Source: a virus
Virus record (IMG/VR): IMGVR_UViG_3300044608_001855
Location: 1 to 45,180 of that record
DNA: 45,180 bases
Reading direction: 5' to 3' (one strand)
A program made the translations under genes and the position numbers. The notes beneath the pieces were generated by a model. That model searched no databases. It was not told the origin of the DNA and was given only the letters and a program-made list of their open reading frames with translations. Below, one piece after another: positions 1 through 45,180 of this stretch (within the stretch, counting starts at the first letter, position 1; every line of letters starts with the position of its first letter).

Positions 1-1357
1 CGCCAGGAGGGGTGACCAGCCGGCAGAGGTAGGCCATCAGGTCGAGGGGCTTGACGGTGGGGTGCGTGACGCCTTGGCGCTCGGCCTTGGTGGCCTTGGC
101 GGTGTAGAAGAAGCGGGCGGCGCTGCCGGAACTCGGCGCCACAGTGTTCGGGGTGCGGTGCGGTGCGTCATTGCCGCGAAGGCCTTTGCGCATATTGGCG
201 CCCGCGTTCTCTCCGCCCCCGCTGGTGGTCACCGGAAACAACTCCACCACCTCGTCGCTGCCGTCGTGGATCAAATTGCTAGGCCATCTTCCGGCGGTCC
301 CGGCACTGCTGCTGTTGGATGCGGCGAGCCTCAAGCTCTTCAGCGCGGCTGTGATACTTGCGCTTGTGATGGCTGATGTGCTCGGGCACTGGCATGAGTT
401 CCAAGTTGCCCAGTCGATTGTCTGTCTTGATGCCGTTTCGATGATGGATGCAATGTCCGTCAGGGATTGTGCCGTTGGCATCCTCCCAAACTCGCCTGTG
501 CTCGAACTGGTAGACGTACTTCCCGTCTTCGTTCCATCGCAGCATCCAGTAACCGGCCTGCAGGTAGCGGGTTGGGGACTGGCGGCCTTTGCGCTCGTCG
601 TCGGCCCTGCAGCCTCGACCGCAATAGACAGGCAGTGCTCCAGTTCTGTGAGTTTGTCGCTTAGCGCCGCAATAGCGGCAGACAAAAAGGCGCGGTTCCT
701 TTGTTCTTCCCATTCACGCCCCCCTGGCGCGATTGATGGCTTAATTCTACAGGCATCCACGTTAATAGCCCCGGTGCCAAACTCCAGAACGTTTGCCGCC
801 ACAGTCCGCCCGCCCAAAGGTTTACGGGCAACCGTCACGGGCTCAAATGATGGTTTAATCGCCGTGCCCCAGCCGGCCCACTGCTGGGCTTCGGGGGTGG
901 CGGGGGCGGTGATGGCTGCACCTTGTTGCCCAATCCTTTGCCACCCGTCATCGTTCATGTTCTGGTTCATGGCCAGCCTACAGGTTGGGTCAAATCCCAC
1001 CACCTCCCGCTCCGCCCCCGCCGCCTTGTCGATCGCCTTCGACACATCCAACGACTTCGGAAATCCCGACCCATAAACCCAGGCGATCATGTCCCTGATC
1101 TCAAAGCCCGCGTCCTCAATCCGAACCGCCATTCGATGCTGCGTCCTGGTCCCGGCAAACGCCAGCAGATGGCCGCCAGGCTTGAGCACTCGCAGGCACT
1201 CGGCCCACACCTCCACGCTGGGCACGTCGTAATCCCACTTCTTGCCCATGAAGGCCAGCCCGTAGGGCGGATCGGTCACCACCGCATCAACGCTGCACTC
1301 CGGCATGGTGCGCAACACTTCCAGGCAGTCGCCCAGGTGCAGTGTGTGGCTTGTCAC
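1..1357 (-). CDS. DNA methyltransferase (N4/N6 amino type), left copy, 3' end cut by window
   Basis: Transfers a methyl group to exocyclic amino groups of DNA bases; probably protects phage DNA from host restriction. Starts at GTG 1357, overlapping the helicase stop (GTGA). The catalytic motif DPPYG is at residues 29-33. A VYGSGFPKSLD stretch typical of phage methylases lies near residue 110, and GTGAINVDACRI follows near residue 195. The C-terminal part carries GRWPSNLIHDGS and HPTVKPLDLMAYLCRLVTPPG; the FxGxG motif expected next lies beyond the window edge but is visible in the right-end copy. DPPY before FxGxG is the beta-type motif order. Read codon by codon, the frame has no stop from 1357 to 1, although a complete HNH gene occupies 279-713 in another frame. 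The ~145 residues encoded by this frame across the HNH region are Ser/Thr/Ala-rich and do not look like methylase. Whether the protein is active with this insert is unknown. Confidence 0.85.
   Translation of the reverse strand, partial: MTSHTLHLGDCLEVLRTMPECSVDAVVTDPPYGLAFMGKKWDYDVPSVEVWAECLRVLKPGGHLLAFAGTRTQHRMAVRIEDAGFEIRDMIAWVYGSGFPKSLDVSKAIDKAAGAEREVVGFDPTCRLAMNQNMNDDGWQRIGQQGAAITAPATPEAQQWAGWGTAIKPSFEPVTVARKPLGGRTVAANVLEFGTGAINVDACRIKPSIAPGGREWEEQRNRAFLSAAIAALSDKLTELEHCLSIAVEAAGPTTSAKAASPQPATCRPVTGCCDGTKTGSTSTSSSTGEFGRMPTAQSLTDIASIIETASRQTIDWATWNSCQCPSTSAITSASITAALKSLRLAASNSSSAGTAGRWPSNLIHDGSDEVVELFPVTTSGGGENAGANMRKGLRGNDAPHRTPNTVAPSSGSAARFFYTAKATKAERQGVTHPTVKPLDLMAYLCRLVTPPG
279..713 (-). 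CDS. HNH homing-type endonuclease nested inside the methyltransferase gene
   Basis: A 144-residue protein. An N-terminal zinc-finger-like module has Cys12, Cys15, Cys31 and Cys35. It is followed by an aromatic stretch (YWMLRWNEDGKYVYQFEHR) and an HNH_3-type core with HCIHHRNGIKTDNRLGNLELMP and a trailing HISHH. Such proteins nick or cut DNA to spread their own gene (homing) in phages. The gene lies wholly within the methyltransferase, in a different frame on the same strand, between the CRI and GRWP segments that are near neighbours in ordinary methylases. Its stop TAG (281-279) overlaps methylase codons. No intron is needed to explain the arrangement, because the outer frame stays open. The basic C-terminus (RRIQQQQCRDRRK) fits DNA binding. 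A second, partial copy lies at 45079-45180. Confidence 0.87.
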   Translation of the reverse strand: MGRTKEPRLFVCRYCGAKRQTHRTGALPVYCGRGCRADDERKGRQSPTRYLQAGYWMLRWNEDGKYVYQFEHRRVWEDANGTIPDGHCIHHRNGIKTDNRLGNLELMPVPEHISHHKRKYHSRAEELEARRIQQQQCRDRRKMA

Positions 1358-2826
1358 AGTCCTGCCCCCACCACACGAGCACGCGGCGCCCTGCTCCGCC
1401 ACCTCTGCCTCAGGCTGATTTTCATCCGAGCCCAACCCTCCGGAGACTGATAACCCCTACGCTGGCCCAAGGCGATCAACTCTTGCAGGGTCTTGCACGC
1501 CCGCTCCTCCTTCTCCCGAGCCTTCTGGGCGGCCAGCTTCTCCGCCTCCACCTGCTGGCGGATGGCCTCCCGCGGATCCAGCTCGATCAGTTCCCCCGGA
1601 ATTACCGTCACCCCCAGAGGCGTCCTCACCTCCTGATGGTGGCTGCACTCCTGGCACACCCCCCGGACGACATCGGAGCTGTAGCACCGTTGACACACCG
1701 GCACGGCTGCCACCCGCGCCAGCGCCCGCTTCTGGCGGCCAGCGTCCAGGTCCCACAAGTGCATCCGCCTGACCAGTGGGCTCCCCAACCCCTCCCGGCG
1801 AGTGTTGCCCACATGATCCAAGATCAGGCAGTCAGGCCAGTTCTGGGCCTTCCTCATCCCTCTCCCGCACATCTGAAGCCACACCCGCAGGGAGATCGTT
1901 CGCCGCTCGCAGAGGATTGCAGCCATCTCCGAAATGTCAACTCCCGCCAACCACATGTCAGCCGTGGCAACCAGATCAAGCAGGCCGCCGTTGAGGCCAT
2001 CCTGCGCCGCGCGACGCTCTCCCCTGGAGCTGTCACCAGAAATTGCCACGGCTCGGTAGCCGGCCTCCCGCCACCGCTCGGCCAGCCGCTCCGCAGCCGC
2101 CACCCCAGAGCAGAATGCACCTGTCGGGCGGATCCTCCCGTCCGGCTCGATGCACAGGCGCCTCCAGTGTTCCAGCGAATCCCCGAGGATCATTGGGCGC
2201 GACATCACATCACCAGCCGCCACCTGGTCAATGTCATCCCCCCGGCGACGAACAGCCAGCAGCTCTGCGGGGGGCGGGAACGAAAACAACCTCACCCGGG
2301 TGAGCCGACCGGCCTCGATCAGGTCCACCGTGTCCGATGTCGGGATCAGGCAGTCGAACCCGCCATCCGTCATCGGGCGACCGTCCGCCCGGATGGGCGT
2401 TGCGGTGATGCCAAGCATTAGCGGGCGATCCAAGGCATCAAGCACGCGCTGATAGGTGGGCGCCACCGCCAGGTCACACTCGTCAATGATCACCAGATCA
2501 GGCGGCACCAACCGATTTAGGCGCCGGGCAGCCGTGGCGACGCTCACAATGTGAACATGGGCCGGGCGAGTGGGCATGCTCCCCCAGATCCAGCTGAACG
2601 CTATCTGGGCCTCCTCCAGTCGGGCGGCGGTTGCATCCAGCAGCGAGTCCAGGTGAGCGAGGAACCAGACCGCCTGGCCCTGCGCAATCCGGCGGCGGAT
2701 GATCTCAGCTGAGACAAACGTCTTTCCCCAGCCGGTGGGCGCCACCAGCACGGGCGCCCGGAAGCCATCGGCAAACGCCTGATCCACCCGCTTGAGAGCC
2801 TCCAGCTGATCCGGGAACAACCCCAC
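1354..2826 (-). CDS. SF2 DEAD/DEAH-type DNA helicase
   Basis: ATP-driven superfamily 2 helicase, about 490 residues with the GTG start at 2826, which overlaps the upstream stop (TGATGTG). An in-frame extension up to 3054 lies inside the upstream gene and looks like noise (Pro/Ser/Arg-rich), so it was rejected. Motif I APTGWGKT is at about residues 28-36, motif II (VIIDECD) near 112, motif III (GITATP) about 30 residues later, and motif VI (QMCGRGMRK) near 317. A Cys pair pattern CQRC...CQEC near 377-395 suggests a zinc ribbon after the second RecA-like domain, followed by a charged helical tail. Its end overlaps the methyltransferase start by four bases, so the two are probably translationally coupled. 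Likely role: unwinding or fork remodelling in phage replication or recombination. Confidence 0.88.
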   Translation of the reverse strand: MGLFPDQLEALKRVDQAFADGFRAPVLVAPTGWGKTFVSAEIIRRRIAQGQAVWFLAHLDSLLDATAARLEEAQIAFSWIWGSMPTRPAHVHIVSVATAARRLNRLVPPDLVIIDECDLAVAPTYQRVLDALDRPLMLGITATPIRADGRPMTDGGFDCLIPTSDTVDLIEAGRLTRVRLFSFPPPAELLAVRRRGDDIDQVAAGDVMSRPMILGDSLEHWRRLCIEPDGRIRPTGAFCSGVAAAERLAERWREAGYRAVAISGDSSRGERRAAQDGLNGGLLDLVATADMWLAGVDISEMAAILCERRTISLRVWLQMCGRGMRKAQNWPDCLILDHVGNTRREGLGSPLVRRMHLWDLDAGRQKRALARVAAVPVCQRCYSSDVVRGVCQECSHHQEVRTPLGVTVIPGELIELDPREAIRQQVEAEKLAAQKAREKEERACKTLQELIALGQRRGYQSPEGWARMKISLRQRWRSRAPRARVVGAGL

Positions 2827-2827
2827 A

Positions 2828-3091
2828 TCAGGCCTCCCCTGGCGGGTCCGGGCGGCGCAGCGCCGGGGGGTGAAGAGTGGCCACCTCCTGGGACTCGTTC
2901 TTGAACAAGGCGGCGATGGCCTCTGCCGTGGTGGCAGGATCCAGGATCTGAAGCTCTGCCGCGAGGTGTTCGAGCGCGGCACGGGCGAGGAGCTCCATCC
3001 ATTCTTCCGCAGGGCAAAAGGGAGCTTGATATATGTAGCGCTCCTCCAGGGCATTGGTCAGGCGACCGCAGACGGTTGTCAGATCAGACAC
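2828..3091 (-). CDS. Small early protein, unknown function
   Basis: An 87-residue protein starting at GTG 3091, overlapping the end of the dCTP deaminase gene by eight bases and ending directly against the helicase start. It is mostly helical and amphipathic (EEWMELLARAALEHLAAELQ), with no Cys cluster or membrane segment. I recognise no family. Tight overlap on both sides and a plausible composition argue that it is real, not a helicase extension. Confidence 0.7.
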   Translation of the reverse strand: MSDLTTVCGRLTNALEERYIYQAPFCPAEEWMELLARAALEHLAAELQILDPATTAEAIAALFKNESQEVATLHPPALRRPDPPGEA

Positions 3092-3692
3092 GAGCCGTCA
3101 CCACAACCTGGGCCTGGTTTTGATATTTCCCCTGGCGATCCTCATAGGTGGTCTCGCACGGCTCCCCCTCGAAGAACAACGCTTGCACGATGCCTTCGCA
3201 GGCATAGATCCGGCAGTCACTATTGGAAGAGTTGGACAGCTCCAGAGTGAGGTGGCCTTGCCATCCGGCTTCCCCTGGCGTGAGGTTGGCAATGACGCCA
3301 CAGCGAGCGTAAGTCGATTTTCCGATAAAGAGACAAGTAATGTTGCTTGGGATTTTTATGCACTCCAGTGCAACACCTAGGCCATAGCTGTGAGCTGGGA
3401 GGATAAAGAATTGTCCATCAATATCTTTGTGCAGCCGCACAGTCTCCAGGTTTTCATCACTGAAGTTTTTGGGGTTTATTACAGTCCCAGGGATTCGGCG
3501 AAAAATCTTGAACTCCTTGGGCGACAGGCGGATGTCATAGCCATAACTGGAGCAGCCGTAGGAGAGCACCCTGTATGGGGGCTGCAAGCCGAGTGGGTGC
3601 CTGTAATCCACTTCCCGCACAAGCCACGGTTCAAACGGGTAGATCATGCCAGCGGCGGCTTGCTCGCGAATCCAGCGATCAGACTTCAACAT
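3084..3692 (-). CDS. dcd: dCTP deaminase
   Basis: Deaminates dCTP to dUTP, feeding dTTP synthesis; phages carry it to adjust nucleotide pools. The 202-residue length is normal for the family. The signature GKSTYARCGVIANLTPGEAG at about residues 121-137 matches the Dcd active-site region (Arg of the SxxAR motif; Glu of the TPxE motif, here TPGEAGWQGH). The C-terminal phosphate-binding segment reads ACEGIVQALFFEG...YEDRQGKYQNQ. Dcd and the bifunctional deaminase/dUTPase are close relatives; I cannot exclude dUTPase activity, and no separate thymidylate gene is visible. It starts at ATG 3692. A motif shared with the Rad52-like gene lies 21-38 bases upstream. The gene is AT-richer than its neighbours. 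Confidence 0.93.
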   Translation of the reverse strand: MLKSDRWIREQAAAGMIYPFEPWLVREVDYRHPLGLQPPYRVLSYGCSSYGYDIRLSPKEFKIFRRIPGTVINPKNFSDENLETVRLHKDIDGQFFILPAHSYGLGVALECIKIPSNITCLFIGKSTYARCGVIANLTPGEAGWQGHLTLELSNSSNSDCRIYACEGIVQALFFEGEPCETTYEDRQGKYQNQAQVVVTARV

Positions 3693-3712
3693 AAGAATTG
3701 TTCAGATAAAGG

Positions 3713-3730
3713 GCATCCTACCATAGACTC
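3713..3730 (-). promoter_or_regulatory. Promoter-like motif shared with the Rad52-like gene
   Basis: The plus-strand string GCATCCTACCATAGACTC recurs with one mismatch at 42766-42783. Read on the minus strand it gives TATGGTAGGATGC about 20 bases upstream of the dcd start, the same distance as at the other site. TATGGT could serve as a -10 box, with a weak CTGCCA 17 bases further upstream as -35. Only the shared string is certain. Confidence 0.5.
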
Positions 3731-3754
3731 TTGAGGAGATGTGGCAGGCATTAC

Positions 3755-3928
3755 TTGAAAACCGATCAGATCAACATCAGGCTCCCGGCTGATCTCCTGC
3801 AATGGCTTGACGACCACTGGCAGGAGATCGTCAAAACCCCCGCCAGAACCGGCAAGCAGGGGCATCGTGCGCGGGCGATCGAAGAGCTGATCCGCCAGGG
3901 GCGGGACCGGCTCAAAGCACATCATTGA
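3755..3928 (+). CDS. Small ribbon-helix-helix-like DNA-binding protein
   Basis: About 57 residues from TTG 3755; the frame is open from TTG 3731, so the start is uncertain. The pattern is that of CopG/Arc-type repressors: a beta strand (QINIRLPADLLQWLDD), a helix, a basic loop (PARTGKQGHRAR) and a second helix (AIEELIRQGRDRLKAH). It is the only plus-strand gene in this part of the leftward operon and is divergent from dcd, so a role as local regulator of the 3692-3755 promoter region is plausible. Its 3' end overlaps the next minus-strand gene by 17 bases. Two similar small plus-strand genes occur at 7910 and 9268. Confidence 0.62.
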   Translation: MKTDQINIRLPADLLQWLDDHWQEIVKTPARTGKQGHRARAIEELIRQGRDRLKAHH

Positions 3929-4112
3929 TCGTGTCGGACAGCACGCAGAGGTGGGCGTGCGTGCCGCAGACCAGGCGGCGCGTCGCAATCGGGAGCAACT
4001 TCCAGAGCTCAGTGCCTTGTAGATCTCTGATCGCATTGACAATCTCAAGGGAGGAATTCTGAGCCTCAATAAGATCGTCCTCGGTGGATTCGGAGAAGTT
4101 GAGCGGTTCCAT
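3912..4112 (-). CDS. Small early protein, unknown function
   Basis: A 66-residue protein starting at ATG 4112 (MEPLNFSESTEDDLIEAQNS), directly after the first copy of the duplicated 60-base leader. An upstream in-frame extension runs through that leader and is rejected because the leader copy at 4958 is read in another frame. The N-terminal half is acidic; the C-terminal half contains RRLVCGTHAHLCVLSDTI. No family recognised. It ends convergently with the small regulator at 3755-3928. Confidence 0.62.
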   Translation of the reverse strand: MEPLNFSESTEDDLIEAQNSSLEIVNAIRDLQGTELWKLLPIATRRLVCGTHAHLCVLSDTINDVL

Positions 4113-4115
4113 GGT

Positions 4116-4176
4116 GCGAGTGGGTGGGGGGCGGAACCTCTCGGCTCCTGTCCCCACAATGTAACCCAAGCCGGAC
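4116..4176 (-). repeat. Duplicated 60-base leader, copy 1
   Basis: Sixty-one bases matching 4958-5017 with one substitution and one extra G. It sits immediately upstream of a small ORF start and downstream of a zinc-finger gene, as copy 2 does. On the minus strand it contains TTGGGTTACATTGTGGGG and an AGGAG string, so it may hold a promoter or an RNA leader. GGCT and AGCC flanks could pair. Confidence 0.8.
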
Positions 4177-4203
4177 GCCATGACCACCAGGGGAGGGGTC
4201 TGT

Positions 4204-4419
4204 TCACGATCTGTCACGGTTCCGGGCCCGGCGCTTCCGCTCTGCCTCCGCAGCTTTCCCGGCTGGCGTGCGCTGCCAGCACGCGAAACACCACGGCAGA
4301 GTTCGGGTGCCGCGCACCGCGCGACCGCACCGCTCGCACCGTGGCAGCGGCAGCTCTCCCACCCGGCGCAGGCGCTGACGGTAGCGGGCCACCTTCTCCC
4401 GGCTGGACTGGCGGGTCAC
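4204..4419 (-). CDS. Small zinc-finger-like basic protein, paralogue of 5045-5263
   Basis: A 71-residue, Arg-rich protein with two Cys pairs, CERCG at residues 28-32 and CFAC at 44-47, followed by a basic helix (AAEAERKRRARNRDR). The four-cysteine spacing suggests a zinc ribbon that binds nucleic acid. The protein at 5045-5263 has the same plan (CLVCG...PWCSQCWQGT...RMRRKRRA), so the two are paralogues. The start ATG 4419 overlaps the preceding stop (ATGA). It is followed by leader copy 1. Function unknown; a DNA- or RNA-binding regulator is the best inference. Confidence 0.72.
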   Translation of the reverse strand: MTRQSSREKVARYRQRLRRVGELPLPRCERCGRAVRGTRTLPWCFACWQRTPAGKAAEAERKRRARNRDRS

Positions 4420-4667
4420 GCTCTGACCACCTCCGGCCAGTGGATCTGCAGCTCACGGGCGACGACTCCCATTGCTTGCTCTTTGCTGGGGCAGTGGTCA
4501 ATTCGAACGCCTTCATAGCCCTGGTCAGGCCTTGGGCGAATGACGCCCTGCCAGTAGCCGTCAGCATCCGGCTGGGGGGCAACCGCAGCAATGCAGGTTC
4601 CCCAGTCGTCGAACACGGCCCAGGCGGTGGGCGACTCAGGGTGGGGCTGCCAGGCGGTGGAGGTCAT
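4416..4667 (-). CDS. Small early protein, unknown function
   Basis: An 83-residue protein from ATG 4667. It is rich in Trp and His (TAWAVFDDWGTCIAAV; YWQGVIRPRPDQGYEG; IDHCPSKEQAMGVVAREL). The strand pattern suggests a small alpha/beta fold. No known family recognised. It is coupled by ATGA to the zinc-finger gene downstream, and a GC-rich hairpin (4688-4704) lies just upstream of its start. Confidence 0.72.
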   Translation of the reverse strand: MTSTAWQPHPESPTAWAVFDDWGTCIAAVAPQPDADGYWQGVIRPRPDQGYEGVRIDHCPSKEQAMGVVARELQIHWPEVVRA

Positions 4668-4687
4668 AAGGGAGAGAATGAGTTGTT

Positions 4688-4704
4688 GCCGGATAGGCTC
4701 CGGC
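4688..4704 (-). promoter_or_regulatory. Intergenic GC hairpin, member of a three-copy family
   Basis: Stem GCCGGA/TCCGGC with a five-base loop, flanked by GTTGTT on one side and GG on the other. It lies between the stop at 4719 and the start at 4667. Near-identical stem-loops occur at 43631-43648 and 44168-44186 in the same gene-to-gene position. Confidence 0.55.
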
Positions 4705-4718
4705 GGGCCAGGGGGTGC

Positions 4719-4952
4719 TCAGGACAGGCGGGCAATCCACTCGGGTGACGCAACGGACCAGCCAATTCGATCGTCACACTTGTCTAAAAGTGAATGAACT
4801 GCGCGAAATGATCCATCGGCCATGACAGCAACATAATGCTGTCCCCAGCGCGTATTTTCAATGTCGCAAATTTGACCCAGCTCTGGGCAAAAGCCATCAT
4901 TTGCCAAGAGCATGGTGCCAATGGGCAGGCTGAGAGTTGTTTCGGCGGGCAT
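4719..4952 (-). CDS. Small early protein, possible SH3-like fold
   Basis: A 77-residue protein starting at ATG 4952 (MPAETTLSLPIGTMLLAND), right after leader copy 2. The sequence is beta-rich (LGQICDIENTRWGQHYVAVMADGSFRAV), with alternating hydrophobic strands like a small SH3-like barrel; that is only an impression. The longer frame to 5000 reads through the duplicated leader and is rejected. No family recognised. Confidence 0.62.
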   Translation of the reverse strand: MPAETTLSLPIGTMLLANDGFCPELGQICDIENTRWGQHYVAVMADGSFRAVHSLLDKCDDRIGWSVASPEWIARLS

Positions 4953-4957
4953 GGCTG

Positions 4958-5017
4958 GCGAGTGGGTGGGGGCGGAACCTTTCGGCTCCTGTCCCCACAA
5001 TGTAACCCAAGCCGGAC
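4958..5017 (-). repeat. Duplicated 60-base leader, copy 2
   Basis: Sixty bases matching 4116-4176 with one substitution and one base fewer in a G run. The flanking coding sequences are far more diverged, so the identity implies recent recombination or a conserved regulatory role. It lies between the zinc-finger gene 5045-5263 and the start of the gene at 4952. Confidence 0.8.
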
Positions 5018-5044
5018 ACGGCTGTCAGCACCCTGCCCGACAGT

Positions 5045-5263
5045 TCACATTCCGTCACGTGCCGCCCTCCGCTTCCGACGCATCCGCTCGCGATTCACCT
5101 CCCGCCCCTCCTCCGTCCCCTGCCAGCACTGCGAGCACCACGGCGCCGTCCAACGCGACCGCACCTGACTGCCACACACCAAGCAACGCGCTGGCCCGCC
5201 TGGATCCGCCTGGCCGCGGCGTCGAGCTCGCAGGCGCCGCATCCGCTCGGTGCTGGTGGTCAT
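5045..5263 (-). CDS. Small zinc-finger-like basic protein, paralogue of 4204-4419
   Basis: A 72-residue protein. The N-terminal helix is basic (RMRRLRARRR), followed by CLVCG and CSQC pairs at about residues 27-31 and 43-46 and a basic tail (RMRRKRRAARDG). It shares the order Cys pair, PWC..CW, then a basic helix with 4204-4419, and each gene is followed by a copy of the same 60-base leader. It is coupled by ATGA to the preceding gene at 5260. Probably a small nucleic-acid-binding protein; exact role unknown. Confidence 0.72.
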   Translation of the reverse strand: MTTSTERMRRLRARRRGQADPGGPARCLVCGSQVRSRWTAPWCSQCWQGTEEGREVNRERMRRKRRAARDGM

Positions 5264-5490
5264 GGCGTGCCAGGGCGGCGCTTCTCAATGCGACCAACGA
5301 CGAGCTGGCCCAGGATGAGGCACTGAGGCGTAGCAGGACAGTCCTTGTGCTCAATTCTCATTTCATCCAACGCCTTCTCGACCTCGTAATACTCAAAAGA
5401 AGAACAAGTCAACGGTCGGCACTGCAAACAATGCGTACAAAACATGTGGAGTTGATCACTACCGATGTCAAGGAGAATGATTTGTTCCAT
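5260..5490 (-). CDS. Small Cys-rich early protein, unknown function
   Basis: A 76-residue protein starting at ATG 5490 (MEQIILLDIGSDQLHMF). Cys residues in CTHCLQC and two later cysteines (DCPATPQC) could bind a metal. An acidic helix (YYEVEKALDEMRIEHKD) lies in the middle. The open frame extends to 5988, but the upstream part is a Pro/Ser/Arg-rich shadow of two other genes. The leader is C/A-rich and ends CACACCGCC before the ATG, the same as at 5737. No family recognised. Confidence 0.65.
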   Translation of the reverse strand: MEQIILLDIGSDQLHMFCTHCLQCRPLTCSSFEYYEVEKALDEMRIEHKDCPATPQCLILGQLVVGRIEKRRPGTP

Positions 5491-5526
5491 GGCGGTGTGG
5501 GGGTGACGGTGGAGGGGTTGACGGAG

Positions 5527-5539
5527 CGCCTCTGAGGCG
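5527..5539. promoter_or_regulatory. Odd-centred palindrome CGCCTCTGAGGCG
   Basis: A 13-base perfect palindrome around a central base in the gap between the genes starting at 5490 and ending at 5561. It could be a small operator or a weak hairpin. In a GC-rich genome chance is possible. Confidence 0.3.
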
Positions 5540-5560
5540 TGCGGGGGGCTCGTGGGGCGC

Positions 5561-5737
5561 CTACTGGCTGGCCTCCTCCAGCAGTGCGCGGGCGTCTCCT
5601 GCCGCCGCATGGCAGGACTCGATCTGACGGCCCATGCGTGCGCCTGCGGCCTCCATGGAATTGAGGTGGCAGCGGAGGCGGAACAGTGCGGCCTCGGCGG
5701 TGGCGAGTTCAGAGAGAGCGGCGGTGGTGCGGTCCAT
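5561..5737 (-). CDS. 58-residue helical early protein
   Basis: Starts at ATG 5737 and ends TAG 5561. The protein is almost entirely predicted helix with regular Ala/Leu spacing (ALSELATAEAALFRLRCHLN...RALLEEAS), so a short coiled coil or helical hairpin is likely. The leader CACACCGCC-ATGGA is the same as that of the gene starting at 5490. No family recognised; the open frame, position and leader support it. Confidence 0.6.
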   Translation of the reverse strand: MDRTTAALSELATAEAALFRLRCHLNSMEAAGARMGRQIESCHAAAGDARALLEEASQ

Positions 5738-5776
5738 GGCGGTGTGGAGGGGTGGCGTGTGGAGGGGTGGGGGTGG

Positions 5777-5962
5777 TCACCCGCGTGGTGGGGTGACCGT
5801 GTAGCCGTGCGCCCGCAGGAGGCGGATGGCGTCCTCGATGCGGGTGGCATCGGGCAGCGCTGGCGTGGTGCCGAGCTCGGCGGCCAGGCCCCGGTAGAGG
5901 CGGGTGTCCGACTCCGCCAGTTCGCGGAGCGTGGCGCGGAGCGTGTCGTGCATGAGGCCCAT
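5777..5962 (-). CDS. Small helical early protein, first gene after the regulatory region
   Basis: 61 residues from ATG 5962, or 58 from the in-frame ATG 5953. The content is helical (MHDTLRATLRELAESDTRLYRGLAAEL) with a short C-terminal segment (IEDAIRLLRAHGYTVTPP). It lies directly downstream of the repeat- and promoter-bearing region 5963-6418, so it would be the first gene of that leftward transcript. No family recognised. Confidence 0.55.
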   Translation of the reverse strand: MGLMHDTLRATLRELAESDTRLYRGLAAELGTTPALPDATRIEDAIRLLRAHGYTVTPPRG

Positions 5963-6076
5963 GGGTGTGTGGTGCGTGGGGTGATCACAGTGTGCGCCAG
6001 AACGTCACACCACAGGGATCAGCACGCCTGTACCAGCTTGGCCAGAACCCTTGCGGCGCAACGGGTTTCGGCTGCT

Positions 6077-6151
6077 TGTGCCAATTAAAAAGTGGCACCA
6101 TAAGCAGGAACTGGCACACTACTGGCACACCTAAACCGTGAAAAGTGGCAC
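6077..6151. promoter_or_regulatory. Cluster of TGGCAC boxes (putative operators)
   Basis: GTGCCA, GTGGCAC, CTGGCACA, CTGGCACA and GTGGCACA occur within 75 bases. The first two form an inverted pair around an AT-rich spacer (ATTAAAAA). They lie between the TATAAT at 6182-6177 and the first leftward gene, where a repressor could block transcription. Confidence 0.5.
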
Positions 6152-6176
6152 AAGGCGGCGGCGTTTTGGTATCACT

Positions 6177-6205
6177 ATTATACAAAAACGACTTTTTGGC
6201 CTGAG
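6177..6205 (-). promoter_or_regulatory. Candidate minus-strand promoter (TATAAT)
   Basis: A perfect TATAAT reads leftward at 6182-6177 in an AT-rich context, preceded by TG. The position 17 bases further upstream gives CTCAGG, a poor -35 box. An activator or a non-standard -35 may be needed. Confidence 0.45.
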
Positions 6206-6418
6206 CGTTTGGCGGATTGCTGAGATCGACTGCACCGCAAGGAGTTTCGGCTGATGAGAATGGCTTGCATTAAGGCTAATCCTTGAGATCGGTTGCAGCG
6301 CAAGGCTTTTCACGGAATCCCTGAAACACACTGCGGCGCAAGGGGTTTGAGCAAAACGATACAGCCGTACTTGTGGAAAAGTCGTTTTTCACAGGGGTGT
6401 GACAGTTGGTCGTTACAT

Positions 6419-6835
6419 TCAGTCACAGTCAGCGGTGAGCGGATGTACTACAGGGCTAGAACCCTTGCACCGCAAGGGGTTTGAATGATAAGTAGATTCT
6501 GGCGCGTTAGTTTTTCGCGGTTCAACATATCTCTCCGACGCAAATGCTTCGCATGATGTAGCCGCTCGCAGTCCAATCAATTCGTATTCCGGGAATCGCA
6601 TCGTGCAGTGGGTTGTGTAATGATTGCAGTCAAGACATGTTTTTGGCTTTACAGTTCGCGGACGATTGCGGGGCAATTCTGGATGCAAGTCAGCGTAAAT
6701 TTTGCCTTTTAGTACATCCGCCACAAACTGACGGCCACATCCTATAATCCTTCTGATTTCTGATTGTGATAAATCTGAGGTTAAAATAAAGTGTATGTCT
6801 TCTGGTGTTGGCTTAATGTTTGGCCTCCGCTTCAT
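6419..6835 (-). CDS. HTH-bearing protein with a Cys motif
   Basis: A 138-residue protein. Residues about 10-45 (PEDIHFILTSDLSQSEIRRI, then IGCGRQFVADVLKGKIY) look like a helix-turn-helix domain. A Cys-rich segment follows (CLDCNHYTTHC...RFPEYELIG...SCEAF) that may bind metal. The C-terminal tail is encoded in repeat-bearing DNA (repeat copy at 6459-6488) and may not be functional. Likely a DNA-binding regulator; its position next to the control region 5963-6418 fits. AT-richer than most of the genome. Confidence 0.72.
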   Translation of the reverse strand: MKRRPNIKPTPEDIHFILTSDLSQSEIRRIIGCGRQFVADVLKGKIYADLHPELPRNRPRTVKPKTCLDCNHYTTHCTMRFPEYELIGLRAATSCEAFASERYVEPRKTNAPESTYHSNPLRCKGSSPVVHPLTADCD

Positions 6836-6837
6836 GT

Positions 6838-7044
6838 TTACCTCCCGTCAATAAACCGGCGAAAAGCCTGCACTTGCGCATGGTCCCTCCCCTTGTCTCT
6901 GCGCTCGGCAGCCTGCGCTTCCTGAGCGAAGGCAGCAAAGGCCTTGACCATGTTGTCTCCTGCCTTCTGAGCAACGAGGCCCACTCGCTGAAAGCCAACG
7001 ACGAGCGATTGGATCCCCTGGCGGATGTCTGGAAAGTCGCTCAC
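6838..7044 (-). CDS. Small helical early protein
   Basis: A 68-residue protein starting at GTG 7044, overlapping the upstream stop as GTGA. Largely helical with a hydrophobic first half (IRQGIQSLVVGFQRVGLVAQKAG) and a charged second half rich in Ala, Glu and Arg. No transmembrane-length segment and no family recognised. Confidence 0.65.
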   Translation of the reverse strand: MSDFPDIRQGIQSLVVGFQRVGLVAQKAGDNMVKAFAAFAQEAQAAERRDKGRDHAQVQAFRRFIDGR

Positions 7045-7310
7045 GGCTGGGCCTCCTGTGTGGTGTGTAGTTTTAGGTGTTTTTTGATGGTCTTAATAAT
7101 TCGACGATGTGCGTTTTTTTTCTCTGATTCAGATAAAACTCCCCGCGCATATAATCTTGAAACTTCGTCTGCATCTTGTTGTAACGCATCTCTTTCATAT
7201 GGCGATAAATTAAGCTTAAGGGACTGCATATAGAGTTGCCTCTCTATAGGCAGCGAAAGACAGCCCATAGATACGGTTAAAGGGAAGGGGCCTGGGTGGT
7301 TGTCGCTCAT
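7041..7310 (-). CDS. Small early protein, unknown function
   Basis: An 89-residue protein from ATG 7310; ATG 7268 and ATG 7229 are alternative starts. The region LKLNLSPYERDALQQDADEV, then SRLYARGVLSESEKKNAHRR, is charged and helical with a basic tail, suggesting a nucleic-acid- or protein-binding helical bundle. It is coupled to the next gene by GTGA and sits two bases from the upstream stop. AT-rich relative to the flanks. Confidence 0.65.
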   Translation of the reverse strand: MSDNHPGPFPLTVSMGCLSLPIERQLYMQSLKLNLSPYERDALQQDADEVSRLYARGVLSESEKKNAHRRIIKTIKKHLKLHTTQEAQP

Positions 7311-7312
7311 GA

Positions 7313-7816
7313 CTAGAGGCCCGCTGGATCATCGCTTGGGAGTAGGCCGTAATTGATTAAAACCTTACGCAAGTCATGGGTAGAGTTAATTTTCTCACTT
7401 ACCGCGTCTCCAATTACAATACACCATGTGTCGAGATAAGAATCAATCTCGGCATCATACTCTTTCAACAAGAGATATATCCGCAACAAAAGCTCTTGCT
7501 CTGGTGGCGGGCGCTTGACGGCTGGCACCAGCGCTGGGGGAGCTTCCCAAATCTGAGATCGGGCGTGCTCCTCCCACGCATGGGCAAAGTCCGCAAGATC
7601 GGTTAAATTATTAGCAACTTGCCAGCGCTCACTTTGCGCTTTCCAAAAAGCTTCCGGACCTTGAGGGTAAAAGTCCCTTGGGTTGCACGTGGCATTAAAT
7701 AGGCAATCTCTGGCGGCATTGATTGCCGCGCGTAGAGTTCTGTATTGTTCATACAAATCCCCGGCACTTGTGCCATTTAGGTGGATCGTTGGCAGGGTTG
7801 GCTCTTCGAGGCTCAT
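7313..7816 (-). CDS. Early protein, unknown function
   Basis: 167 residues from ATG 7816 (MSLEEPTLPTIHLNGTSAGD). The N-terminal part (LYEQYRTLRAAINAARDCLF, NPRDFYPQGPEAFWKAQ) resembles a small phage protein type with an L..Qy...l..A......hPRDyy pattern; the function of that type is not known to me. The C-terminal half is acidic and helical (LLLRIYLLLKEYDAEIDSYL). It is divergent from the small regulator at 7910-8065, so transcription may start in the gap 7817-7909. Confidence 0.68.
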   Translation of the reverse strand: MSLEEPTLPTIHLNGTSAGDLYEQYRTLRAAINAARDCLFNATCNPRDFYPQGPEAFWKAQSERWQVANNLTDLADFAHAWEEHARSQIWEAPPALVPAVKRPPPEQELLLRIYLLLKEYDAEIDSYLDTWCIVIGDAVSEKINSTHDLRKVLINYGLLPSDDPAGL

Positions 7817-7909
7817 GGCACTCTCCGTGGGTCGTGACCACCGTAGCACCATGATGGGGCTGTGGTGGAGACACTATGGCGCTAGCATCTGCGAACCGCG
7901 CGGCCGCCC

Positions 7910-8065
7910 ATGTCTGATCTCAACCGAATCGGGGTTTACCTCTACTCACACCAGCTGGAATGGCTCAGGCGACAGCAGAAGCCCGGCCAGCCCTGGAAAC
8001 CACTGATCCCGGCATCAGAGATCATCCGTGAGCTAATCGATCAGGCTATGGCCCAGCAGCGCTGA
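7910..8065 (+). CDS. 51-residue ribbon-helix-helix-like protein
   Basis: ATG 7910 to TGA 8065. The sequence fits a minimal ribbon-helix-helix fold: strand RIGVYLYSHQLEWLRR, a loop with KPGQPWKP, and a final helix SEIIRELIDQAMAQQ. It is divergent from the gene starting at 7816 and convergent with the lectin-fold gene 8144-9169, with a terminator-like hairpin after its stop. Probably a local repressor. Similar small plus-strand genes lie at 3755 and 9268. Confidence 0.58.
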   Translation: MSDLNRIGVYLYSHQLEWLRRQQKPGQPWKPLIPASEIIRELIDQAMAQQR

Positions 8066-8068
8066 CGC

Positions 8069-8108
8069 AAAAAAGAAGGGGGCGACCATGGACAGCCGCC
8101 CCCCCTTT
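8069..8108 (-). terminator. Intrinsic terminator for the lectin-fold gene
   Basis: Stem AAGGGGGCG paired with CGCCCCCCTT (one bulge), loop of about 12 bases. Read leftward it is followed by TTCTTTTTT, a U-rich tail. It lies between the convergent genes 7910-8065 and 8144-9169 and could work weakly in the other direction. Confidence 0.65.
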
Positions 8109-8143
8109 AACCCACATCGCAGAGCACAAGCTCCGTGGGCAGC

Positions 8144-9169
8144 CTACACCGGACAGCAGACGCGGAAACCACCGCCGGGGCCGCGAGCGAACGGGAGTTT
8201 CCTGAGGCGGCAAGCCGAGCGGCCGTCCTGAAGTAGGGACATCCAAGAACCGCCGCGCAGCAGCCTTTCCTTACCGCTCTGTTCACCATCCAAGCCTTCC
8301 CCATCCACCCAAGCCCTCCCATCCGTGGGGGCTCCCTCGTAGCTGTCGTGCCAATGATCCAGGCACCATTCCCACACGTTCCCGTGCATGTCCCGCAGAC
8401 CCCAGGCGTTGGCCGGGAACATCCCCACGGGTGTGGTTTGCCCCCGATCCTCATCCTTGGCACCGTAGGCATAGGTGTTCGCCAGGTCGCTGCTGATCGT
8501 CGCGCCAAAGTGAAATGGCGTCGTCGTGCCCGCGCGGCAGGCGTATTCCCATTGCGCTTCGCTCGGCAAGGTGTAATGCTCCCCGGTGCGCAACTGCAAC
8601 CTGCGGCAGAAGGCCATTGCCTCGTTCCAGCTGACATTGACAACCGGCTTGCCGTCGCCCCGGAACCGCTCAGGCAAGCCAACCAACGGATCGGGATTCA
8701 GCTCCTCCTCGCACTCCTTTCGCTCCCACTGCGCAACAGCCCGCCACTGGGCCTGGGTGATCAGGTTGCGACTCATCAGGAAAGCTTGCAAGTTCACCTG
8801 ATGCTGAGGGCCTTCGTCGTCATCCCTCCCCGCCTCCCCCGGGGGGGAGCCCATGAGGAAGCGGCCGGCGGGGATCTTAACCATCAAACAACTCCACGGC
8901 TGGCGTGTCGCTTTATCCATATTCATGGTTGAAAGCGACACGCCAACTGTCGGGTTGTTCGTCTTTCGCGCGTCTGCCACCACGGACTCCCAGCTCCGTG
9001 TGAACAGATCTGACACCAGCTGGCCCAAACCGTGCAACCCCCGCGCATCGGCGACGCTGTGCCAGCCCGGCAGCAGCTCCAGCGCTGCGGCAGCACGAAG
9101 GGCAGTCAAGGTCTGGGACTGCTGGTCAGGCGGTTGCACCGGGGTGAAGGTCGGCTCGGTGGGGTCCAT
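8144..9169 (-). CDS. SUMF1/FGE-sulfatase-domain protein (C-type lectin fold), possible variable protein
   Basis: 341 residues. Residues about 95-340 match the SUMF1 family: MVKIPAGRFLMGSPPGEAG near the domain start, ITQAQW, PVVNVSWNEAMAFCRRLQ, LPSEAQWEYACRAGTTTPF, DMHGNVWEWCLDHW and a final RLLRGGSWMSL...GGGFRVCC. In formylglycine-generating enzymes two active-site cysteines lie between GGSW and the final GFR; here that stretch (SLLQDGRSACRLRKLPF) has a single Cys, so catalysis is unlikely. This fold is a common target of diversity-generating retroelements, where the GGSW...GFR region varies. No reverse transcriptase or template repeat is visible here. The first 95 residues are of unknown type. 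Possible roles: ligand-binding adhesin or host-interaction protein. It has its own terminator at 8069-8108. Confidence 0.85.
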   Translation of the reverse strand: MDPTEPTFTPVQPPDQQSQTLTALRAAAALELLPGWHSVADARGLHGLGQLVSDLFTRSWESVVADARKTNNPTVGVSLSTMNMDKATRQPWSCLMVKIPAGRFLMGSPPGEAGRDDDEGPQHQVNLQAFLMSRNLITQAQWRAVAQWERKECEEELNPDPLVGLPERFRGDGKPVVNVSWNEAMAFCRRLQLRTGEHYTLPSEAQWEYACRAGTTTPFHFGATISSDLANTYAYGAKDEDRGQTTPVGMFPANAWGLRDMHGNVWEWCLDHWHDSYEGAPTDGRAWVDGEGLDGEQSGKERLLRGGSWMSLLQDGRSACRLRKLPFARGPGGGFRVCCPV

Positions 9170-9267
9170 GGGGCTCAGTGCCTCGCGGGGGATCGATCGA
9201 TCTTATCCCTTCGTGGGTCGCCATGGGTCGCCATGTGTTACGGTTGCCGGAACTCTGCCCCCTAGCC

Positions 9268-9426
9268 TTGCTTCGCGTTCACGTCGTCTTCACACCAGAA
9301 CAGGCGCAGTGGCTCCGTGCTCAATGCCCACCTGATGGTGTTCGCCTCAGAAACTCAGGCATCCCTGAAGTCGTTCGGCGCTGCGTCATCGCCGCAATGA
9401 ACCAAGAGACCGCCAATGGCCGCTGA
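9268..9426 (+). CDS. Small ribbon-helix-helix-like protein upstream of primase
   Basis: About 52 residues from TTG 9268; the frame is also open from GTG 9178 and ATG 9226, and no clear ribosome site chooses between them. The sequence RVHVVFTPEQAQWLRAQ, then GIPEVVRRCVIAAMNQE, fits strand-helix-helix. Its stop overlaps the primase ATG (TGATG), so the two are coupled. A regulator controlling its own primase operon is a reasonable inference. Confidence 0.55.
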   Translation: MLRVHVVFTPEQAQWLRAQCPPDGVRLRNSGIPEVVRRCVIAAMNQETANGR

Positions 9427-11609
9427 TGTCGCTCCTCCAGCAGCTCCATGCTCTCCCAGATCACTGGGCTCTCGTTGCTGTTGACGGCAGCAAGCGCGCC
9501 TATCAAAAACACTGGCAGCAAACACCCCTCACAAAGGATCAAGTCGCCCAAGAAATCACAGCAGGCCGCGCTCATGCCGTTGGCGTTCAGGGCGGCCCCG
9601 CCTCCGGGGGCATCCTGTTTGTGGATCATGACGGCGTCACAGCCACCCATCAGCTTGAACGCCTCGGCATCCCCCTCCGGTCTCTGCCCCCCACATGGGC
9701 GATCACATCTGGTCGGGATGGCCGGTTCCAGCTGATCTATCAGGTCCCAGAGGCGCATTGGCCGGCCCTTCGCAATCGCCGTTTCTGGCACACCGGCCAG
9801 CCTGATCCCACCACGGGCAAACCATCGAAAATCCTCGGCGCCGATGGCAAAGCGGAGCAGATCGACCTCCGCTGGGCTGGTCACTACTCCGTGGTCCTCG
9901 GATCCCACCCGGACACCACCGGCTACCGCTGGCTGCCCAAACGAGGCCCCGGCGATCTGCCCCTCGCTGAAGCGCCCGCAGCTCTGCTCCGTCTCCTGAC
10001 TCAGGAGCAGGAGGCGGACCCTGCCCCCTTGTTGGCCCAGCCAGCGGCTACTCTCCCCCTCCTTGACTTCGTCTCACGCGCCTCCCGCGAGCTCATCGAG
10101 TCCGGTGGCACCCCTGGCGCATGGAACGATGACCAGCTGGCCCTCGCACGCGACCTCCTCGGCACCGAAGCCTGGATCCGTGCTCAAGGTCACACGCCAG
10201 CTCTCACTGCCAAGGACGCCTTCGCCCAGCACATCCAGGCAGCCAGCAGCAAGGCCCGCGACTTTGATGACCGCAAGGCCTGGCGGCGCTTTGACGGCGC
10301 CGAAGACCTCACCTGCATTCCCTCCACCCCAGAGCAGAAGCTTCTCGCTCGCCTGCGCTTTCACACTCGCTCAACAAGGCCTGTCCTGCCTATTTCCGCC
10401 GGTGATCAACCAGCAGTTGACAACTCAGAGCCTCAGCCCTACACCCCTTCCCTCTCCAAACCCCAAAAGCTTGAGGCGTCCGAGCTCCTACACATGCTCC
10501 GCCATCAGGCGCAAGGCGGGCGACGCATCCGCTGGAACACCTTCCACCAGCAGGTTGAGATTGATGGCGATGCCGTTGAAAACGCTGAGCTCTTCTACCT
10601 CACCCTTGCTGAGCAGGGCTACAAAGTTTCAAAAGACCTTGCCCTTGATGCTCTTGTCAAGGTCGCTCGTCAGTTCCCCTACGACCCCGTCACTCTCTAC
10701 CTCGAACACGTCGCGGCCACCGTTCAACCTGCCTATATCGGCGGCATTTCAACCGCCTACCTTCGCCCGGAAGACACCACACACGATGCGCCCACCCTCT
10801 ACGACCACATGATCCGTTGCACCCTCATCGGCGCCGTCATGAGGGCCTTTGAACCTGGGGCGAAGCACGACACAACCTGCATCCTCTCCGGTGAGCAAGG
10901 TGGACGGAAATCCTCCTTCTGGTCAGTCCTTGGCGGACATTTCTTTTCCGATTCCCTCGGCGACCTCAGCAGCAAGGACGACCTTTTGAAACTCCACCGT
11001 TCCTGGATCATGGAATGGGCGGAGCTGGATCATGTCACCGGCCGCCGCCACGCTGGCCAAGTCAAGAGCTTCCTCACCACCCAACGGGATGACTTCCGCG
11101 TGCCCTACGGCAGGGCAGTCGAGCCTCACCCCAGGCGCGGCATCATCGTCGGCTCCACAAACCGGACCGAGGGCTTCCTTGTCGATGACACCGGCAACCG
11201 CCGCTTCTGGGTCATTCCCGTAACCAGGAATGAAGCGGAGCCCATCGATACCGGCACTCTTGCGGCAGAACGTGATGCCATCTGGTCCGCCGCTGTCCAC
11301 GCCTACAGAGCCGGCGATCTCAACTACCTGCCTCTGGAGCTCTCTCTTCAGGTGAACAGCGAGAACCAGGCCTATCAGGTCGTCAACCCTTGGCGGGAGC
11401 CGATCCAGGCTTGGCTCCGGGTTCCTGCCAACCATGGCCGCGACATCACCTCTGAGCTGCTCCTCAGTGAAGCCATCCAGAAGCCCGTAGAACGCCAGAC
11501 ACGTGCGGATCAGATGCAGATCGCCTCCATCATGCGCGAACTGCGGTGGACATCCTCTCGGCGCATGATCGACGGCAGCCTTCGCCGGGTCTTCGTTCGA
11601 CAGGCCTGA
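9426..11609 (+). CDS. Primase-polymerase fused to a VapE-type helicase
   Basis: 727 residues. The N-terminal primase-polymerase domain has the acidic motif VDHDG at residues 66-70, SGRDGRFQLIYQVP at 95-108 and a later EQIDLRWAGHYSVVLGSHP near 148. The C-terminal half is a virulence-associated-E-type (SF3-like) ATPase: Walker A SGEQGGRKSSF near 487-497, an acidic WIMEWAELD segment, then VGSTNRTEGFLVDDTGNRRF. Such fusions prime and unwind DNA at phage origins. The gene starts the rightward block; the array of TACCAACCT repeats begins at its stop codon, fitting an origin next to the initiator, as in many phages and satellites. Confidence 0.88.
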   Translation: MSLLQQLHALPDHWALVAVDGSKRAYQKHWQQTPLTKDQVAQEITAGRAHAVGVQGGPASGGILFVDHDGVTATHQLERLGIPLRSLPPTWAITSGRDGRFQLIYQVPEAHWPALRNRRFWHTGQPDPTTGKPSKILGADGKAEQIDLRWAGHYSVVLGSHPDTTGYRWLPKRGPGDLPLAEAPAALLRLLTQEQEADPAPLLAQPAATLPLLDFVSRASRELIESGGTPGAWNDDQLALARDLLGTEAWIRAQGHTPALTAKDAFAQHIQAASSKARDFDDRKAWRRFDGAEDLTCIPSTPEQKLLARLRFHTRSTRPVLPISAGDQPAVDNSEPQPYTPSLSKPQKLEASELLHMLRHQAQGGRRIRWNTFHQQVEIDGDAVENAELFYLTLAEQGYKVSKDLALDALVKVARQFPYDPVTLYLEHVAATVQPAYIGGISTAYLRPEDTTHDAPTLYDHMIRCTLIGAVMRAFEPGAKHDTTCILSGEQGGRKSSFWSVLGGHFFSDSLGDLSSKDDLLKLHRSWIMEWAELDHVTGRRHAGQVKSFLTTQRDDFRVPYGRAVEPHPRRGIIVGSTNRTEGFLVDDTGNRRFWVIPVTRNEAEPIDTGTLAAERDAIWSAAVHAYRAGDLNYLPLELSLQVNSENQAYQVVNPWREPIQAWLRVPANHGRDITSELLLSEAIQKPVERQTRADQMQIASIMRELRWTSSRRMIDGSLRRVFVRQA

Positions 11610-11880
11610 GGTTGGTAATCCAAGGCCTTGAGGTTGGTAATTCAGCCCCTGAGGTTGGTTATGCGTCGCCCGAGACCCGAGGGGTGCGCCTTTTTGCGGC
11701 ATCGATTACCAACCTCTTACCAACCTCTTACCAACCTCGGCGGAATTGAAAACCCTTGCGCTGCAAGGCTTTTACCAACCTATACCAACCTACCAACCTA
11801 AAATGGAGATAGTAATAGAAGGGTGTGGAGAAGGGGGGTCAAGCTCCTTTCGGCTAAGTCTTCGGAAAAGGTTGGTAAGG
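11607..11880. repeat. Iteron-like array of AGGTTGGTA / TACCAACCT
   Basis: Three direct copies of TGAGGTTGGTAAT at 11607, 11629 and 11650 (spacing 22 and 21), three inverted copies TTACCAACCTC at 11706, 11717 and 11728 (spacing exactly 11), three more TACCAACCT at 11773, 11783 and 11791, and one AGGTTGGTA at about 11869. The spacing near one or two helical turns places sites on one DNA face. A copy of the CTTGC..GCAAG palindrome found at 6045-6488 also lies here (11748-11774). Candidate replication origin or multi-site operator; otherwise no gene lies between 11610 and 11919. Confidence 0.75.
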
Positions 11881-11919
11881 TCGGCAAGGTCGGTAACGCT
11901 TCCCCCTCCCTGGCTCTGC

Positions 11920-12759
11920 ATGCCGCAAATCCATTTCGTCGTTGATGCCTCAGGCGTGGATCAGGCCTCCGCTCGCCTCGCAGCCCTCATGGGCCAATCG
12001 GACTGGATCACTGCTCAGTCCCTCACCGCCGCAGCACGCAGCGCTCGCAAGGCCATTCAGCGCGAAATCTTTCCCAAAATCGAAGGCGGCCCCAACCGCT
12101 GGACTCAACGCGGCCTCATATCCTCCAAAGCCACACCACGCGAACTCAGGGTGCAGGTCGGCTTCACCCTGGGTCGTGGCCGGTTCACCGATCAGCTCGG
12201 CTCACGTGGCTCCTCTGGCGTCCCTGCTGGGGAATACATGACGACCGGCGCCCGTGGGATGACCAGAAGGCCAGCTAAGTCAACTGAGAAAACTCTTATA
12301 CAAAAAGGCCTAATCGATAGAAAACAAAGGCTAATTCCAAATGAGAAGCAACTCAGGACAACAAACGGAAACGTTTCAGGTGCAACCCTAAAAGCTATTG
12401 TGAACAGAATCCAGACTGTAGAAGACCTAAGAATTGCAAAGGATACGCTAAGCCAAAAAAAGAAAGGCAAGCGGAAAAGCAGAAAGAAGCCTTTCTCCGA
12501 CTACTTTGTTATGCACATGAAAGGTAACAGAATTGTGAATAGATACGGCATAGGTGAGCCTGCATTCATCGCAAAGAGAACTGGCAAAAATAAAAGAGGT
12601 TTTGCCCCCGTCTTATATCTAACAAACAACGCATCATACGAGAGACGATTCCCTATTGAAACTGTAGCCATGGAAGAGTTTAAGAAGCAATTTAATATAT
12701 CCTTTGTCCAGGGAGTTGAACGTGAACTAAAAAGAAGAACAAGTGGTAAATACAAATAA
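11920..12759 (+). CDS. Minor tail protein, gpZ-like
   Basis: 279 residues from ATG 11920 (MPQIHFVVDASGVDQASARL); the open frame runs back to 11746 through the repeat array, which is rejected as coding. The plan resembles lambda gpZ (Minor_tail_Z): N-terminal helices (AARSARKAIQREIFPKIEGG), a basic middle (KKKGKRKSRKKPF) and a C-terminal RRFPIETVAMEEFKKQFNIS before FVQGVERELKRR. gpZ acts at the tail end that joins the head. In lambda Z lies between FII and U; here it lies upstream of the terminase. The 3' half is clearly AT-richer than the 5' half, suggesting a mosaic gene. Confidence 0.68.
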   Translation: MPQIHFVVDASGVDQASARLAALMGQSDWITAQSLTAAARSARKAIQREIFPKIEGGPNRWTQRGLISSKATPRELRVQVGFTLGRGRFTDQLGSRGSSGVPAGEYMTTGARGMTRRPAKSTEKTLIQKGLIDRKQRLIPNEKQLRTTNGNVSGATLKAIVNRIQTVEDLRIAKDTLSQKKKGKRKSRKKPFSDYFVMHMKGNRIVNRYGIGEPAFIAKRTGKNKRGFAPVLYLTNNASYERRFPIETVAMEEFKKQFNISFVQGVERELKRRTSGKYK

Positions 12760-12785
12760 AAAAGAATGTTACCGATAAAAAATAA

Positions 12786-12815
12786 TTGACAAAAAAATCT
12801 TTTTGATATTATTAT
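12786..12815 (+). promoter_or_regulatory. Sigma-70-type promoter candidate for late genes
   Basis: TTGACA at 12786-12791 and TATTAT at 12810-12815 with an 18-base spacer (a second TATTAT gives 15). The AT-rich surroundings support it. It would drive the PLD-like, terminase and head genes. Confidence 0.6.
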
Positions 12816-12990
12816 TTCTGAATCAATGTTAAATATAAATTTATATTTTTGGGTCCTTCCAGGGACTAAAGGCCGAGGGTTACTTTCGAGCCCCAGTTTT
12901 TCTGTTGATAACCGCTCTCAACTGCCTTCGCAGTTTTTAGCCAGTGCGTTTCGGCCGGTAACGGCTCAGACTCCAGCCTGCGACTGGCTT

Positions 12991-13023
12991 GTTTAGCTGT
13001 TAAGATGGCAGTGTTAACTAAAC
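12991..13023. promoter_or_regulatory. Imperfect inverted repeat before the PLD-like gene
   Basis: GTTTAG-CT-GTTAA, then a 10-base centre, then TTAAC-TAAAC. It ends 12 bases before ATG 13036. It may be an operator or an RNA hairpin controlling the late transcript. Confidence 0.5.
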
Positions 13024-13035
13024 AACCGGGCGGCC

Positions 13036-13740
13036 ATGCAGCTCCAACTGTCGACCCCTACCCTGCCCGAGCCCCTGCCCATCGGAGGCTCGCCCAACCC
13101 GCTGCTCGCCTCTCCACCTGATCCGGTCGCCGATCCAGCGGCAATCGGCCAATCAGTGATCAAGCGTCCGATCCCCAAGCGTGAAATCCTCGACCTGCGC
13201 CGAATCGATCGCGCGGCCGAAGCCGTGGCCGGCCTGGAGCGCGACGGCATGGAGCTGTTTGGCCTGACCAAAGGCCAGTTCAGCCTGACCGACATGATTG
13301 AAGCCATCCTGGCCAAGACCGGCCCCGCCGACCTGTCCATCAGCACATGGACAGCCGCCAATGGCGACGTGTCGCGAATGCTGGAGCTGCTGCGCAGTGG
13401 CGCCATTCGTTCCTGTCGCTGGCTTGTGGACCTCACCTTCATGCGCCGCTGTCCGCAGCTGGCGGCCGAAATCCGCGCCAAGTTCGGCGGCAACGCAATC
13501 AGGGTAACCAAGACTCACGCCAAATTCTGCACAATCACAAACGATGATTGGCAAGTTGCATTGCGCAGCAGCATGAACCTAAATCAAAATCCCAGACTTG
13601 AAAGCTTCCAGATTGGCCACGATCCCGAGCTGTGCCGGTTCCTGTCTGGCGTGATGGATGAAATCTGGCAGCGGCAAGATAAAAGCGTGGCCAATCTAAG
13701 CAGCAAAGAAATCGGGGCATGGTGGAATGACCAAGGCTGA
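13036..13740 (+). CDS. Phospholipase-D-superfamily-like protein next to terminase
   Basis: 234 residues. An N-terminal Pro-rich segment of about 45 residues is followed by a globular domain. Residues 161-163 form HAK (HxK), and MNLNQNPRLE follows at 180-189, recalling the second half of the PLD signature (HxK...D...GS.N....E). Only one HxK is present, so an active enzyme would have to dimerise, as Nuc-type nucleases do. It starts the late block just after the candidate promoter and overlaps the next gene by 14 bases. Possible role in DNA processing at packaging; this is inference from position. It might instead be an inactive structural relative. Confidence 0.6.
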   Translation: MQLQLSTPTLPEPLPIGGSPNPLLASPPDPVADPAAIGQSVIKRPIPKREILDLRRIDRAAEAVAGLERDGMELFGLTKGQFSLTDMIEAILAKTGPADLSISTWTAANGDVSRMLELLRSGAIRSCRWLVDLTFMRRCPQLAAEIRAKFGGNAIRVTKTHAKFCTITNDDWQVALRSSMNLNQNPRLESFQIGHDPELCRFLSGVMDEIWQRQDKSVANLSSKEIGAWWNDQG

Positions 13741-14038
13741 CCCTGCCGCAATCCAGCGCAAGCCACCGCCGGCACTGGCCGTGGTCGATTGGTTACTGAC
13801 CGGCGCATCTGAGCAACAAGTACGCGAGGCCCTGCAGCAAAACTATCCCGACGCAGACGCCAACGCAGTTATGGCTTCCGTAAAATCACATCTTGCGGCG
13901 GCGGGCAATCCAGACGTTAACGCCGTCAAGGGCTGGGCAATTATGGCCTACCGCAGCCTCTATCAAAAGATGCTGGCAACGGGAGATTATGACGGATGCC
14001 GAAAGGTCATCAAAGAAATTACCCTGCTGGCAACATAA
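13727..14038 (+). CDS. Small protein between PLD-like and terminase genes
   Basis: 103 residues, ATG 13727, overlapping the preceding gene and ending one base before the next GTG. Mostly helical (VVDWLLTGASEQQVREALQQ; KGWAIMAYRSLYQKMLATGD, then YDGCRKVIKEITLLA). No family recognised; a packaging accessory or DNA-binding role is plausible from location. Confidence 0.65.
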   Translation: MTKADPAAIQRKPPPALAVVDWLLTGASEQQVREALQQNYPDADANAVMASVKSHLAAAGNPDVNAVKGWAIMAYRSLYQKMLATGDYDGCRKVIKEITLLAT

Positions 14039-14656
14039 GTGCTAATCACTCAAGCCGAGTTTGCCAGGCTGGCAGGCGTCAGCCGCAGCGCTGTCAAGCA
14101 AGCAATAAATAATGCTTTAATTACGGCAGTTGTAGAGCAAAACGGCAAGACTTTAATCGACAAAAACAAAGGGTTAAACCAATACAGAGCAAATAGCAGG
14201 CGCCAACGCAAGCCAGGGCAGCCGGCCGCCGTCTCGGAATCAACGCAGTCGCCAACACTGCAAGCCGATGGCCTGGAGCTCCTGAGCTGGGGACAAGCAG
14301 AAAACGCGCCAGCCGCGACGCCAAGCCCGCAGCCAGCAAAGTCGCCAGCGCCGACGCCGACGCATGCAGCCTTGCCCGAGTACGGCAAAAGCCGCGCCCG
14401 CTCAGAGTTCGAGAAGGCGAACCTGCTGGAGCTTACCCGCCTGGAAAAAGAAAAGGAACTGGTCTACCGAAAAGATTTTGAAGCGGCACAAGCAGCGGTC
14501 CTCACTAATCTTATGCTCGAGGCTTCTTCATTATCTAGGCGAATCAGAACAGACATACCGCACTTAACTCAGGAAGAGGTTGACAAAATTCAGGCAAGAA
14601 TTGATGATGTATTTGATAAAGTCTCAGAAATGACGTTTGAGGAGCTAGACGCATGA
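14039..14656 (+). CDS. Terminase small subunit, Nu1-like
   Basis: 205 residues from GTG 14039. The N-terminal winged-helix-like segment (ITQAEFARLAGVSRSAVKQA) matches the DNA-recognition part of Nu1-type small terminases. A Pro/Ala/Ser linker (about 60-115) leads to an alpha-helical C-terminus (RSEFEKANLLELTRLEKEKE; LSRRIRTDIPHL) expected for oligomerisation and contact with the large subunit. It recognises the phage genome for packaging. Four-base overlap with the large subunit (ATGA) indicates translational coupling. No Shine-Dalgarno is apparent before the GTG. Confidence 0.85.
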   Translation: MLITQAEFARLAGVSRSAVKQAINNALITAVVEQNGKTLIDKNKGLNQYRANSRRQRKPGQPAAVSESTQSPTLQADGLELLSWGQAENAPAATPSPQPAKSPAPTPTHAALPEYGKSRARSEFEKANLLELTRLEKEKELVYRKDFEAAQAAVLTNLMLEASSLSRRIRTDIPHLTQEEVDKIQARIDDVFDKVSEMTFEELDA

Positions 14657-16638
14657 TTACAAGAAGCAAGGCAGAAATCGCCAGAAAACTAGCAAGTCTG
14701 CTCAAGCCTAAAGAGAAGATAACTGCTCTTGAATTTGCCGAAAAATATGGTTACATTATTGACGATGCAAATGGAAGTCAAAAATTTAGACACAGACCTT
14801 ACCAACGCGATTGGTTTTTGGCAGCAACAGATCCTGAGGTTGTCTGCATGGTATGCCAAAAACCATCCCGTGTCGGATGGTCCGAGTTTATCAAACAGCT
14901 TATACAGTTCTTCTCGTTTTGGCGCCCGTCTAAGATTATGGTGGTGCAACCTACAGACTCGGAAGTTGCAGCCTATAGCAAGGAAGACATTGACCCACTC
15001 TTTCGTGAAAACACAGGCGTGCCAGTGCTTGCCGGACTGCTAAGCAACAAAAAATCCAAAAATGACGCTCGGAATAGTTACAACTTTAAGCAATTAACTA
15101 ATGGAACAATCATTCATCTTGTCAATGCCGCAACGCCACGATCGGCTCGGCGTGTTGCACGTAATGTGATACTTTTTGAAGAGCCTGCAGCTTATGACAG
15201 CCCAGAAGGGGATACGATAGACGGCTTTTTGCAACGTGCCGGCACATTTTGGGATCCATTTTTTACGATTGGCGGCACTCCAGTCTCTCCGAATGATTAT
15301 ATGGATCAATGCTTTAAAAAAGGTGATCAACAATTTAGATATTATCCTTGTCCACATTGTTGCCATTATCAGCAACTAGCCTGGTCGCAATTTATTAAAG
15401 AGGGTGAAAATGCTGGGAAAGTCGAGTGTGAAAACTGCAAGACTCCTATTGAATATCGTTTTCTAGGCTGGATGGATGCCCGCGCAGGTTGGGCCTGTCC
15501 TTTGGGCCTTGACCGTTCACGTCAAATCCTGCGCGACGGTGTGCCTATCTGGCGTTCGCAGCAGATCGGTCCAGGAATGAGCTATCACCCTGCAGCTGCG
15601 TGGCCTGAGTTGGTTATCAGGTATCAGAACGCACTTGAACAGCTCCGGCTCGGAAACACAGATCCTATGCAGACGTTCCATAACACAGATTTAGGCATCC
15701 CTTGGCAAGACACTCTCGCGGCACAAATCAGCGCAGACGGCTTAGCAGGTCGAAGGCTTCAGGCTGAGCATGGTAACGGCTATGGACCTACGTCTGATCG
15801 TCCAGAGTGGCGCATTCCAAATGGTGTCCTGCTCATCACTGCTGGCGGAGACACTCAAGGCGGCGGCGGAACTGCTGGCCAGCGCCTCGTGGTGACCATT
15901 TGGGGTTGGGGTCGTGGTGAGGAAGGCTGGCACTTGGGCCATTTTGTTGTTGAGGGTGACCCGCAGGATCCCGAAATTCTCTCGCAACTTGACCAAATTG
16001 CGTCAACAACGTGGCTACGTGAGGATGGCGCTCGATTGACGATGGCTCGCGGGCTTCAGGATGAGGGCGGCATCGAAGCCTCTATGCACGCGATTCGTTC
16101 GCATTTTTCTTCCGGGCCTGGCCTTTGGTCACCCTGCAGGGGTGCTCCACAGGATGGAAAGCCGTTGCTGGGGAAACCGTTTGCAGCGGATGTGGATTAC
16201 AAGGGCCGACGTGTGGCAAAGGGAATAGAGGTGCATTGGATCGGCTATCAGGAGAGCGTCAAGCACCTGCAAGCGCGCCTTCGCGTGCCAACCCCTGGCC
16301 CTGGCTATCTGCATTTGGGAAATGCCACCATTTCTACAGATCAGTTTTTGGCAGAGCTGTTTCCCTGGCGCCGCGTGCCTGTGCGCAAGGGTGCTCAGAC
16401 CTTCTATCGCTGGGGTGATCCGCCGGCAGGTCATCGAGACGAAGCGGGCGACTGCACACGTTACGCAATCGCAGCGCGAGAGCTGGTGGCACGGCGTTAC
16501 AACCGGGCAACGATGTGGGACCAGCTGGAGGCCGCGGCCCTGGCGACGATTGGTCCGCGTCAAGAGGCCGGACAAGTCAAGCTGACACGCGAAAGCACAT
16601 GGCTCCCCAGCAATCGCAAAAACTGGCTGTCGCGGTAG
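14653..16638 (+). CDS. Terminase large subunit, lambda gpA-like
   Basis: 661 residues, usual for the GpA family. It pumps DNA into the prohead with ATP and cuts it. The ATPase P-loop variant QKPSRVGWSE is near residues 69-78, Walker B VILFEEPAAYD near 171, and the coupling motif GGTPVSPND about 35 residues later. A zinc-ribbon-like CPHCCHY...CENCKTP lies near 232-260. The nuclease domain begins at ITAGGDTQGGGG near 394 (first acidic residue) and continues with GWGRGEEGWHLGHF. AT-richer than the early genes, as are the W and portal genes. Confidence 0.94.
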   Translation: MITRSKAEIARKLASLLKPKEKITALEFAEKYGYIIDDANGSQKFRHRPYQRDWFLAATDPEVVCMVCQKPSRVGWSEFIKQLIQFFSFWRPSKIMVVQPTDSEVAAYSKEDIDPLFRENTGVPVLAGLLSNKKSKNDARNSYNFKQLTNGTIIHLVNAATPRSARRVARNVILFEEPAAYDSPEGDTIDGFLQRAGTFWDPFFTIGGTPVSPNDYMDQCFKKGDQQFRYYPCPHCCHYQQLAWSQFIKEGENAGKVECENCKTPIEYRFLGWMDARAGWACPLGLDRSRQILRDGVPIWRSQQIGPGMSYHPAAAWPELVIRYQNALEQLRLGNTDPMQTFHNTDLGIPWQDTLAAQISADGLAGRRLQAEHGNGYGPTSDRPEWRIPNGVLLITAGGDTQGGGGTAGQRLVVTIWGWGRGEEGWHLGHFVVEGDPQDPEILSQLDQIASTTWLREDGARLTMARGLQDEGGIEASMHAIRSHFSSGPGLWSPCRGAPQDGKPLLGKPFAADVDYKGRRVAKGIEVHWIGYQESVKHLQARLRVPTPGPGYLHLGNATISTDQFLAELFPWRRVPVRKGAQTFYRWGDPPAGHRDEAGDCTRYAIAARELVARRYNRATMWDQLEAAALATIGPRQEAGQVKLTRESTWLPSNRKNWLSR

Positions 16639-16647
16639 AATCCAGGC

Positions 16648-16851
16648 ATGGCCTACACATCTCAAGATCTTGCCAACCTGCGCCAGGCCATTGCTGAGGG
16701 CGTGCAGCGCGTCAAGTTTTCCGATGGTCGGGAGCTTGTTTATAGATCACTCGATGAGATGAGAAGAATTGAAGCAAGCATGTCAGCAGAGCTTGAGCCA
16801 ACTCAGAATGTACAGTTGAGACGCCATTACTTTACTCCCAAGAGAATATAA
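16648..16851 (+). CDS. Head-tail connector, gpW-like
   Basis: 67 residues, matching the length and plan of lambda gpW (68 residues): two helices around a short beta hairpin (LRQAIAEGVQRVKFSDGREL-VYRS-LDEMRRIEASMSAEL) and a C-terminal tail. gpW binds beneath the portal after DNA packaging. Its position between terminase and portal is exactly that of W in lambda. The stop overlaps the portal start by one base. Confidence 0.85.
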   Translation: MAYTSQDLANLRQAIAEGVQRVKFSDGRELVYRSLDEMRRIEASMSAELEPTQNVQLRRHYFTPKRI

Positions 16852-18272
16852 TGAGCAAAAAACCCAAAAAAACAAGAATTCAAGCCATTTCTAGGCCTTT
16901 GGCTGTCTTTGAGGCCGCAAAAGACTCTAGGAGAACTTCTGGCTGGTATGCAAGCTCTGGAGGACCAAATGTTGACGTGCGGTCTGCTTGGAGTTGGCTA
17001 GTCAAGCGCCATCAAGATCTTGTCGACAATGATGGTTATGCCAAAAAAGCTGTAGGCGTAATTGTTAACAGCTGGATTGGTGATGGTATTATGTCAACGC
17101 CAACAAACACGGCAAAACGTTATAGCAAGCTCTGGCAATCATGGTGCGATGAGCCAATGTCAGACTTTTACGAGAAGCGTAATTGGTACGGCAACCAAGC
17201 AAGCGGCGCCAGGACTACTGCAGTTCGCGGAGCTGTGCTTATCAGGCGTAGAGTTTATCCAGAGCTACTGGAACGCTACGGACTGGTTCCTCTTCAGGTG
17301 CAGTTGCTTGAGCCTGATTGGCTAGACTTTAGCAAGGACAATGGCTATGATATAATTTTTGGCCAGCAATACGACCAAGCGGGAAGGCTGCAAGGATACT
17401 GGATCAGAGACAAGCACCCTGGCGAATCCATGCTGGGAACTGGGATTAGGCTGCAAAGCACCTTTGTCCCAAAGGACGAGATTGCCTTGCATTTTGAAGA
17501 CTTACGCACGGGCGCGAGAATGGGTATCCCCTTTGGGACTGCAGCTATCTTGACACTTCGTGATATGGGAGATACAAGAATAGCTCAACAAATGAAAGAT
17601 AAGATCTCTGCTTGCTTCTTTGGTGTTACAACAGACAGCGAAGGCCAACCAAGCTCAACAAATCAGGAGGAAATCTTTGAGGGTATAGAGCCGGGAATGA
17701 ATTATCAGCTTCCGCCCGGAAAAGGATTCCAGGCGTTTACCCCCCCAGGCTCAGGCGACTTTAAGTCAACCCATAAAGTTTATGCGCAGGGTGTTGCAGC
17801 TGCTTACGAGATCACTTACGAAGCGCTTACAGGTGATCTTTCTGATGTGAACTACAGCAGCATGAGGGGGGGATGGCTTGAGTTTTCGCGACGTGTTGCG
17901 CATCTGCGCGGCAATATCACCTATCCCGGAATGTTGTCTCCTGTTTGCCGTTGGCATGATGAACTAGCCCGCATGGCGGGTCTACTTAAAGGCCCTCGGG
18001 TTCAGTGGTCGCACACGCCACCCCGGCGCGAAATGATGGACCCAACCAAAGAAATACCGGCGTTGATTGAAGCCATCCAAGCAGGGATTATGAGCCTGTC
18101 TGAGGTTCACAGGTCTTACGGATTCATTCCGGAGCAGGTCCTTGAAGAGCTGGGTCAGGACCTGGCCGCTGCACGATCGAAGGGGCTGACCCTGTCAGTG
18201 GACCTGGCGGCTCAGGCCCCGGCTGGCGCACAACGCCAGGAATCTTCTACAGTTGCTGCGCCAGAGCCTTAG
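16851..18272 (+). CDS. Portal protein, lambda gpB-like
   Basis: 473 residues. The lambda-type portal signature is clear: a basic N-terminus, RTSGWYASSGGPNVDVRSAW near residues 29-48, RHQDLVDNDGYAKKAVGVIV, and NSWIGDGI. In the C-terminal half, YEALTGDLSDVNYSSMRGG is the most recognisable portal motif. The protein forms the ring through which DNA enters and to which the tail attaches. The next gene, the protease-capsid fusion, follows after two bases, as B-C does in lambda. Confidence 0.93.
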   Translation: MSKKPKKTRIQAISRPLAVFEAAKDSRRTSGWYASSGGPNVDVRSAWSWLVKRHQDLVDNDGYAKKAVGVIVNSWIGDGIMSTPTNTAKRYSKLWQSWCDEPMSDFYEKRNWYGNQASGARTTAVRGAVLIRRRVYPELLERYGLVPLQVQLLEPDWLDFSKDNGYDIIFGQQYDQAGRLQGYWIRDKHPGESMLGTGIRLQSTFVPKDEIALHFEDLRTGARMGIPFGTAAILTLRDMGDTRIAQQMKDKISACFFGVTTDSEGQPSSTNQEEIFEGIEPGMNYQLPPGKGFQAFTPPGSGDFKSTHKVYAQGVAAAYEITYEALTGDLSDVNYSSMRGGWLEFSRRVAHLRGNITYPGMLSPVCRWHDELARMAGLLKGPRVQWSHTPPRREMMDPTKEIPALIEAIQAGIMSLSEVHRSYGFIPEQVLEELGQDLAAARSKGLTLSVDLAAQAPAGAQRQESSTVAAPEP

Positions 18273-18274
18273 CA

Positions 18275-20302
18275 ATGTCTGACATCTTTCTCTATGGCGA
18301 CATCGGCCTTGACGTTACCGTTCAAGAGCTGGGGGAGCATTTGACGCAGGGAGGCGGGCGTGACCTGACTCTCAACGTGTTCTCCTATGGCGGAGACGCT
18401 TCACAGGGGCTGGCCATGTACAACATGCTCCAAAGGTATGGCGGCAAGATCACGGCGCATATTGACGGCGTTGTAGCCAGCGCCGGAACCCTCCCGGTCA
18501 TGGCGGCGGATCGTGTTCTGATGCCCAGCAATGCCCTGATGATGATCCACGACCCATGGTCAGGCGTCAGTGGCAATGCAGCCAGCCTGCGGACCAAGGC
18601 GGAGCAGTTGGAGGCATACTCAGCAAGCTATCGAGAGGCCTACGTCAGGCGGTCTAAGCGGTCCGACGCGGAGGTGAGCGCGTGGATGAGCGCCAACAAA
18701 GGCAGCGGGACATGGTTTACGGCTCAACAGGCGTTGGATGCTGGTCTGATTGATGAGATCTCAGCCCCGGCCAAAATTCGAGCGGAAGCACCGCGAGTGG
18801 ATTTATCGCTGATTCAGAGGCTTGGGGAAGCGCCAGAGACACTTAAATACTGGATACAGGCTAAAGTGGCGACAGTACAACAACAGGAAATGGACCCGGA
18901 AACCCAGGCCGTGGAAGCACCGGCCACAAACCAGCCGGCGGAGCTTTCCGCGACTGCGGTCACCGGAGTGCAGGCAGCTACTCCAGCCGTGCAGGCGGTC
19001 CCTGCGTCCCCTGCTGCCAGCGTGGAATCGTCTGAGCTGGCTCGTCTCCGTCGCGAAAATGACATCCGCACGGCTGCGGCACACGCTGGCCTGGCGCCGG
19101 ACAAGGTGCAGGCGCTGATTGACGGCGGCCAGCCCATGGCGCAAGTTGCCATCGAGATCATCAAGGCACAGGCCGCCGTTTCCGACGCCCTGGCGCCAAC
19201 CGCTGGCCATCCCGCCAGGTTGAAGGTTGTCCGAGATTCGGGCGACACTGTCAAGGCTGCCATTCAAGCCCGCTTGGAGCACCGCCTGAAGCCTGGCTCT
19301 GTAATGCCCGAGGAGGCCCGACAGTTCCGGGGTTGCAACCTGCTAGACCTGATCCGTGCGTCGATGGACATGCACGGTGTCAACCCGGTAGGTCGGAGCA
19401 AAACTGAGCTCGTTGTGTGGGCGCTTCATTCGACCTCTGACTTCCCGTTGTTGCTGGAAAATGCGGCCAACAAGACCCTCATGCCTGCGTATGAGGAGGA
19501 ACCGCACACCTGGCGCCAAATTGCCACACAGCGAAACCTGCCCGATTTTAAGGAGGCAAAATCTTACTCAATCGCGGCTGATTTAATTCCTAAAGAGTTA
19601 AAGGAAGGCGGCGAGTATGAGCTAGCAACCATGGCCGAAGGCCGCGCTTCCTGGCGTCTTTATACTTACGCCCGAAAACTTCTTCTGTCGCGAGAGATGA
19701 TCGTCAACGATGATCTCTCTGCCTTTGAAGAAGCGCTGCCGTTGTTTGGCCGAGGCTTCCGCCGCTTTGAGTCCAACACGATCTACAACCTGATCTCAAG
19801 CAACGCCGTAAGCGCTGAGGATAATGTGGCGCTGTTTGATGCTTCGCACAGCAACACAGGCACTGGCTCAATCTCAATTCCTTCTATTTCCGCTGGCAAA
19901 AAAGCCATGAGGAAACAGAAAGACCTGGCAGGCAACACCATTAACCTTGAGCCAGCTTTCCTGATGGGTCCTACTGATCTGGAAGACGAGATCCTTCAAT
20001 TCCTGTATCCAAACGGATACGCGCCCTCGGCTTTGACTGGCGCAAACGGCGTCCATCCTTATGTCGGGAAGATGCAGCCAATCATTGAGCCACGGCTTGA
20101 TGGCTCGGCGACCCAGTGGTATTTGGTGGCCTCTCCAAATCGCATTCCTGGGATCATGTTTGGTTACCTGGAAGACGAGCCTGGTCCCAACGTGACCAGT
20201 GAGACAACGCGCGATCCTGACGGGCTCAAGATCATGGCCCGCCTTGATTTTGGTTGTGCCATTCGCGACCACCGCGCCTTCTACCGCTCCAGCGGCACCT
20301 AA
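18275..20302 (+). CDS. ClpP-like prohead protease fused to major capsid protein
   Basis: 675 residues with three parts. Residues 1-170 form a ClpP-like serine protease: SYGGDASQG oxyanion region, VVASAGTLP with Ser69, and MIHDPWSG with His92. Residues about 170-320 are an Ala/Pro/Glu-rich, partly helical linker (SSELARLRRENDIRTAAAHA), likely the scaffold. Residues about 320-675 are a major capsid protein (ENAANKTLMPAYEEEPHTWR; EFESNTIY-like FRRFESNTIYNLISSNA; PTDLEDEILQFLYP). Such fusions are known in some phages. The protease would cut itself and the scaffold free during head maturation. AUG 18275 is two bases after the portal stop. Confidence 0.92.
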   Translation: MSDIFLYGDIGLDVTVQELGEHLTQGGGRDLTLNVFSYGGDASQGLAMYNMLQRYGGKITAHIDGVVASAGTLPVMAADRVLMPSNALMMIHDPWSGVSGNAASLRTKAEQLEAYSASYREAYVRRSKRSDAEVSAWMSANKGSGTWFTAQQALDAGLIDEISAPAKIRAEAPRVDLSLIQRLGEAPETLKYWIQAKVATVQQQEMDPETQAVEAPATNQPAELSATAVTGVQAATPAVQAVPASPAASVESSELARLRRENDIRTAAAHAGLAPDKVQALIDGGQPMAQVAIEIIKAQAAVSDALAPTAGHPARLKVVRDSGDTVKAAIQARLEHRLKPGSVMPEEARQFRGCNLLDLIRASMDMHGVNPVGRSKTELVVWALHSTSDFPLLLENAANKTLMPAYEEEPHTWRQIATQRNLPDFKEAKSYSIAADLIPKELKEGGEYELATMAEGRASWRLYTYARKLLLSREMIVNDDLSAFEEALPLFGRGFRRFESNTIYNLISSNAVSAEDNVALFDASHSNTGTGSISIPSISAGKKAMRKQKDLAGNTINLEPAFLMGPTDLEDEILQFLYPNGYAPSALTGANGVHPYVGKMQPIIEPRLDGSATQWYLVASPNRIPGIMFGYLEDEPGPNVTSETTRDPDGLKIMARLDFGCAIRDHRAFYRSSGT

Positions 20303-20334
20303 CCAAACAATTCACCATCACCAGGAGTCAAACC

Positions 20335-20676
20335 GTGAAAAATGCTGTCTACGAAGGTCATTCCTCACTTCCTCTGACCGCTCCTTATGCGGTCTCGTCG
20401 GGGGGTGGTGCGCTGATTGGCTCCATCGTTGGCATCGCTGTGGCCGATTTTGCCTCTGGCGCGATCGGCACTTTTATGCTCGATGGCACCTACACACACT
20501 CCAAGAACACAGGCGCCAGCACTGGCGGCGCACAAGGCGCCAAGGCTTATTGGGACAACACGGCGAAGAAATTCACTGCCGTTTCCACCAACAACACCCT
20601 GGCGGGAATCTTCTCAAAAACTTGCACGGATGCGGCTACGAGCTGCGAAGTGCGACTGAGCGGAGTGCCAGGCTAA
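20335..20676 (+). CDS. DUF2190-type capsid decoration protein
   Basis: 113 residues from GTG 20335, preceded by CAGGAG at a good distance. The longer frame back to 20254 overlaps the capsid gene and was rejected. The sequence shows the DUF2190 layout: YEGHSSLPLTAPYAVSSGGG at the start, IGSIVGIAVADFASGAIGT, then GAKAYWDNTAKKFTAVST and a C-terminal strand. In several phages such proteins coat the capsid. Position right after the capsid gene matches lambda gpD and relatives. Confidence 0.85.
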   Translation: MKNAVYEGHSSLPLTAPYAVSSGGGALIGSIVGIAVADFASGAIGTFMLDGTYTHSKNTGASTGGAQGAKAYWDNTAKKFTAVSTNNTLAGIFSKTCTDAATSCEVRLSGVPG

Positions 20677-21068
20677 TGGGTTGGGCCACCTTATCGGCAG
20701 CAGCTGACCGGGCGGCCCAGCGTCATTTGGGTGGAGTTGAGTATACATGCAACGGAATCACTGGGACCGGTTTTCTCTTAAGGAGAAGCCGGTTTCTTTT
20801 GGGTGAAGAGGCTATAAGCTTTCGCTGGTTTTTGACTGCACTTACAGCAGAAGCTGGTGATTTTTCCTATGGCAACACGCTAGTCGCAAATGGCCAAACG
20901 TTCACGGTTGAGTATCAACCTCAGCTGATTGAGGACGGGACATGGTGTGAAGTTCCGCTCAGCGATCCGATCACCCTGCCGCCAGAGCCTGTGATCATTC
21001 TCTACTTGACCACCCCAGCAGGGCTGGGCCTTACAACCCCTGCGGGAATCCCGATTGAGGTGATCTGA
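20676..21068 (+). CDS. Head-tail joining protein, gpFII-like
   Basis: 130 residues from ATG 20676 overlapping the previous stop (TAATG). After a short N-terminal helix (SAAADRAAQRHLG), the protein is beta-rich (EYTCNGITGTGFLLRRSRFL; YGNTLVANGQTFTVEYQPQL), much like FII-type stoppers that close the head-tail joint. Lambda gpFII is of similar size and sits in the same place. Sequence match is by pattern only, so other connector types remain possible. Confidence 0.6.
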   Translation: MGWATLSAAADRAAQRHLGGVEYTCNGITGTGFLLRRSRFLLGEEAISFRWFLTALTAEAGDFSYGNTLVANGQTFTVEYQPQLIEDGTWCEVPLSDPITLPPEPVIILYLTTPAGLGLTTPAGIPIEVI

Positions 21069-21069
21069 C

Positions 21070-22494
21070 ATGACTGCAAGACCCGGCTCGATCAGCAACC
21101 AGCCTGCAGCGGGCGCCCTCACCGGCACTGAGGCCCTGATTGTGGATCAGGAGCAGGGCGCCGTCATTGCGGCCACGGCCATGGTGGTGGGGCAGTCCTA
21201 CCGAATCGTCAGCATCGGGACCACGAACTGGCAGACAGCAGGAGCACCATCCGGAGCGGTTGTCGGCACGCTGTTCACCTGTGAAGCGGTGGGCACCGGC
21301 ACGGGCACGGCTCAGCGGGTGGATGGTCGGCGGCTGGCGGCCAGTGCGCTGTCAGCGTGGATTCTGCAGACGGCAGGAGGGCAGTTCCAGCCGCTCGATG
21401 CTGACCTGACGTCGCTGGCAGCCGTGGCGGCGCAGACGAACTATGGCAGGGCCTTCCTGGCGCTGGTGGATCAGGCCGGGGCCAGGGATTACATCGGAAT
21501 CGGCACCGATGACACCCTGACGCTCACAGGTCTCACGGTTAGCGGACTCCTGCAGGCGAGCCACATCCACGGAAACATTGCAGGCTCGGTCTACGCGCAC
21601 GTCAAAAACGTGTCGGGTGTCTCCCTGGCAGCCGGGACACCGCTGCGAATCACAGGCACGGTGGGCAACACCACCACGCTGGAGGTGGTGGCAGCGGACG
21701 CGGCAAGCGGGGCGACAATGCCAGCGCTGTTCGTGCTCTCCGAGGCGCTGGCGAACAACGGCGAGGGCCACGCGACCATTGCGGGCGAGATCACGGGGTT
21801 GAACACTGCCGGCCTGACGCCTGGAGCGGCCCTGTGGGTGCCCGTCGGCGGTGGCCCGGTCACCGCGACACGGCCAGCGGCCAATGCTCAGCAAGTGGCG
21901 ACGGTGGGGCGGGCGCACGCGAGCACGGGTTCCATCCATGTGTTGCCTTGGCCGGTGGAGGATCCCCGGGTGAGCCAGGCGGATGCAGAGGCGGGCAGCT
22001 CGACCGGGTTTAGCCTGTGGTCACCCGAGCGGTGGCGGCAGGCGGTTGCAGCGTGGTGGCTGACCGTCAGCTCCTCGGTTGGCCGGGCGGTGGTGGGAGC
22101 GGTTGATGCAGCTGCGGCGCGGTCGGCGATCGGTGCGGCATCGACGAGCGTTGTTTCGCCGTCTACAGCAGGCCTGGCCCCGGCGACTGGATTCGGCACG
22201 ATCACCTATGCCAGTAGCGTGACACTGGATCTGGCAGCGCGGGATGGGCAGGTGGCCACGATCACCCTGACCGCCTCGCTGGAGCTGACCACCAGCAACC
22301 TGGCAAACGGGCGCAGGACCGGCCTGAGGCTGATTCCTGGCGCCAGCAGTCGAACCCTCACGTTTCCCACAGATTGGGTCTTCGTTTCTGCCAAGCCGGC
22401 CAGTATTCCGGCGAACAAGGTCGCGCGATTGTCGATCGAGTGCCACGGGACGACGAACGCGGATGTTGTAGCTGCCATTGCTATTCAGCCATGA
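21070..22494 (+). CDS. Tail fibre-like virion protein
   Basis: 474 residues. Low-complexity, Ala/Gly/Thr-rich beta sequence. Fibre-type N-terminal words (GSISNQPAAGALTGTEAL; SYRIVSIGTTNWQTAGAPSG) are followed by a middle with KNVSGVSLAAGTPLRITGTV, found in phage fibre and cyanophage structural proteins, and a C-terminal beta domain with TLDLAARDGQVATITLTAS. Such proteins form trimeric fibres that contact the host. It lies between head-completion and tail-terminator genes, an unusual place for fibres, and overlaps the next gene by ATGA. Confidence 0.72.
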   Translation: MTARPGSISNQPAAGALTGTEALIVDQEQGAVIAATAMVVGQSYRIVSIGTTNWQTAGAPSGAVVGTLFTCEAVGTGTGTAQRVDGRRLAASALSAWILQTAGGQFQPLDADLTSLAAVAAQTNYGRAFLALVDQAGARDYIGIGTDDTLTLTGLTVSGLLQASHIHGNIAGSVYAHVKNVSGVSLAAGTPLRITGTVGNTTTLEVVAADAASGATMPALFVLSEALANNGEGHATIAGEITGLNTAGLTPGAALWVPVGGGPVTATRPAANAQQVATVGRAHASTGSIHVLPWPVEDPRVSQADAEAGSSTGFSLWSPERWRQAVAAWWLTVSSSVGRAVVGAVDAAAARSAIGAASTSVVSPSTAGLAPATGFGTITYASSVTLDLAARDGQVATITLTASLELTTSNLANGRRTGLRLIPGASSRTLTFPTDWVFVSAKPASIPANKVARLSIECHGTTNADVVAAIAIQP

Positions 22495-23219
22495 ACGATC
22501 TGATCCGACTGAACCCCCTCCGCTGGCCCTACAGCCTGCAGCAGCTCCGCGAGGATGAGCCAAGCCGCTCGTTCAGCTCCAACCCGAGCAACCTCGAACT
22601 GGCGCACTACGAAGTGTTTCGCGTGCAGCCCCAGCCGCAACCAAATGGCTACGACCCGGCGACGCAAAAGGTCCTGGAGGTGCAGCCGATCGAGCAGGGC
22701 GGCCTGTGGCTTCAGCAATGGGAGGTGGTAACGATGACCGCCGCCGAGGCCGAGGCCTACTACCGGGCAACACATCCGCCTCGCTGGCTGGAGTTTGCCG
22801 CTGCCCTGCCGCCTGCGGTGGATCAACTGTTGCGAGCTGCCTGGGAAGCGAGCCCCAGGTTGAAAGATCTGCTCAGCATCGGACTGGGAAAGGCCTCTGA
22901 CGGAGACTCTCGTGTGTTTCTGTCTGCCTGGCAGACCGCGCGTGGCGGTGGATTGATCCCGCCCGTGCTGGTCACAGAGCTGCAGATGCTGGCGACAGAG
23001 TTCGACCTGCCTGCTGAGTTTGTGGCCGGGCTGGCGGGACCTCAGCAGTTCTGGGCCTGGCCTGAGACTCCCCAGCGTGGCCACGAATGGACCGGCCCCG
23101 ATGGCTCGCGGTGGGTGTGGGATCAACCACGCCTGGCGGATGGCACCTACGCGCCAGATGATCCGTCAACGGCGGAGGTGGAATCAGCGCTCCAGTGGCT
23201 GCCGGTGGAGGTGAAGTAA
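22491..23219 (+). CDS. Possible tail fibre assembly protein
   Basis: 242 residues from ATG 22491. The N-terminus (LNPLRWPYSLQQLREDEPSR, then SFSSNPSNLELAHYEVFRVQ) follows the pattern seen at the start of phage fibre-assembly-type proteins (YPYS..qLR.d.P..SFp......LA...v..V). A middle helical region of unknown type and a Trp-rich C-terminus (WAWPETPQRGHEWTGPDGSR) follow. Its place between two fibre-type genes fits a chaperone or fibre-attachment role. A structural role in the fibre is the alternative. Confidence 0.6.
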   Translation: MNDLIRLNPLRWPYSLQQLREDEPSRSFSSNPSNLELAHYEVFRVQPQPQPNGYDPATQKVLEVQPIEQGGLWLQQWEVVTMTAAEAEAYYRATHPPRWLEFAAALPPAVDQLLRAAWEASPRLKDLLSIGLGKASDGDSRVFLSAWQTARGGGLIPPVLVTELQMLATEFDLPAEFVAGLAGPQQFWAWPETPQRGHEWTGPDGSRWVWDQPRLADGTYAPDDPSTAEVESALQWLPVEVK

Positions 23220-24085
23220 TGCTGGGGCTGAATGATGTGGCGTTTTTAGCGGCGGTTGCACAGGGTAAAACCCTGTGGACGCCTGCCGCCATTCCAACGG
23301 CGTTATGGCTGGATGCGGCGGATCCGGCAACTGTTACAACAATCAGCGGAGCGACCAGCCAGTGGAATGACAAGAGCGGGAATAACAGAAATGCAACTCG
23401 AGCCACGGCGTCTTTCAGACCAGCCTATACACTGGCAGGGCAAAATGGGCTGAATACAATTACCTATGATGGCATTAACGACGGTCTCTCGCTCGAAGCA
23501 GATTTCAGCCTAGGAACTGCGCATACTATTTTTGTAGTTGCGAGAAATAATGCAACAATAACGCCCACGACAAGTCCTACAATTCTTCTTAGTGGGGGGC
23601 TTTACACATCTCCATCTACAACAACATCCGAATTTATTTTTGCAGCAGGCCCTATAACTGGAAACCTACTAAATGAGACAATTTCTAGTCTTGCTATTGC
23701 CCATGGTGCTATAGCCACGGATGTTTATGGATACGGCAAAACCAATGGCAATGTCTTAAGTCCATTCATTGCGAGCACTGCATATACAACCAACAACAAT
23801 GCCTACGCGGGCAGGCTAAATGGTTCCGCTGATTTTCAATCAACCTCCAACAACGGCTATGTGAGCATCAACACGCGCTATCCTACAATTCTAAGGCATA
23901 TTGGCTTTAGAGGCTCTAATAATACAGCCTTTTGGCCTGGCGATATCAACGAAATCATCGTAATACTAAGCTACCTTTCTCTCTCTGATACTGAAATATT
24001 TGAGGGATACCTGCATCACAAGTGGGGTTTAACCGCCAATCTACCCGCCGATCATCCCTACAAAAATACACCTCCAATGATTTAG
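23219..24085 (+). CDS. LamG/concanavalin-like lectin-fold virion protein
   Basis: 288 residues from ATG 23219 overlapping the previous stop. The signature is that of jelly-roll lectin domains in phage and bacterial adhesins: ALWLDAADPATVTTISGATS, QWNDKSGNNRNATRAT, YDGINDGLSLE, HTIFVVARN, and a C-terminal GDINEIIVILSYLSLSDTEI with EGYLHHKWGL. It probably binds host surface glycans. The gene is markedly AT-richer than the genes before and after, suggesting a separate origin, which is usual for receptor-binding modules. Confidence 0.82.
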   Translation: MLGLNDVAFLAAVAQGKTLWTPAAIPTALWLDAADPATVTTISGATSQWNDKSGNNRNATRATASFRPAYTLAGQNGLNTITYDGINDGLSLEADFSLGTAHTIFVVARNNATITPTTSPTILLSGGLYTSPSTTTSEFIFAAGPITGNLLNETISSLAIAHGAIATDVYGYGKTNGNVLSPFIASTAYTTNNNAYAGRLNGSADFQSTSNNGYVSINTRYPTILRHIGFRGSNNTAFWPGDINEIIVILSYLSLSDTEIFEGYLHHKWGLTANLPADHPYKNTPPMI

Positions 24086-24093
24086 CTATTGCT

Positions 24094-24474
24094 ATGATCC
24101 CCCGAAACCCCGCGATGGCACAGCGACAGCCTCCAGAGGCTCCAGACGAGCCTACATCCAAGGCGATGGAGATGATGAACGACCCGCGTGTGTCGGCCTT
24201 CCTGAGGTTCTTCAACGCTGTGCTGACCGGCGTAACGCTCGCAGCAGTGCTAGGCCTTGCGGGTGCGGCCACATCCTGGCAGGCAAACAACCAGCGCATG
24301 GGCTGGCTACTGGAGCAGCTATCACAAGAAGTGAAACAAAATACGTTAGACAACAACAAACAGCAGGAACAAATTAACGACCTTCGTATTGAACAGGGCG
24401 TCATGAAACAAACGAACAACACCCAAGGCTGGAGAATCAACCGTCTTGAGCACCAAAATAACCTCAACCGATGA
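24094..24474 (+). CDS. Membrane protein with coiled coil, spanin- or holin-like
   Basis: 126 residues from ATG 24094. A hydrophilic N-terminus (about 33 residues) is followed by one transmembrane segment (FNAVLTGVTLAAVLGLAGAA) and a long polar coiled coil (WLLEQLSQEVKQNTLDNNKQ; INDLRIEQGVMKQ). An N-terminal anchor with a soluble coiled coil is the topology of i-spanins such as Rz; a signalling holin accessory is the alternative. The next gene overlaps by four bases and is a tiny membrane protein, recalling Rz/Rz1. Being far from the endolysin is atypical. Confidence 0.55.
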   Translation: MIPRNPAMAQRQPPEAPDEPTSKAMEMMNDPRVSAFLRFFNAVLTGVTLAAVLGLAGAATSWQANNQRMGWLLEQLSQEVKQNTLDNNKQQEQINDLRIEQGVMKQTNNTQGWRINRLEHQNNLNR

Positions 24475-24680
24475 ACCCACACATCCCCCCCCTCCTGGTT
24501 CTGGCAGGCGTGGCGCTGCTGATCTCTGCTCTGATCCCCACGGCGCAGTGGCTCAGCTGCACCGGCCACCACGGTGGTGTGGCGTGCTCCCCCCTGGCAG
24601 GGAACGCACGGGACACATGGTCCAACGTTTCTACCGTCCTGCTGGGCCTGGCCTGGCAGGACCGCAGGGGGCAGCGATGA
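24471..24680 (+). CDS. Small membrane protein overlapping the coiled-coil gene
   Basis: 69 residues from ATG 24471 (ATGA overlap). It starts with a hydrophobic signal-like segment (PPLLVLAGVALLISALIPTA) followed by QWLSCTGHHGGVACSPL. The Cys after the hydrophobic stretch recalls an o-spanin lipoprotein, but the residue three before it is Trp, so the lipobox is poor. A second hydrophobic patch lies at VSTVLLGLAW. Holin-like or spanin-like; not decided. Confidence 0.5.
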   Translation: MNPHIPPLLVLAGVALLISALIPTAQWLSCTGHHGGVACSPLAGNARDTWSNVSTVLLGLAWQDRRGQR

Positions 24681-25126
24681 CCGAATCGATTGGTCTTCAG
24701 ATCAAGCGCGGCCTGGTCACCTTGTTTGCGGCCATGCCGGGCGTCTCTGCCGCGTACCTGAACCGCCCGCAGCCGATCGGCGAGTCTGAGACCACCACAG
24801 GTGCAGTGATCAACGTCAGAGAGGAGGTGACCACTGCCAGCAGCGACAACCAAATCACGCTGCCCCAGACAATGCAGCTCCGGGTGTCGATCTACTGCCG
24901 AGTCGTCGCTGCCGGCGATCCGCTCGATGTTGTGGCAGACCCGATCCTGCAGGCAATCAATACGGTCATGCACGACCAGGTTGGTGCCCGTGCTCTCCCT
25001 GGCGTGCAGGGCGTCACGTTCATCCAAAAACAACCCGAAGTAGACGGCGATGCCGGGCGTTTAGATCTGTTTTGGAATATCATGTACAGAACGTATCAAC
25101 TCGATTTGACTCAGGTTGCCCCATGA
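24677..25126 (+). CDS. Tail terminator/completion protein, gpU-like
   Basis: 149 residues from ATG 24677 (ATGA overlap). An alpha/beta protein with an N-terminal helix (IGLQIKRGLVTLFAAMPGVS) and strands typical of tail-terminator folds (TMQLRVSIYCRVVAAGDPLD; RLDLFWNIMYRTYQLDL). It lies directly before the tail tube gene, where lambda U/HK97 gp10 relatives lie. These proteins form the ring capping the tail tube. Identity rests on size, order and pattern. Confidence 0.62.
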   Translation: MTESIGLQIKRGLVTLFAAMPGVSAAYLNRPQPIGESETTTGAVINVREEVTTASSDNQITLPQTMQLRVSIYCRVVAAGDPLDVVADPILQAINTVMHDQVGARALPGVQGVTFIQKQPEVDGDAGRLDLFWNIMYRTYQLDLTQVAP

Positions 25127-25305
25127 GCAGACGCCAACGACTGGAGGAACCCCCCCGGCCCGCGCCCAGCCAGTGGGTGCCTGGCGGGTGGATCTGGTCA
25201 CCAGAGGCCGGGGATTGGATCCCTGGCAGCTCGGCACCGCTGAGCCTCCCCCCTGCCCCCGAAACCACCCCCACCCCTGAGGAGGCATCTGATGGCACAA
25301 TCTGA
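25123..25305 (+). CDS. Short Pro/Trp-rich protein
   Basis: 60 residues from ATG 25123 (ATGA overlap), ending 14 bases inside the tail tube gene. Composition is Pro-, Trp- and Glu-rich (PSQWVPGGWIWSPEAGDWIP), which looks disordered with a short beta repeat. No family recognised. The overlaps on both sides support a real gene. Confidence 0.55.
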   Translation: MSRRQRLEEPPRPAPSQWVPGGWIWSPEAGDWIPGSSAPLSLPPAPETTPTPEEASDGTI

Positions 25306-26242
25306 TTCGAGGCTGCTCTATTTCCAGCCGGGCACAACCTACGGCGAGACGCCACCGACCTTCACCGGGGCGATGGCGTTGTCAGTGTTTGACCTGGAGA
25401 TGACGGCCCTTGCGGCTGAGGTGGTGGAGCGGCAACAAGTCGATTCGAATGGTGGGCGGACGATCAAGCCCGCCATGGCGGCGAAGTTCGGGACGCTCAG
25501 CTTTAGCACCTACGCGCTCGCATCCGGCACCGCTGGCACTGCCCCGGCGATCTCTGGGCTCCTGCAGGCCTGTGGCACCACGTTGGCGACGGTGGCCAAC
25601 ACCAGCAACACCTACACCCCTTCCGACCTGAACCTGGCCACAGGATTTGGCCACTTCAAGGTTCATCATGGCGGTGGTGATTTCTTCCTCTACGGTGCCG
25701 TGGGGAATCCGGAGATCACATACGCAGCGGGCCAGTTGCCGCTGTTCCGTTATACTTTTGAAGGCATCTATCAGCCGCCCGCTGATGGTGCCGTCATTGC
25801 TCCCACGTATCCCACCAGTGCGCTGGATGTGGTGGTGGATGCCGTCAACACGGCGACGTTCAACCTGGGCACAACTGGCACGCCGGTTTCGCGGGAGTGC
25901 TCGTCCTTCACGCTGAACTTCGGAAACCAGTTGGAGCGTATCGCGAACCCCGGCGGCGTTCAGCGCGTGCGCATTGCATCCCGCGAGCCCAGCGCGTCGG
26001 TCACAGTGCGACGGACCACCCTGGTGGAGTTCAACCCCTACGTGCTGGCCGCTACTGAGGTGGAGAACGCCCTGACGATGATCCATGCAGCAGCTGGGCG
26101 ACGGCAGACAATCAGCATTCCACGCTTTACCTATAGCGCTCCAAGTCAGGAGGACAACGCTAATGAGATTTTTGACAGCATGGATCTTCTGATCTCGCAT
26201 ACTGTCAACAGCACCAACTTTTTCTCTCTGAAATTCGACTGA
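25292..26242 (+). CDS. Major tail tube protein
   Basis: 316 residues, beta-rich. The order tail terminator, this gene, frameshifting chaperones, tape measure fixes it as the tube subunit. Visible features: N-terminal YFQPGTTYGETPPTFTGAMA, central FGTLSFSTYALASGTAG and PAISGLLQACG (a phrase typical of tail tube proteins), and a C-terminal ISIPRFTYSAPSQEDN region. It polymerises around the tape measure into the tail tube. The next gene starts on its stop codon. Confidence 0.82.
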   Translation: MAQSDSRLLYFQPGTTYGETPPTFTGAMALSVFDLEMTALAAEVVERQQVDSNGGRTIKPAMAAKFGTLSFSTYALASGTAGTAPAISGLLQACGTTLATVANTSNTYTPSDLNLATGFGHFKVHHGGGDFFLYGAVGNPEITYAAGQLPLFRYTFEGIYQPPADGAVIAPTYPTSALDVVVDAVNTATFNLGTTGTPVSRECSSFTLNFGNQLERIANPGGVQRVRIASREPSASVTVRRTTLVEFNPYVLAATEVENALTMIHAAAGRRQTISIPRFTYSAPSQEDNANEIFDSMDLLISHTVNSTNFFSLKFD

Positions 26243-26700
26243 TGGGCTTTAATCTTTCCCGCCCCGCGAAACAAATCCACGCGGAAGTGGAGGCGGTTGT
26301 TGATGGCGAAACCTGTCGCATCATGGGCGTTTTCACGCCCCTGGCGACCAATGCCGCCATTGATGCCTTCATCCGCACCCTGCGGACACTGGAGGCGCAG
26401 TTTGAGGCCTCCCCAGAGTTTGGGCTCTATGGAACCATCGAGGAGCTGGCCAGCCAGGTGTTTCTTGGCTGGGTGAATCCCCATCATCGCGATGATCTCT
26501 GGGTTGTGTCTGACGGCCACCGTGTGGACTGCACTCCAGAGTTGCTCGCGGCCTTTCTTGCCACCCCCGGCGTTGCTCTGGCGATCTGTCAGCAGTATGT
26601 CAACGTCATCGCCAACAAGGGAGCAGCAATGGGAAACTCAGAGCGTTCGCCCGTGAGTACCTCACCGCCAACCGCCGAACAGCCCAACCCGACGAGCTGA
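26242..26700 (+). CDS. Tail assembly chaperone, gpG-like
   Basis: 152 residues if translated without a shift. It resembles lambda gpG in size and position, between tail tube and tape measure. The N-terminal domain is alpha/beta (EVEAVVDGETCRIMGVFTPL; AIDAFIRTLRTLEAQFEASP) and the C-terminus is short and disordered (ERSPVSTSPPTAEQPNPTS). A slippery GGGAAAC at 26631-26637 in the correct phase allows a -1 shift that yields the longer G-T product. Such chaperones bind the tape measure before tube assembly. Confidence 0.82.
   Translation: MGFNLSRPAKQIHAEVEAVVDGETCRIMGVFTPLATNAAIDAFIRTLRTLEAQFEASPEFGLYGTIEELASQVFLGWVNPHHRDDLWVVSDGHRVDCTPELLAAFLATPGVALAICQQYVNVIANKGAAMGNSERSPVSTSPPTAEQPNPTS
26631..26637 (+). 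other. -1 programmed frameshift site GGGAAAC
   Basis: The heptamer reads G GGA AAC in the zero frame (X XXY YYZ) within the ATG-GGA-AAC codons of the gpG-like gene. After a -1 slip the frame stays open to 27125. Lambda uses GGGAAAG at the same place. Confidence 0.82.
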
Positions 26701-27125
26701 TCTCCGAGGCCATGATCCAGGAGGCCCGCCAGCACGGTGGAGACGCCGCCGCCAAGAGCCTGCAGGAGCAGCGTGCCCAGCTGCTGGCACTGGCGGGCTC
26801 TGCACCGGCTGGCCCCTGTTGGCGGGAGGCTGCAGACCTTGACCGTGACGAGCGGGGCGACTTGCTGATCCATCGGGAAAACCTGCCGGCGGTGTTGGTC
26901 TGGCTGCAGTGCTCAGACCAGTGGCTCACGGCTGGCATGGAGGGCGTTCCCGTCGCGTTGAACATGAGCGTGGTTCTGGGGTTTGCTCAGCAGCTTGCGG
27001 CAGAGGCGGCAGACGAGCCCATCTCTGTGCTCGACACCACAGCCGGGGTCCGGGTGATCGCGGCGGATGTGCTCGATCACATCCGGAAGAACCAGCCGAA
27101 ACCAACCAAACCCCGGAGGAGGTGA
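26637..27125 (+). CDS. Tail assembly chaperone frameshift extension, gpT-like
   Basis: The -1 frame continues from the slippery site (LRAFAREYLTANRRTAQPDE...MIQEARQHGGDAAA) for about 162 residues to TGA 27125, giving a fusion of about 294 residues, near the size of lambda gpGT (279). It contains helical segments (KSLQEQRAQLLALAG) and ends in a basic tail (RKNQPKPTKPRRR). ATG 26712 could give a separate product, but no good ribosome site is seen. It ends three bases before the tape measure start. Confidence 0.78.
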   Translation, partial: LRAFAREYLTANRRTAQPDELISEAMIQEARQHGGDAAAKSLQEQRAQLLALAGSAPAGPCWREAADLDRDERGDLLIHRENLPAVLVWLQCSDQWLTAGMEGVPVALNMSVVLGFAQQLAAEAADEPISVLDTTAGVRVIAADVLDHIRKNQPKPTKPRRR

Positions 27126-27128
27126 GCC

Positions 27129-30100
27129 ATGGCGATGAATGTCGATGCGATGCTGCGGGTTGCTGCCAGGGTGACCGGCCAGCAGGGTGTTCGCGGCCTG
27201 GCCGATGACCTGCGGAAGGTTGGCCGCGCGGGAGATGACGCCAGGGGGGGCGTGGACCGGCTCAACGGCTCGATGCGGGCGCTGGGGCAGGTTGGCCGTG
27301 CGCTGGGGTTCGCGGGGCTGGTGGCCGGGCTGACAGCTTATGGCGCAAGGGCGATTCAGGCGGGGGAGCAGAGCAACCTATTGAACCTGCGGGTTGAGTC
27401 GCTGGCGGGATCCCTCGGAGAAACGCAACAGGTCTTTGACATCGCAAACCGCGCGGCGCAGCGCTTCACCCTGGGCCAGCTCGACGCAACCAAGGCGGTG
27501 GCAGACCTCTACGGTCGGCTCCGCCCCCTGGGGATGACAACTCAGGAAATTGAGACCATGTTCATCGGCGTCAACAAGGCCGTGCGGTTGTCTGGCCTGT
27601 CGGCTCTGGACGCGCAGGAGGCGTTCCGCCAGCTGGGGCAGGCCATGGGCTCCGGCAACCTGCAGGGCGATGAATTCCGTTCGCTGATGGAGCGAATCCC
27701 CCGGCTGGGGGCTGAGATTGTCAACGCCTTCAACGACATCAGGTCCAGCGGCGGCCTGACGCTGATCACAAGGGCGCAAGCCGAGGAAATGGCCAAGACG
27801 GTGAAGGAAGGGGAGCAGCGACAAACGGCGGCGATGAAAGAGGAGGTGCGCAGGCGGAAAGAAATCCTGGAGGACGAGACGGACGAGCAGCTGCTGGCGC
27901 TGGCGCAGCGCTACGACCGAATCCGCCAGCTCACGGATGATGCGAACACAGATGCGGACCGTGCGGAGGAGACGGCCCGCCAGAAGCGCCTAAGGGGCGA
28001 GCGGCAGGCCATTGAGGATCGGTTTGATGAGCAGCGGCGGGCGCTGGATCGTGAGATTGCCGACCGCCGTGAGCGGCTGGAGGAGGAGAACCTTGGCCCT
28101 GAGCGGTTGGAGGCGCTGCGGGAGCAACTGGAGGACGAGAAGCGCGAGCGCGAACGGGCGATCAGCGAGGAGCAGCAAACCAGACTCGACGCCCTGCAGG
28201 AAACCTTTGACCGCGAGGGGACGATTCGTCAGCGGCAGATTCGAGACCAGCGGCAGGAGCGAGAGCGGGAGCTGTCGGCCCAGCAGCGGATGGAGGAGAA
28301 GCAGCTGCGGGATGATCTCGACGCGCGGCAGCGGGAGATTGAGGCACAGCTCGACAAAGAAATTCAGGTGAACAAAAAGGCAAATGAAGATATAATCCTG
28401 GGAATAATGAATAGAGTGCAGGTTACCCGAGCCGATCTTAAGAAGATGGCGTCGGAAGGACTGCTTCCGCCAGAGATTCTGAATAAGGCACTAGAGCGGA
28501 TGTCTAAGCTGGATATTCCAGCGGCGACCAGGTTGAGGGAGTTCAACACAGCTTTCGAGAACCTCACAACCAAGCTGGGGGAAGACCTCCTGCCAAAACT
28601 CACTCCACTTCTTGAGCGGATGATCACGCTCCTGAGTGATCCAAAGTTCACTCAAGCCGTGGGTGATCTCATCAAAAATCTCAGCGATGTTGTGATTCCG
28701 CTGATTGTGCCGCTGATGGAGGCGCTGAATGCGATCATCAAAGCGTTCGCAACACTGCCGCCTGAGGTGCGGGAAGCGGTGGTGAAGCTTGGCGTCATGG
28801 TGGCCCTGCTGAAGGCACTTGGCGCCATTGGTGTGCTCGGTGCGCTGTCGAAGGTTGCCGGGGGGCTGAAAAAAATCATCGACGCGGCGATGGGGGCCTC
28901 GGCGGCCATCAAAACCGTGCGCGTGCGGGACATCACAGCGCAGGGCCTCCCTGGCGGTGGCACCCGTGCTCTCCCCCCAGCCGGTGGCATGGGGCAGGTC
29001 AAGCCGCCTCCTCCGGGGCTGTTCGCGGGGTTTATGGCAGAGCTGGGCAAGGTCGCCCGCGCCCTCGGAGGCCTCCTGCGGCAGGTGGGCTCGTTCGGTG
29101 GGGCGATCCTGCGAGAGGTAGCGCTGGCCATCCCTGGCCTCGGGCGCCTTGGCGCAGCGTTCGCAGGGCTGAAAGTCGGAGCGACGATCTCCGGTTGGCT
29201 CGGTGCGCTGGCGCCCTTCTCCCGCCTGGCCATTGCCGCCATGATGCCATTCCTCGGTTGGGTCACCGGTACCCTGCTCCCTGCGCTGGTGGGGGTGTTC
29301 TCCGGCCCCGTGGGCTGGATTGCGCTGGGCGTCGCGGCCCTGGTGGCGGGCGTGGTGTTTTTCCGGGAGCCGATCGCGGGGTTCCTGGTCTGGGCCTTTG
29401 ATGAGATGAAACTATTCTGGGCAAATGTTTTTGAATTTATTTATTCAACGCAAGTTAAACCATGGGAGAAAATCTTCAATATCGACTTAAGAAAAGGCAT
29501 CACTGATGGCGCCAAGAAGTGGCTTGACGATGTTAAAAACTTCTTTAAGGGGATTCTTGACTACATCAAAAAAGAGTGGCTCAAGCCTTGGAGCGAACAA
29601 TGGAACAAACTGCAGGAGGACCCGCAAAGATTCTTGACAGATCTGCGCAAAGGGTTTCAGGATACGTTGGTGTCCCTGACAGGTGGCATAAGGTCTCTCG
29701 GCGCTGTTTTGCAAAACGTGTTCAACTCTGCAGGGCGAACAATTTCTAAGATATTTAATTGGATTGCACGTGGAACGGCTAACAATCTGAATGCAATCAT
29801 CGGGGCCTATAACGTGATCGCGCGGGGTACAAGCAAAATCCCAATCCCTGGCGCCCAGCTGCCCCTCTTGCAGACCATCCCGGTCCCCCCCGAGATCCCT
29901 GCCCTCGCACGCGGCGGCCATCTCGTGCGCCCCACCCTGGCACTGCTCGCCGAAGGGCGGGATCCCAACGGCGAATATGCCATCCCCGGCAGCCGGATGG
30001 ACGCGGCGATGGCGGGTTGGGCGCAGGGCCTTCGCGGGCAGGCGCTGGTCAATTCCTGGCAGAATCCAGGCCTGGCACCCGGCAGGAGCTCCACTGCCCC

Positions 30101-30278
30101 GGCGGCCCCGGCGACGCTCAACCTGACCCTGCAGAGCGGCCCGATCATGCAGCAGCCTGACGGCTCGCAGTGGGTTCGCCGCGAGGAGCTGGCGGCCGTG
30201 GCGGGGCAGACGATGGATGCGACCATGCGCCTCCTGGCGGCCGGTCCCGTTCGCACCCGTCTGAGGATGAACGGATGA
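27129..30278 (+). CDS. Tail tape measure protein
   Basis: 1049 residues. It sets tail length and helps DNA entry. The conserved N-terminal domain is present (QVGRALGFAGLVAGLTAYGA; FTLGQLDATKAVADLYGRLR; LQGDEFRSLMERIPRLGAEI). Residues about 215-430 are an extremely charged Arg/Glu coiled coil set between the LMERIPRLGAEI and VTRADLKKMASEGLLPPEI segments that normally sit close together, so it looks inserted. Hydrophobic segments lie near residues 550-600 and 690-760. The C-terminus has ARGGHLVRPTLALLAEGRDP and a short polar tail. It is preceded by an AGGAGG-type ribosome site (CCCGGAGGAGGTGAGCC). Confidence 0.92.
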   Translation: MAMNVDAMLRVAARVTGQQGVRGLADDLRKVGRAGDDARGGVDRLNGSMRALGQVGRALGFAGLVAGLTAYGARAIQAGEQSNLLNLRVESLAGSLGETQQVFDIANRAAQRFTLGQLDATKAVADLYGRLRPLGMTTQEIETMFIGVNKAVRLSGLSALDAQEAFRQLGQAMGSGNLQGDEFRSLMERIPRLGAEIVNAFNDIRSSGGLTLITRAQAEEMAKTVKEGEQRQTAAMKEEVRRRKEILEDETDEQLLALAQRYDRIRQLTDDANTDADRAEETARQKRLRGERQAIEDRFDEQRRALDREIADRRERLEEENLGPERLEALREQLEDEKRERERAISEEQQTRLDALQETFDREGTIRQRQIRDQRQERERELSAQQRMEEKQLRDDLDARQREIEAQLDKEIQVNKKANEDIILGIMNRVQVTRADLKKMASEGLLPPEILNKALERMSKLDIPAATRLREFNTAFENLTTKLGEDLLPKLTPLLERMITLLSDPKFTQAVGDLIKNLSDVVIPLIVPLMEALNAIIKAFATLPPEVREAVVKLGVMVALLKALGAIGVLGALSKVAGGLKKIIDAAMGASAAIKTVRVRDITAQGLPGGGTRALPPAGGMGQVKPPPPGLFAGFMAELGKVARALGGLLRQVGSFGGAILREVALAIPGLGRLGAAFAGLKVGATISGWLGALAPFSRLAIAAMMPFLGWVTGTLLPALVGVFSGPVGWIALGVAALVAGVVFFREPIAGFLVWAFDEMKLFWANVFEFIYSTQVKPWEKIFNIDLRKGITDGAKKWLDDVKNFFKGILDYIKKEWLKPWSEQWNKLQEDPQRFLTDLRKGFQDTLVSLTGGIRSLGAVLQNVFNSAGRTISKIFNWIARGTANNLNAIIGAYNVIARGTSKIPIPGAQLPLLQTIPVPPEIPALARGGHLVRPTLALLAEGRDPNGEYAIPGSRMDAAMAGWAQGLRGQALVNSWQNPGLAPGRSSTAPAAPATLNLTLQSGPIMQQPDGSQWVRREELAAVAGQTMDATMRLLAAGPVRTRLRMNG

Positions 30279-30754
30279 GAGACCAGGGTGCCTTTCTCGA
30301 CATCTCCACCCCTGGCGGGGTCGTGATGGCCCGCTGGCAAAACCGCTGGCAGGGCCAGGCGGGCGTGACGCTGGAGGGGCAGACCTGGCGCTACCAGCCT
30401 CTGGAGTGGTCGGGCCTCAGCTCTGGAGGGGTGGCCACCTCCACGCCTGCAAGCATGACCCTGCCCCTGCTCCCCTCGGCCCGGGGGATCCTGCAGGAGG
30501 CCAGCCGCGAGGGCTGGCGCGGGCGTCTCCGGATCTATCAATGGGCACCGGAGGATGATGGCCCGGCACCCTCGGCGGAGATGGTGCTGATCGCCACGCA
30601 TCGGGGGGTGGTGACCCTGCGGTCGCTGACTCCCAAGCTGCTGGAGCTGGCTCTGGATTCAGCCCTGCTGGCGCCCGATGGCGGGCGGTTCCCTCCTCGG
30701 GTGGCCACCACGCAGCTAATCGGCGTTCCGTGCGTCCTGGGGGAGGGAGCATAA
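30275..30754 (+). CDS. Minor tail/distal tail protein
   Basis: 159 residues from ATG 30275 (ATGA overlap with tape measure). Beta-rich with a wrapped strand pattern (VVMARWQNRWQGQAGVTLEG; STPASMTLPLLPSARGILQE). The place between tape measure and hub suggests a distal-tail or adaptor protein (like M/L of lambda). No exact family recognised. Confidence 0.6.
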   Translation: MRDQGAFLDISTPGGVVMARWQNRWQGQAGVTLEGQTWRYQPLEWSGLSSGGVATSTPASMTLPLLPSARGILQEASREGWRGRLRIYQWAPEDDGPAPSAEMVLIATHRGVVTLRSLTPKLLELALDSALLAPDGGRFPPRVATTQLIGVPCVLGEGA

Positions 30755-32950
30755 ATGCCGAGCAGCTCGATCGCTCCGTTTGCCGGAAGGCCCCGCTTCA
30801 ACTACGACCTACCGGGATTCCGAGCCGAGGGCGTCCTGCAGTCTCCTGCTGAGCTGTTCGGCCCCTGGGGTGGGATCGAAGGATTCCTGCGGCGCCAGGC
30901 AGCGGCGACCGAAACGCGCGCGGCAGCGGACACGGCAGTCTCCATCCCAACCAACGCATCCTCCAACTACAGCGGCATCCTTACCCAACCCATGGCGGCC
31001 ATGGTCGTCGGCGATCCCGTGCCTGTGGTGTTCGGCCGGCGGCGCACCGGCGGCACCGGCGGGATTTTCGTGCAACCCCGCGCCACGGAGGTGGCGATCA
31101 GCAACACGGCCACCACCTACTCAGTCTCCTGGCACTGCGTCCTGTCCGAGGGGGAGCTGCCAGGGGTGCAGGTTCGCGACGTGCGCAACGGCATCACCCG
31201 CGACGGAGCCTTCTCGCAGCGGTTCAACGGAAGGGCGGGCGACTGGTTCCCCGGCAACCGCACGGTGCCGCAGGCGGGGCAGGAGCTCCCGGCCTTCCCC
31301 CTCCAGTGCGGCGGCGGAGGCGACTACGAAGGCGTCACCACCATCGAGTTCCGCAACACCTATCCCGTGGGCTCCCCCCGCTGGTCGCAAGCCTGGAACG
31401 TGTTCCTCCGGGGGGGAGTCATCATCGACCGGGGGCGGTTGATTGATTCCGTGGTGGGTCCCAGCGACAACCTCTGTGACCTGATCATCTGGGCGCTTGT
31501 GCGGTCCGGGCGGATGACAGAAGCCGACATCGACCTGCCGACCATGGCGGCCACGGCGGTATTCGTGGAGACCTACAACCTGCACTGCAATGCGGAGTTC
31601 CGAGACCTGGCCAGCCTGCCAGAATTTCTAACGTCAATCCTGCCGTTTTTCTTGCTGACAGAGACAACAATCGACGGAAAGTATGCGGTCATCCCGCTCC
31701 TTCCAATCAACTCAAACGGCACGCTGCAGACAACAGTTGATCCTGACTATATGTTCACGGAGCAGATTATCGCTCCTGATTCTTACTCCGAGTCCTACCC
31801 TGACGCAGGCCTGAGGGGCCAGCTTGAGATCGTCGCGACATACCGCCAGCAGACCAGCGACGTGGAACCTCCCCTGGTCTGCACCCTGCAGCCATTCGGT
31901 CGCGCGGGTGAGATGAACCCTGCCAGGGAAGCCATGGCCATGGAGGGGTTCGCAACGAATCGAGTCCACCCGGCGATGGTGGCAGGCTACCGGCTGGCGG
32001 AGAGGCGCTACGGCGGCAGGACGGCAACGATTACCCTGGTGGCGGGTGACCAGACGGGATTCACCCGTCCGGGGCAGGTCTGCCAGGTCTCGTTCAACGT
32101 GGCGACCGATTATGAGCCGCCGTCGTTCGTCTCTGGCTACTGGATCATCGACCGTGTGGACCGGGCGATTGATGGTTCTGAGACCCTGCAGCTCCGCGAG
32201 CTTCCGGTTGATGCGGACGGCAACAGCATCCTGGCTCAGCAGGTGTTGGCCGCGCGTGATCTGGCGGGCGATGCGGTCTTTCCCTATCCGGTGATCGGCG
32301 GCGCAGACCTGGCGGGCAGGGCGACAGACACGTCAGTGCCAGCGCAGACGAGCAACGCCAGCATCATCCCATTCAGCCGTGGCGGTGGGCAGACTGGCAG
32401 CCCGTCAACGTTTGTGTCCAATGGCGGCGGCGGGCGGGCAGAGCTGCCCCCAGCGGCACCACCATCAGAGCCTGAACCGCCCGGCCCTGGTGATGGTGGT
32501 GCGATTGTGACGGGTCCGGTGTCACGAGCAGGGAACGGGCCACGTGTTACGCGCGGCGACAGGGGCAATCCAGCAGAGCGGATTGATAAACCGCGACAAT
32601 GCAATTTCTTAGAAAATAAGTCTTTCGAGATAGTTCACAAGGATGATATTTCAGTCGTTGTATATTATGCGCCAGGGTTTGGTCAACAGACTTTTAATAC
32701 TGTGCTCAGCTGGCCTGAGCTGGTGCTTACAGGCACCACGCCTAACCAGTCAGGGACCACTTATATCTATTTGTGTAAATTCACGGTTGGCTGGGCAGTA
32801 GACGCGACAGACTTATCCAAAGGCTTCACGGATACAGAGAGAGTATCTCTGACACTGTTTGGCTTCGGAAGCGAACTACAAGTGCATACTATTGGAGATG
32901 TAAACCTCCAGTGCTGGGACCGCACCGGCAAGCCTGGTCCTGCTGACTGA
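30755..32950 (+). CDS. Tail tip hub protein, gpJ-like
   Basis: 731 residues. The region up to about residue 500 has the order of phage hub proteins: VVGDPVPVVFGRRRTGGTGG, SWHCVLSEGELPGVQVRDV, RLIDSVVGPSDNLCDLIIWA, FRDLASLPEFLTSILPFFLL, YRLAERRYGGRTATITLVAG with DQTGFTRPGQVCQVSF, and DGSETLQLRELPVD. A Gly/Pro linker near 560-590 leads to a C-terminal beta domain of about 110 residues that is AT-richer and probably host-specific. The hub closes the tail tube and helps host recognition. Confidence 0.82.
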   Translation: MPSSSIAPFAGRPRFNYDLPGFRAEGVLQSPAELFGPWGGIEGFLRRQAAATETRAAADTAVSIPTNASSNYSGILTQPMAAMVVGDPVPVVFGRRRTGGTGGIFVQPRATEVAISNTATTYSVSWHCVLSEGELPGVQVRDVRNGITRDGAFSQRFNGRAGDWFPGNRTVPQAGQELPAFPLQCGGGGDYEGVTTIEFRNTYPVGSPRWSQAWNVFLRGGVIIDRGRLIDSVVGPSDNLCDLIIWALVRSGRMTEADIDLPTMAATAVFVETYNLHCNAEFRDLASLPEFLTSILPFFLLTETTIDGKYAVIPLLPINSNGTLQTTVDPDYMFTEQIIAPDSYSESYPDAGLRGQLEIVATYRQQTSDVEPPLVCTLQPFGRAGEMNPAREAMAMEGFATNRVHPAMVAGYRLAERRYGGRTATITLVAGDQTGFTRPGQVCQVSFNVATDYEPPSFVSGYWIIDRVDRAIDGSETLQLRELPVDADGNSILAQQVLAARDLAGDAVFPYPVIGGADLAGRATDTSVPAQTSNASIIPFSRGGGQTGSPSTFVSNGGGGRAELPPAAPPSEPEPPGPGDGGAIVTGPVSRAGNGPRVTRGDRGNPAERIDKPRQCNFLENKSFEIVHKDDISVVVYYAPGFGQQTFNTVLSWPELVLTGTTPNQSGTTYIYLCKFTVGWAVDATDLSKGFTDTERVSLTLFGFGSELQVHTIGDVNLQCWDRTGKPGPAD

Positions 32951-34005
32951 TGACACAGTTCCCCTCTCTACGACCAGCATCCTGGGACATCCAGCTCGGA
33001 CAGTTCCCCGCGTCAGTCCTCACGACAATGGATGGTCGGGACTCGGTTGTCTCGCACAGCAGCCTGGAAGCTGGGCGAACATGGAATGCAGTCTTTACAA
33101 ATATCACCTACGCACAGTTCACCGATATTCTTACCCACTGGGAAGAAAAGGGAACGGTTTATTCTTTCACGTTTTCTACATTTTCGCTCCCGTCTGCTGA
33201 AACACCTACGGGCTACCGCTGGCGATACATCAGCAAGCCTCAGGTCACAGATTCCTACGAGAACGTCATAACTGTTGCCTGCACGTTTGAAGCCAGGTTC
33301 TACCCCGGCACAACGCTGGAGCCAGCCGGTGGGCTGATCATCTTCACCGCTGATCCCGTCGTCTTCAGCCCTACCCCCCCGGCACCCGCAGCACCAACGG
33401 CCACCATCCTCGGCCTGTCGGGGGGAGCCACCCCCGACGGTTGGGTTCAGGTGTCCGGCATCGAAGCGGGCGCCGCGTGGGAATACTCCGTCAACGGCGG
33501 GAGCACATGGACACCCGGACAGGGTTCCGGGTTCCGAGCACCGGAGGGGGCGATCAGCGCCGGGCAGATCCAGGTGCGGCAGACCACTGCGGGCGGCACC
33601 TCCTCGGCGGCACAGAACGCCACGGCGCTGGTCGTGGCCCCCCAGGGAAGCGCACTGATCCGGATCTCGGGCATGACATCTGGAACCACCACCACGGGGA
33701 CGGTCACCCTCCCCCGGCTGGGCCTGCTGGTGGCGGTCTCGATGAACCGCGCCGGGTGGCTCACCCTCTACGGCTCGGCGGCGGCAGCCGTGGCAGATCA
33801 GCTCCGCCCCGTGACCCGCGAGCCGGCGAAGGGCGCGGGCGTGATTGCGGATCCACGGCTGGCAGCGGCTGGCACAATCAACCTGAACCCGTTTGAGTCG
33901 ATCCGCAATGAGGAGTCACCCGCCACGGATTCTTATCCCTGGCGGTTCAAGAATGAAGGCGATACTGGCGATATTTTGATAACATTAACCTACGTTCCTC
34001 TCTGA
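32950..34005 (+). CDS. Tail tip protein with Ig-like region
   Basis: 351 residues. The N-terminal ~115 residues (MTQFPSLRPASWDIQLGQFP; WNAVFTNITYAQFTDILTHW) resemble the protein at 35754-36134 in plan, so the two are probably paralogues. A Pro-rich linker follows (FSPTPPAPAAPTATILGLSG), then beta domains with GSTWTPGQGSGF. Likely a virion protein at the tail tip. The stop of the hub overlaps its ATG. Confidence 0.65.
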   Translation: MTQFPSLRPASWDIQLGQFPASVLTTMDGRDSVVSHSSLEAGRTWNAVFTNITYAQFTDILTHWEEKGTVYSFTFSTFSLPSAETPTGYRWRYISKPQVTDSYENVITVACTFEARFYPGTTLEPAGGLIIFTADPVVFSPTPPAPAAPTATILGLSGGATPDGWVQVSGIEAGAAWEYSVNGGSTWTPGQGSGFRAPEGAISAGQIQVRQTTAGGTSSAAQNATALVVAPQGSALIRISGMTSGTTTTGTVTLPRLGLLVAVSMNRAGWLTLYGSAAAAVADQLRPVTREPAKGAGVIADPRLAAAGTINLNPFESIRNEESPATDSYPWRFKNEGDTGDILITLTYVPL

Positions 34006-34007
34006 CC

Positions 34008-35063
34008 ATGGTTGTTACAATCGAGTCTTACACCACGGCGGGGGCGAACTACACAGCCGCCAACCTTGCAACAGCGGTCGGCGACGCGTTGATTGATACC
34101 GGCATCATGACCGACTGGCACGACACCTACACAAGCGGCAGCATCGAAGGCCGTGTGCTGGATGTCGTCTACAACAATTCTAAAACCTACGGCAAGACTT
34201 ACTACAATTTTCTGTTCTCCGGCGCTGATATGTTTGCCGCCGTGTCCAGCGGATGGAATAGCAGCTCCAACATTCCGGCAGGTCCTAGCGCTGCGGGCAG
34301 TGAGTATCTCGACTGGTTCAGCACAACCATATCAACATCCAACGCGCTGAGGCTCACAGCCAGCAATTCCGCAGGATTCAACAACGCGCAAAGCGCGGTT
34401 GTGCGGCGATACACAAGCGCGGCCCGTGCGAACTTCTCCGTCATCAAGCTGGTGAACGGTACGACATCCTGTCATTTCTGCATTGAACGCACGGCGCCAA
34501 ACTCCTCCATGGTGGATCTTGATCTGGTCTTTTATACGTCTATGGGCTACGTGAGGCTGGCAAACAACTCATCCACTGCGCAGGCAGGCTTTACACTTTA
34601 TCCGCTCAGGACAAGGCGCACACAGCTCGGACAGAGCTTGCGAGGTGTTACGAACGCAACAGACTTCGGCCTTAACGCTAACGCGGTCTCACCATGGGTC
34701 AACTCAACAACCGAAAAGTTTTGCGCAGGATTTGAGTATGGCTTCCCTGGTAACGACAACAACAGCAATGCAAACTATCTCTACGCGAGAAGCATCATAC
34801 CGATGCCAGTACACTTCAACAATGTCAACCCTGCGGCAAGCAGTGACATCATCGCACCATTCTCAGGCATGCCGCTTAATTCATTTTCAAGCGCTACGCT
34901 TCCGTCCGACTTTGCTATAATTCCCGTCTACAATAGCAACACTATTCAAGATGGCGCCACCCTGCAAGTATCTGTAGGAGTGGAGGAATACGAGGTGATT
35001 TCTGTTTTGAACAGCACCGCCGTCGGGCGGCCCAGCATCGTCTTCGGAGCCAGGACAGTCTGA
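34008..35063 (+). CDS. Virion structural protein, unknown
   Basis: 351 residues, Ser/Asn/Thr-rich beta protein (YTTAGANYTAANLATAVGDA; YYNFLFSGADMFAAVSSGWN; RARSIIP-type strand YARSIIPMPVHFNN). Composition and AT-richer DNA resemble tail-tip or receptor-binding proteins. Placed among tail tip genes, two bases after the previous stop. Family not recognised. Confidence 0.62.
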   Translation: MVVTIESYTTAGANYTAANLATAVGDALIDTGIMTDWHDTYTSGSIEGRVLDVVYNNSKTYGKTYYNFLFSGADMFAAVSSGWNSSSNIPAGPSAAGSEYLDWFSTTISTSNALRLTASNSAGFNNAQSAVVRRYTSAARANFSVIKLVNGTTSCHFCIERTAPNSSMVDLDLVFYTSMGYVRLANNSSTAQAGFTLYPLRTRRTQLGQSLRGVTNATDFGLNANAVSPWVNSTTEKFCAGFEYGFPGNDNNSNANYLYARSIIPMPVHFNNVNPAASSDIIAPFSGMPLNSFSSATLPSDFAIIPVYNSNTIQDGATLQVSVGVEEYEVISVLNSTAVGRPSIVFGARTV

Positions 35064-35341
35064 TGGCAGTCTCCCTCACCATCCCGGTTCCTCAGCCCAC
35101 AGCAGGCGGTGGGCCTGTCGCAGGCATCACAGGCGCGGCGATCCTCTCCACCCTGGCGGGAGGCCTTGACGCCATCACAACCCTCACGCTGCCAGGCGTG
35201 ACGCCTCTGCGCGGCACGATCAACGCCAACCCTTACATTCTGTCCCTGCTGGAGGTGGTCACCAGCGGCGCCAACTGCCCCCCCACAGCCGTCTACCCTG
35301 CCTACGGCCAGCGTGGTACAGGAGCCAGCCGGACACCATGA
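35063..35341 (+). CDS. Small virion-region protein
   Basis: 92 residues, ATG 35063 overlapping the previous stop. Hydrophobic, Ala/Gly/Thr-rich (VAGITGAAILSTLAGGLDAI) without a clear membrane segment. Ends by ATGA overlap with the next gene. No family recognised; probably a structural protein. Confidence 0.58.
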   Translation: MAVSLTIPVPQPTAGGGPVAGITGAAILSTLAGGLDAITTLTLPGVTPLRGTINANPYILSLLEVVTSGANCPPTAVYPAYGQRGTGASRTP

Positions 35342-35754
35342 CGACCACCAGAATCCCGCCATCCCTCCAGTCCGCACTTTGGTCTGGTTCCCTGGCCATC
35401 AGCGACAGCTACCGGATGCTCCTCCTCGGAGATCTCTACGTCTGGTCTCCTGCTCACAGCACGCGGGCAAACCTGACGGATGAGATCGCAGCGGGGGGCG
35501 GCTACACCACGGGCGGAGTGGCGGCCACCCTCTCACAGACCGTTGATACCACAGCTGGGGAACACGTCCTCACGATTACCCCGGCGAATGTGACGCCCGG
35601 CCCGATCACAGGCGCCCGCTATGCGGCCATCGTCCGGTGGCGGGGAGGCGCCGCTTCAGCCGACGAGCTGATCTGTGTTCACGACATGGGCCTGGAGGTG
35701 CCGACCGTCGGGGCCTTCACCATCCTCTCCATCGTCATCAGGGGGCGCGTCTGA
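35338..35754 (+). CDS. Virion-region protein, unknown
   Basis: 138 residues, beta-rich (SDSYRMLLLGDLYVWSPAHS; TTGGVAATLSQTVDTTAGEH; YAAIVRWRGGAASADELICV). The pattern resembles small tail-associated beta proteins in other phages. Overlaps neighbours by ATGA and by a single base. Confidence 0.62.
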   Translation: MTTTRIPPSLQSALWSGSLAISDSYRMLLLGDLYVWSPAHSTRANLTDEIAAGGGYTTGGVAATLSQTVDTTAGEHVLTITPANVTPGPITGARYAAIVRWRGGAASADELICVHDMGLEVPTVGAFTILSIVIRGRV

Positions 35755-36134
35755 TGGCGGCCTTTCCGGCAATCGAACCAGACGCCAGGGTTCATGTCCT
35801 GCCAGGGATGCCCTCATCCCCCGTCGAAACTCAGATCGGTTGGCGGGCCGAGATGCTGCACGGGCGGCGAACAGCTGACGGCCCGCTCAGCGTGACCTTT
35901 TCCGGGGTGAGCCTGACCACCTGCCAGAACATCGAGGCGCACTTCCTGGGCCAGCGGCAACACGTCCCATTCCAGGTTCCACCCGAGACCTGGACAGGTT
36001 ACGATAATGAACATGTAGTCAATCCATTTGACGTTGCCTATAGATATGCAGCGCCACCACGAAAAACAATAACCTCAGGCGGATTATGGGACGTTACAGT
36101 AGAACTTGCCACATCCCTGCAGGCATTGATATGA
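35754..36134 (+). CDS. Tail tip protein, paralogue of the 32950 N-terminal domain
   Basis: 126 residues from ATG 35754. It shares with 32950-33300 the FP-start, a strand with an acidic/amide pattern, a phrase ending in 'FxGVSLTTCQNIEAHFLGQR' against 'FTNITYAQFTDILTHWEEK', and a YxYAAPP-like segment. Probably a distal-tail (gpL-like) module. Its last four bases overlap the endolysin start. Confidence 0.6.
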   Translation: MAAFPAIEPDARVHVLPGMPSSPVETQIGWRAEMLHGRRTADGPLSVTFSGVSLTTCQNIEAHFLGQRQHVPFQVPPETWTGYDNEHVVNPFDVAYRYAAPPRKTITSGGLWDVTVELATSLQALI

Positions 36135-36880
36135 CCGACGAGCTGGTGTCCATTGTGAGCCTGGTGGATCATGCGATCAGGCAGGGTGAGCTCACTCCCC
36201 ACCAGCGGGCGGCCGTGGCGGCGCTTGATCGCTCGCTCACCCACAAGCAGCGCTACCAGCTGACCCAGGACTGGCGGGCGGTGGGGAGTCCAGCAGCGCC
36301 TCGGCCCCTGGCGGTCCCGTACTACAGCCAGCGCGACAGCGCCACGGGCCAGGGGGAGCGGATGTGCTTCTCCTCCACATGTGCCATGGCGGCGGACTTC
36401 CTCCGGCCCGGCAGCCTGGCAGGTGCAGGCCAGCCCGATGACCGCTACCTGCGCATTGTCGAACGGTTTGGCGACACCACTGACGCCAGCGCACAGGTTC
36501 GGGCCTTGGAATCGCTCGGGATCCGGGCACGGTTTCGGCAAGACGGCTCGTTCGAGCATCTGGCCCGGCAGGTAGCCAGGGGGTTCCCGGTCCCGGTTGG
36601 CTGGCTGCACCATGGCCCGGTGGCGGCCCCCCGAGGCGGTGGCCATTGGACGCTGGCGATCGGGTGGGATGCTGCCCAGCGGCAGGTCATCATGCACGAC
36701 CCCTACGGCGAAGCCAACTTGGTGGGCGGCGGTTATGTGACCACTACCGTGGGCAGCGGGAAGGCTCTGCGCTACAGCGAGCGCAACTGGGGTCGGCGAT
36801 GGATGGCCGGCCCCGCTGGCGCCTATAGGTTTACCCCTGGCACTGGCTGGTGGTTTGAGCTGTCAGACGAGCCATTCTGA
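36131..36880 (+). CDS. Endolysin, C39-type papain-like cysteine peptidase
   Basis: 249 residues. The N-terminal ~50 residues are helical (SIVSLVDHAIRQGELTPHQR). The catalytic domain has the oxyanion-side YYSQRDS, the nucleophile region ERMCFSSTCAMAADFL (Cys79 or Cys84; Cys79 is the likelier), GGHWTLAIGWD with His near 171, and HDPYGEANLVGGG with an Asp near 190, as in Peptidase_C39_2. It would cut peptidoglycan cross-links at lysis. Last gene of the rightward late block; its 3' end overlaps the convergent small gene at 36823. Confidence 0.75.
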   Translation: MTDELVSIVSLVDHAIRQGELTPHQRAAVAALDRSLTHKQRYQLTQDWRAVGSPAAPRPLAVPYYSQRDSATGQGERMCFSSTCAMAADFLRPGSLAGAGQPDDRYLRIVERFGDTTDASAQVRALESLGIRARFRQDGSFEHLARQVARGFPVPVGWLHHGPVAAPRGGGHWTLAIGWDAAQRQVIMHDPYGEANLVGGGYVTTTVGSGKALRYSERNWGRRWMAGPAGAYRFTPGTGWWFELSDEPF

Positions 36881-37020
36881 GCCTCATCCAGCGCGATCTC
36901 CAGCTCACCGACCACCCTGGGCAGGTAAAGGCCCCGGCGACAGATGCCACGGTGGCAAACCTCCCAGCCCAACTGGCCGTCTGGCAGTTCAACCGGGTGA
37001 CGATCGTAGAGCTCACTCAT
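36823..37020 (-). CDS. Small early protein, unknown function
   Basis: 65 residues from ATG 37020 (MSELYDRHPVELPDGQLGWE), with CHRGICRRGLYLPRVVGELE in the middle. It overlaps the preceding minus-strand gene (ATGAGTGA) and runs 58 bases into the end of the convergent endolysin. No family recognised. Confidence 0.65.
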   Translation of the reverse strand: MSELYDRHPVELPDGQLGWEVCHRGICRRGLYLPRVVGELEIALDEAQNGSSDSSNHQPVPGVNL

Positions 37021-37309
37021 GGGCGCGGCCTGCAAATTGAACGACCAGAACCTGGGTGTGGCCATTTGCGCCACCTTGGCAGTGGCCTTCAACCTGGATC
37101 CGTTGGCCATTCTCCCAGATCTGGCGATCCAGAGAGGCAACCGCGCCAGAGGCTGTGCAATCAATCGAGGAGGCGATGACTTGGCCTGGATCAGGGATCA
37201 GGACAAACTCCAAGCGCCAGGGGTTCTTTGGGATTGATTCCAGGCGATGCCAGGACAGATTCTGAATGGTCCCGGTGATGGATACGCGTCGGCCGCGATG
37301 GCGTTTCAT
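37013..37309 (-). CDS. Small OB-fold-like protein
   Basis: 98 residues, beta-rich with a five-strand OB-like pattern: RVSITGTIQNLSWHRLE, WRLEFVLIPDP, GAVASLDRQIWENGQRIQVE, GHTQVLVVQFAG. It might bind single-stranded nucleic acid. No zinc site and no acidic tip. Inference from pattern only. Confidence 0.6.
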   Translation of the reverse strand: MKRHRGRRVSITGTIQNLSWHRLESIPKNPWRLEFVLIPDPGQVIASSIDCTASGAVASLDRQIWENGQRIQVEGHCQGGANGHTQVLVVQFAGRAHE

Positions 37310-37327
37310 TCGTTGGAGGGTGGTGGG

Positions 37328-37432
37328 TCATGGCTTGGGGTTGCGCCAGTCCGAAAGAATCTGGCCCAGCATGATGCCAGACGTCAGGGCGATGGCAATC
37401 AGGGCCAGGAAGATGAGGAAGTCGGTGATCAT
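37328..37432 (-). CDS. 34-residue membrane microprotein (small-xxx-small motif)
   Basis: ATG 37432 overlaps the stop of the nucleotidyltransferase (ATGA), which supports it as a gene. One transmembrane helix, DFLIFLALIAIALTSGIMLG, with Ala15-Gly19-Gly23-Ser27 at four-residue spacing, then QILSDWRNPKP. Such spacing favours tight helix packing in membranes. It belongs to a cluster of similar microproteins in this operon. Confidence 0.7.
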   Translation of the reverse strand: MITDFLIFLALIAIALTSGIMLGQILSDWRNPKP

Positions 37433-37953
37433 GGCTGCTGCACCTCCCGATCCCGCGGATCCACCCAGCGGAGGCCGATCAGCCGAAACAGCTCCGGCTC
37501 GGTGCGCACCGGCACCACGGTCCCATCAGAGCGGCGCAGCAGGCCGCCCTCGGAGCGGTAGCCAGCCCGGACCCAGGCAGGTGCCAGCACCGTGCGGCAC
37601 CAGGCCGCTGAGCCAGTCCTGATCGCACGCTGCAGGCCGTAGCCGTCAGGGTGGACCATGAACAGGTCGAGCCTGATCCCCTCGGGGAGGAGCCTCTGTG
37701 TGTACTTGCAGGGCAGCTCCCCCCGGACCTTCTCCCACTGGTTCACCACCGTGGCAATTCCACTGGGGAACAACGGGGAAGCTTCGTAGGGCTTCGGCAC
37801 GCAGACGATCTCGATGTCGCCGATGGTGGGGCGCCGGCGGCGGATGGAGCCAGCCAGGCTGATCACCTCGCAGTGTGGCTCCAGCTGCACTATCAAGCCC
37901 CCGGCGATGTGATCTGCCTCCGCGAGTGGGATGCGGTTGGCGGTAATGCTCAC
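37429..37953 (-). CDS. Pol-beta-superfamily nucleotidyltransferase
   Basis: 174 residues. The GS motif and first acidic pair read SLAGSIRRRRPTIGDIEIVC near residues 32-51, and a third acidic site is IRLDLFMV near 95. That is the DNA polymerase X/beta palm pattern (GSxRR...DxD...D). There is no fingers domain or HhH region, so it is a minimal form. Possible roles: gap filling or nucleotide addition to DNA or RNA. It is coupled by ATGA on both sides. Confidence 0.8.
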   Translation of the reverse strand: MSITANRIPLAEADHIAGGLIVQLEPHCEVISLAGSIRRRRPTIGDIEIVCVPKPYEASPLFPSGIATVVNQWEKVRGELPCKYTQRLLPEGIRLDLFMVHPDGYGLQRAIRTGSAAWCRTVLAPAWVRAGYRSEGGLLRRSDGTVVPVRTEPELFRLIGLRWVDPRDREVQQP

Positions 37954-38285
37954 GGCTGGGCCTCCCGAAGCCTTCGTAGCAACGCGTGTGTTCTTGGCGC
38001 CGAACCTCTACCCTGGCGCCAGTCCGGCGCCTCGGCATCCATCAGGCTGCACAGCTCATCCCAATGGTCAATGATGCGAGTCCAAACCGGAGAGCATGTC
38101 GCCATGCGTGGCAGAAACGCCCCAATCACTGGCACTTGCTCCACCAGCAGGCGACAGCGGCGCAGGTCATCAGGATCGTATGGATGATCGGCAGTTCCGC
38201 CATGGCCCATGATGTGAGCGGCCATTGCATTGCTGCTAAGGCCTCGTTCTCCATTCAAGAACCAGACGGTTAGAGCGTCGCTCAT
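37950..38285 (-). CDS. Conserved-type early protein, unknown function
   Basis: 111 residues. The phrase GLSSNAMAAHIMGHGGTADH, then PYDPDDLRRCRLLVEQVP and a later PVWTRIIDHWDELCSLMD, is a pattern I associate with small phage proteins of the GxSS...HP.DP.DL.RC..LL type, function unknown. ATGA coupling on both sides. Confidence 0.75.
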   Translation of the reverse strand: MSDALTVWFLNGERGLSSNAMAAHIMGHGGTADHPYDPDDLRRCRLLVEQVPVIGAFLPRMATCSPVWTRIIDHWDELCSLMDAEAPDWRQGRGSAPRTHALLRRLREAQP

Positions 38286-38545
38286 GGATGATCCTCCTGG
38301 TCGGCATCCCCCCGGCGAGCTCCGTTGGCATAACCCGCCACGTCCTCCCAGTGCTCTGGATCATGCGGATCAGCCCCGCACAAGATCAGTGCAAGCTTAT
38401 GGCAGATCATGTCCAGCGCCTCTTGCTCTCCAGATGTGAGCAAGTGCCAGTTGGGGCCATGGTGGATGGTCACCTTCAACGCCTGGGCCCTGAGCCCGAC
38501 CGACTCCATGCCTCCATGCTGCTGGTCTCTGTTTGGAATTGTCAT
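38282..38545 (-). CDS. DUF6378-like early protein
   Basis: 87 residues from ATG 38545 (MTIPNRDQQHGGMESVGLRA); a longer frame to 38602 lies inside the preceding gene and was rejected because 38545 gives an ATGA overlap. The C-terminal segment EALDMICHKLALILCGADPH, then DPEHWEDVAGYANGARR, follows the pattern K..RIL.G...d..W.D.aGY, seen in a common small phage protein. Function unknown. Confidence 0.72.
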   Translation of the reverse strand: MTIPNRDQQHGGMESVGLRAQALKVTIHHGPNWHLLTSGEQEALDMICHKLALILCGADPHDPEHWEDVAGYANGARRGDADQEDHP

Positions 38546-39033
38546 AGGACCATGGGTGGTGGTGGTGTGTCTGTGGTGGGGGCCTTGACCGGGGGCGACC
38601 ATTCACCCCAGAGCTGCAGCCAGGCCCTCAGTGCCTTGCCGCTGGCGCCATAGGCGGGCATCGGCTGGAGGGCAGCGATCACCTCAGCGCCGGTGACGGC
38701 TTGCACACTGGCTCCAAGGGCAACAGCTGTTTGACCTGCTATGCTCATCAGCCAAGCACAGTACGATGATCCCCCAGCCTGGCTCATCACCATGGCAGGC
38801 AAGAGATTTCGCCAGCAGGTAAAAACGCCATCGCTGTGACGGTAGACGAGGGTTGAGGGGCTGCGGAACTGTTCTGGCCTCCCCTCTGGAGGAATCTCAA
38901 ACCCGGCGAGGGTGACAGCGGCGTGAACCTCAGGAGTCCAGACGACCTCCCGCGCGAAGCGGCGCCACTGCGGGACCGGTGGGGGGGGAGTTGCCGAGAA
39001 ATCCTCGGCAACTGGCTGCTGCGGGTCAGCCAT
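38542..39033 (-). CDS. Early protein, unknown function
   Basis: 163 residues from ATG 39033. A Pro-rich N-terminus (ADPQQPVAEDFSATPPPPVP) is followed by a mixed domain with WRRFAREVVWTPEVHAAVTL, LVYRHSDGVFTCWRNLLPAM and ALRAWLQLWGEW. No family recognised. ATGGCTGA overlap with the micro-ORF upstream and ATGA overlap downstream. Confidence 0.65.
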   Translation of the reverse strand: MADPQQPVAEDFSATPPPPVPQWRRFAREVVWTPEVHAAVTLAGFEIPPEGRPEQFRSPSTLVYRHSDGVFTCWRNLLPAMVMSQAGGSSYCAWLMSIAGQTAVALGASVQAVTGAEVIAALQPMPAYGASGKALRAWLQLWGEWSPPVKAPTTDTPPPPMVL

Positions 39034-39091
39034 TGGAGGCCTCCGGCTGTGGCTGCGGGCGCAGCATGGCCTCAATAGTTGCAAAAATCAT
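39026..39091 (-). CDS. 21-residue micro-ORF
   Basis: MIFATIEAMLRPQPQPEASN plus one Gly. It is bounded by overlaps on both sides (ATGA at 39091, ATGGCTGA at its end), which is the same pattern as its neighbours. It could be a translational coupling leader, not a functional protein. Confidence 0.4.
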   Translation of the reverse strand: MIFATIEAMLRPQPQPEASNG

Positions 39092-39246
39092 TGGTGAAAC
39101 CTCGGAGGATTGGTCATCGGTGCCGGGCATTCGTTTCGGCTGATCGCTGCCCCCAGCATCAGAACAATGCTGACGGCAATCGCAAACGACCGCCAGGGAT
39201 TGTGCCGTCTATGGCGATAGTAAGGAAGGATGCGATGATGCCTCAT
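39088..39246 (-). CDS. 52-residue membrane microprotein
   Basis: ATG 39246 overlaps the stop of the upstream gene (ATGA) and its own stop overlaps the micro-ORF start (ATGA). The N-terminus is basic and His/Arg-rich (RHHRILPYYRHRRHNPWR), then one hydrophobic segment (SFAIAVSIVLMLGAAIS), then a polar Pro-rich tail with one Cys. The basic N-terminus predicts cytoplasmic N-terminal topology. Confidence 0.62.
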   Translation of the reverse strand: MRHHRILPYYRHRRHNPWRSFAIAVSIVLMLGAAISRNECPAPMTNPPRFHQ

Positions 39247-39527
39247 GACGCCACCTGATCCAGGTTGGTGGGCAGGCGGAAGCCCTCAGGCAGTCGCACA
39301 GTGGGCGGGGGCGCCGGCCAGGCCTCGGATGCAGCTCTGACGTGCCTGCTGATCGTTGCCAGCCGCTGCAGCAGGATCTCAGCTACATCTGATGGGATGA
39401 GTTGATCATCCTCCACTGCGTTATCAGGCAGAGCTGACGCTGCAGCCTCAAGCGTGGCGAGCATGTCGGCGACAATCGCGACAATCGGCCGGTTGCGAAT
39501 GCCAACCGTTTTCAGATCAGGAATCAT
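39243..39527 (-). CDS. Early protein, unknown function
   Basis: 94 residues. Mixed hydrophobic/acidic (IVAIVADMLATLEAAASALP; DDQLIPSDVAEILLQRLATI) with a Pro-rich C-terminus. No family recognised. ATG 39527 follows a TAATAATG end of the upstream gene, and its own stop overlaps the next start. Confidence 0.62.
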   Translation of the reverse strand: MIPDLKTVGIRNRPIVAIVADMLATLEAAASALPDNAVEDDQLIPSDVAEILLQRLATISRHVRAASEAWPAPPPTVRLPEGFRLPTNLDQVAS

Positions 39528-39529
39528 TA

Positions 39530-39664
39530 TTAATACCTCACGGGATAGGCTGCGTGAATAGTTGCATTGGCAGAGTCACAGCGAGCGTCCGCAATGTTGA
39601 CGCCAATCTGCAAACCCACAAGAAGGCCTAATGCTATGCTCATTACATAAGAAAGTGGAATCAT
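39530..39664 (-). CDS. 44-residue membrane microprotein with glycine zipper
   Basis: ATG 39664 to TAA 39530. One transmembrane helix near the N-terminus, LSYVMSIALGLLVGLQIGVN, with Ser9-Gly13-Gly17-Gly21-Ala25 at exact four-residue spacing, then a polar tail with one Cys. No family recognised. The neighbouring 39899-40003 gene shows the same zipper. Confidence 0.62.
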   Translation of the reverse strand: MIPLSYVMSIALGLLVGLQIGVNIADARCDSANATIHAAYPVRY

Positions 39665-39713
39665 CTGGAAAACCTCTAAAGAGTTGTGATCTGTGGGGGG
39701 GGACATTCATTGG

Positions 39714-39902
39714 TCAAAGATATATCGCGTCAGTAACTGCCTGGCGAATAGACTTAATGAGGCTAACAAGCCGCTTTGCATCTTCGTAGGAGATTGCCTC
39801 GTCTTCTTCGATTCCGTTAACAACCATCACCGAAGAAATAGCATTGGCTTCTTCCAGCTTAGCGACGAGAGCTGCGATTACTGGATCATTTCGGTTTGTC
39901 AT
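39714..39902 (-). CDS. Small early helical protein
   Basis: 62 residues from ATG 39902 (ATGA overlap). Helical, acidic (DPVIAALVAKLEEANAISSV; EEDEAISYEDAKRLVSLIKS). Possibly a small dimeric helical protein. The frame extends upstream to 40109 but that part is a shadow. Confidence 0.62.
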   Translation of the reverse strand: MTNRNDPVIAALVAKLEEANAISSVMVVNGIEEDEAISYEDAKRLVSLIKSIRQAVTDAIYL

Positions 39903-40003
39903 GATGTAAGGCGGTTGATGAAAAGAAGTGCTAAACCAATGCCTAGTAAGAACCCCAGCAAGGTTCCCATGGCTAGGCCGTAGTAATAGAAACCGAGGAT
40001 CAT
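39899..40003 (-). CDS. 34-residue membrane microprotein with GxxxGxxxGxxxG
   Basis: ATG 40003 to TGA 39899, overlapping both neighbours by ATGA. Transmembrane helix with Gly9, Gly13, Gly17 and Gly21 (YYYGLAMGTLLGFLLGIGLA), the strongest glycine-zipper pattern in the window. It ends in a short basic tail (INRLTS). Probably oligomerises in the membrane; function unknown. Confidence 0.72.
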   Translation of the reverse strand: MILGFYYYGLAMGTLLGFLLGIGLALLFINRLTS

Positions 40004-40365
40004 GCTGATCCCCTGCGTCTGCGAGTTCGGGGCTGGAGTAGTACGGGAACGGCATCAGGGGCCGGAGCGGTGTCAGGAGTAGCGACGGCTGCGGGCGTCC
40101 GATTGGCATCGGCCCACTCCGCCACCGTGATCCTCGGGGCAGGTAAATCGGGCGCTGGGGCCAGAGCTGGGCCAGCTGCTGGCGTTACCTGGCGGGGCCA
40201 GACCGTTGCCACCAGGGCAGCGGCGGCAGGGATCAGCAGATGGCGGATGACGACCATGACGGCCCATCCTGTAAACAATAGGGCAATAATGATTGCCCTT
40301 TCGGTGTCTTCGTCCATTGGAAAAGCTGTGTCGGGGAAGTCACTGCGTTCACCCGATGGCACCAT
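40000..40365 (-). CDS. Single-pass membrane protein with Pro/Ala-rich tail
   Basis: 121 residues from ATG 40365; ATG 40317 (MDEDTERAIIIALL) is an alternative start. One hydrophobic segment (AIIIALLFTGWAVMVVIRHL, then LIPAAAALVATVW), a basic stop-transfer region, then a Pro/Ala-rich tail (PAAGPALAPAPDLPAPR) and an Arg-rich end (RTRRRRG). The start at 40365 lies within a hairpin of two CACCATGGT arms. Function unknown. Confidence 0.6.
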   Translation of the reverse strand: MVPSGERSDFPDTAFPMDEDTERAIIIALLFTGWAVMVVIRHLLIPAAAALVATVWPRQVTPAAGPALAPAPDLPAPRITVAEWADANRTPAAVATPDTAPAPDAVPVLLQPRTRRRRGSA

Positions 40366-40375
40366 GGTATCACCA

Positions 40376-40645
40376 TCATGGAACCATGGTGTCTCGGTCG
40401 TTACCGGTTGAAACATTGGGCCGACCCCTCCAGCCGTGGCGGGCGTGATCAGCCTCTCTCAACAACATGTTGCACGTAACATGGCGCCGTGGAAAAGGTG
40501 GGAGCGACCCCAACCAATCCCGGACCGCCAGGATCTGGGCCTCCATCATCACCCGCTCCAGCTCTGGAACGGTCGTATCCTCAGGGCAGCTCCGCAGGGC
40601 CTCGTCGGACGCCTCCAGCATCCGCACCCACAATGGCTGGCTCAT
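40376..40645 (-). CDS. Small early protein, unknown function
   Basis: 89 residues from ATG 40645 (MSQPLWVRMLEASDEALRSC). Helical (PELERVMMEAQILAVRDWLG) with a basic C-terminal half (RRHVTCNMLLREADHARHGW). No family recognised. ATGA overlap with the upstream gene. Confidence 0.65.
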   Translation of the reverse strand: MSQPLWVRMLEASDEALRSCPEDTTVPELERVMMEAQILAVRDWLGSLPPFPRRHVTCNMLLREADHARHGWRGRPNVSTGNDRDTMVP

Positions 40646-40881
40646 GGCAGCCTCTCGATCGCTGTGGCCCAACCAGGCGGCACGATCCGCAGCAAATCAC
40701 GCCGGCGATGGGCCACTTCCAAATCATCAGTAGTCCAGGCCCGATCCCGGTCGGTTGCCAGGGTGAGCCCCGGCAGGAAAGTCGGCTGGCCGTTGTAGCG
40801 CGGCACTGGGCGATGCGAGCGCTTGGCGGGCGCGGCAACCCATTGATTCCCTCGGCGCAGGGCGTAGAGCGGCTGTGTCAC
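40642..40881 (-). CDS. Small early protein, unknown function
   Basis: 79 residues, beta-rich and basic (LYALRRGNQWVAAPAKRSHR; PTFLPGLTLATDRDRAWTTD). Possibly a small nucleic-acid-binding protein. ATGA-type overlaps with both the SSB gene upstream and the next gene. Confidence 0.65.
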   Translation of the reverse strand: MTQPLYALRRGNQWVAAPAKRSHRPVPRYNGQPTFLPGLTLATDRDRAWTTDDLEVAHRRRDLLRIVPPGWATAIERLP

Positions 40882-41525
40882 AGCGGGCCTCCCGTGGCGG
40901 GAGCTGGGGCCTGCTGCTGCTCAGCATCCCGGCGACTGCCCACAAACTCAAACCGATCAACCTTGATCACAGGCTTGGTGCGCTCCTCGCCGGTGGTGCG
41001 GTCTGTCCATCGATCCACCTTGAGGGAGCCGACAATGGCCACCTGGGATCCCTTGCGCACGTAATCCGCAGCCACCTGGGCCTGCTTGCCCCAGATCTCC
41101 AGGTTGAACCAGTCCGGGGCATCATCCCGTGAGCGGCGGTTGACAGCCAGCGAGAACTTGGCGACACAGTTGCCTGAATCGAAATACTGCGCCTCTGGAT
41201 CACGACCCGCACGGCCCACCAGCATGGCCAGCGATAGTGCAGCATTTGGCAGGTCTCGCAGGAGGCTTGCGCGCTCAACATTCAGGACTGGGGGCTGATC
41301 GCGCTCAATCTTGATAGAGCCCTCCAGCCGAAGAACTTGGCCAGCTGCCGCAGCCAGCAGCGTGTCTGCTGTCTTGCCATAGGCGACAATCGCCAGGGTT
41401 GCCCATGGGTCATCCTCGCGAGCCGGGGGGATCTCAACCGATCCCTCAGCGATGGATTTCCCGCCATTGTCCAAGCGGGAGGAGAAAACCCCGCAGGCTC
41501 GACATTCAATCATGAATTGATTCAT
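40878..41525 (-). CDS. Single-stranded DNA-binding protein with tandem OB folds
   Basis: 215 residues from ATG 41525, which gives an ATGA overlap; a GTG/ATG start four codons earlier is less likely. Residues about 1-90 form an extra OB fold (MNQFMIECRACGVFSSRLDN; IAEGSVEIPPAREDDPWATL; GQVLRLEGSIKIE) resembling the cyanobacterial Ycf41-type SSB. Residues about 92-205 are a canonical SSB (NAALSLAMLVGRAGRDPEAQ; GNCVAKFSLAVNRRSRD; PDWFNLEIWGKQAQVAADYV; GSQVAIVGSLKVDRWTD). The tail is short (DAEQQQAPAPATGGPL), without the acidic DDDIPF end. It protects single-stranded DNA in replication and annealing. Confidence 0.9.
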   Translation of the reverse strand: MNQFMIECRACGVFSSRLDNGGKSIAEGSVEIPPAREDDPWATLAIVAYGKTADTLLAAAAGQVLRLEGSIKIERDQPPVLNVERASLLRDLPNAALSLAMLVGRAGRDPEAQYFDSGNCVAKFSLAVNRRSRDDAPDWFNLEIWGKQAQVAADYVRKGSQVAIVGSLKVDRWTDRTTGEERTKPVIKVDRFEFVGSRRDAEQQQAPAPATGGPL

Positions 41526-42040
41526 TTGATGCTCCAAGAAAGGCGCTCCTCAATGCGAGCGCCGGGGACAGGGTTGCCGGCTTTCAGCGCGGCCTTGATG
41601 TCGGTTTTTGACACGATTGTCTCAGTTCGTGTCTTTTTGAATGCCGCCGGGAGTTCATCAATCGGCACGTCGATGACGACAGCCTCTGACTTGCGCCGGG
41701 CGACCGTGTGGCCCGCCAGCTTCCAGGTTCTCTGGTCTGGCGCCACCTTGGCCATCGCACGGCTCAGGGTGTTGAGCAGCCGCTCGGCTTGCCGCTCATC
41801 CTCGGCGGCCATAGCCATGAGCCGTGCGGCGTGCTCCCTCCGGGTGGCGGCAGATGCCAGGTAGGCATCCCTGGCCCAGCAATAGCCATCGGCCTTCTGG
41901 AAGAAGGCGTCAAGGCCATCGGCCTCTGCATTGAGCAGGGCCGATAGATCTTCATCGCCGGCGTCCGGACTCTCCGCTAGAGCCATGACCTGCTGCTGGA
42001 GGGAGATCAGCTCCCCCGTGAGGGCGAAGAGGTTAGCCAT
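41522..42040 (-). CDS. Siphovirus Gp157-family protein
   Basis: 172 residues from ATG 42040. The layout is that of Gp157: N-terminal MANLFALTGELISLQQQVMA, a long helical region (AATRREHAARLMAMAAEDER), then a beta segment (WKLAGHTVARRKSEAVVIDV) and DELPAAFKKTRTETIVSKTD with IKAALKAGNPVPGARIEER. The family commonly lies next to SSB and annealing genes in siphoviruses. Its mechanism is not well defined; a DNA-metabolism accessory role fits. Confidence 0.87.
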   Translation of the reverse strand: MANLFALTGELISLQQQVMALAESPDAGDEDLSALLNAEADGLDAFFQKADGYCWARDAYLASAATRREHAARLMAMAAEDERQAERLLNTLSRAMAKVAPDQRTWKLAGHTVARRKSEAVVIDVPIDELPAAFKKTRTETIVSKTDIKAALKAGNPVPGARIEERLSWSIK

Positions 42041-42746
42041 TGAGTTCCTCAACTGTTGTGGGCTTGATCCCGTGTTGAATCAGCGTCTGCAGGGTTTGAT
42101 CTGGCACGTCGCTGAGGGATTCGGTGGTGCCGAACCTGAGCGCGAACTGGGCGATCCCATAGGGCGTCAGGCCAGCCTGTGCCAGGCGTGCTGTGGCTTG
42201 CTCGACCAGCGGGGGGGGCCCGGTTACGTCCACCGTGCTGGCGGGCGCTGGCGCCGGGGCAGGAGCGGGAGCGGGCACACCCACCTCCCGCTGTTGTTTG
42301 TCGTAGAGCGCCAGGCCTAGGGGATTGCCGAAGGTCATCAGGGCACGCTTCATGGCGTCAGTCTCGGCCTCCTTGATCGCAGACTCATGAGCCTGGCCTA
42401 GATCCGCGTCGATGCCGTGGCCAGCGCCGGTCCCGTCGCGAACAATCGTGCGATCACCAGCCTGAACCGTGATGCGAACCCTGGCGACGTAGGTGACGCC
42501 CCAACCATCGCGCCCATCACGGCCGATCTTTCGTGGGGCCTCTGCAGCAACGTTGAGCCATAGTGTCTCTCGCTGCCACGAATCAAAGCCGAAGATCCTG
42601 TTGGCTTCGGCAATAGCGTGCCAACCTTCGATATAAGAAACTCTTGATCTGCCTTGCTCGCGGGTTTTTACATGACGTGGATCAAGGGGGGCCTGTAGCT
42701 GCTGAATTTGCTCAGGCGAGAATCCATTGTGCTTTGGCGGGTCCAT
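42033..42746 (-). CDS. Rad52/22-like single-strand annealing protein
   Basis: 237 residues. Residues about 20-150 match the Rad52-type annealing core: YIEGWHAIAEANRIFGFDSW, WGVTYVARVRITVQAGDRTI, GTGAGHGIDADLGQAHESAI and KEAETDAMKRALMTFGNPLG. A Pro/Ala linker (PAPAPAPAPA) leads to a helical C-terminus. It pairs complementary single strands in phage recombination. With SSB, Gp157 and the VRR-NUC nuclease it forms a recombination module. The motif shared with dcd lies 20-37 bases upstream. Confidence 0.9.
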   Translation of the reverse strand: MDPPKHNGFSPEQIQQLQAPLDPRHVKTREQGRSRVSYIEGWHAIAEANRIFGFDSWQRETLWLNVAAEAPRKIGRDGRDGWGVTYVARVRITVQAGDRTIVRDGTGAGHGIDADLGQAHESAIKEAETDAMKRALMTFGNPLGLALYDKQQREVGVPAPAPAPAPAPASTVDVTGPPPLVEQATARLAQAGLTPYGIAQFALRFGTTESLSDVPDQTLQTLIQHGIKPTTVEELNG

Positions 42747-42765
42747 TGGAGTGGGTTAAACGTTT

Positions 42766-42783
42766 GCATCCTACCATAGATTC
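42766..42783 (-). promoter_or_regulatory. Promoter-like motif shared with dcd
   Basis: GCATCCTACCATAGATTC, one mismatch from 3713-3730. Minus-strand TATGGT could be a -10 box, and GTCACA 17 bases upstream a partial -35. It overlaps the stop codon of the VRR-NUC gene. Confidence 0.5.
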
Positions 42784-43163
42784 AGGCCTAGTATCTGTGA
42801 CGCCTCTTCTATACTATGCGCCACCCCTGCAAGGCCGCCAGCGGCGTTCACCTGGGCGATGAAGTTGAGTTGCTGTTCGCTGGGCTCATCCTGATCCTTG
42901 ACCTCTACACCGACAAACTGGGCGATTGTCTGCCCCACCATGGCGGGAGTAATCACTACGGAACGCCAGCCGATAAGGTCTGACGTTCCCGGCAGGATTC
43001 GGCTACCGGAAGACCCGAGCCCATAGCTCAGGAAGCCGCCGGACGGCGTCTTCCATGCGCCGACGTTGTTGCGGAATAGGCGAACCGGGCCTCGGTTCAG
43101 GGCTCCCTGGATCTCCGCCTTGACATTGTCCTCCCTGCTGGGCTGGCGGGGCTGGCGGGGCAT
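42771..43163 (-). CDS. VRR-NUC domain nuclease
   Basis: 130 residues, a typical length for phage VRR-NUC proteins. Active-site pattern: GALNRGPVRLFRNNVGAWKT, SRILPGTSDLIGW with the first acidic residue, and FVGVEVKDQDEPSEQQLNFI with the E.K signature, then AGGLAGVAHSIEEA. Likely a structure-specific nuclease or Holliday-junction resolvase acting on recombination intermediates. Starts at ATG 43163. Confidence 0.9.
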   Translation of the reverse strand: MPRQPRQPSREDNVKAEIQGALNRGPVRLFRNNVGAWKTPSGGFLSYGLGSSGSRILPGTSDLIGWRSVVITPAMVGQTIAQFVGVEVKDQDEPSEQQLNFIAQVNAAGGLAGVAHSIEEASQILGLNLW

Positions 43164-43190
43164 CGTGGGGCGGCGCTGGATCCGGAGATG

Positions 43191-43340
43191 CTAGAGACAT
43201 GTAATGCCAACCATTACAACGGCCAGCGGCAGGAGACCAAGGCCGAACAGCGACAGCGCTGCGGCGGTGTTCCATTGCGCGATAGCAGCAGCCGTACAGG
43301 CGCATATTGCTGCGATGATGAGCAGAATCGTGTTGTTCAT
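43191..43340 (-). CDS. 49-residue two-helix membrane protein
   Basis: ATG 43340 to TAG 43191. Two hydrophobic segments, TILLIIAAICACTAAAIAQW and ALSLFGLGLLPLAVVMVGI, joined by a short NTA turn. Its C-terminus has a Cys. Size and two-helix topology recall small holins or phage membrane effectors; no family recognised. Confidence 0.65.
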   Translation of the reverse strand: MNNTILLIIAAICACTAAAIAQWNTAAALSLFGLGLLPLAVVMVGITCL

Positions 43341-43364
43341 GGTGAAACGTGCGAGGGGATGGGG

Positions 43365-43604
43365 TTAGTCGGAGGCCTGCTCCTGGGCGGCCGGCAGCGC
43401 ATCAACCAAGGCCAAGAACTCCGCCTGGATGCGGCGGCGCTCCGACTGGCGATAGTGGCCACTCATGGGGGCGTCAGCAGGAAGGTCATCTTCATCCGGC
43501 AGAATCATGGCAACGGCCGCTCGGATGGCAGCCGCATGGCCGCTCGACTGCGTGTGCACAGCGGCATAGGTGGCGCGAAGTTCAGCAGGAGTGGGGATGA
43601 CCAT
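43365..43604 (-). CDS. Small early protein, unknown function
   Basis: 79 residues, helical (IPTPAELRATYAAVHTQSSG; HAAAIRAAVAMILPDED) with a mixed C-terminal half (RRRIQAEFLALVDALPAA). The leader before ATG 43604 is C/A-rich without Shine-Dalgarno, and the hairpin 43631-43648 lies just upstream. Confidence 0.62.
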   Translation of the reverse strand: MVIPTPAELRATYAAVHTQSSGHAAAIRAAVAMILPDEDDLPADAPMSGHYRQSERRRIQAEFLALVDALPAAQEQASD

Positions 43605-43630
43605 GTTTGGTGCTGCGGTGGGGTGGTGTT

Positions 43631-43648
43631 GCCGGGGGCAACCCCGGC
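43631..43648 (-). promoter_or_regulatory. Intergenic GC hairpin with tetraloop
   Basis: GCCGGGG/CCCCGGC, seven pairs with a four-base loop, between the stop at 43659 and the start at 43604. Same family as 4688-4704 and 44168-44186. Confidence 0.6.
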
Positions 43649-43658
43649 GGGATTATTT

Positions 43659-44120
43659 TCACCATGAAACCATGCGACTAGACCATTGCTCAAGAATTAT
43701 CACCTCTAAAGCCCCGCAAAGAAATATCTGATCACAACTCCACCCCTTTTTTATTAGGTCCCATCTTGTCTTTTTTGCGATGCCTTTCGTAGGAAACCAC
43801 AAATGTCGGTTTCCATTGTTGAAAGAAAAACCTTTCCTATTACCATGCGTAACAGCTTTGCGCATGAAATCATATCCTAAATCACCCGCCAAGTCCGCCA
43901 AAGCGGCTGGCAAACTTTTAAGAAAACGTTCTAAGATAGGATCACGCTTTGAAAAGTGGTCTTCTGTTGCTTCGTATTCTTTTTGAGCAAAAGGAGCGGC
44001 ACACTTTTCTAATAGAAGTTTAGTTTTTTCTGACCGCTCTCCGATGTAGATATCGTGGCCGGGAAGTTTCCCGATCAAAAAGTTTTTACGGGAAACAATT
44101 GTGTTAGTTGCGGTAGCCAT
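43659..44120 (-). CDS. AT-rich, Lys-rich early protein of unknown function
   Basis: 153 residues from ATG 44120 (MATATNTIVSRKNFLIGKLP). Lys- and aromatic-rich (SEKTKLLLEKCAAPFAQKEY; YDFMRKAVTHGNRKGFSFNN; RHLWFPTKGIAKKTRWDLIK). Base composition is clearly AT-richer than the flanking genes, a sign of separate acquisition. The pattern suggests a folded alpha/beta protein, but no family recognised. Confidence 0.65.
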   Translation of the reverse strand: MATATNTIVSRKNFLIGKLPGHDIYIGERSEKTKLLLEKCAAPFAQKEYEATEDHFSKRDPILERFLKSLPAALADLAGDLGYDFMRKAVTHGNRKGFSFNNGNRHLWFPTKGIAKKTRWDLIKKGWSCDQIFLCGALEVIILEQWSSRMVSW

Positions 44121-44167
44121 GATTTGCAAAGCGATGGATTGTGAATGGTGTGTGGGGATAGGTTGTT

Positions 44168-44186
44168 GCCGGGGTTGGCCCCCGGC
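44168..44186 (-). promoter_or_regulatory. Intergenic GC hairpin
   Basis: GCCGGGG/CCCCGGC, seven pairs, five-base loop, between the stop at 44195 and the start at 44120. Preceded by GGTTGTT, as at 4688. Confidence 0.6.
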
Positions 44187-44194
44187 GGATAGGG

Positions 44195-44509
44195 TCAGTC
44201 GATCTCGACCATGCTGGGCCAGGCCGCCGTCGTGCAGTCGTAGGCCGCCTCCAGGGCTGGCCGGAGCTGTTCGGTCGAAACCCGGATTGTGCCGCCCTCC
44301 GTGGGCCAGTCGTGCCAGCCGCAGCCGACGGCGGTCTGGTTGAGGATGTCGTCAACAGTGGGGATGATTTCGTCCATTTCAGTAATGTGCGCAATCCGCT
44401 CGTCGATTGACATGGCGTCAAACTCCTCGTCGGAAAATGCCATATCAGGATCGACATAGGTGCGCCAGGCATCCAGGCTGGTGGCGGCTTGAAAAACACT
44501 GGTGTTCAT
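44195..44509 (-). CDS. Strongly acidic small protein without lysine
   Basis: 104 residues from ATG 44509. Very acidic and Lys-free (YVDPDMAFSDEEFDAMSIDE; HITEMDEIIPTVDDILNQ), with a Trp-rich middle (GCGWHDWPTEGG). Such charge is typical of DNA-mimic or inhibitor proteins, which is only a possibility. It lies next to the methyltransferase gene. No family recognised. Confidence 0.65.
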   Translation of the reverse strand: MNTSVFQAATSLDAWRTYVDPDMAFSDEEFDAMSIDERIAHITEMDEIIPTVDDILNQTAVGCGWHDWPTEGGTIRVSTEQLRPALEAAYDCTTAAWPSMVEID

Positions 44510-44581
44510 GGCTTGAAAGAAGTGAGTTGTGGAATGTTGTGAGGGGAATGCCGACGATCTGGCGGCCTCCCGACGACCAAA

Positions 44582-44616
44582 CCATACCGCGTCCGGGTCG
44601 GGTTACAGCGGTATGG
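44582..44616. promoter_or_regulatory. Perfect 9-bp inverted repeat before the acidic gene
   Basis: CCATACCGC (44582-44590) and GCGGTATGG (44608-44616), 17-base loop. It lies between the methyltransferase stop (44637) and the start at 44509. It may be an operator or a transcript hairpin. Confidence 0.5.
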
Positions 44617-44636
44617 CTGGATTGGTTCATGATCTG

Positions 44637-45180
44637 TCACAGTCCCAGGCCCAGCTGGGCGCCGTTCATCCTGTGCTCAGCCATGGCGAAGTAGGCCGGA
44701 TCACGCTCGATGCCGATCGCTTGGAAGCCCTCGCTCAGGGCAGCCTTAATCGTGGTGCCACTGCCCATGAACGGGTCCAGCACGATTCCGCCAGGAGGGG
44801 TCACAAGGCGGCAGAGGTAGGCCATCAGGTCGAGGGGTTTCACCGTGGGGTGGGTGACTCCCTGGCGTTCGGCGCGATTGGCCTTGGCCGTGTAGAAGAA
44901 GCGGGCGGCGGAGCCGGAGTCGCCCGCGTAGGCGAAGTTGGACGGCATGCTTAAACCAGTGCCAGACATGATGTTGGTGGCTTTGCCGGCTTTTCTGGTC
45001 GGGTTGATGCTCGCCCCGCCGTTAGTCGTTTGCGGAAACAACCCCACCACCTCGTCGCTGCCGTCGTGGATCAAATTGCTAGGCCATCTTCCGGCGGTCC
45101 CTGCATTGCTGCTGTTGGATGCGGCGAGCCTCAAGCTCTTCAGCGCGGCTGTGATACTTGCGCTTGTGATGGCTGATGTG
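44637..45180 (-). CDS. DNA methyltransferase, right copy, 5' end cut by window
   Basis: Carries the methylase C-terminus: GRWPSNLIHDGSDEVVGLFP, SARFFYTAKANRAERQG-type segment, HPTVKPLDLMAYLCRLVTPP and LDPFMGSGTTIKAALSEGFQ (FxGxG motif), ending in a short tail. It matches the left copy at about 86% in the first 130 aligned bases, and the middle (44920-45040) is much more different, with a 12-base length change. The frame stays open to the window edge through the HNH coding region, as in the left copy. Same function as the left copy; a continuation of the gene or a second cassette cannot be told apart here. Confidence 0.85.
   Translation of the reverse strand, partial: TSAITSASITAALKSLRLAASNSSNAGTAGRWPSNLIHDGSDEVVGLFPQTTNGGASINPTRKAGKATNIMSGTGLSMPSNFAYAGDSGSAARFFYTAKANRAERQGVTHPTVKPLDLMAYLCRLVTPPGGIVLDPFMGSGTTIKAALSEGFQAIGIERDPAYFAMAEHRMNGAQLGLGL
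44789..45180. repeat. Near-repeat of the window start (1-380)
   Basis: Two blocks: 44789-44918 against 1-130 (about 18 mismatches by eye) and about 45028-45180 against about 228-380 (three mismatches noted), with a divergent stretch between. It could mark the overlap of a circular genome or a real duplication. Confidence 0.8.
45079..45180 (-). CDS. HNH endonuclease, right copy, C-terminal part
   Basis: The last ~33 codons of the HNH gene, ending TAG 45081-45079. Two base differences from 279-380 are both synonymous in the HNH frame, while one changes Ser to Asn in the methyltransferase frame. The rest lies outside the window. Confidence 0.8.
   Translation of the reverse strand, partial: HISHHKRKYHSRAEELEARRIQQQQCRDRRKMA

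Follow-up and report, generated by a model that had tools for sequence, protein, structure and literature searches.

The familiar ways in which a selfish endonuclease gene spares its host gene are to splice out of it or to adjoin it. Inteins and group I introns place an endonuclease gene at conserved host motifs and are removed by splicing. In T4-like phages, a homing endonuclease gene lies within a phage gene and, as described in PMC5009743, turns its host into two genes (gene 39/60). The closest described system to the locus reported here is the ShiLan domain of mycobacteriophage methylases, which PMC11855218 (Genes 2025) presents as an out-of-frame HNH gene, with no host-frame stops, that is neither an intron nor an intein and whose disjunct distribution suggests homing; the element is also referenced to PMC9957025 (2023). 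The 2025 paper gives Pacc40 gp60 as a second case, likewise an out-of-frame HNH-like ORF in a methylase, although of a different methylase family and likened here by description alone, and the abstract reports similar sequences in other phages and prokaryotes. A search of open-licence papers, with bioRxiv outside its scope, found no further paper on an out-of-frame or overprinted HNH gene in a methylase. The kind of arrangement is thus already published; what is apparently new here is the insertion site of our locus, one further HNH family (A, below), the breadth of the arrangement and a control, based on copies outside the methyltransferase, for the maintained openness of the host frame.

We analysed a window of 45,180 bases, the whole stretch of an IMG/VR virus record, the first 25 kb of which gave at the megablast level a single phage match, to Synechococcus phage S-LBS1, over 168 bases of the terminase gene only. 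An HNH gene is nested in a methyltransferase gene at its left end, and the features of both ends are as follows.

1..1357, minus strand: N6_N4_Mtase-type DNA methyltransferase gene of the phage, a single open frame from GTG 1357, cut by the left edge of the window
1259..1273, minus strand: catalytic motif DPPYG (motif IV), in the methyltransferase phase
743..757, minus strand: motif DACRI, the final conserved block 5' of the insert, in the methyltransferase phase
719..725, minus strand: AGGGGGG, resembling a Shine-Dalgarno sequence and lying 5 nt upstream of the HNH ATG, which fails a four-base AGGAGG test (see below)
279..713, minus strand: complete HNH_3 endonuclease gene (Pfam HNH_3, 2.4e-14), encoding 144 aa in the -1 frame relative to the methyltransferase
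293..742, minus strand: the insert as read in the methyltransferase frame, a 150-residue spacer replacing a linker of 2-50 residues, by comparison with 80 HNH-free loci
275..292, minus strand: motif GRWPSN, the initial conserved block 3' of the insert, in the methyltransferase phase
47..64, minus strand: C-terminal motif HPTVKP, in the methyltransferase phase
233..750, minus strand: segment near-identical to a divergent methyltransferase locus (L003), with sharp edges at approximate positions, comprising the mobile unit and co-inherited flanks
44637..45180, minus strand: second allele by sequence comparison, with about 100 nt of the 3' end of a near-identical HNH gene and a methyltransferase 3' end with DPFMGSG and stop

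The methyltransferase GTG overlaps an upstream helicase ORF, whose end is at 1354, and the 3' end of the gene is absent from the left end of the window because the gene is cut by the window edge. Its frame matched N6_N4_Mtase (PF01555) in Pfam at 1e-12 and PHROG 67, DNA methyltransferase, at 8.8e-51. Motif I (DPFxGSG) falls past the left edge and is present both in the right-end allele and in a related locus, L004; the Pfam match, motif IV DPPY and motif I DPFxGSG together identify the window gene as an N6_N4_Mtase. The original prediction had claimed a methyltransferase frame without a stop from 1357 to 1, N- and C-terminal methylase motifs in the same phase, and a full 144-residue HNH protein in another frame of the same strand. 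All three claims were borne out, since the coordinates of DPPYG, DACRI, GRWPSN and HPTVKP place the four motifs in a single phase and the HNH ORF runs from the ATG at 713 to a TAG stop at 281-279. This ORF lies between DACRI and GRWPSN, and its 3' end and stop codon overlap GRWPSN in the other frame, as is also the case in the related loci L003 and L004. The gene is small and probably a selfish, DNA-cutting one; the profile of its HNH protein, searched against solved structures, gave no match at E 0.01.

The window resembles the ShiLan domain in that a phage DNA methylase gene contains an entire HNH ORF out of frame, the host frame runs across the insert without a stop, no intron or intein was detected, and the insertion lies at a conserved site where homologues carry no insert. 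Unlike the ShiLan insert, which occupies the KPxxEPxxVARKP block, the window insert is found before GRWPSN, and its HNH protein is shorter, with 144 aa versus 169 for ShiLan (counted from the GTG; PMC11855218 gives 195). The window insertion (here site C) and the ShiLan element (site B; phage ShiLan is locus L101) are thus the same kind of arrangement and different elements.

The two ends of the window (44637-45180, minus strand, versus 1-400) represent two alleles of the methyltransferase 3' region, near-identical over the end of HNH and for some tens of bases past it, then divergent. Either the right-end sequence belongs to another copy or allele of the gene, or the assembly of a mixed population broke there at a population-variable gene.

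The edges of the insert were defined with HNH-free methyltransferase loci found via the N-terminal half of the protein (best 80 of more than 600 matches). By pattern match, the linker from the DGCRV-type to the GRWPAN motifs has 2-50 residues in 77 of these 80 loci, and by eye it is short in the remaining 3, versus 150 residues here. This comparison places the insert edges between DACRI and GRWPSN, in agreement with the earlier proposal of a frame-preserving HNH insertion. Evidence of mobility came from L003, with which the window shares a segment of about 0.5 kb (window ~750-233) while the methyltransferase diverges sharply on either side. The two HNH genes differ at 14 of 432 bases (418/432 identical), and four-fold sites are the same at 56/60 positions in HNH versus 19/34 and 16/27 in the two flanks. 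Because of this near-identity within divergent flanks, the segment resembles a recently mobile unit, and such an insert, near-identical and sharp-edged in divergent methyltransferases, would fit spread between hosts. The remaining relative, L004, carries its insert at the same site as the window, in a locus of 43% GC, with an HNH 60% identical.

An open host frame may arise by chance in GC-rich sequence, in which case the methyltransferase would be broken and only HNH expressed. We used as a null model synonymous shuffles of the HNH gene with phage codon usage and scored the openness of the host frame. The probability of an open frame was 0.19 for the window, 0.15 for L003 and 0.008 for L004. 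For the window alone the open host frame is no more than chance, since the sequence is GC-rich and 19% of shuffles stay open, and its significance therefore rests on relatives, namely L004 and the comparison of further insertion sites, A and B.

Sense-strand HNH genes were found nested at three sites of one methyltransferase family, always in the -1 frame and always with an open host frame. Site C (DACRI/GRWPSN) comprises the window, L003 and L004, and further viral scans for this site gave no nested locus past these two relatives. Site B (the KPxxEPxxVARKP block) comprises Cylindrospermopsis phage Cr-LKS3 (L088), IMG/VR loci and, of the 9 mycobacteriophage loci retrieved through HNH matches, 8 that include ShiLan; the ninth, Mycobacterium phage MKC-IRE-02 (L103), has its HNH in antisense orientation at site C. 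Site A (after FPKSxxxSK) comprises BUCT618 (L090) and 12/12 IMG/VR relatives of its HNH, one of which, L116, is ended by the contig end; among five further loci three were new nested copies and the other two were weak partial matches (32%), not nested. Loci L202, L203 and L198 are weak partial matches, neither nested nor open. By hhalign, the HNH proteins of B and C are related (97.5%), whereas no relation was detected between A and C (2.4%); against Pfam, the A-type HNH of L090 matched other HNH families and that of L111 matched none above the cut-off. Since B and C are related and A shows no relation to C, the arrangement probably arose at least twice. No relatives were found when genome contigs were searched with the C and A HNH alignments, a search by short conserved peptides in which distant relatives can be missed, and BUCT618 had no near match in E. 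coli genomes.

HNH copies of the same family that lie outside a methyltransferase provide a clean control for a claim of overlapping genes. We took relatives of the B-type HNH protein alignment (best 80 of 493) and sorted these 80 loci, blind to openness, by the presence of methyltransferase motifs in any frame within 1.7 kb. Among these best 80, motifs were present on both flanks at 51 loci (47 distinct HNH genes), absent at 27 (22 distinct) and on one side only at 2. The host-frame register was open in 46 of the 47 distinct genes with both flanks, versus 1 of the 22 with none (Fisher p = 1.8e-15), and in 2/2 with one side. The exception, L162, has nested-like motifs, but its gene lies beside a methyltransferase ORF bearing an intein-like insert, as read from the sequence; it is counted as the exception in 46/47 and was omitted from the later nested set, while the two loci with motifs on one side only (L151 and L164, both open) were omitted from both groups.

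We then compared stop codons with the synonymous-shuffle null, for which 44 of the 46 nested B genes were usable. Host-frame stops numbered 0 in these 44 genes, versus 197.6 expected, and 0 in 10 nested A genes, versus 53.5 expected, whereas the 22 copies without a methyltransferase had 86 stops in the same register, versus 84.7 expected. Stop avoidance is therefore seen in nested copies only. Third-frame stops in nested copies were near the null (B, 345 versus 333.3; A, 156 versus 148.5), and because those in copies outside the methyltransferase fell somewhat under it (149 versus 184.9) the null is imperfect. The host frame is open even at 30% GC: three loci of 30-32% GC (L110, L200 and L201) have 26, 31 and 24 third-frame stops, respectively, and none in the host frame. 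The nested loci are related, so that their counts are not independent (29 clusters at 70% identity for B and 7 for A), and the counts carry no tree-based correction; in our judgment the contrast between nested and outside copies is too strong for relatedness to remove.

Also at odds with a broken methyltransferase, the catalytic motifs are mostly kept: motifs IV and I are both present in 7/7 complete ORFs of site A, 29/40 of site B and 1/1 of site C, and the 11 of 40 complete B ORFs that failed this strict motif test include some with variant motifs and some with truncated ends. Despite the values for the window and L003 alone, the shuffle nulls and the nested/outside control led us to reject a chance open frame, which we regard as very improbable. 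Strong comparative evidence from sites A and B indicates maintenance of an open host frame, and the window carries a real nested HNH element. The available text of PMC11855218 yielded no test of selection on the host frame.

In two nested copies, L164 and L200, the host has DPPA instead of the catalytic DPPY, with the frame still open.

The original prediction left two outcomes for the host gene, one long protein with a spacer or a separation of its activities. The first is favoured, as the avoidance of host-frame stops in nested copies, not seen in outside copies, suggests a read-through product; nothing supports separation by splitting, and we rejected gene splitting since both halves are carried by one frame, a difference from the T4-like case. 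Alternatively, some unrecognised intron or intein-like activity could excise the insert from the RNA or the protein, the open frame being a by-product. Such removal was considered for ShiLan too, according to PMC11855218, and it would agree with a sharp insertion at conserved motifs and, at sites A and B, with a host motif that recurs on the far side of the insert. In Rfam searches, however, window positions 1-1500 gave no match even at E up to 1 and five relatives gave none at the gathering threshold, while Pfam on the host frame returned methyltransferase matches only, with no intein domain. These results reject a known group I or group II intron or an intein and support the earlier claim that the element differs from intron- and intein-borne endonucleases. 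Moreover, the insert is almost entirely HNH coding, and a stop-free frame would be needless for splicing, so that removal by an unrecognised activity seems very unlikely.

By eye, a host motif is repeated on either side of the insert at sites A and B (SKxID; EPxxVAxKP; for example in L109, L088 and L101), and such similarity around the ShiLan insert is noted in PMC11855218. At site C there is merely a faint GRxW resemblance.

The comparative evidence therefore points to a mobile HNH gene that is read through as a spacer, probably unspliced. We consider it highly probable that this is an HNH homing element that does not splice and sits inside a phage N6/N4 methyltransferase gene. In this reading the HNH gene, which brings a start codon of its own, has inserted at a conserved methyltransferase motif, the host frame being in phase on entry and exit and held stop-free across the insert. 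With the phase kept and no stops, ribosomes from the methyltransferase start should make one long enzyme, in which a 150-residue spacer, probably poorly ordered, would replace a hypervariable linker and which may retain activity. The HNH protein would come from the methyltransferase mRNA too, through initiation at the internal start in the -1 frame, and may cut insert-free methyltransferase alleles, after which the insert would be copied in by recombination. The host gene would thus seemingly be spared by the genetic code itself, with one stretch of DNA read in two frames.

Internal initiation was assessed by looking 3-12 nt upstream of in-frame start codons for four or more consecutive bases of AGGAGG. 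Such a site precedes 29/46 nested B genes, compared with 4/22 copies outside the methyltransferase and 217/1840 random NTG codons. At site C, L004 has AGGAGG upstream of the HNH ATG, while the window and L003 have the degenerate AGGGGGG. For ShiLan, PMC11855218 reports no detectable ribosome-binding site near HNH; the sequence reads GGAGG-acga-GTG, with GGAGG 4 nt before the HNH GTG. These sequences make internal initiation likely for most of B and for C. It may not apply to all copies, since no site was found before the start of any site A gene (0/11) or of 17/46 B genes, and that of the window is degenerate. The HNH protein could instead be made by -1 frameshifting off the methyltransferase, given that HNH occupies the -1 frame of the host at three of three sites and that site A lacks an AGGAGG-type site. 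This we find unlikely, in view of the start codons at sites B and C, the frequency of AGGAGG-type sites in B and the lower cost in stops of the -1 register than of the other frame (expected per gene ~4.5 versus 7.6 in B and 5.4 versus 14.9 in A), which can therefore explain the frame common to all sites.

We also considered that the spacer may by now contribute to methyltransferase function, for instance as a domain for DNA recognition or regulation, and be more than a tolerated loop. Between the window and L004, host-frame identity was 46% versus 32% expected by synonymous permutation, and the identity excess is larger in nested copies than in those outside the methyltransferase: at a protein identity of 0.5-0.7, it was 0.06-0.10 in nested pairs versus 0.01 in other pairs, which points either to some mild additional constraint or to spread that is more recent. 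The third frame, however, shows a similar excess (39% versus 30% for the same two loci), so that the host-frame excess over it is small, and the ratio of changes at third to first codon positions was similar in nested and other HNH genes and did not separate the groups. AlphaFold models had a low mean pLDDT (56.9 and 55.5); the ends of the methyltransferase core were modelled with confidence, whereas confidence was low for the spacer and much of the middle. As insert-free homologues do with linkers of 2-50 residues, a functional spacer seems rather improbable to us. Stops are excluded, yet the spacer appears weakly constrained otherwise, and its simplest reading, from sequences and models, is a tolerated, translated loop.

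More generally, nested HNH genes of this type probably constitute a broad class of mobile genes that need no splicing to persist, as the host frame is simply read across them. The class would have arisen in two or more HNH families between which no relationship is detectable (A versus C), would occupy three sites in a single phage methyltransferase family and would owe the openness of the host frame to purifying selection; an antisense case in Mycobacterium phage MKC-IRE-02 hints that orientation may not be fixed. Overprinting explains why annotation misses the nuclease: in each of the 10 annotated phage records retrieved here that carry a nested copy on the sense strand (L088, L090 and L095-L102), only the host gene is annotated over HNH.

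In MKC-IRE-02 (L103, 1513-1881), an antisense HNH lies at the site of the window insert (NIDATRI/GRWPTN) with the host frame open; its probability of being open by shuffles was 0.11, which is suggestive only. Members of the same methyltransferase family were also found, as read from the sequence, with an in-frame intein-like insert in StAnnes (L091, 1480-3738) and with an in-frame LAGLIDADG-like insert in Hegedechwinu (L093, 1459-3048).

Follow-up and report, generated by a model that had tools for sequence, protein, structure and literature searches.

An HNH endonuclease gene lying out of frame in mycobacteriophage methylase genes has been described as the 'ShiLan domain' (Arsenault et al. 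2025, PMC11855218). Systems of the ShiLan type are also cited to Gosselin et al. 2023 (PMC9957025), and Applejack provides a further example of an out-of-frame HNH in a methylase (PMC12613952). For ShiLan, no ribosome-binding site (RBS) was found and leaderless initiation was proposed; the translation of the hidden HNH and the meaning of the open host frame were left open (PMC11855218). An insertion in gp60 of Pacc40 (PMC11855218) is also an out-of-frame HNH-like open reading frame (ORF) within a phage methyltransferase (MTase), but by its published description it lies in a different MTase family and has AP2-domain proteins among its matches.

The window analyzed here, 45180 bp long, is the whole of IMG/VR virus record IMGVR_UViG_3300044608_001855. 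Near its left end, an HNH endonuclease ORF (279-713, minus strand; 144 aa, ATG start, TAG stop) lies entirely within an MTase ORF. It is read at offset 2 to the MTase, which is the third frame, and the MTase frame continues through the insert without a stop. The HNH ORF belongs to HNH_3 (PF13392, E=2.4e-14; 53.1 bits against a curated cut-off of 24.8) and the surrounding phage methylase ORF to PF01555. Neither an intron nor an intein was detected (Rfam, Pfam), and the element is common to diverged methylases. By its sequence, the contig element is a ShiLan-type hidden HNH, and its nested arrangement with an open MTase frame is of an already published kind.

ShiLan shares with the contig a third-frame HNH in a phage MTase of the same family, a host frame without stops, the lack of a detectable intron or intein, an element less diverged than its host gene, I-HmuI as the best match in the PDB and a 3′ junction at a place where invaded alleles have Ser (or Thr). 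It differs in coming from an actinobacteriophage rather than a cyanophage-like phage, in its HNH subfamily and in the RBS, which is evident in the contig element. The two elements are not of one lineage: the insertion site is NVDACRI/GRWPS in the contig and KPSYEP/ARKPL in ShiLan, and the contig HNH, used as a query among cultured phages, gave no mycobacteriophage match at E 1e-5. New relative to ShiLan are a second MTase site, another predicted HNH subfamily and an apparently cyanophage-like genome.

In the Cylindrospermopsis phage Cr-LKS3, the 'DNA methylase' gene (OM373202, L006 in our collection; CrLKS3_g59, 2405-4255) contains an unannotated third-frame HNH at 2926-3414. Its mode (third frame, open host frame) and its MTase family are those of the contig element. 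However, Cr-LKS3 and many IMG/VR loci have an element of the ShiLan lineage at the ShiLan site, and the Cr-LKS3 HNH is 49% identical to that of ShiLan. This shared site and identity make Cr-LKS3 a relative of ShiLan, and the contig element a sister type at another site.

One methyltransferase gene in two versions at the contig ends

Because the record is that of a complete virus contig, its ends are true contig ends and not an arbitrary cut; it is classed as 'linear', with no end repeat found. A search with positions 44700-45180 against the whole contig gave exactly one other match, at 1-380, with 79% identity over the overlap. The ends are thus not identical and do not form a direct terminal repeat. 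Positions 1-380 and 44789-45180 represent the same MTase locus in two allelic forms.

The left allele (2-1435, minus strand; PF01555, E=1e-12) extends from the N-terminal part through the insert with the HNH into the beginning of the C-terminal part; its frame is open throughout and runs off the left end. Its start is probably the GTG at 1357, which overlaps the stop of the helicase gene (GTGA). The right allele (44637-45180, minus strand; PF01555, E=4.7e-19) comprises the C-terminal part with a DPFMGSG motif, nests the last 34 HNH codons including the stop, and terminates at 44637. Joining the two at 381/45180 (1435-381 + 45180-44637) resulted in a single intact MTase ORF with DPPY and DPFMGSG motifs. 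Since each half matches PF01555 and both DPPY and DPFxGSG are present once the ends are joined, the product is classified as an N6/N4 DNA methyltransferase.

Divergence between the alleles is uneven. In the MTase core, 1-121 against 44789-44909, 16 of 121 positions are mismatched (13.2%), 12 of these 16 at third codon positions. The variable loop of the MTase (~122-232, ~110 bp, with indels) is essentially unalignable between the alleles. Beyond it, 233-380 and 45033-45180 differ at 3 of 148 positions, and the HNH-coding part (279-380) at 2 of 102. Neither of these two mismatches, at positions 302 and 306, changes an amino acid in the HNH frame; in the MTase frame, one of them turns Ser into Asn. 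Counted by codons, third positions differ in 12 of 40 MTase codons, while 2 of 34 HNH codons differ, both synonymously. Against the MTase core, the lower divergence is supported for the HNH (Fisher, p = 0.002) and for the whole tract (p = 0.0005). Near-identity extends ~46 bp past the HNH stop into the MTase (GRWPSNLIHDGSDEVV).

A preliminary description of this contig had reported that the right end repeats the left start and that the HNH parts differ at 2 of about 100 positions, both HNH-synonymous and one non-synonymous in the outer frame; both statements hold. Its figure of about 14% for the MTase agrees with the core but omits the unalignable loop, and its claim that the HNH is better conserved than its host gene is borne out by the counts, except that ~46 bp of MTase show the same low divergence. 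The comparison along both genes that it proposed as a check is the one given above.

The mostly third-position differences in the MTase core argue for two real alleles and not errors. Mis-extension typically happens at contig ends that lie in repeats, and the lack of an exact end repeat in IMG/VR could likewise point to a pure assembly artefact with chimeric ends and no second allele in the phage population. We consider such an artefact very unlikely: the differences look biological, with this bias towards third positions and both frames open, and the variable loop of the left allele has relatives elsewhere (L011 and L009 in our collection).

The left end of the contig carries a helicase gene upstream of the MTase (1354-3054, minus strand; ResIII, E=5e-17) and a dCTP deaminase gene (3084-3692); the right end carries a VRR-NUC-like gene (42771-43163, minus strand; VRR_NUC, 21.3 bits, below the cut-off). 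In two relatives found via the helicase (L181 and L182), the dCTP deaminase, the helicase and the VRR-NUC-like gene are directly consecutive, and the MTase is absent from the helicase/VRR-NUC-like junction. In L181, the VRR-NUC-like gene directly after the helicase shows 68% identity. As genes of the left and right ends are contiguous in these relatives, the two contig ends are neighbours in the genome. This is most simply read as a circular or permuted genome that the assembler opened at a point of difference between two MTase haplotypes of the population.

As an alternative, a genome with two MTase-HNH cassettes in tandem had been suggested; each contig end would then interrupt one of them. 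The contig does hold two distinct alleles, one copy ending at each end, but we give this arrangement only a slight chance. The genes of both ends are directly adjacent in L181 and L182, so that tandem cassettes are not needed, and the contig contains only two partial, complementary copies, which join into exactly one intact gene. The circular genome assembled from a mixed population, which had been set against recent spread of the HNH, is supported by the gene order in L181/L182 but is compatible with spread and not an alternative to it. Probably, the contig represents one circular or permuted genome that ends within one MTase gene at differing haplotypes and carries a homing HNH of the ShiLan kind.

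Among cultured phages, Synechococcus phage S-LBS1 has the closest terminase (46%), and this one gene suggests a picocyanobacterial host. Several other minus-strand ORFs were noted. A Rad52/Rad22 family annealing protein (42033-42746) could plausibly help recombination after a cut. A small protein adjoining the MTase (44195-44509) has a weak match to the anti-CRISPR AcrF31 (23.5 bits, cut-off 27). An ORF beside the MTase end (43659-44129) has no Pfam match, and its L182 homologue is 60% identical and in inverted orientation. A protein at 8144-9169 has an FGE-sulfatase domain; domains of this type are possible targets of diversity-generating retroelements.

A near-identical tract on diverged alleles

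In the left allele, the putatively mobile or co-converted tract spans 235-745 (minus strand) and consists of the HNH gene with ~32-33 bp upstream and ~42-44 bp downstream. Its 3′ part is found in the right allele at 45034-45180 (minus strand), within the region of 3/148 differences. Between the left allele and another IMG/VR contig (L003), the tract is 96.5% identical over 511 bp, while the MTase on either side is down to 60-85% or unalignable; identity of 93-100% is seen only from ~-33 bp to ~+42 bp around the HNH. The right boundary of the tract is identical in three comparisons (left/right, left/L003 and L003/right).

It is improbable that stronger purifying selection alone, without transfer, kept the HNH copies similar. 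The HNH frame is constrained (ratio ~0.34, see below), but silent HNH sites are also nearly unchanged, against 12/40 third positions in the MTase, and near-identity ends abruptly ~42 bp past the gene within the MTase, at the same place in the three comparisons. Recent shared ancestry of the tract, and not selection on the protein, explains this pattern. L003, which shares the tract, and the right allele, which shares its 3′ part, both with diverged flanks, support the suggestion that the HNH segment spread recently or underwent gene conversion. Homing with short co-conversion would be the best explanation of a ~510-bp tract on diverged MTase alleles, and the HNH gene is probably mobile. Neither an empty-site partner nor an exact donor was found among the fetched MTases, in which the closest HNH-less genes are 85-88% identical to the flanks over long stretches.

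Fold and insertion site of the hidden HNH gene

PF01844 was considered as the HNH family but had no match in the contig, where PF13392 matched instead. Among 13 HNH relatives, the pattern CxxC...CxxxC and the residues H90, H91, N93, N99, N103 and H112 are invariant. The AlphaFold model of the HNH (pLDDT 87) has I-HmuI (1U3E) as its best PDB match (E=0.01, probability 1.00, 75 columns); a sequence-profile search of the PDB with the HNH gave nothing at 0.01. No relative turned up in one scan of bacterial and archaeal genome contigs with the HNH profile. I-HmuI resides in a splicing intron, whereas no intron is seen around the contig HNH.

The insertion site lies between NVDACRI and GRWPSN. HNH-less relatives read NVDGCR-(variable linker)-GRWPANLIHDGS, and the HNH element occupies that linker. 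At the 3′ edge, the HNH stop codon overlies host Ser-Asn codons. GRWPS was found in 9 of the 11 invaded alleles at the NVDACRI/GRWPS site; GRWPxN-type matches in other loci (n=131) were GRWPA in 122 and had Ser in 4.

HNH endonucleases are common passengers of group I introns and inteins, and two distant cases (L005, L032) sit in terminase ORFs with inteins, but it is hardly credible that this insert belongs to a self-splicing intron or intein: an Rfam search of the contig at the gathering threshold gave no match and hence no ribozyme core flanking the ORF, a Pfam search of the MTase ORF gave no intein domain, the tract leaves only ~75 bp outside the HNH ORF, and the host frame is kept open, which an intron would not need. 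Nuclease activity, cutting and homing are predicted for the HNH, as is a tolerated loop in a working MTase.

Selection on the two reading frames

Substitutions were analyzed in 17 disjoint pairs; the selection ratios, like the E-values, are simple estimates. Differences at HNH codon positions 1, 2 and 3 numbered 458, 324 and 755. In the HNH frame, 47% of the changes were synonymous, where chance predicts 23% (ratio ~0.34). In the host frame they were 23% synonymous against 24% expected, giving a ratio of 1.07 that is confounded by the HNH frame. Neutrality of the host frame does not follow from this ratio, since most host-synonymous sites coincide with HNH first positions, which are themselves constrained. 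On these estimates, the HNH protein is under purifying selection, and selection acts mainly on the HNH frame. Strict dual coding, with both proteins conserved, was unsupported: by this confounded measure, the host frame has no amino-acid constraint beyond the absence of stops.

Host frames without stops

Loci were gathered from IMG/VR scans with two HNH profiles, by fetching with the MTase, and from cultured phages. The resulting 108 HNH-bearing sequences formed 73 groups at 80% nucleotide identity. An element was classed as nested when its HNH was located between MTase halves, without any zero-stop requirement. The host frame was open in all 38 such groups (36 at offset 2 and 2 at offset 1) and broken in none, against 1 of 25 groups of free-standing HNHs without a stop at offset 2 (p = 1.6e-16).

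At offset 2, nested elements had 0.00 stops per 100 codons (3.17 expected) and free-standing HNHs had 3.19; at offset 1, nested elements had 5.74 (6.08 expected). With stops missing at offset 2 and near expectation at offset 1, the depletion is specific to the host frame. The preference for offset 2 may stem from its expected stop density, about half that at offset 1. Zero stops at offset 2 were seen in the contig element, in L003, L004, L026, L088 and others, and ShiLan itself is at offset 2. A codon-permutation test of stop avoidance gave 1.24 stops expected per element, against 4.7 in a third-base model; the permutation test errs on the conservative side, since it shuffles codons that are already chosen against stops.

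The hosts were MTases in 53 of 60 scanned ORFs. In L005 (~2116-2664) and L032 (1718-2338), HNH ORFs are nested at offset 2 in terminase large subunit-like ORFs with an intein, and the frame is open. These two cases suggest that the hidden-HNH design is also used within inteins. Nesting at offset 1, not 2, was seen in L034, L080/L083, L144, L147 and L173. For L034, L080/L083 and L144, ~5.6 to 9.9 stops were expected and none was observed; for L144, L147 and L173, the host ORF was not matched to the PF01555-type MTase of this contig.

Translation of the hidden HNH gene

A Shine-Dalgarno (SD)-like AGGGGGG (719-725, minus strand) can be read directly 5 nt before the HNH ATG. Predicted anti-SD pairing for the cluster of the contig element is -10.2 kcal/mol, computed on L003, which has the same upstream sequence. 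Over the survey, predicted pairing with the 16S tail averaged -6.0 kcal/mol at HNH starts against -2.4 at internal ATG/GTG (p ~2e-9), and it reached -6 kcal/mol at 55% of HNH starts against 11% of internal ATG/GTG. SD scores were weak at some elements, such as L026, L116, L120 and L139.

In ShiLan (JN020143, L183; HNH match 4594-5097), GGAGG lies 4 nt before a GTG aligned with the HNH start, at the same place as in Cr-LKS3. This GGAGG was not reported in PMC11855218. Together with the predicted pairing at HNH starts, it makes internal SD initiation of the hidden HNH a likelier route than leaderless initiation.

Discussion

The comparisons above establish, at the level of sequence, the nesting, the open host frame, the stop avoidance, the constraint on the HNH frame, the SD sites, a tract whose copies resemble each other more than their flanks do, and one locus across the contig ends. 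In the mechanism that we propose, the HNH gene occupies a variable MTase linker in the third frame, has its own RBS and leaves the MTase frame free of stops. Made from the gene's own start, the HNH protein would cut an MTase allele without the insert, and recombination would copy the ~510-bp tract across together with short flanking MTase stretches. Ribosomes would still read the whole MTase, whose protein would retain the insert, unspliced, as an additional loop of ~145-150 residues. Lying in a second frame with the host frame open, the HNH could spread from phage to phage without breaking the host gene.

The contig holds the element on two MTase backgrounds and is therefore a natural pair for mapping the co-conversion tract. 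For annotation, many phage 'DNA methylases' harbour an uncalled, predicted nuclease gene. The loci gathered here make both the translation route of the HNH and the meaning of the open frame, the two points left by the ShiLan description, testable. We think it fairly likely that HNH genes hidden out of frame represent a widespread third means of invading genes without destroying them, next to introns and inteins. Splicing would be unneeded, as the host frame is stop-free and held mainly to staying open, and the HNH would have its own RBS. Such genes would have arisen or spread at several phage MTase sites and in terminase inteins, nearly always in the frame with fewer expected stops.
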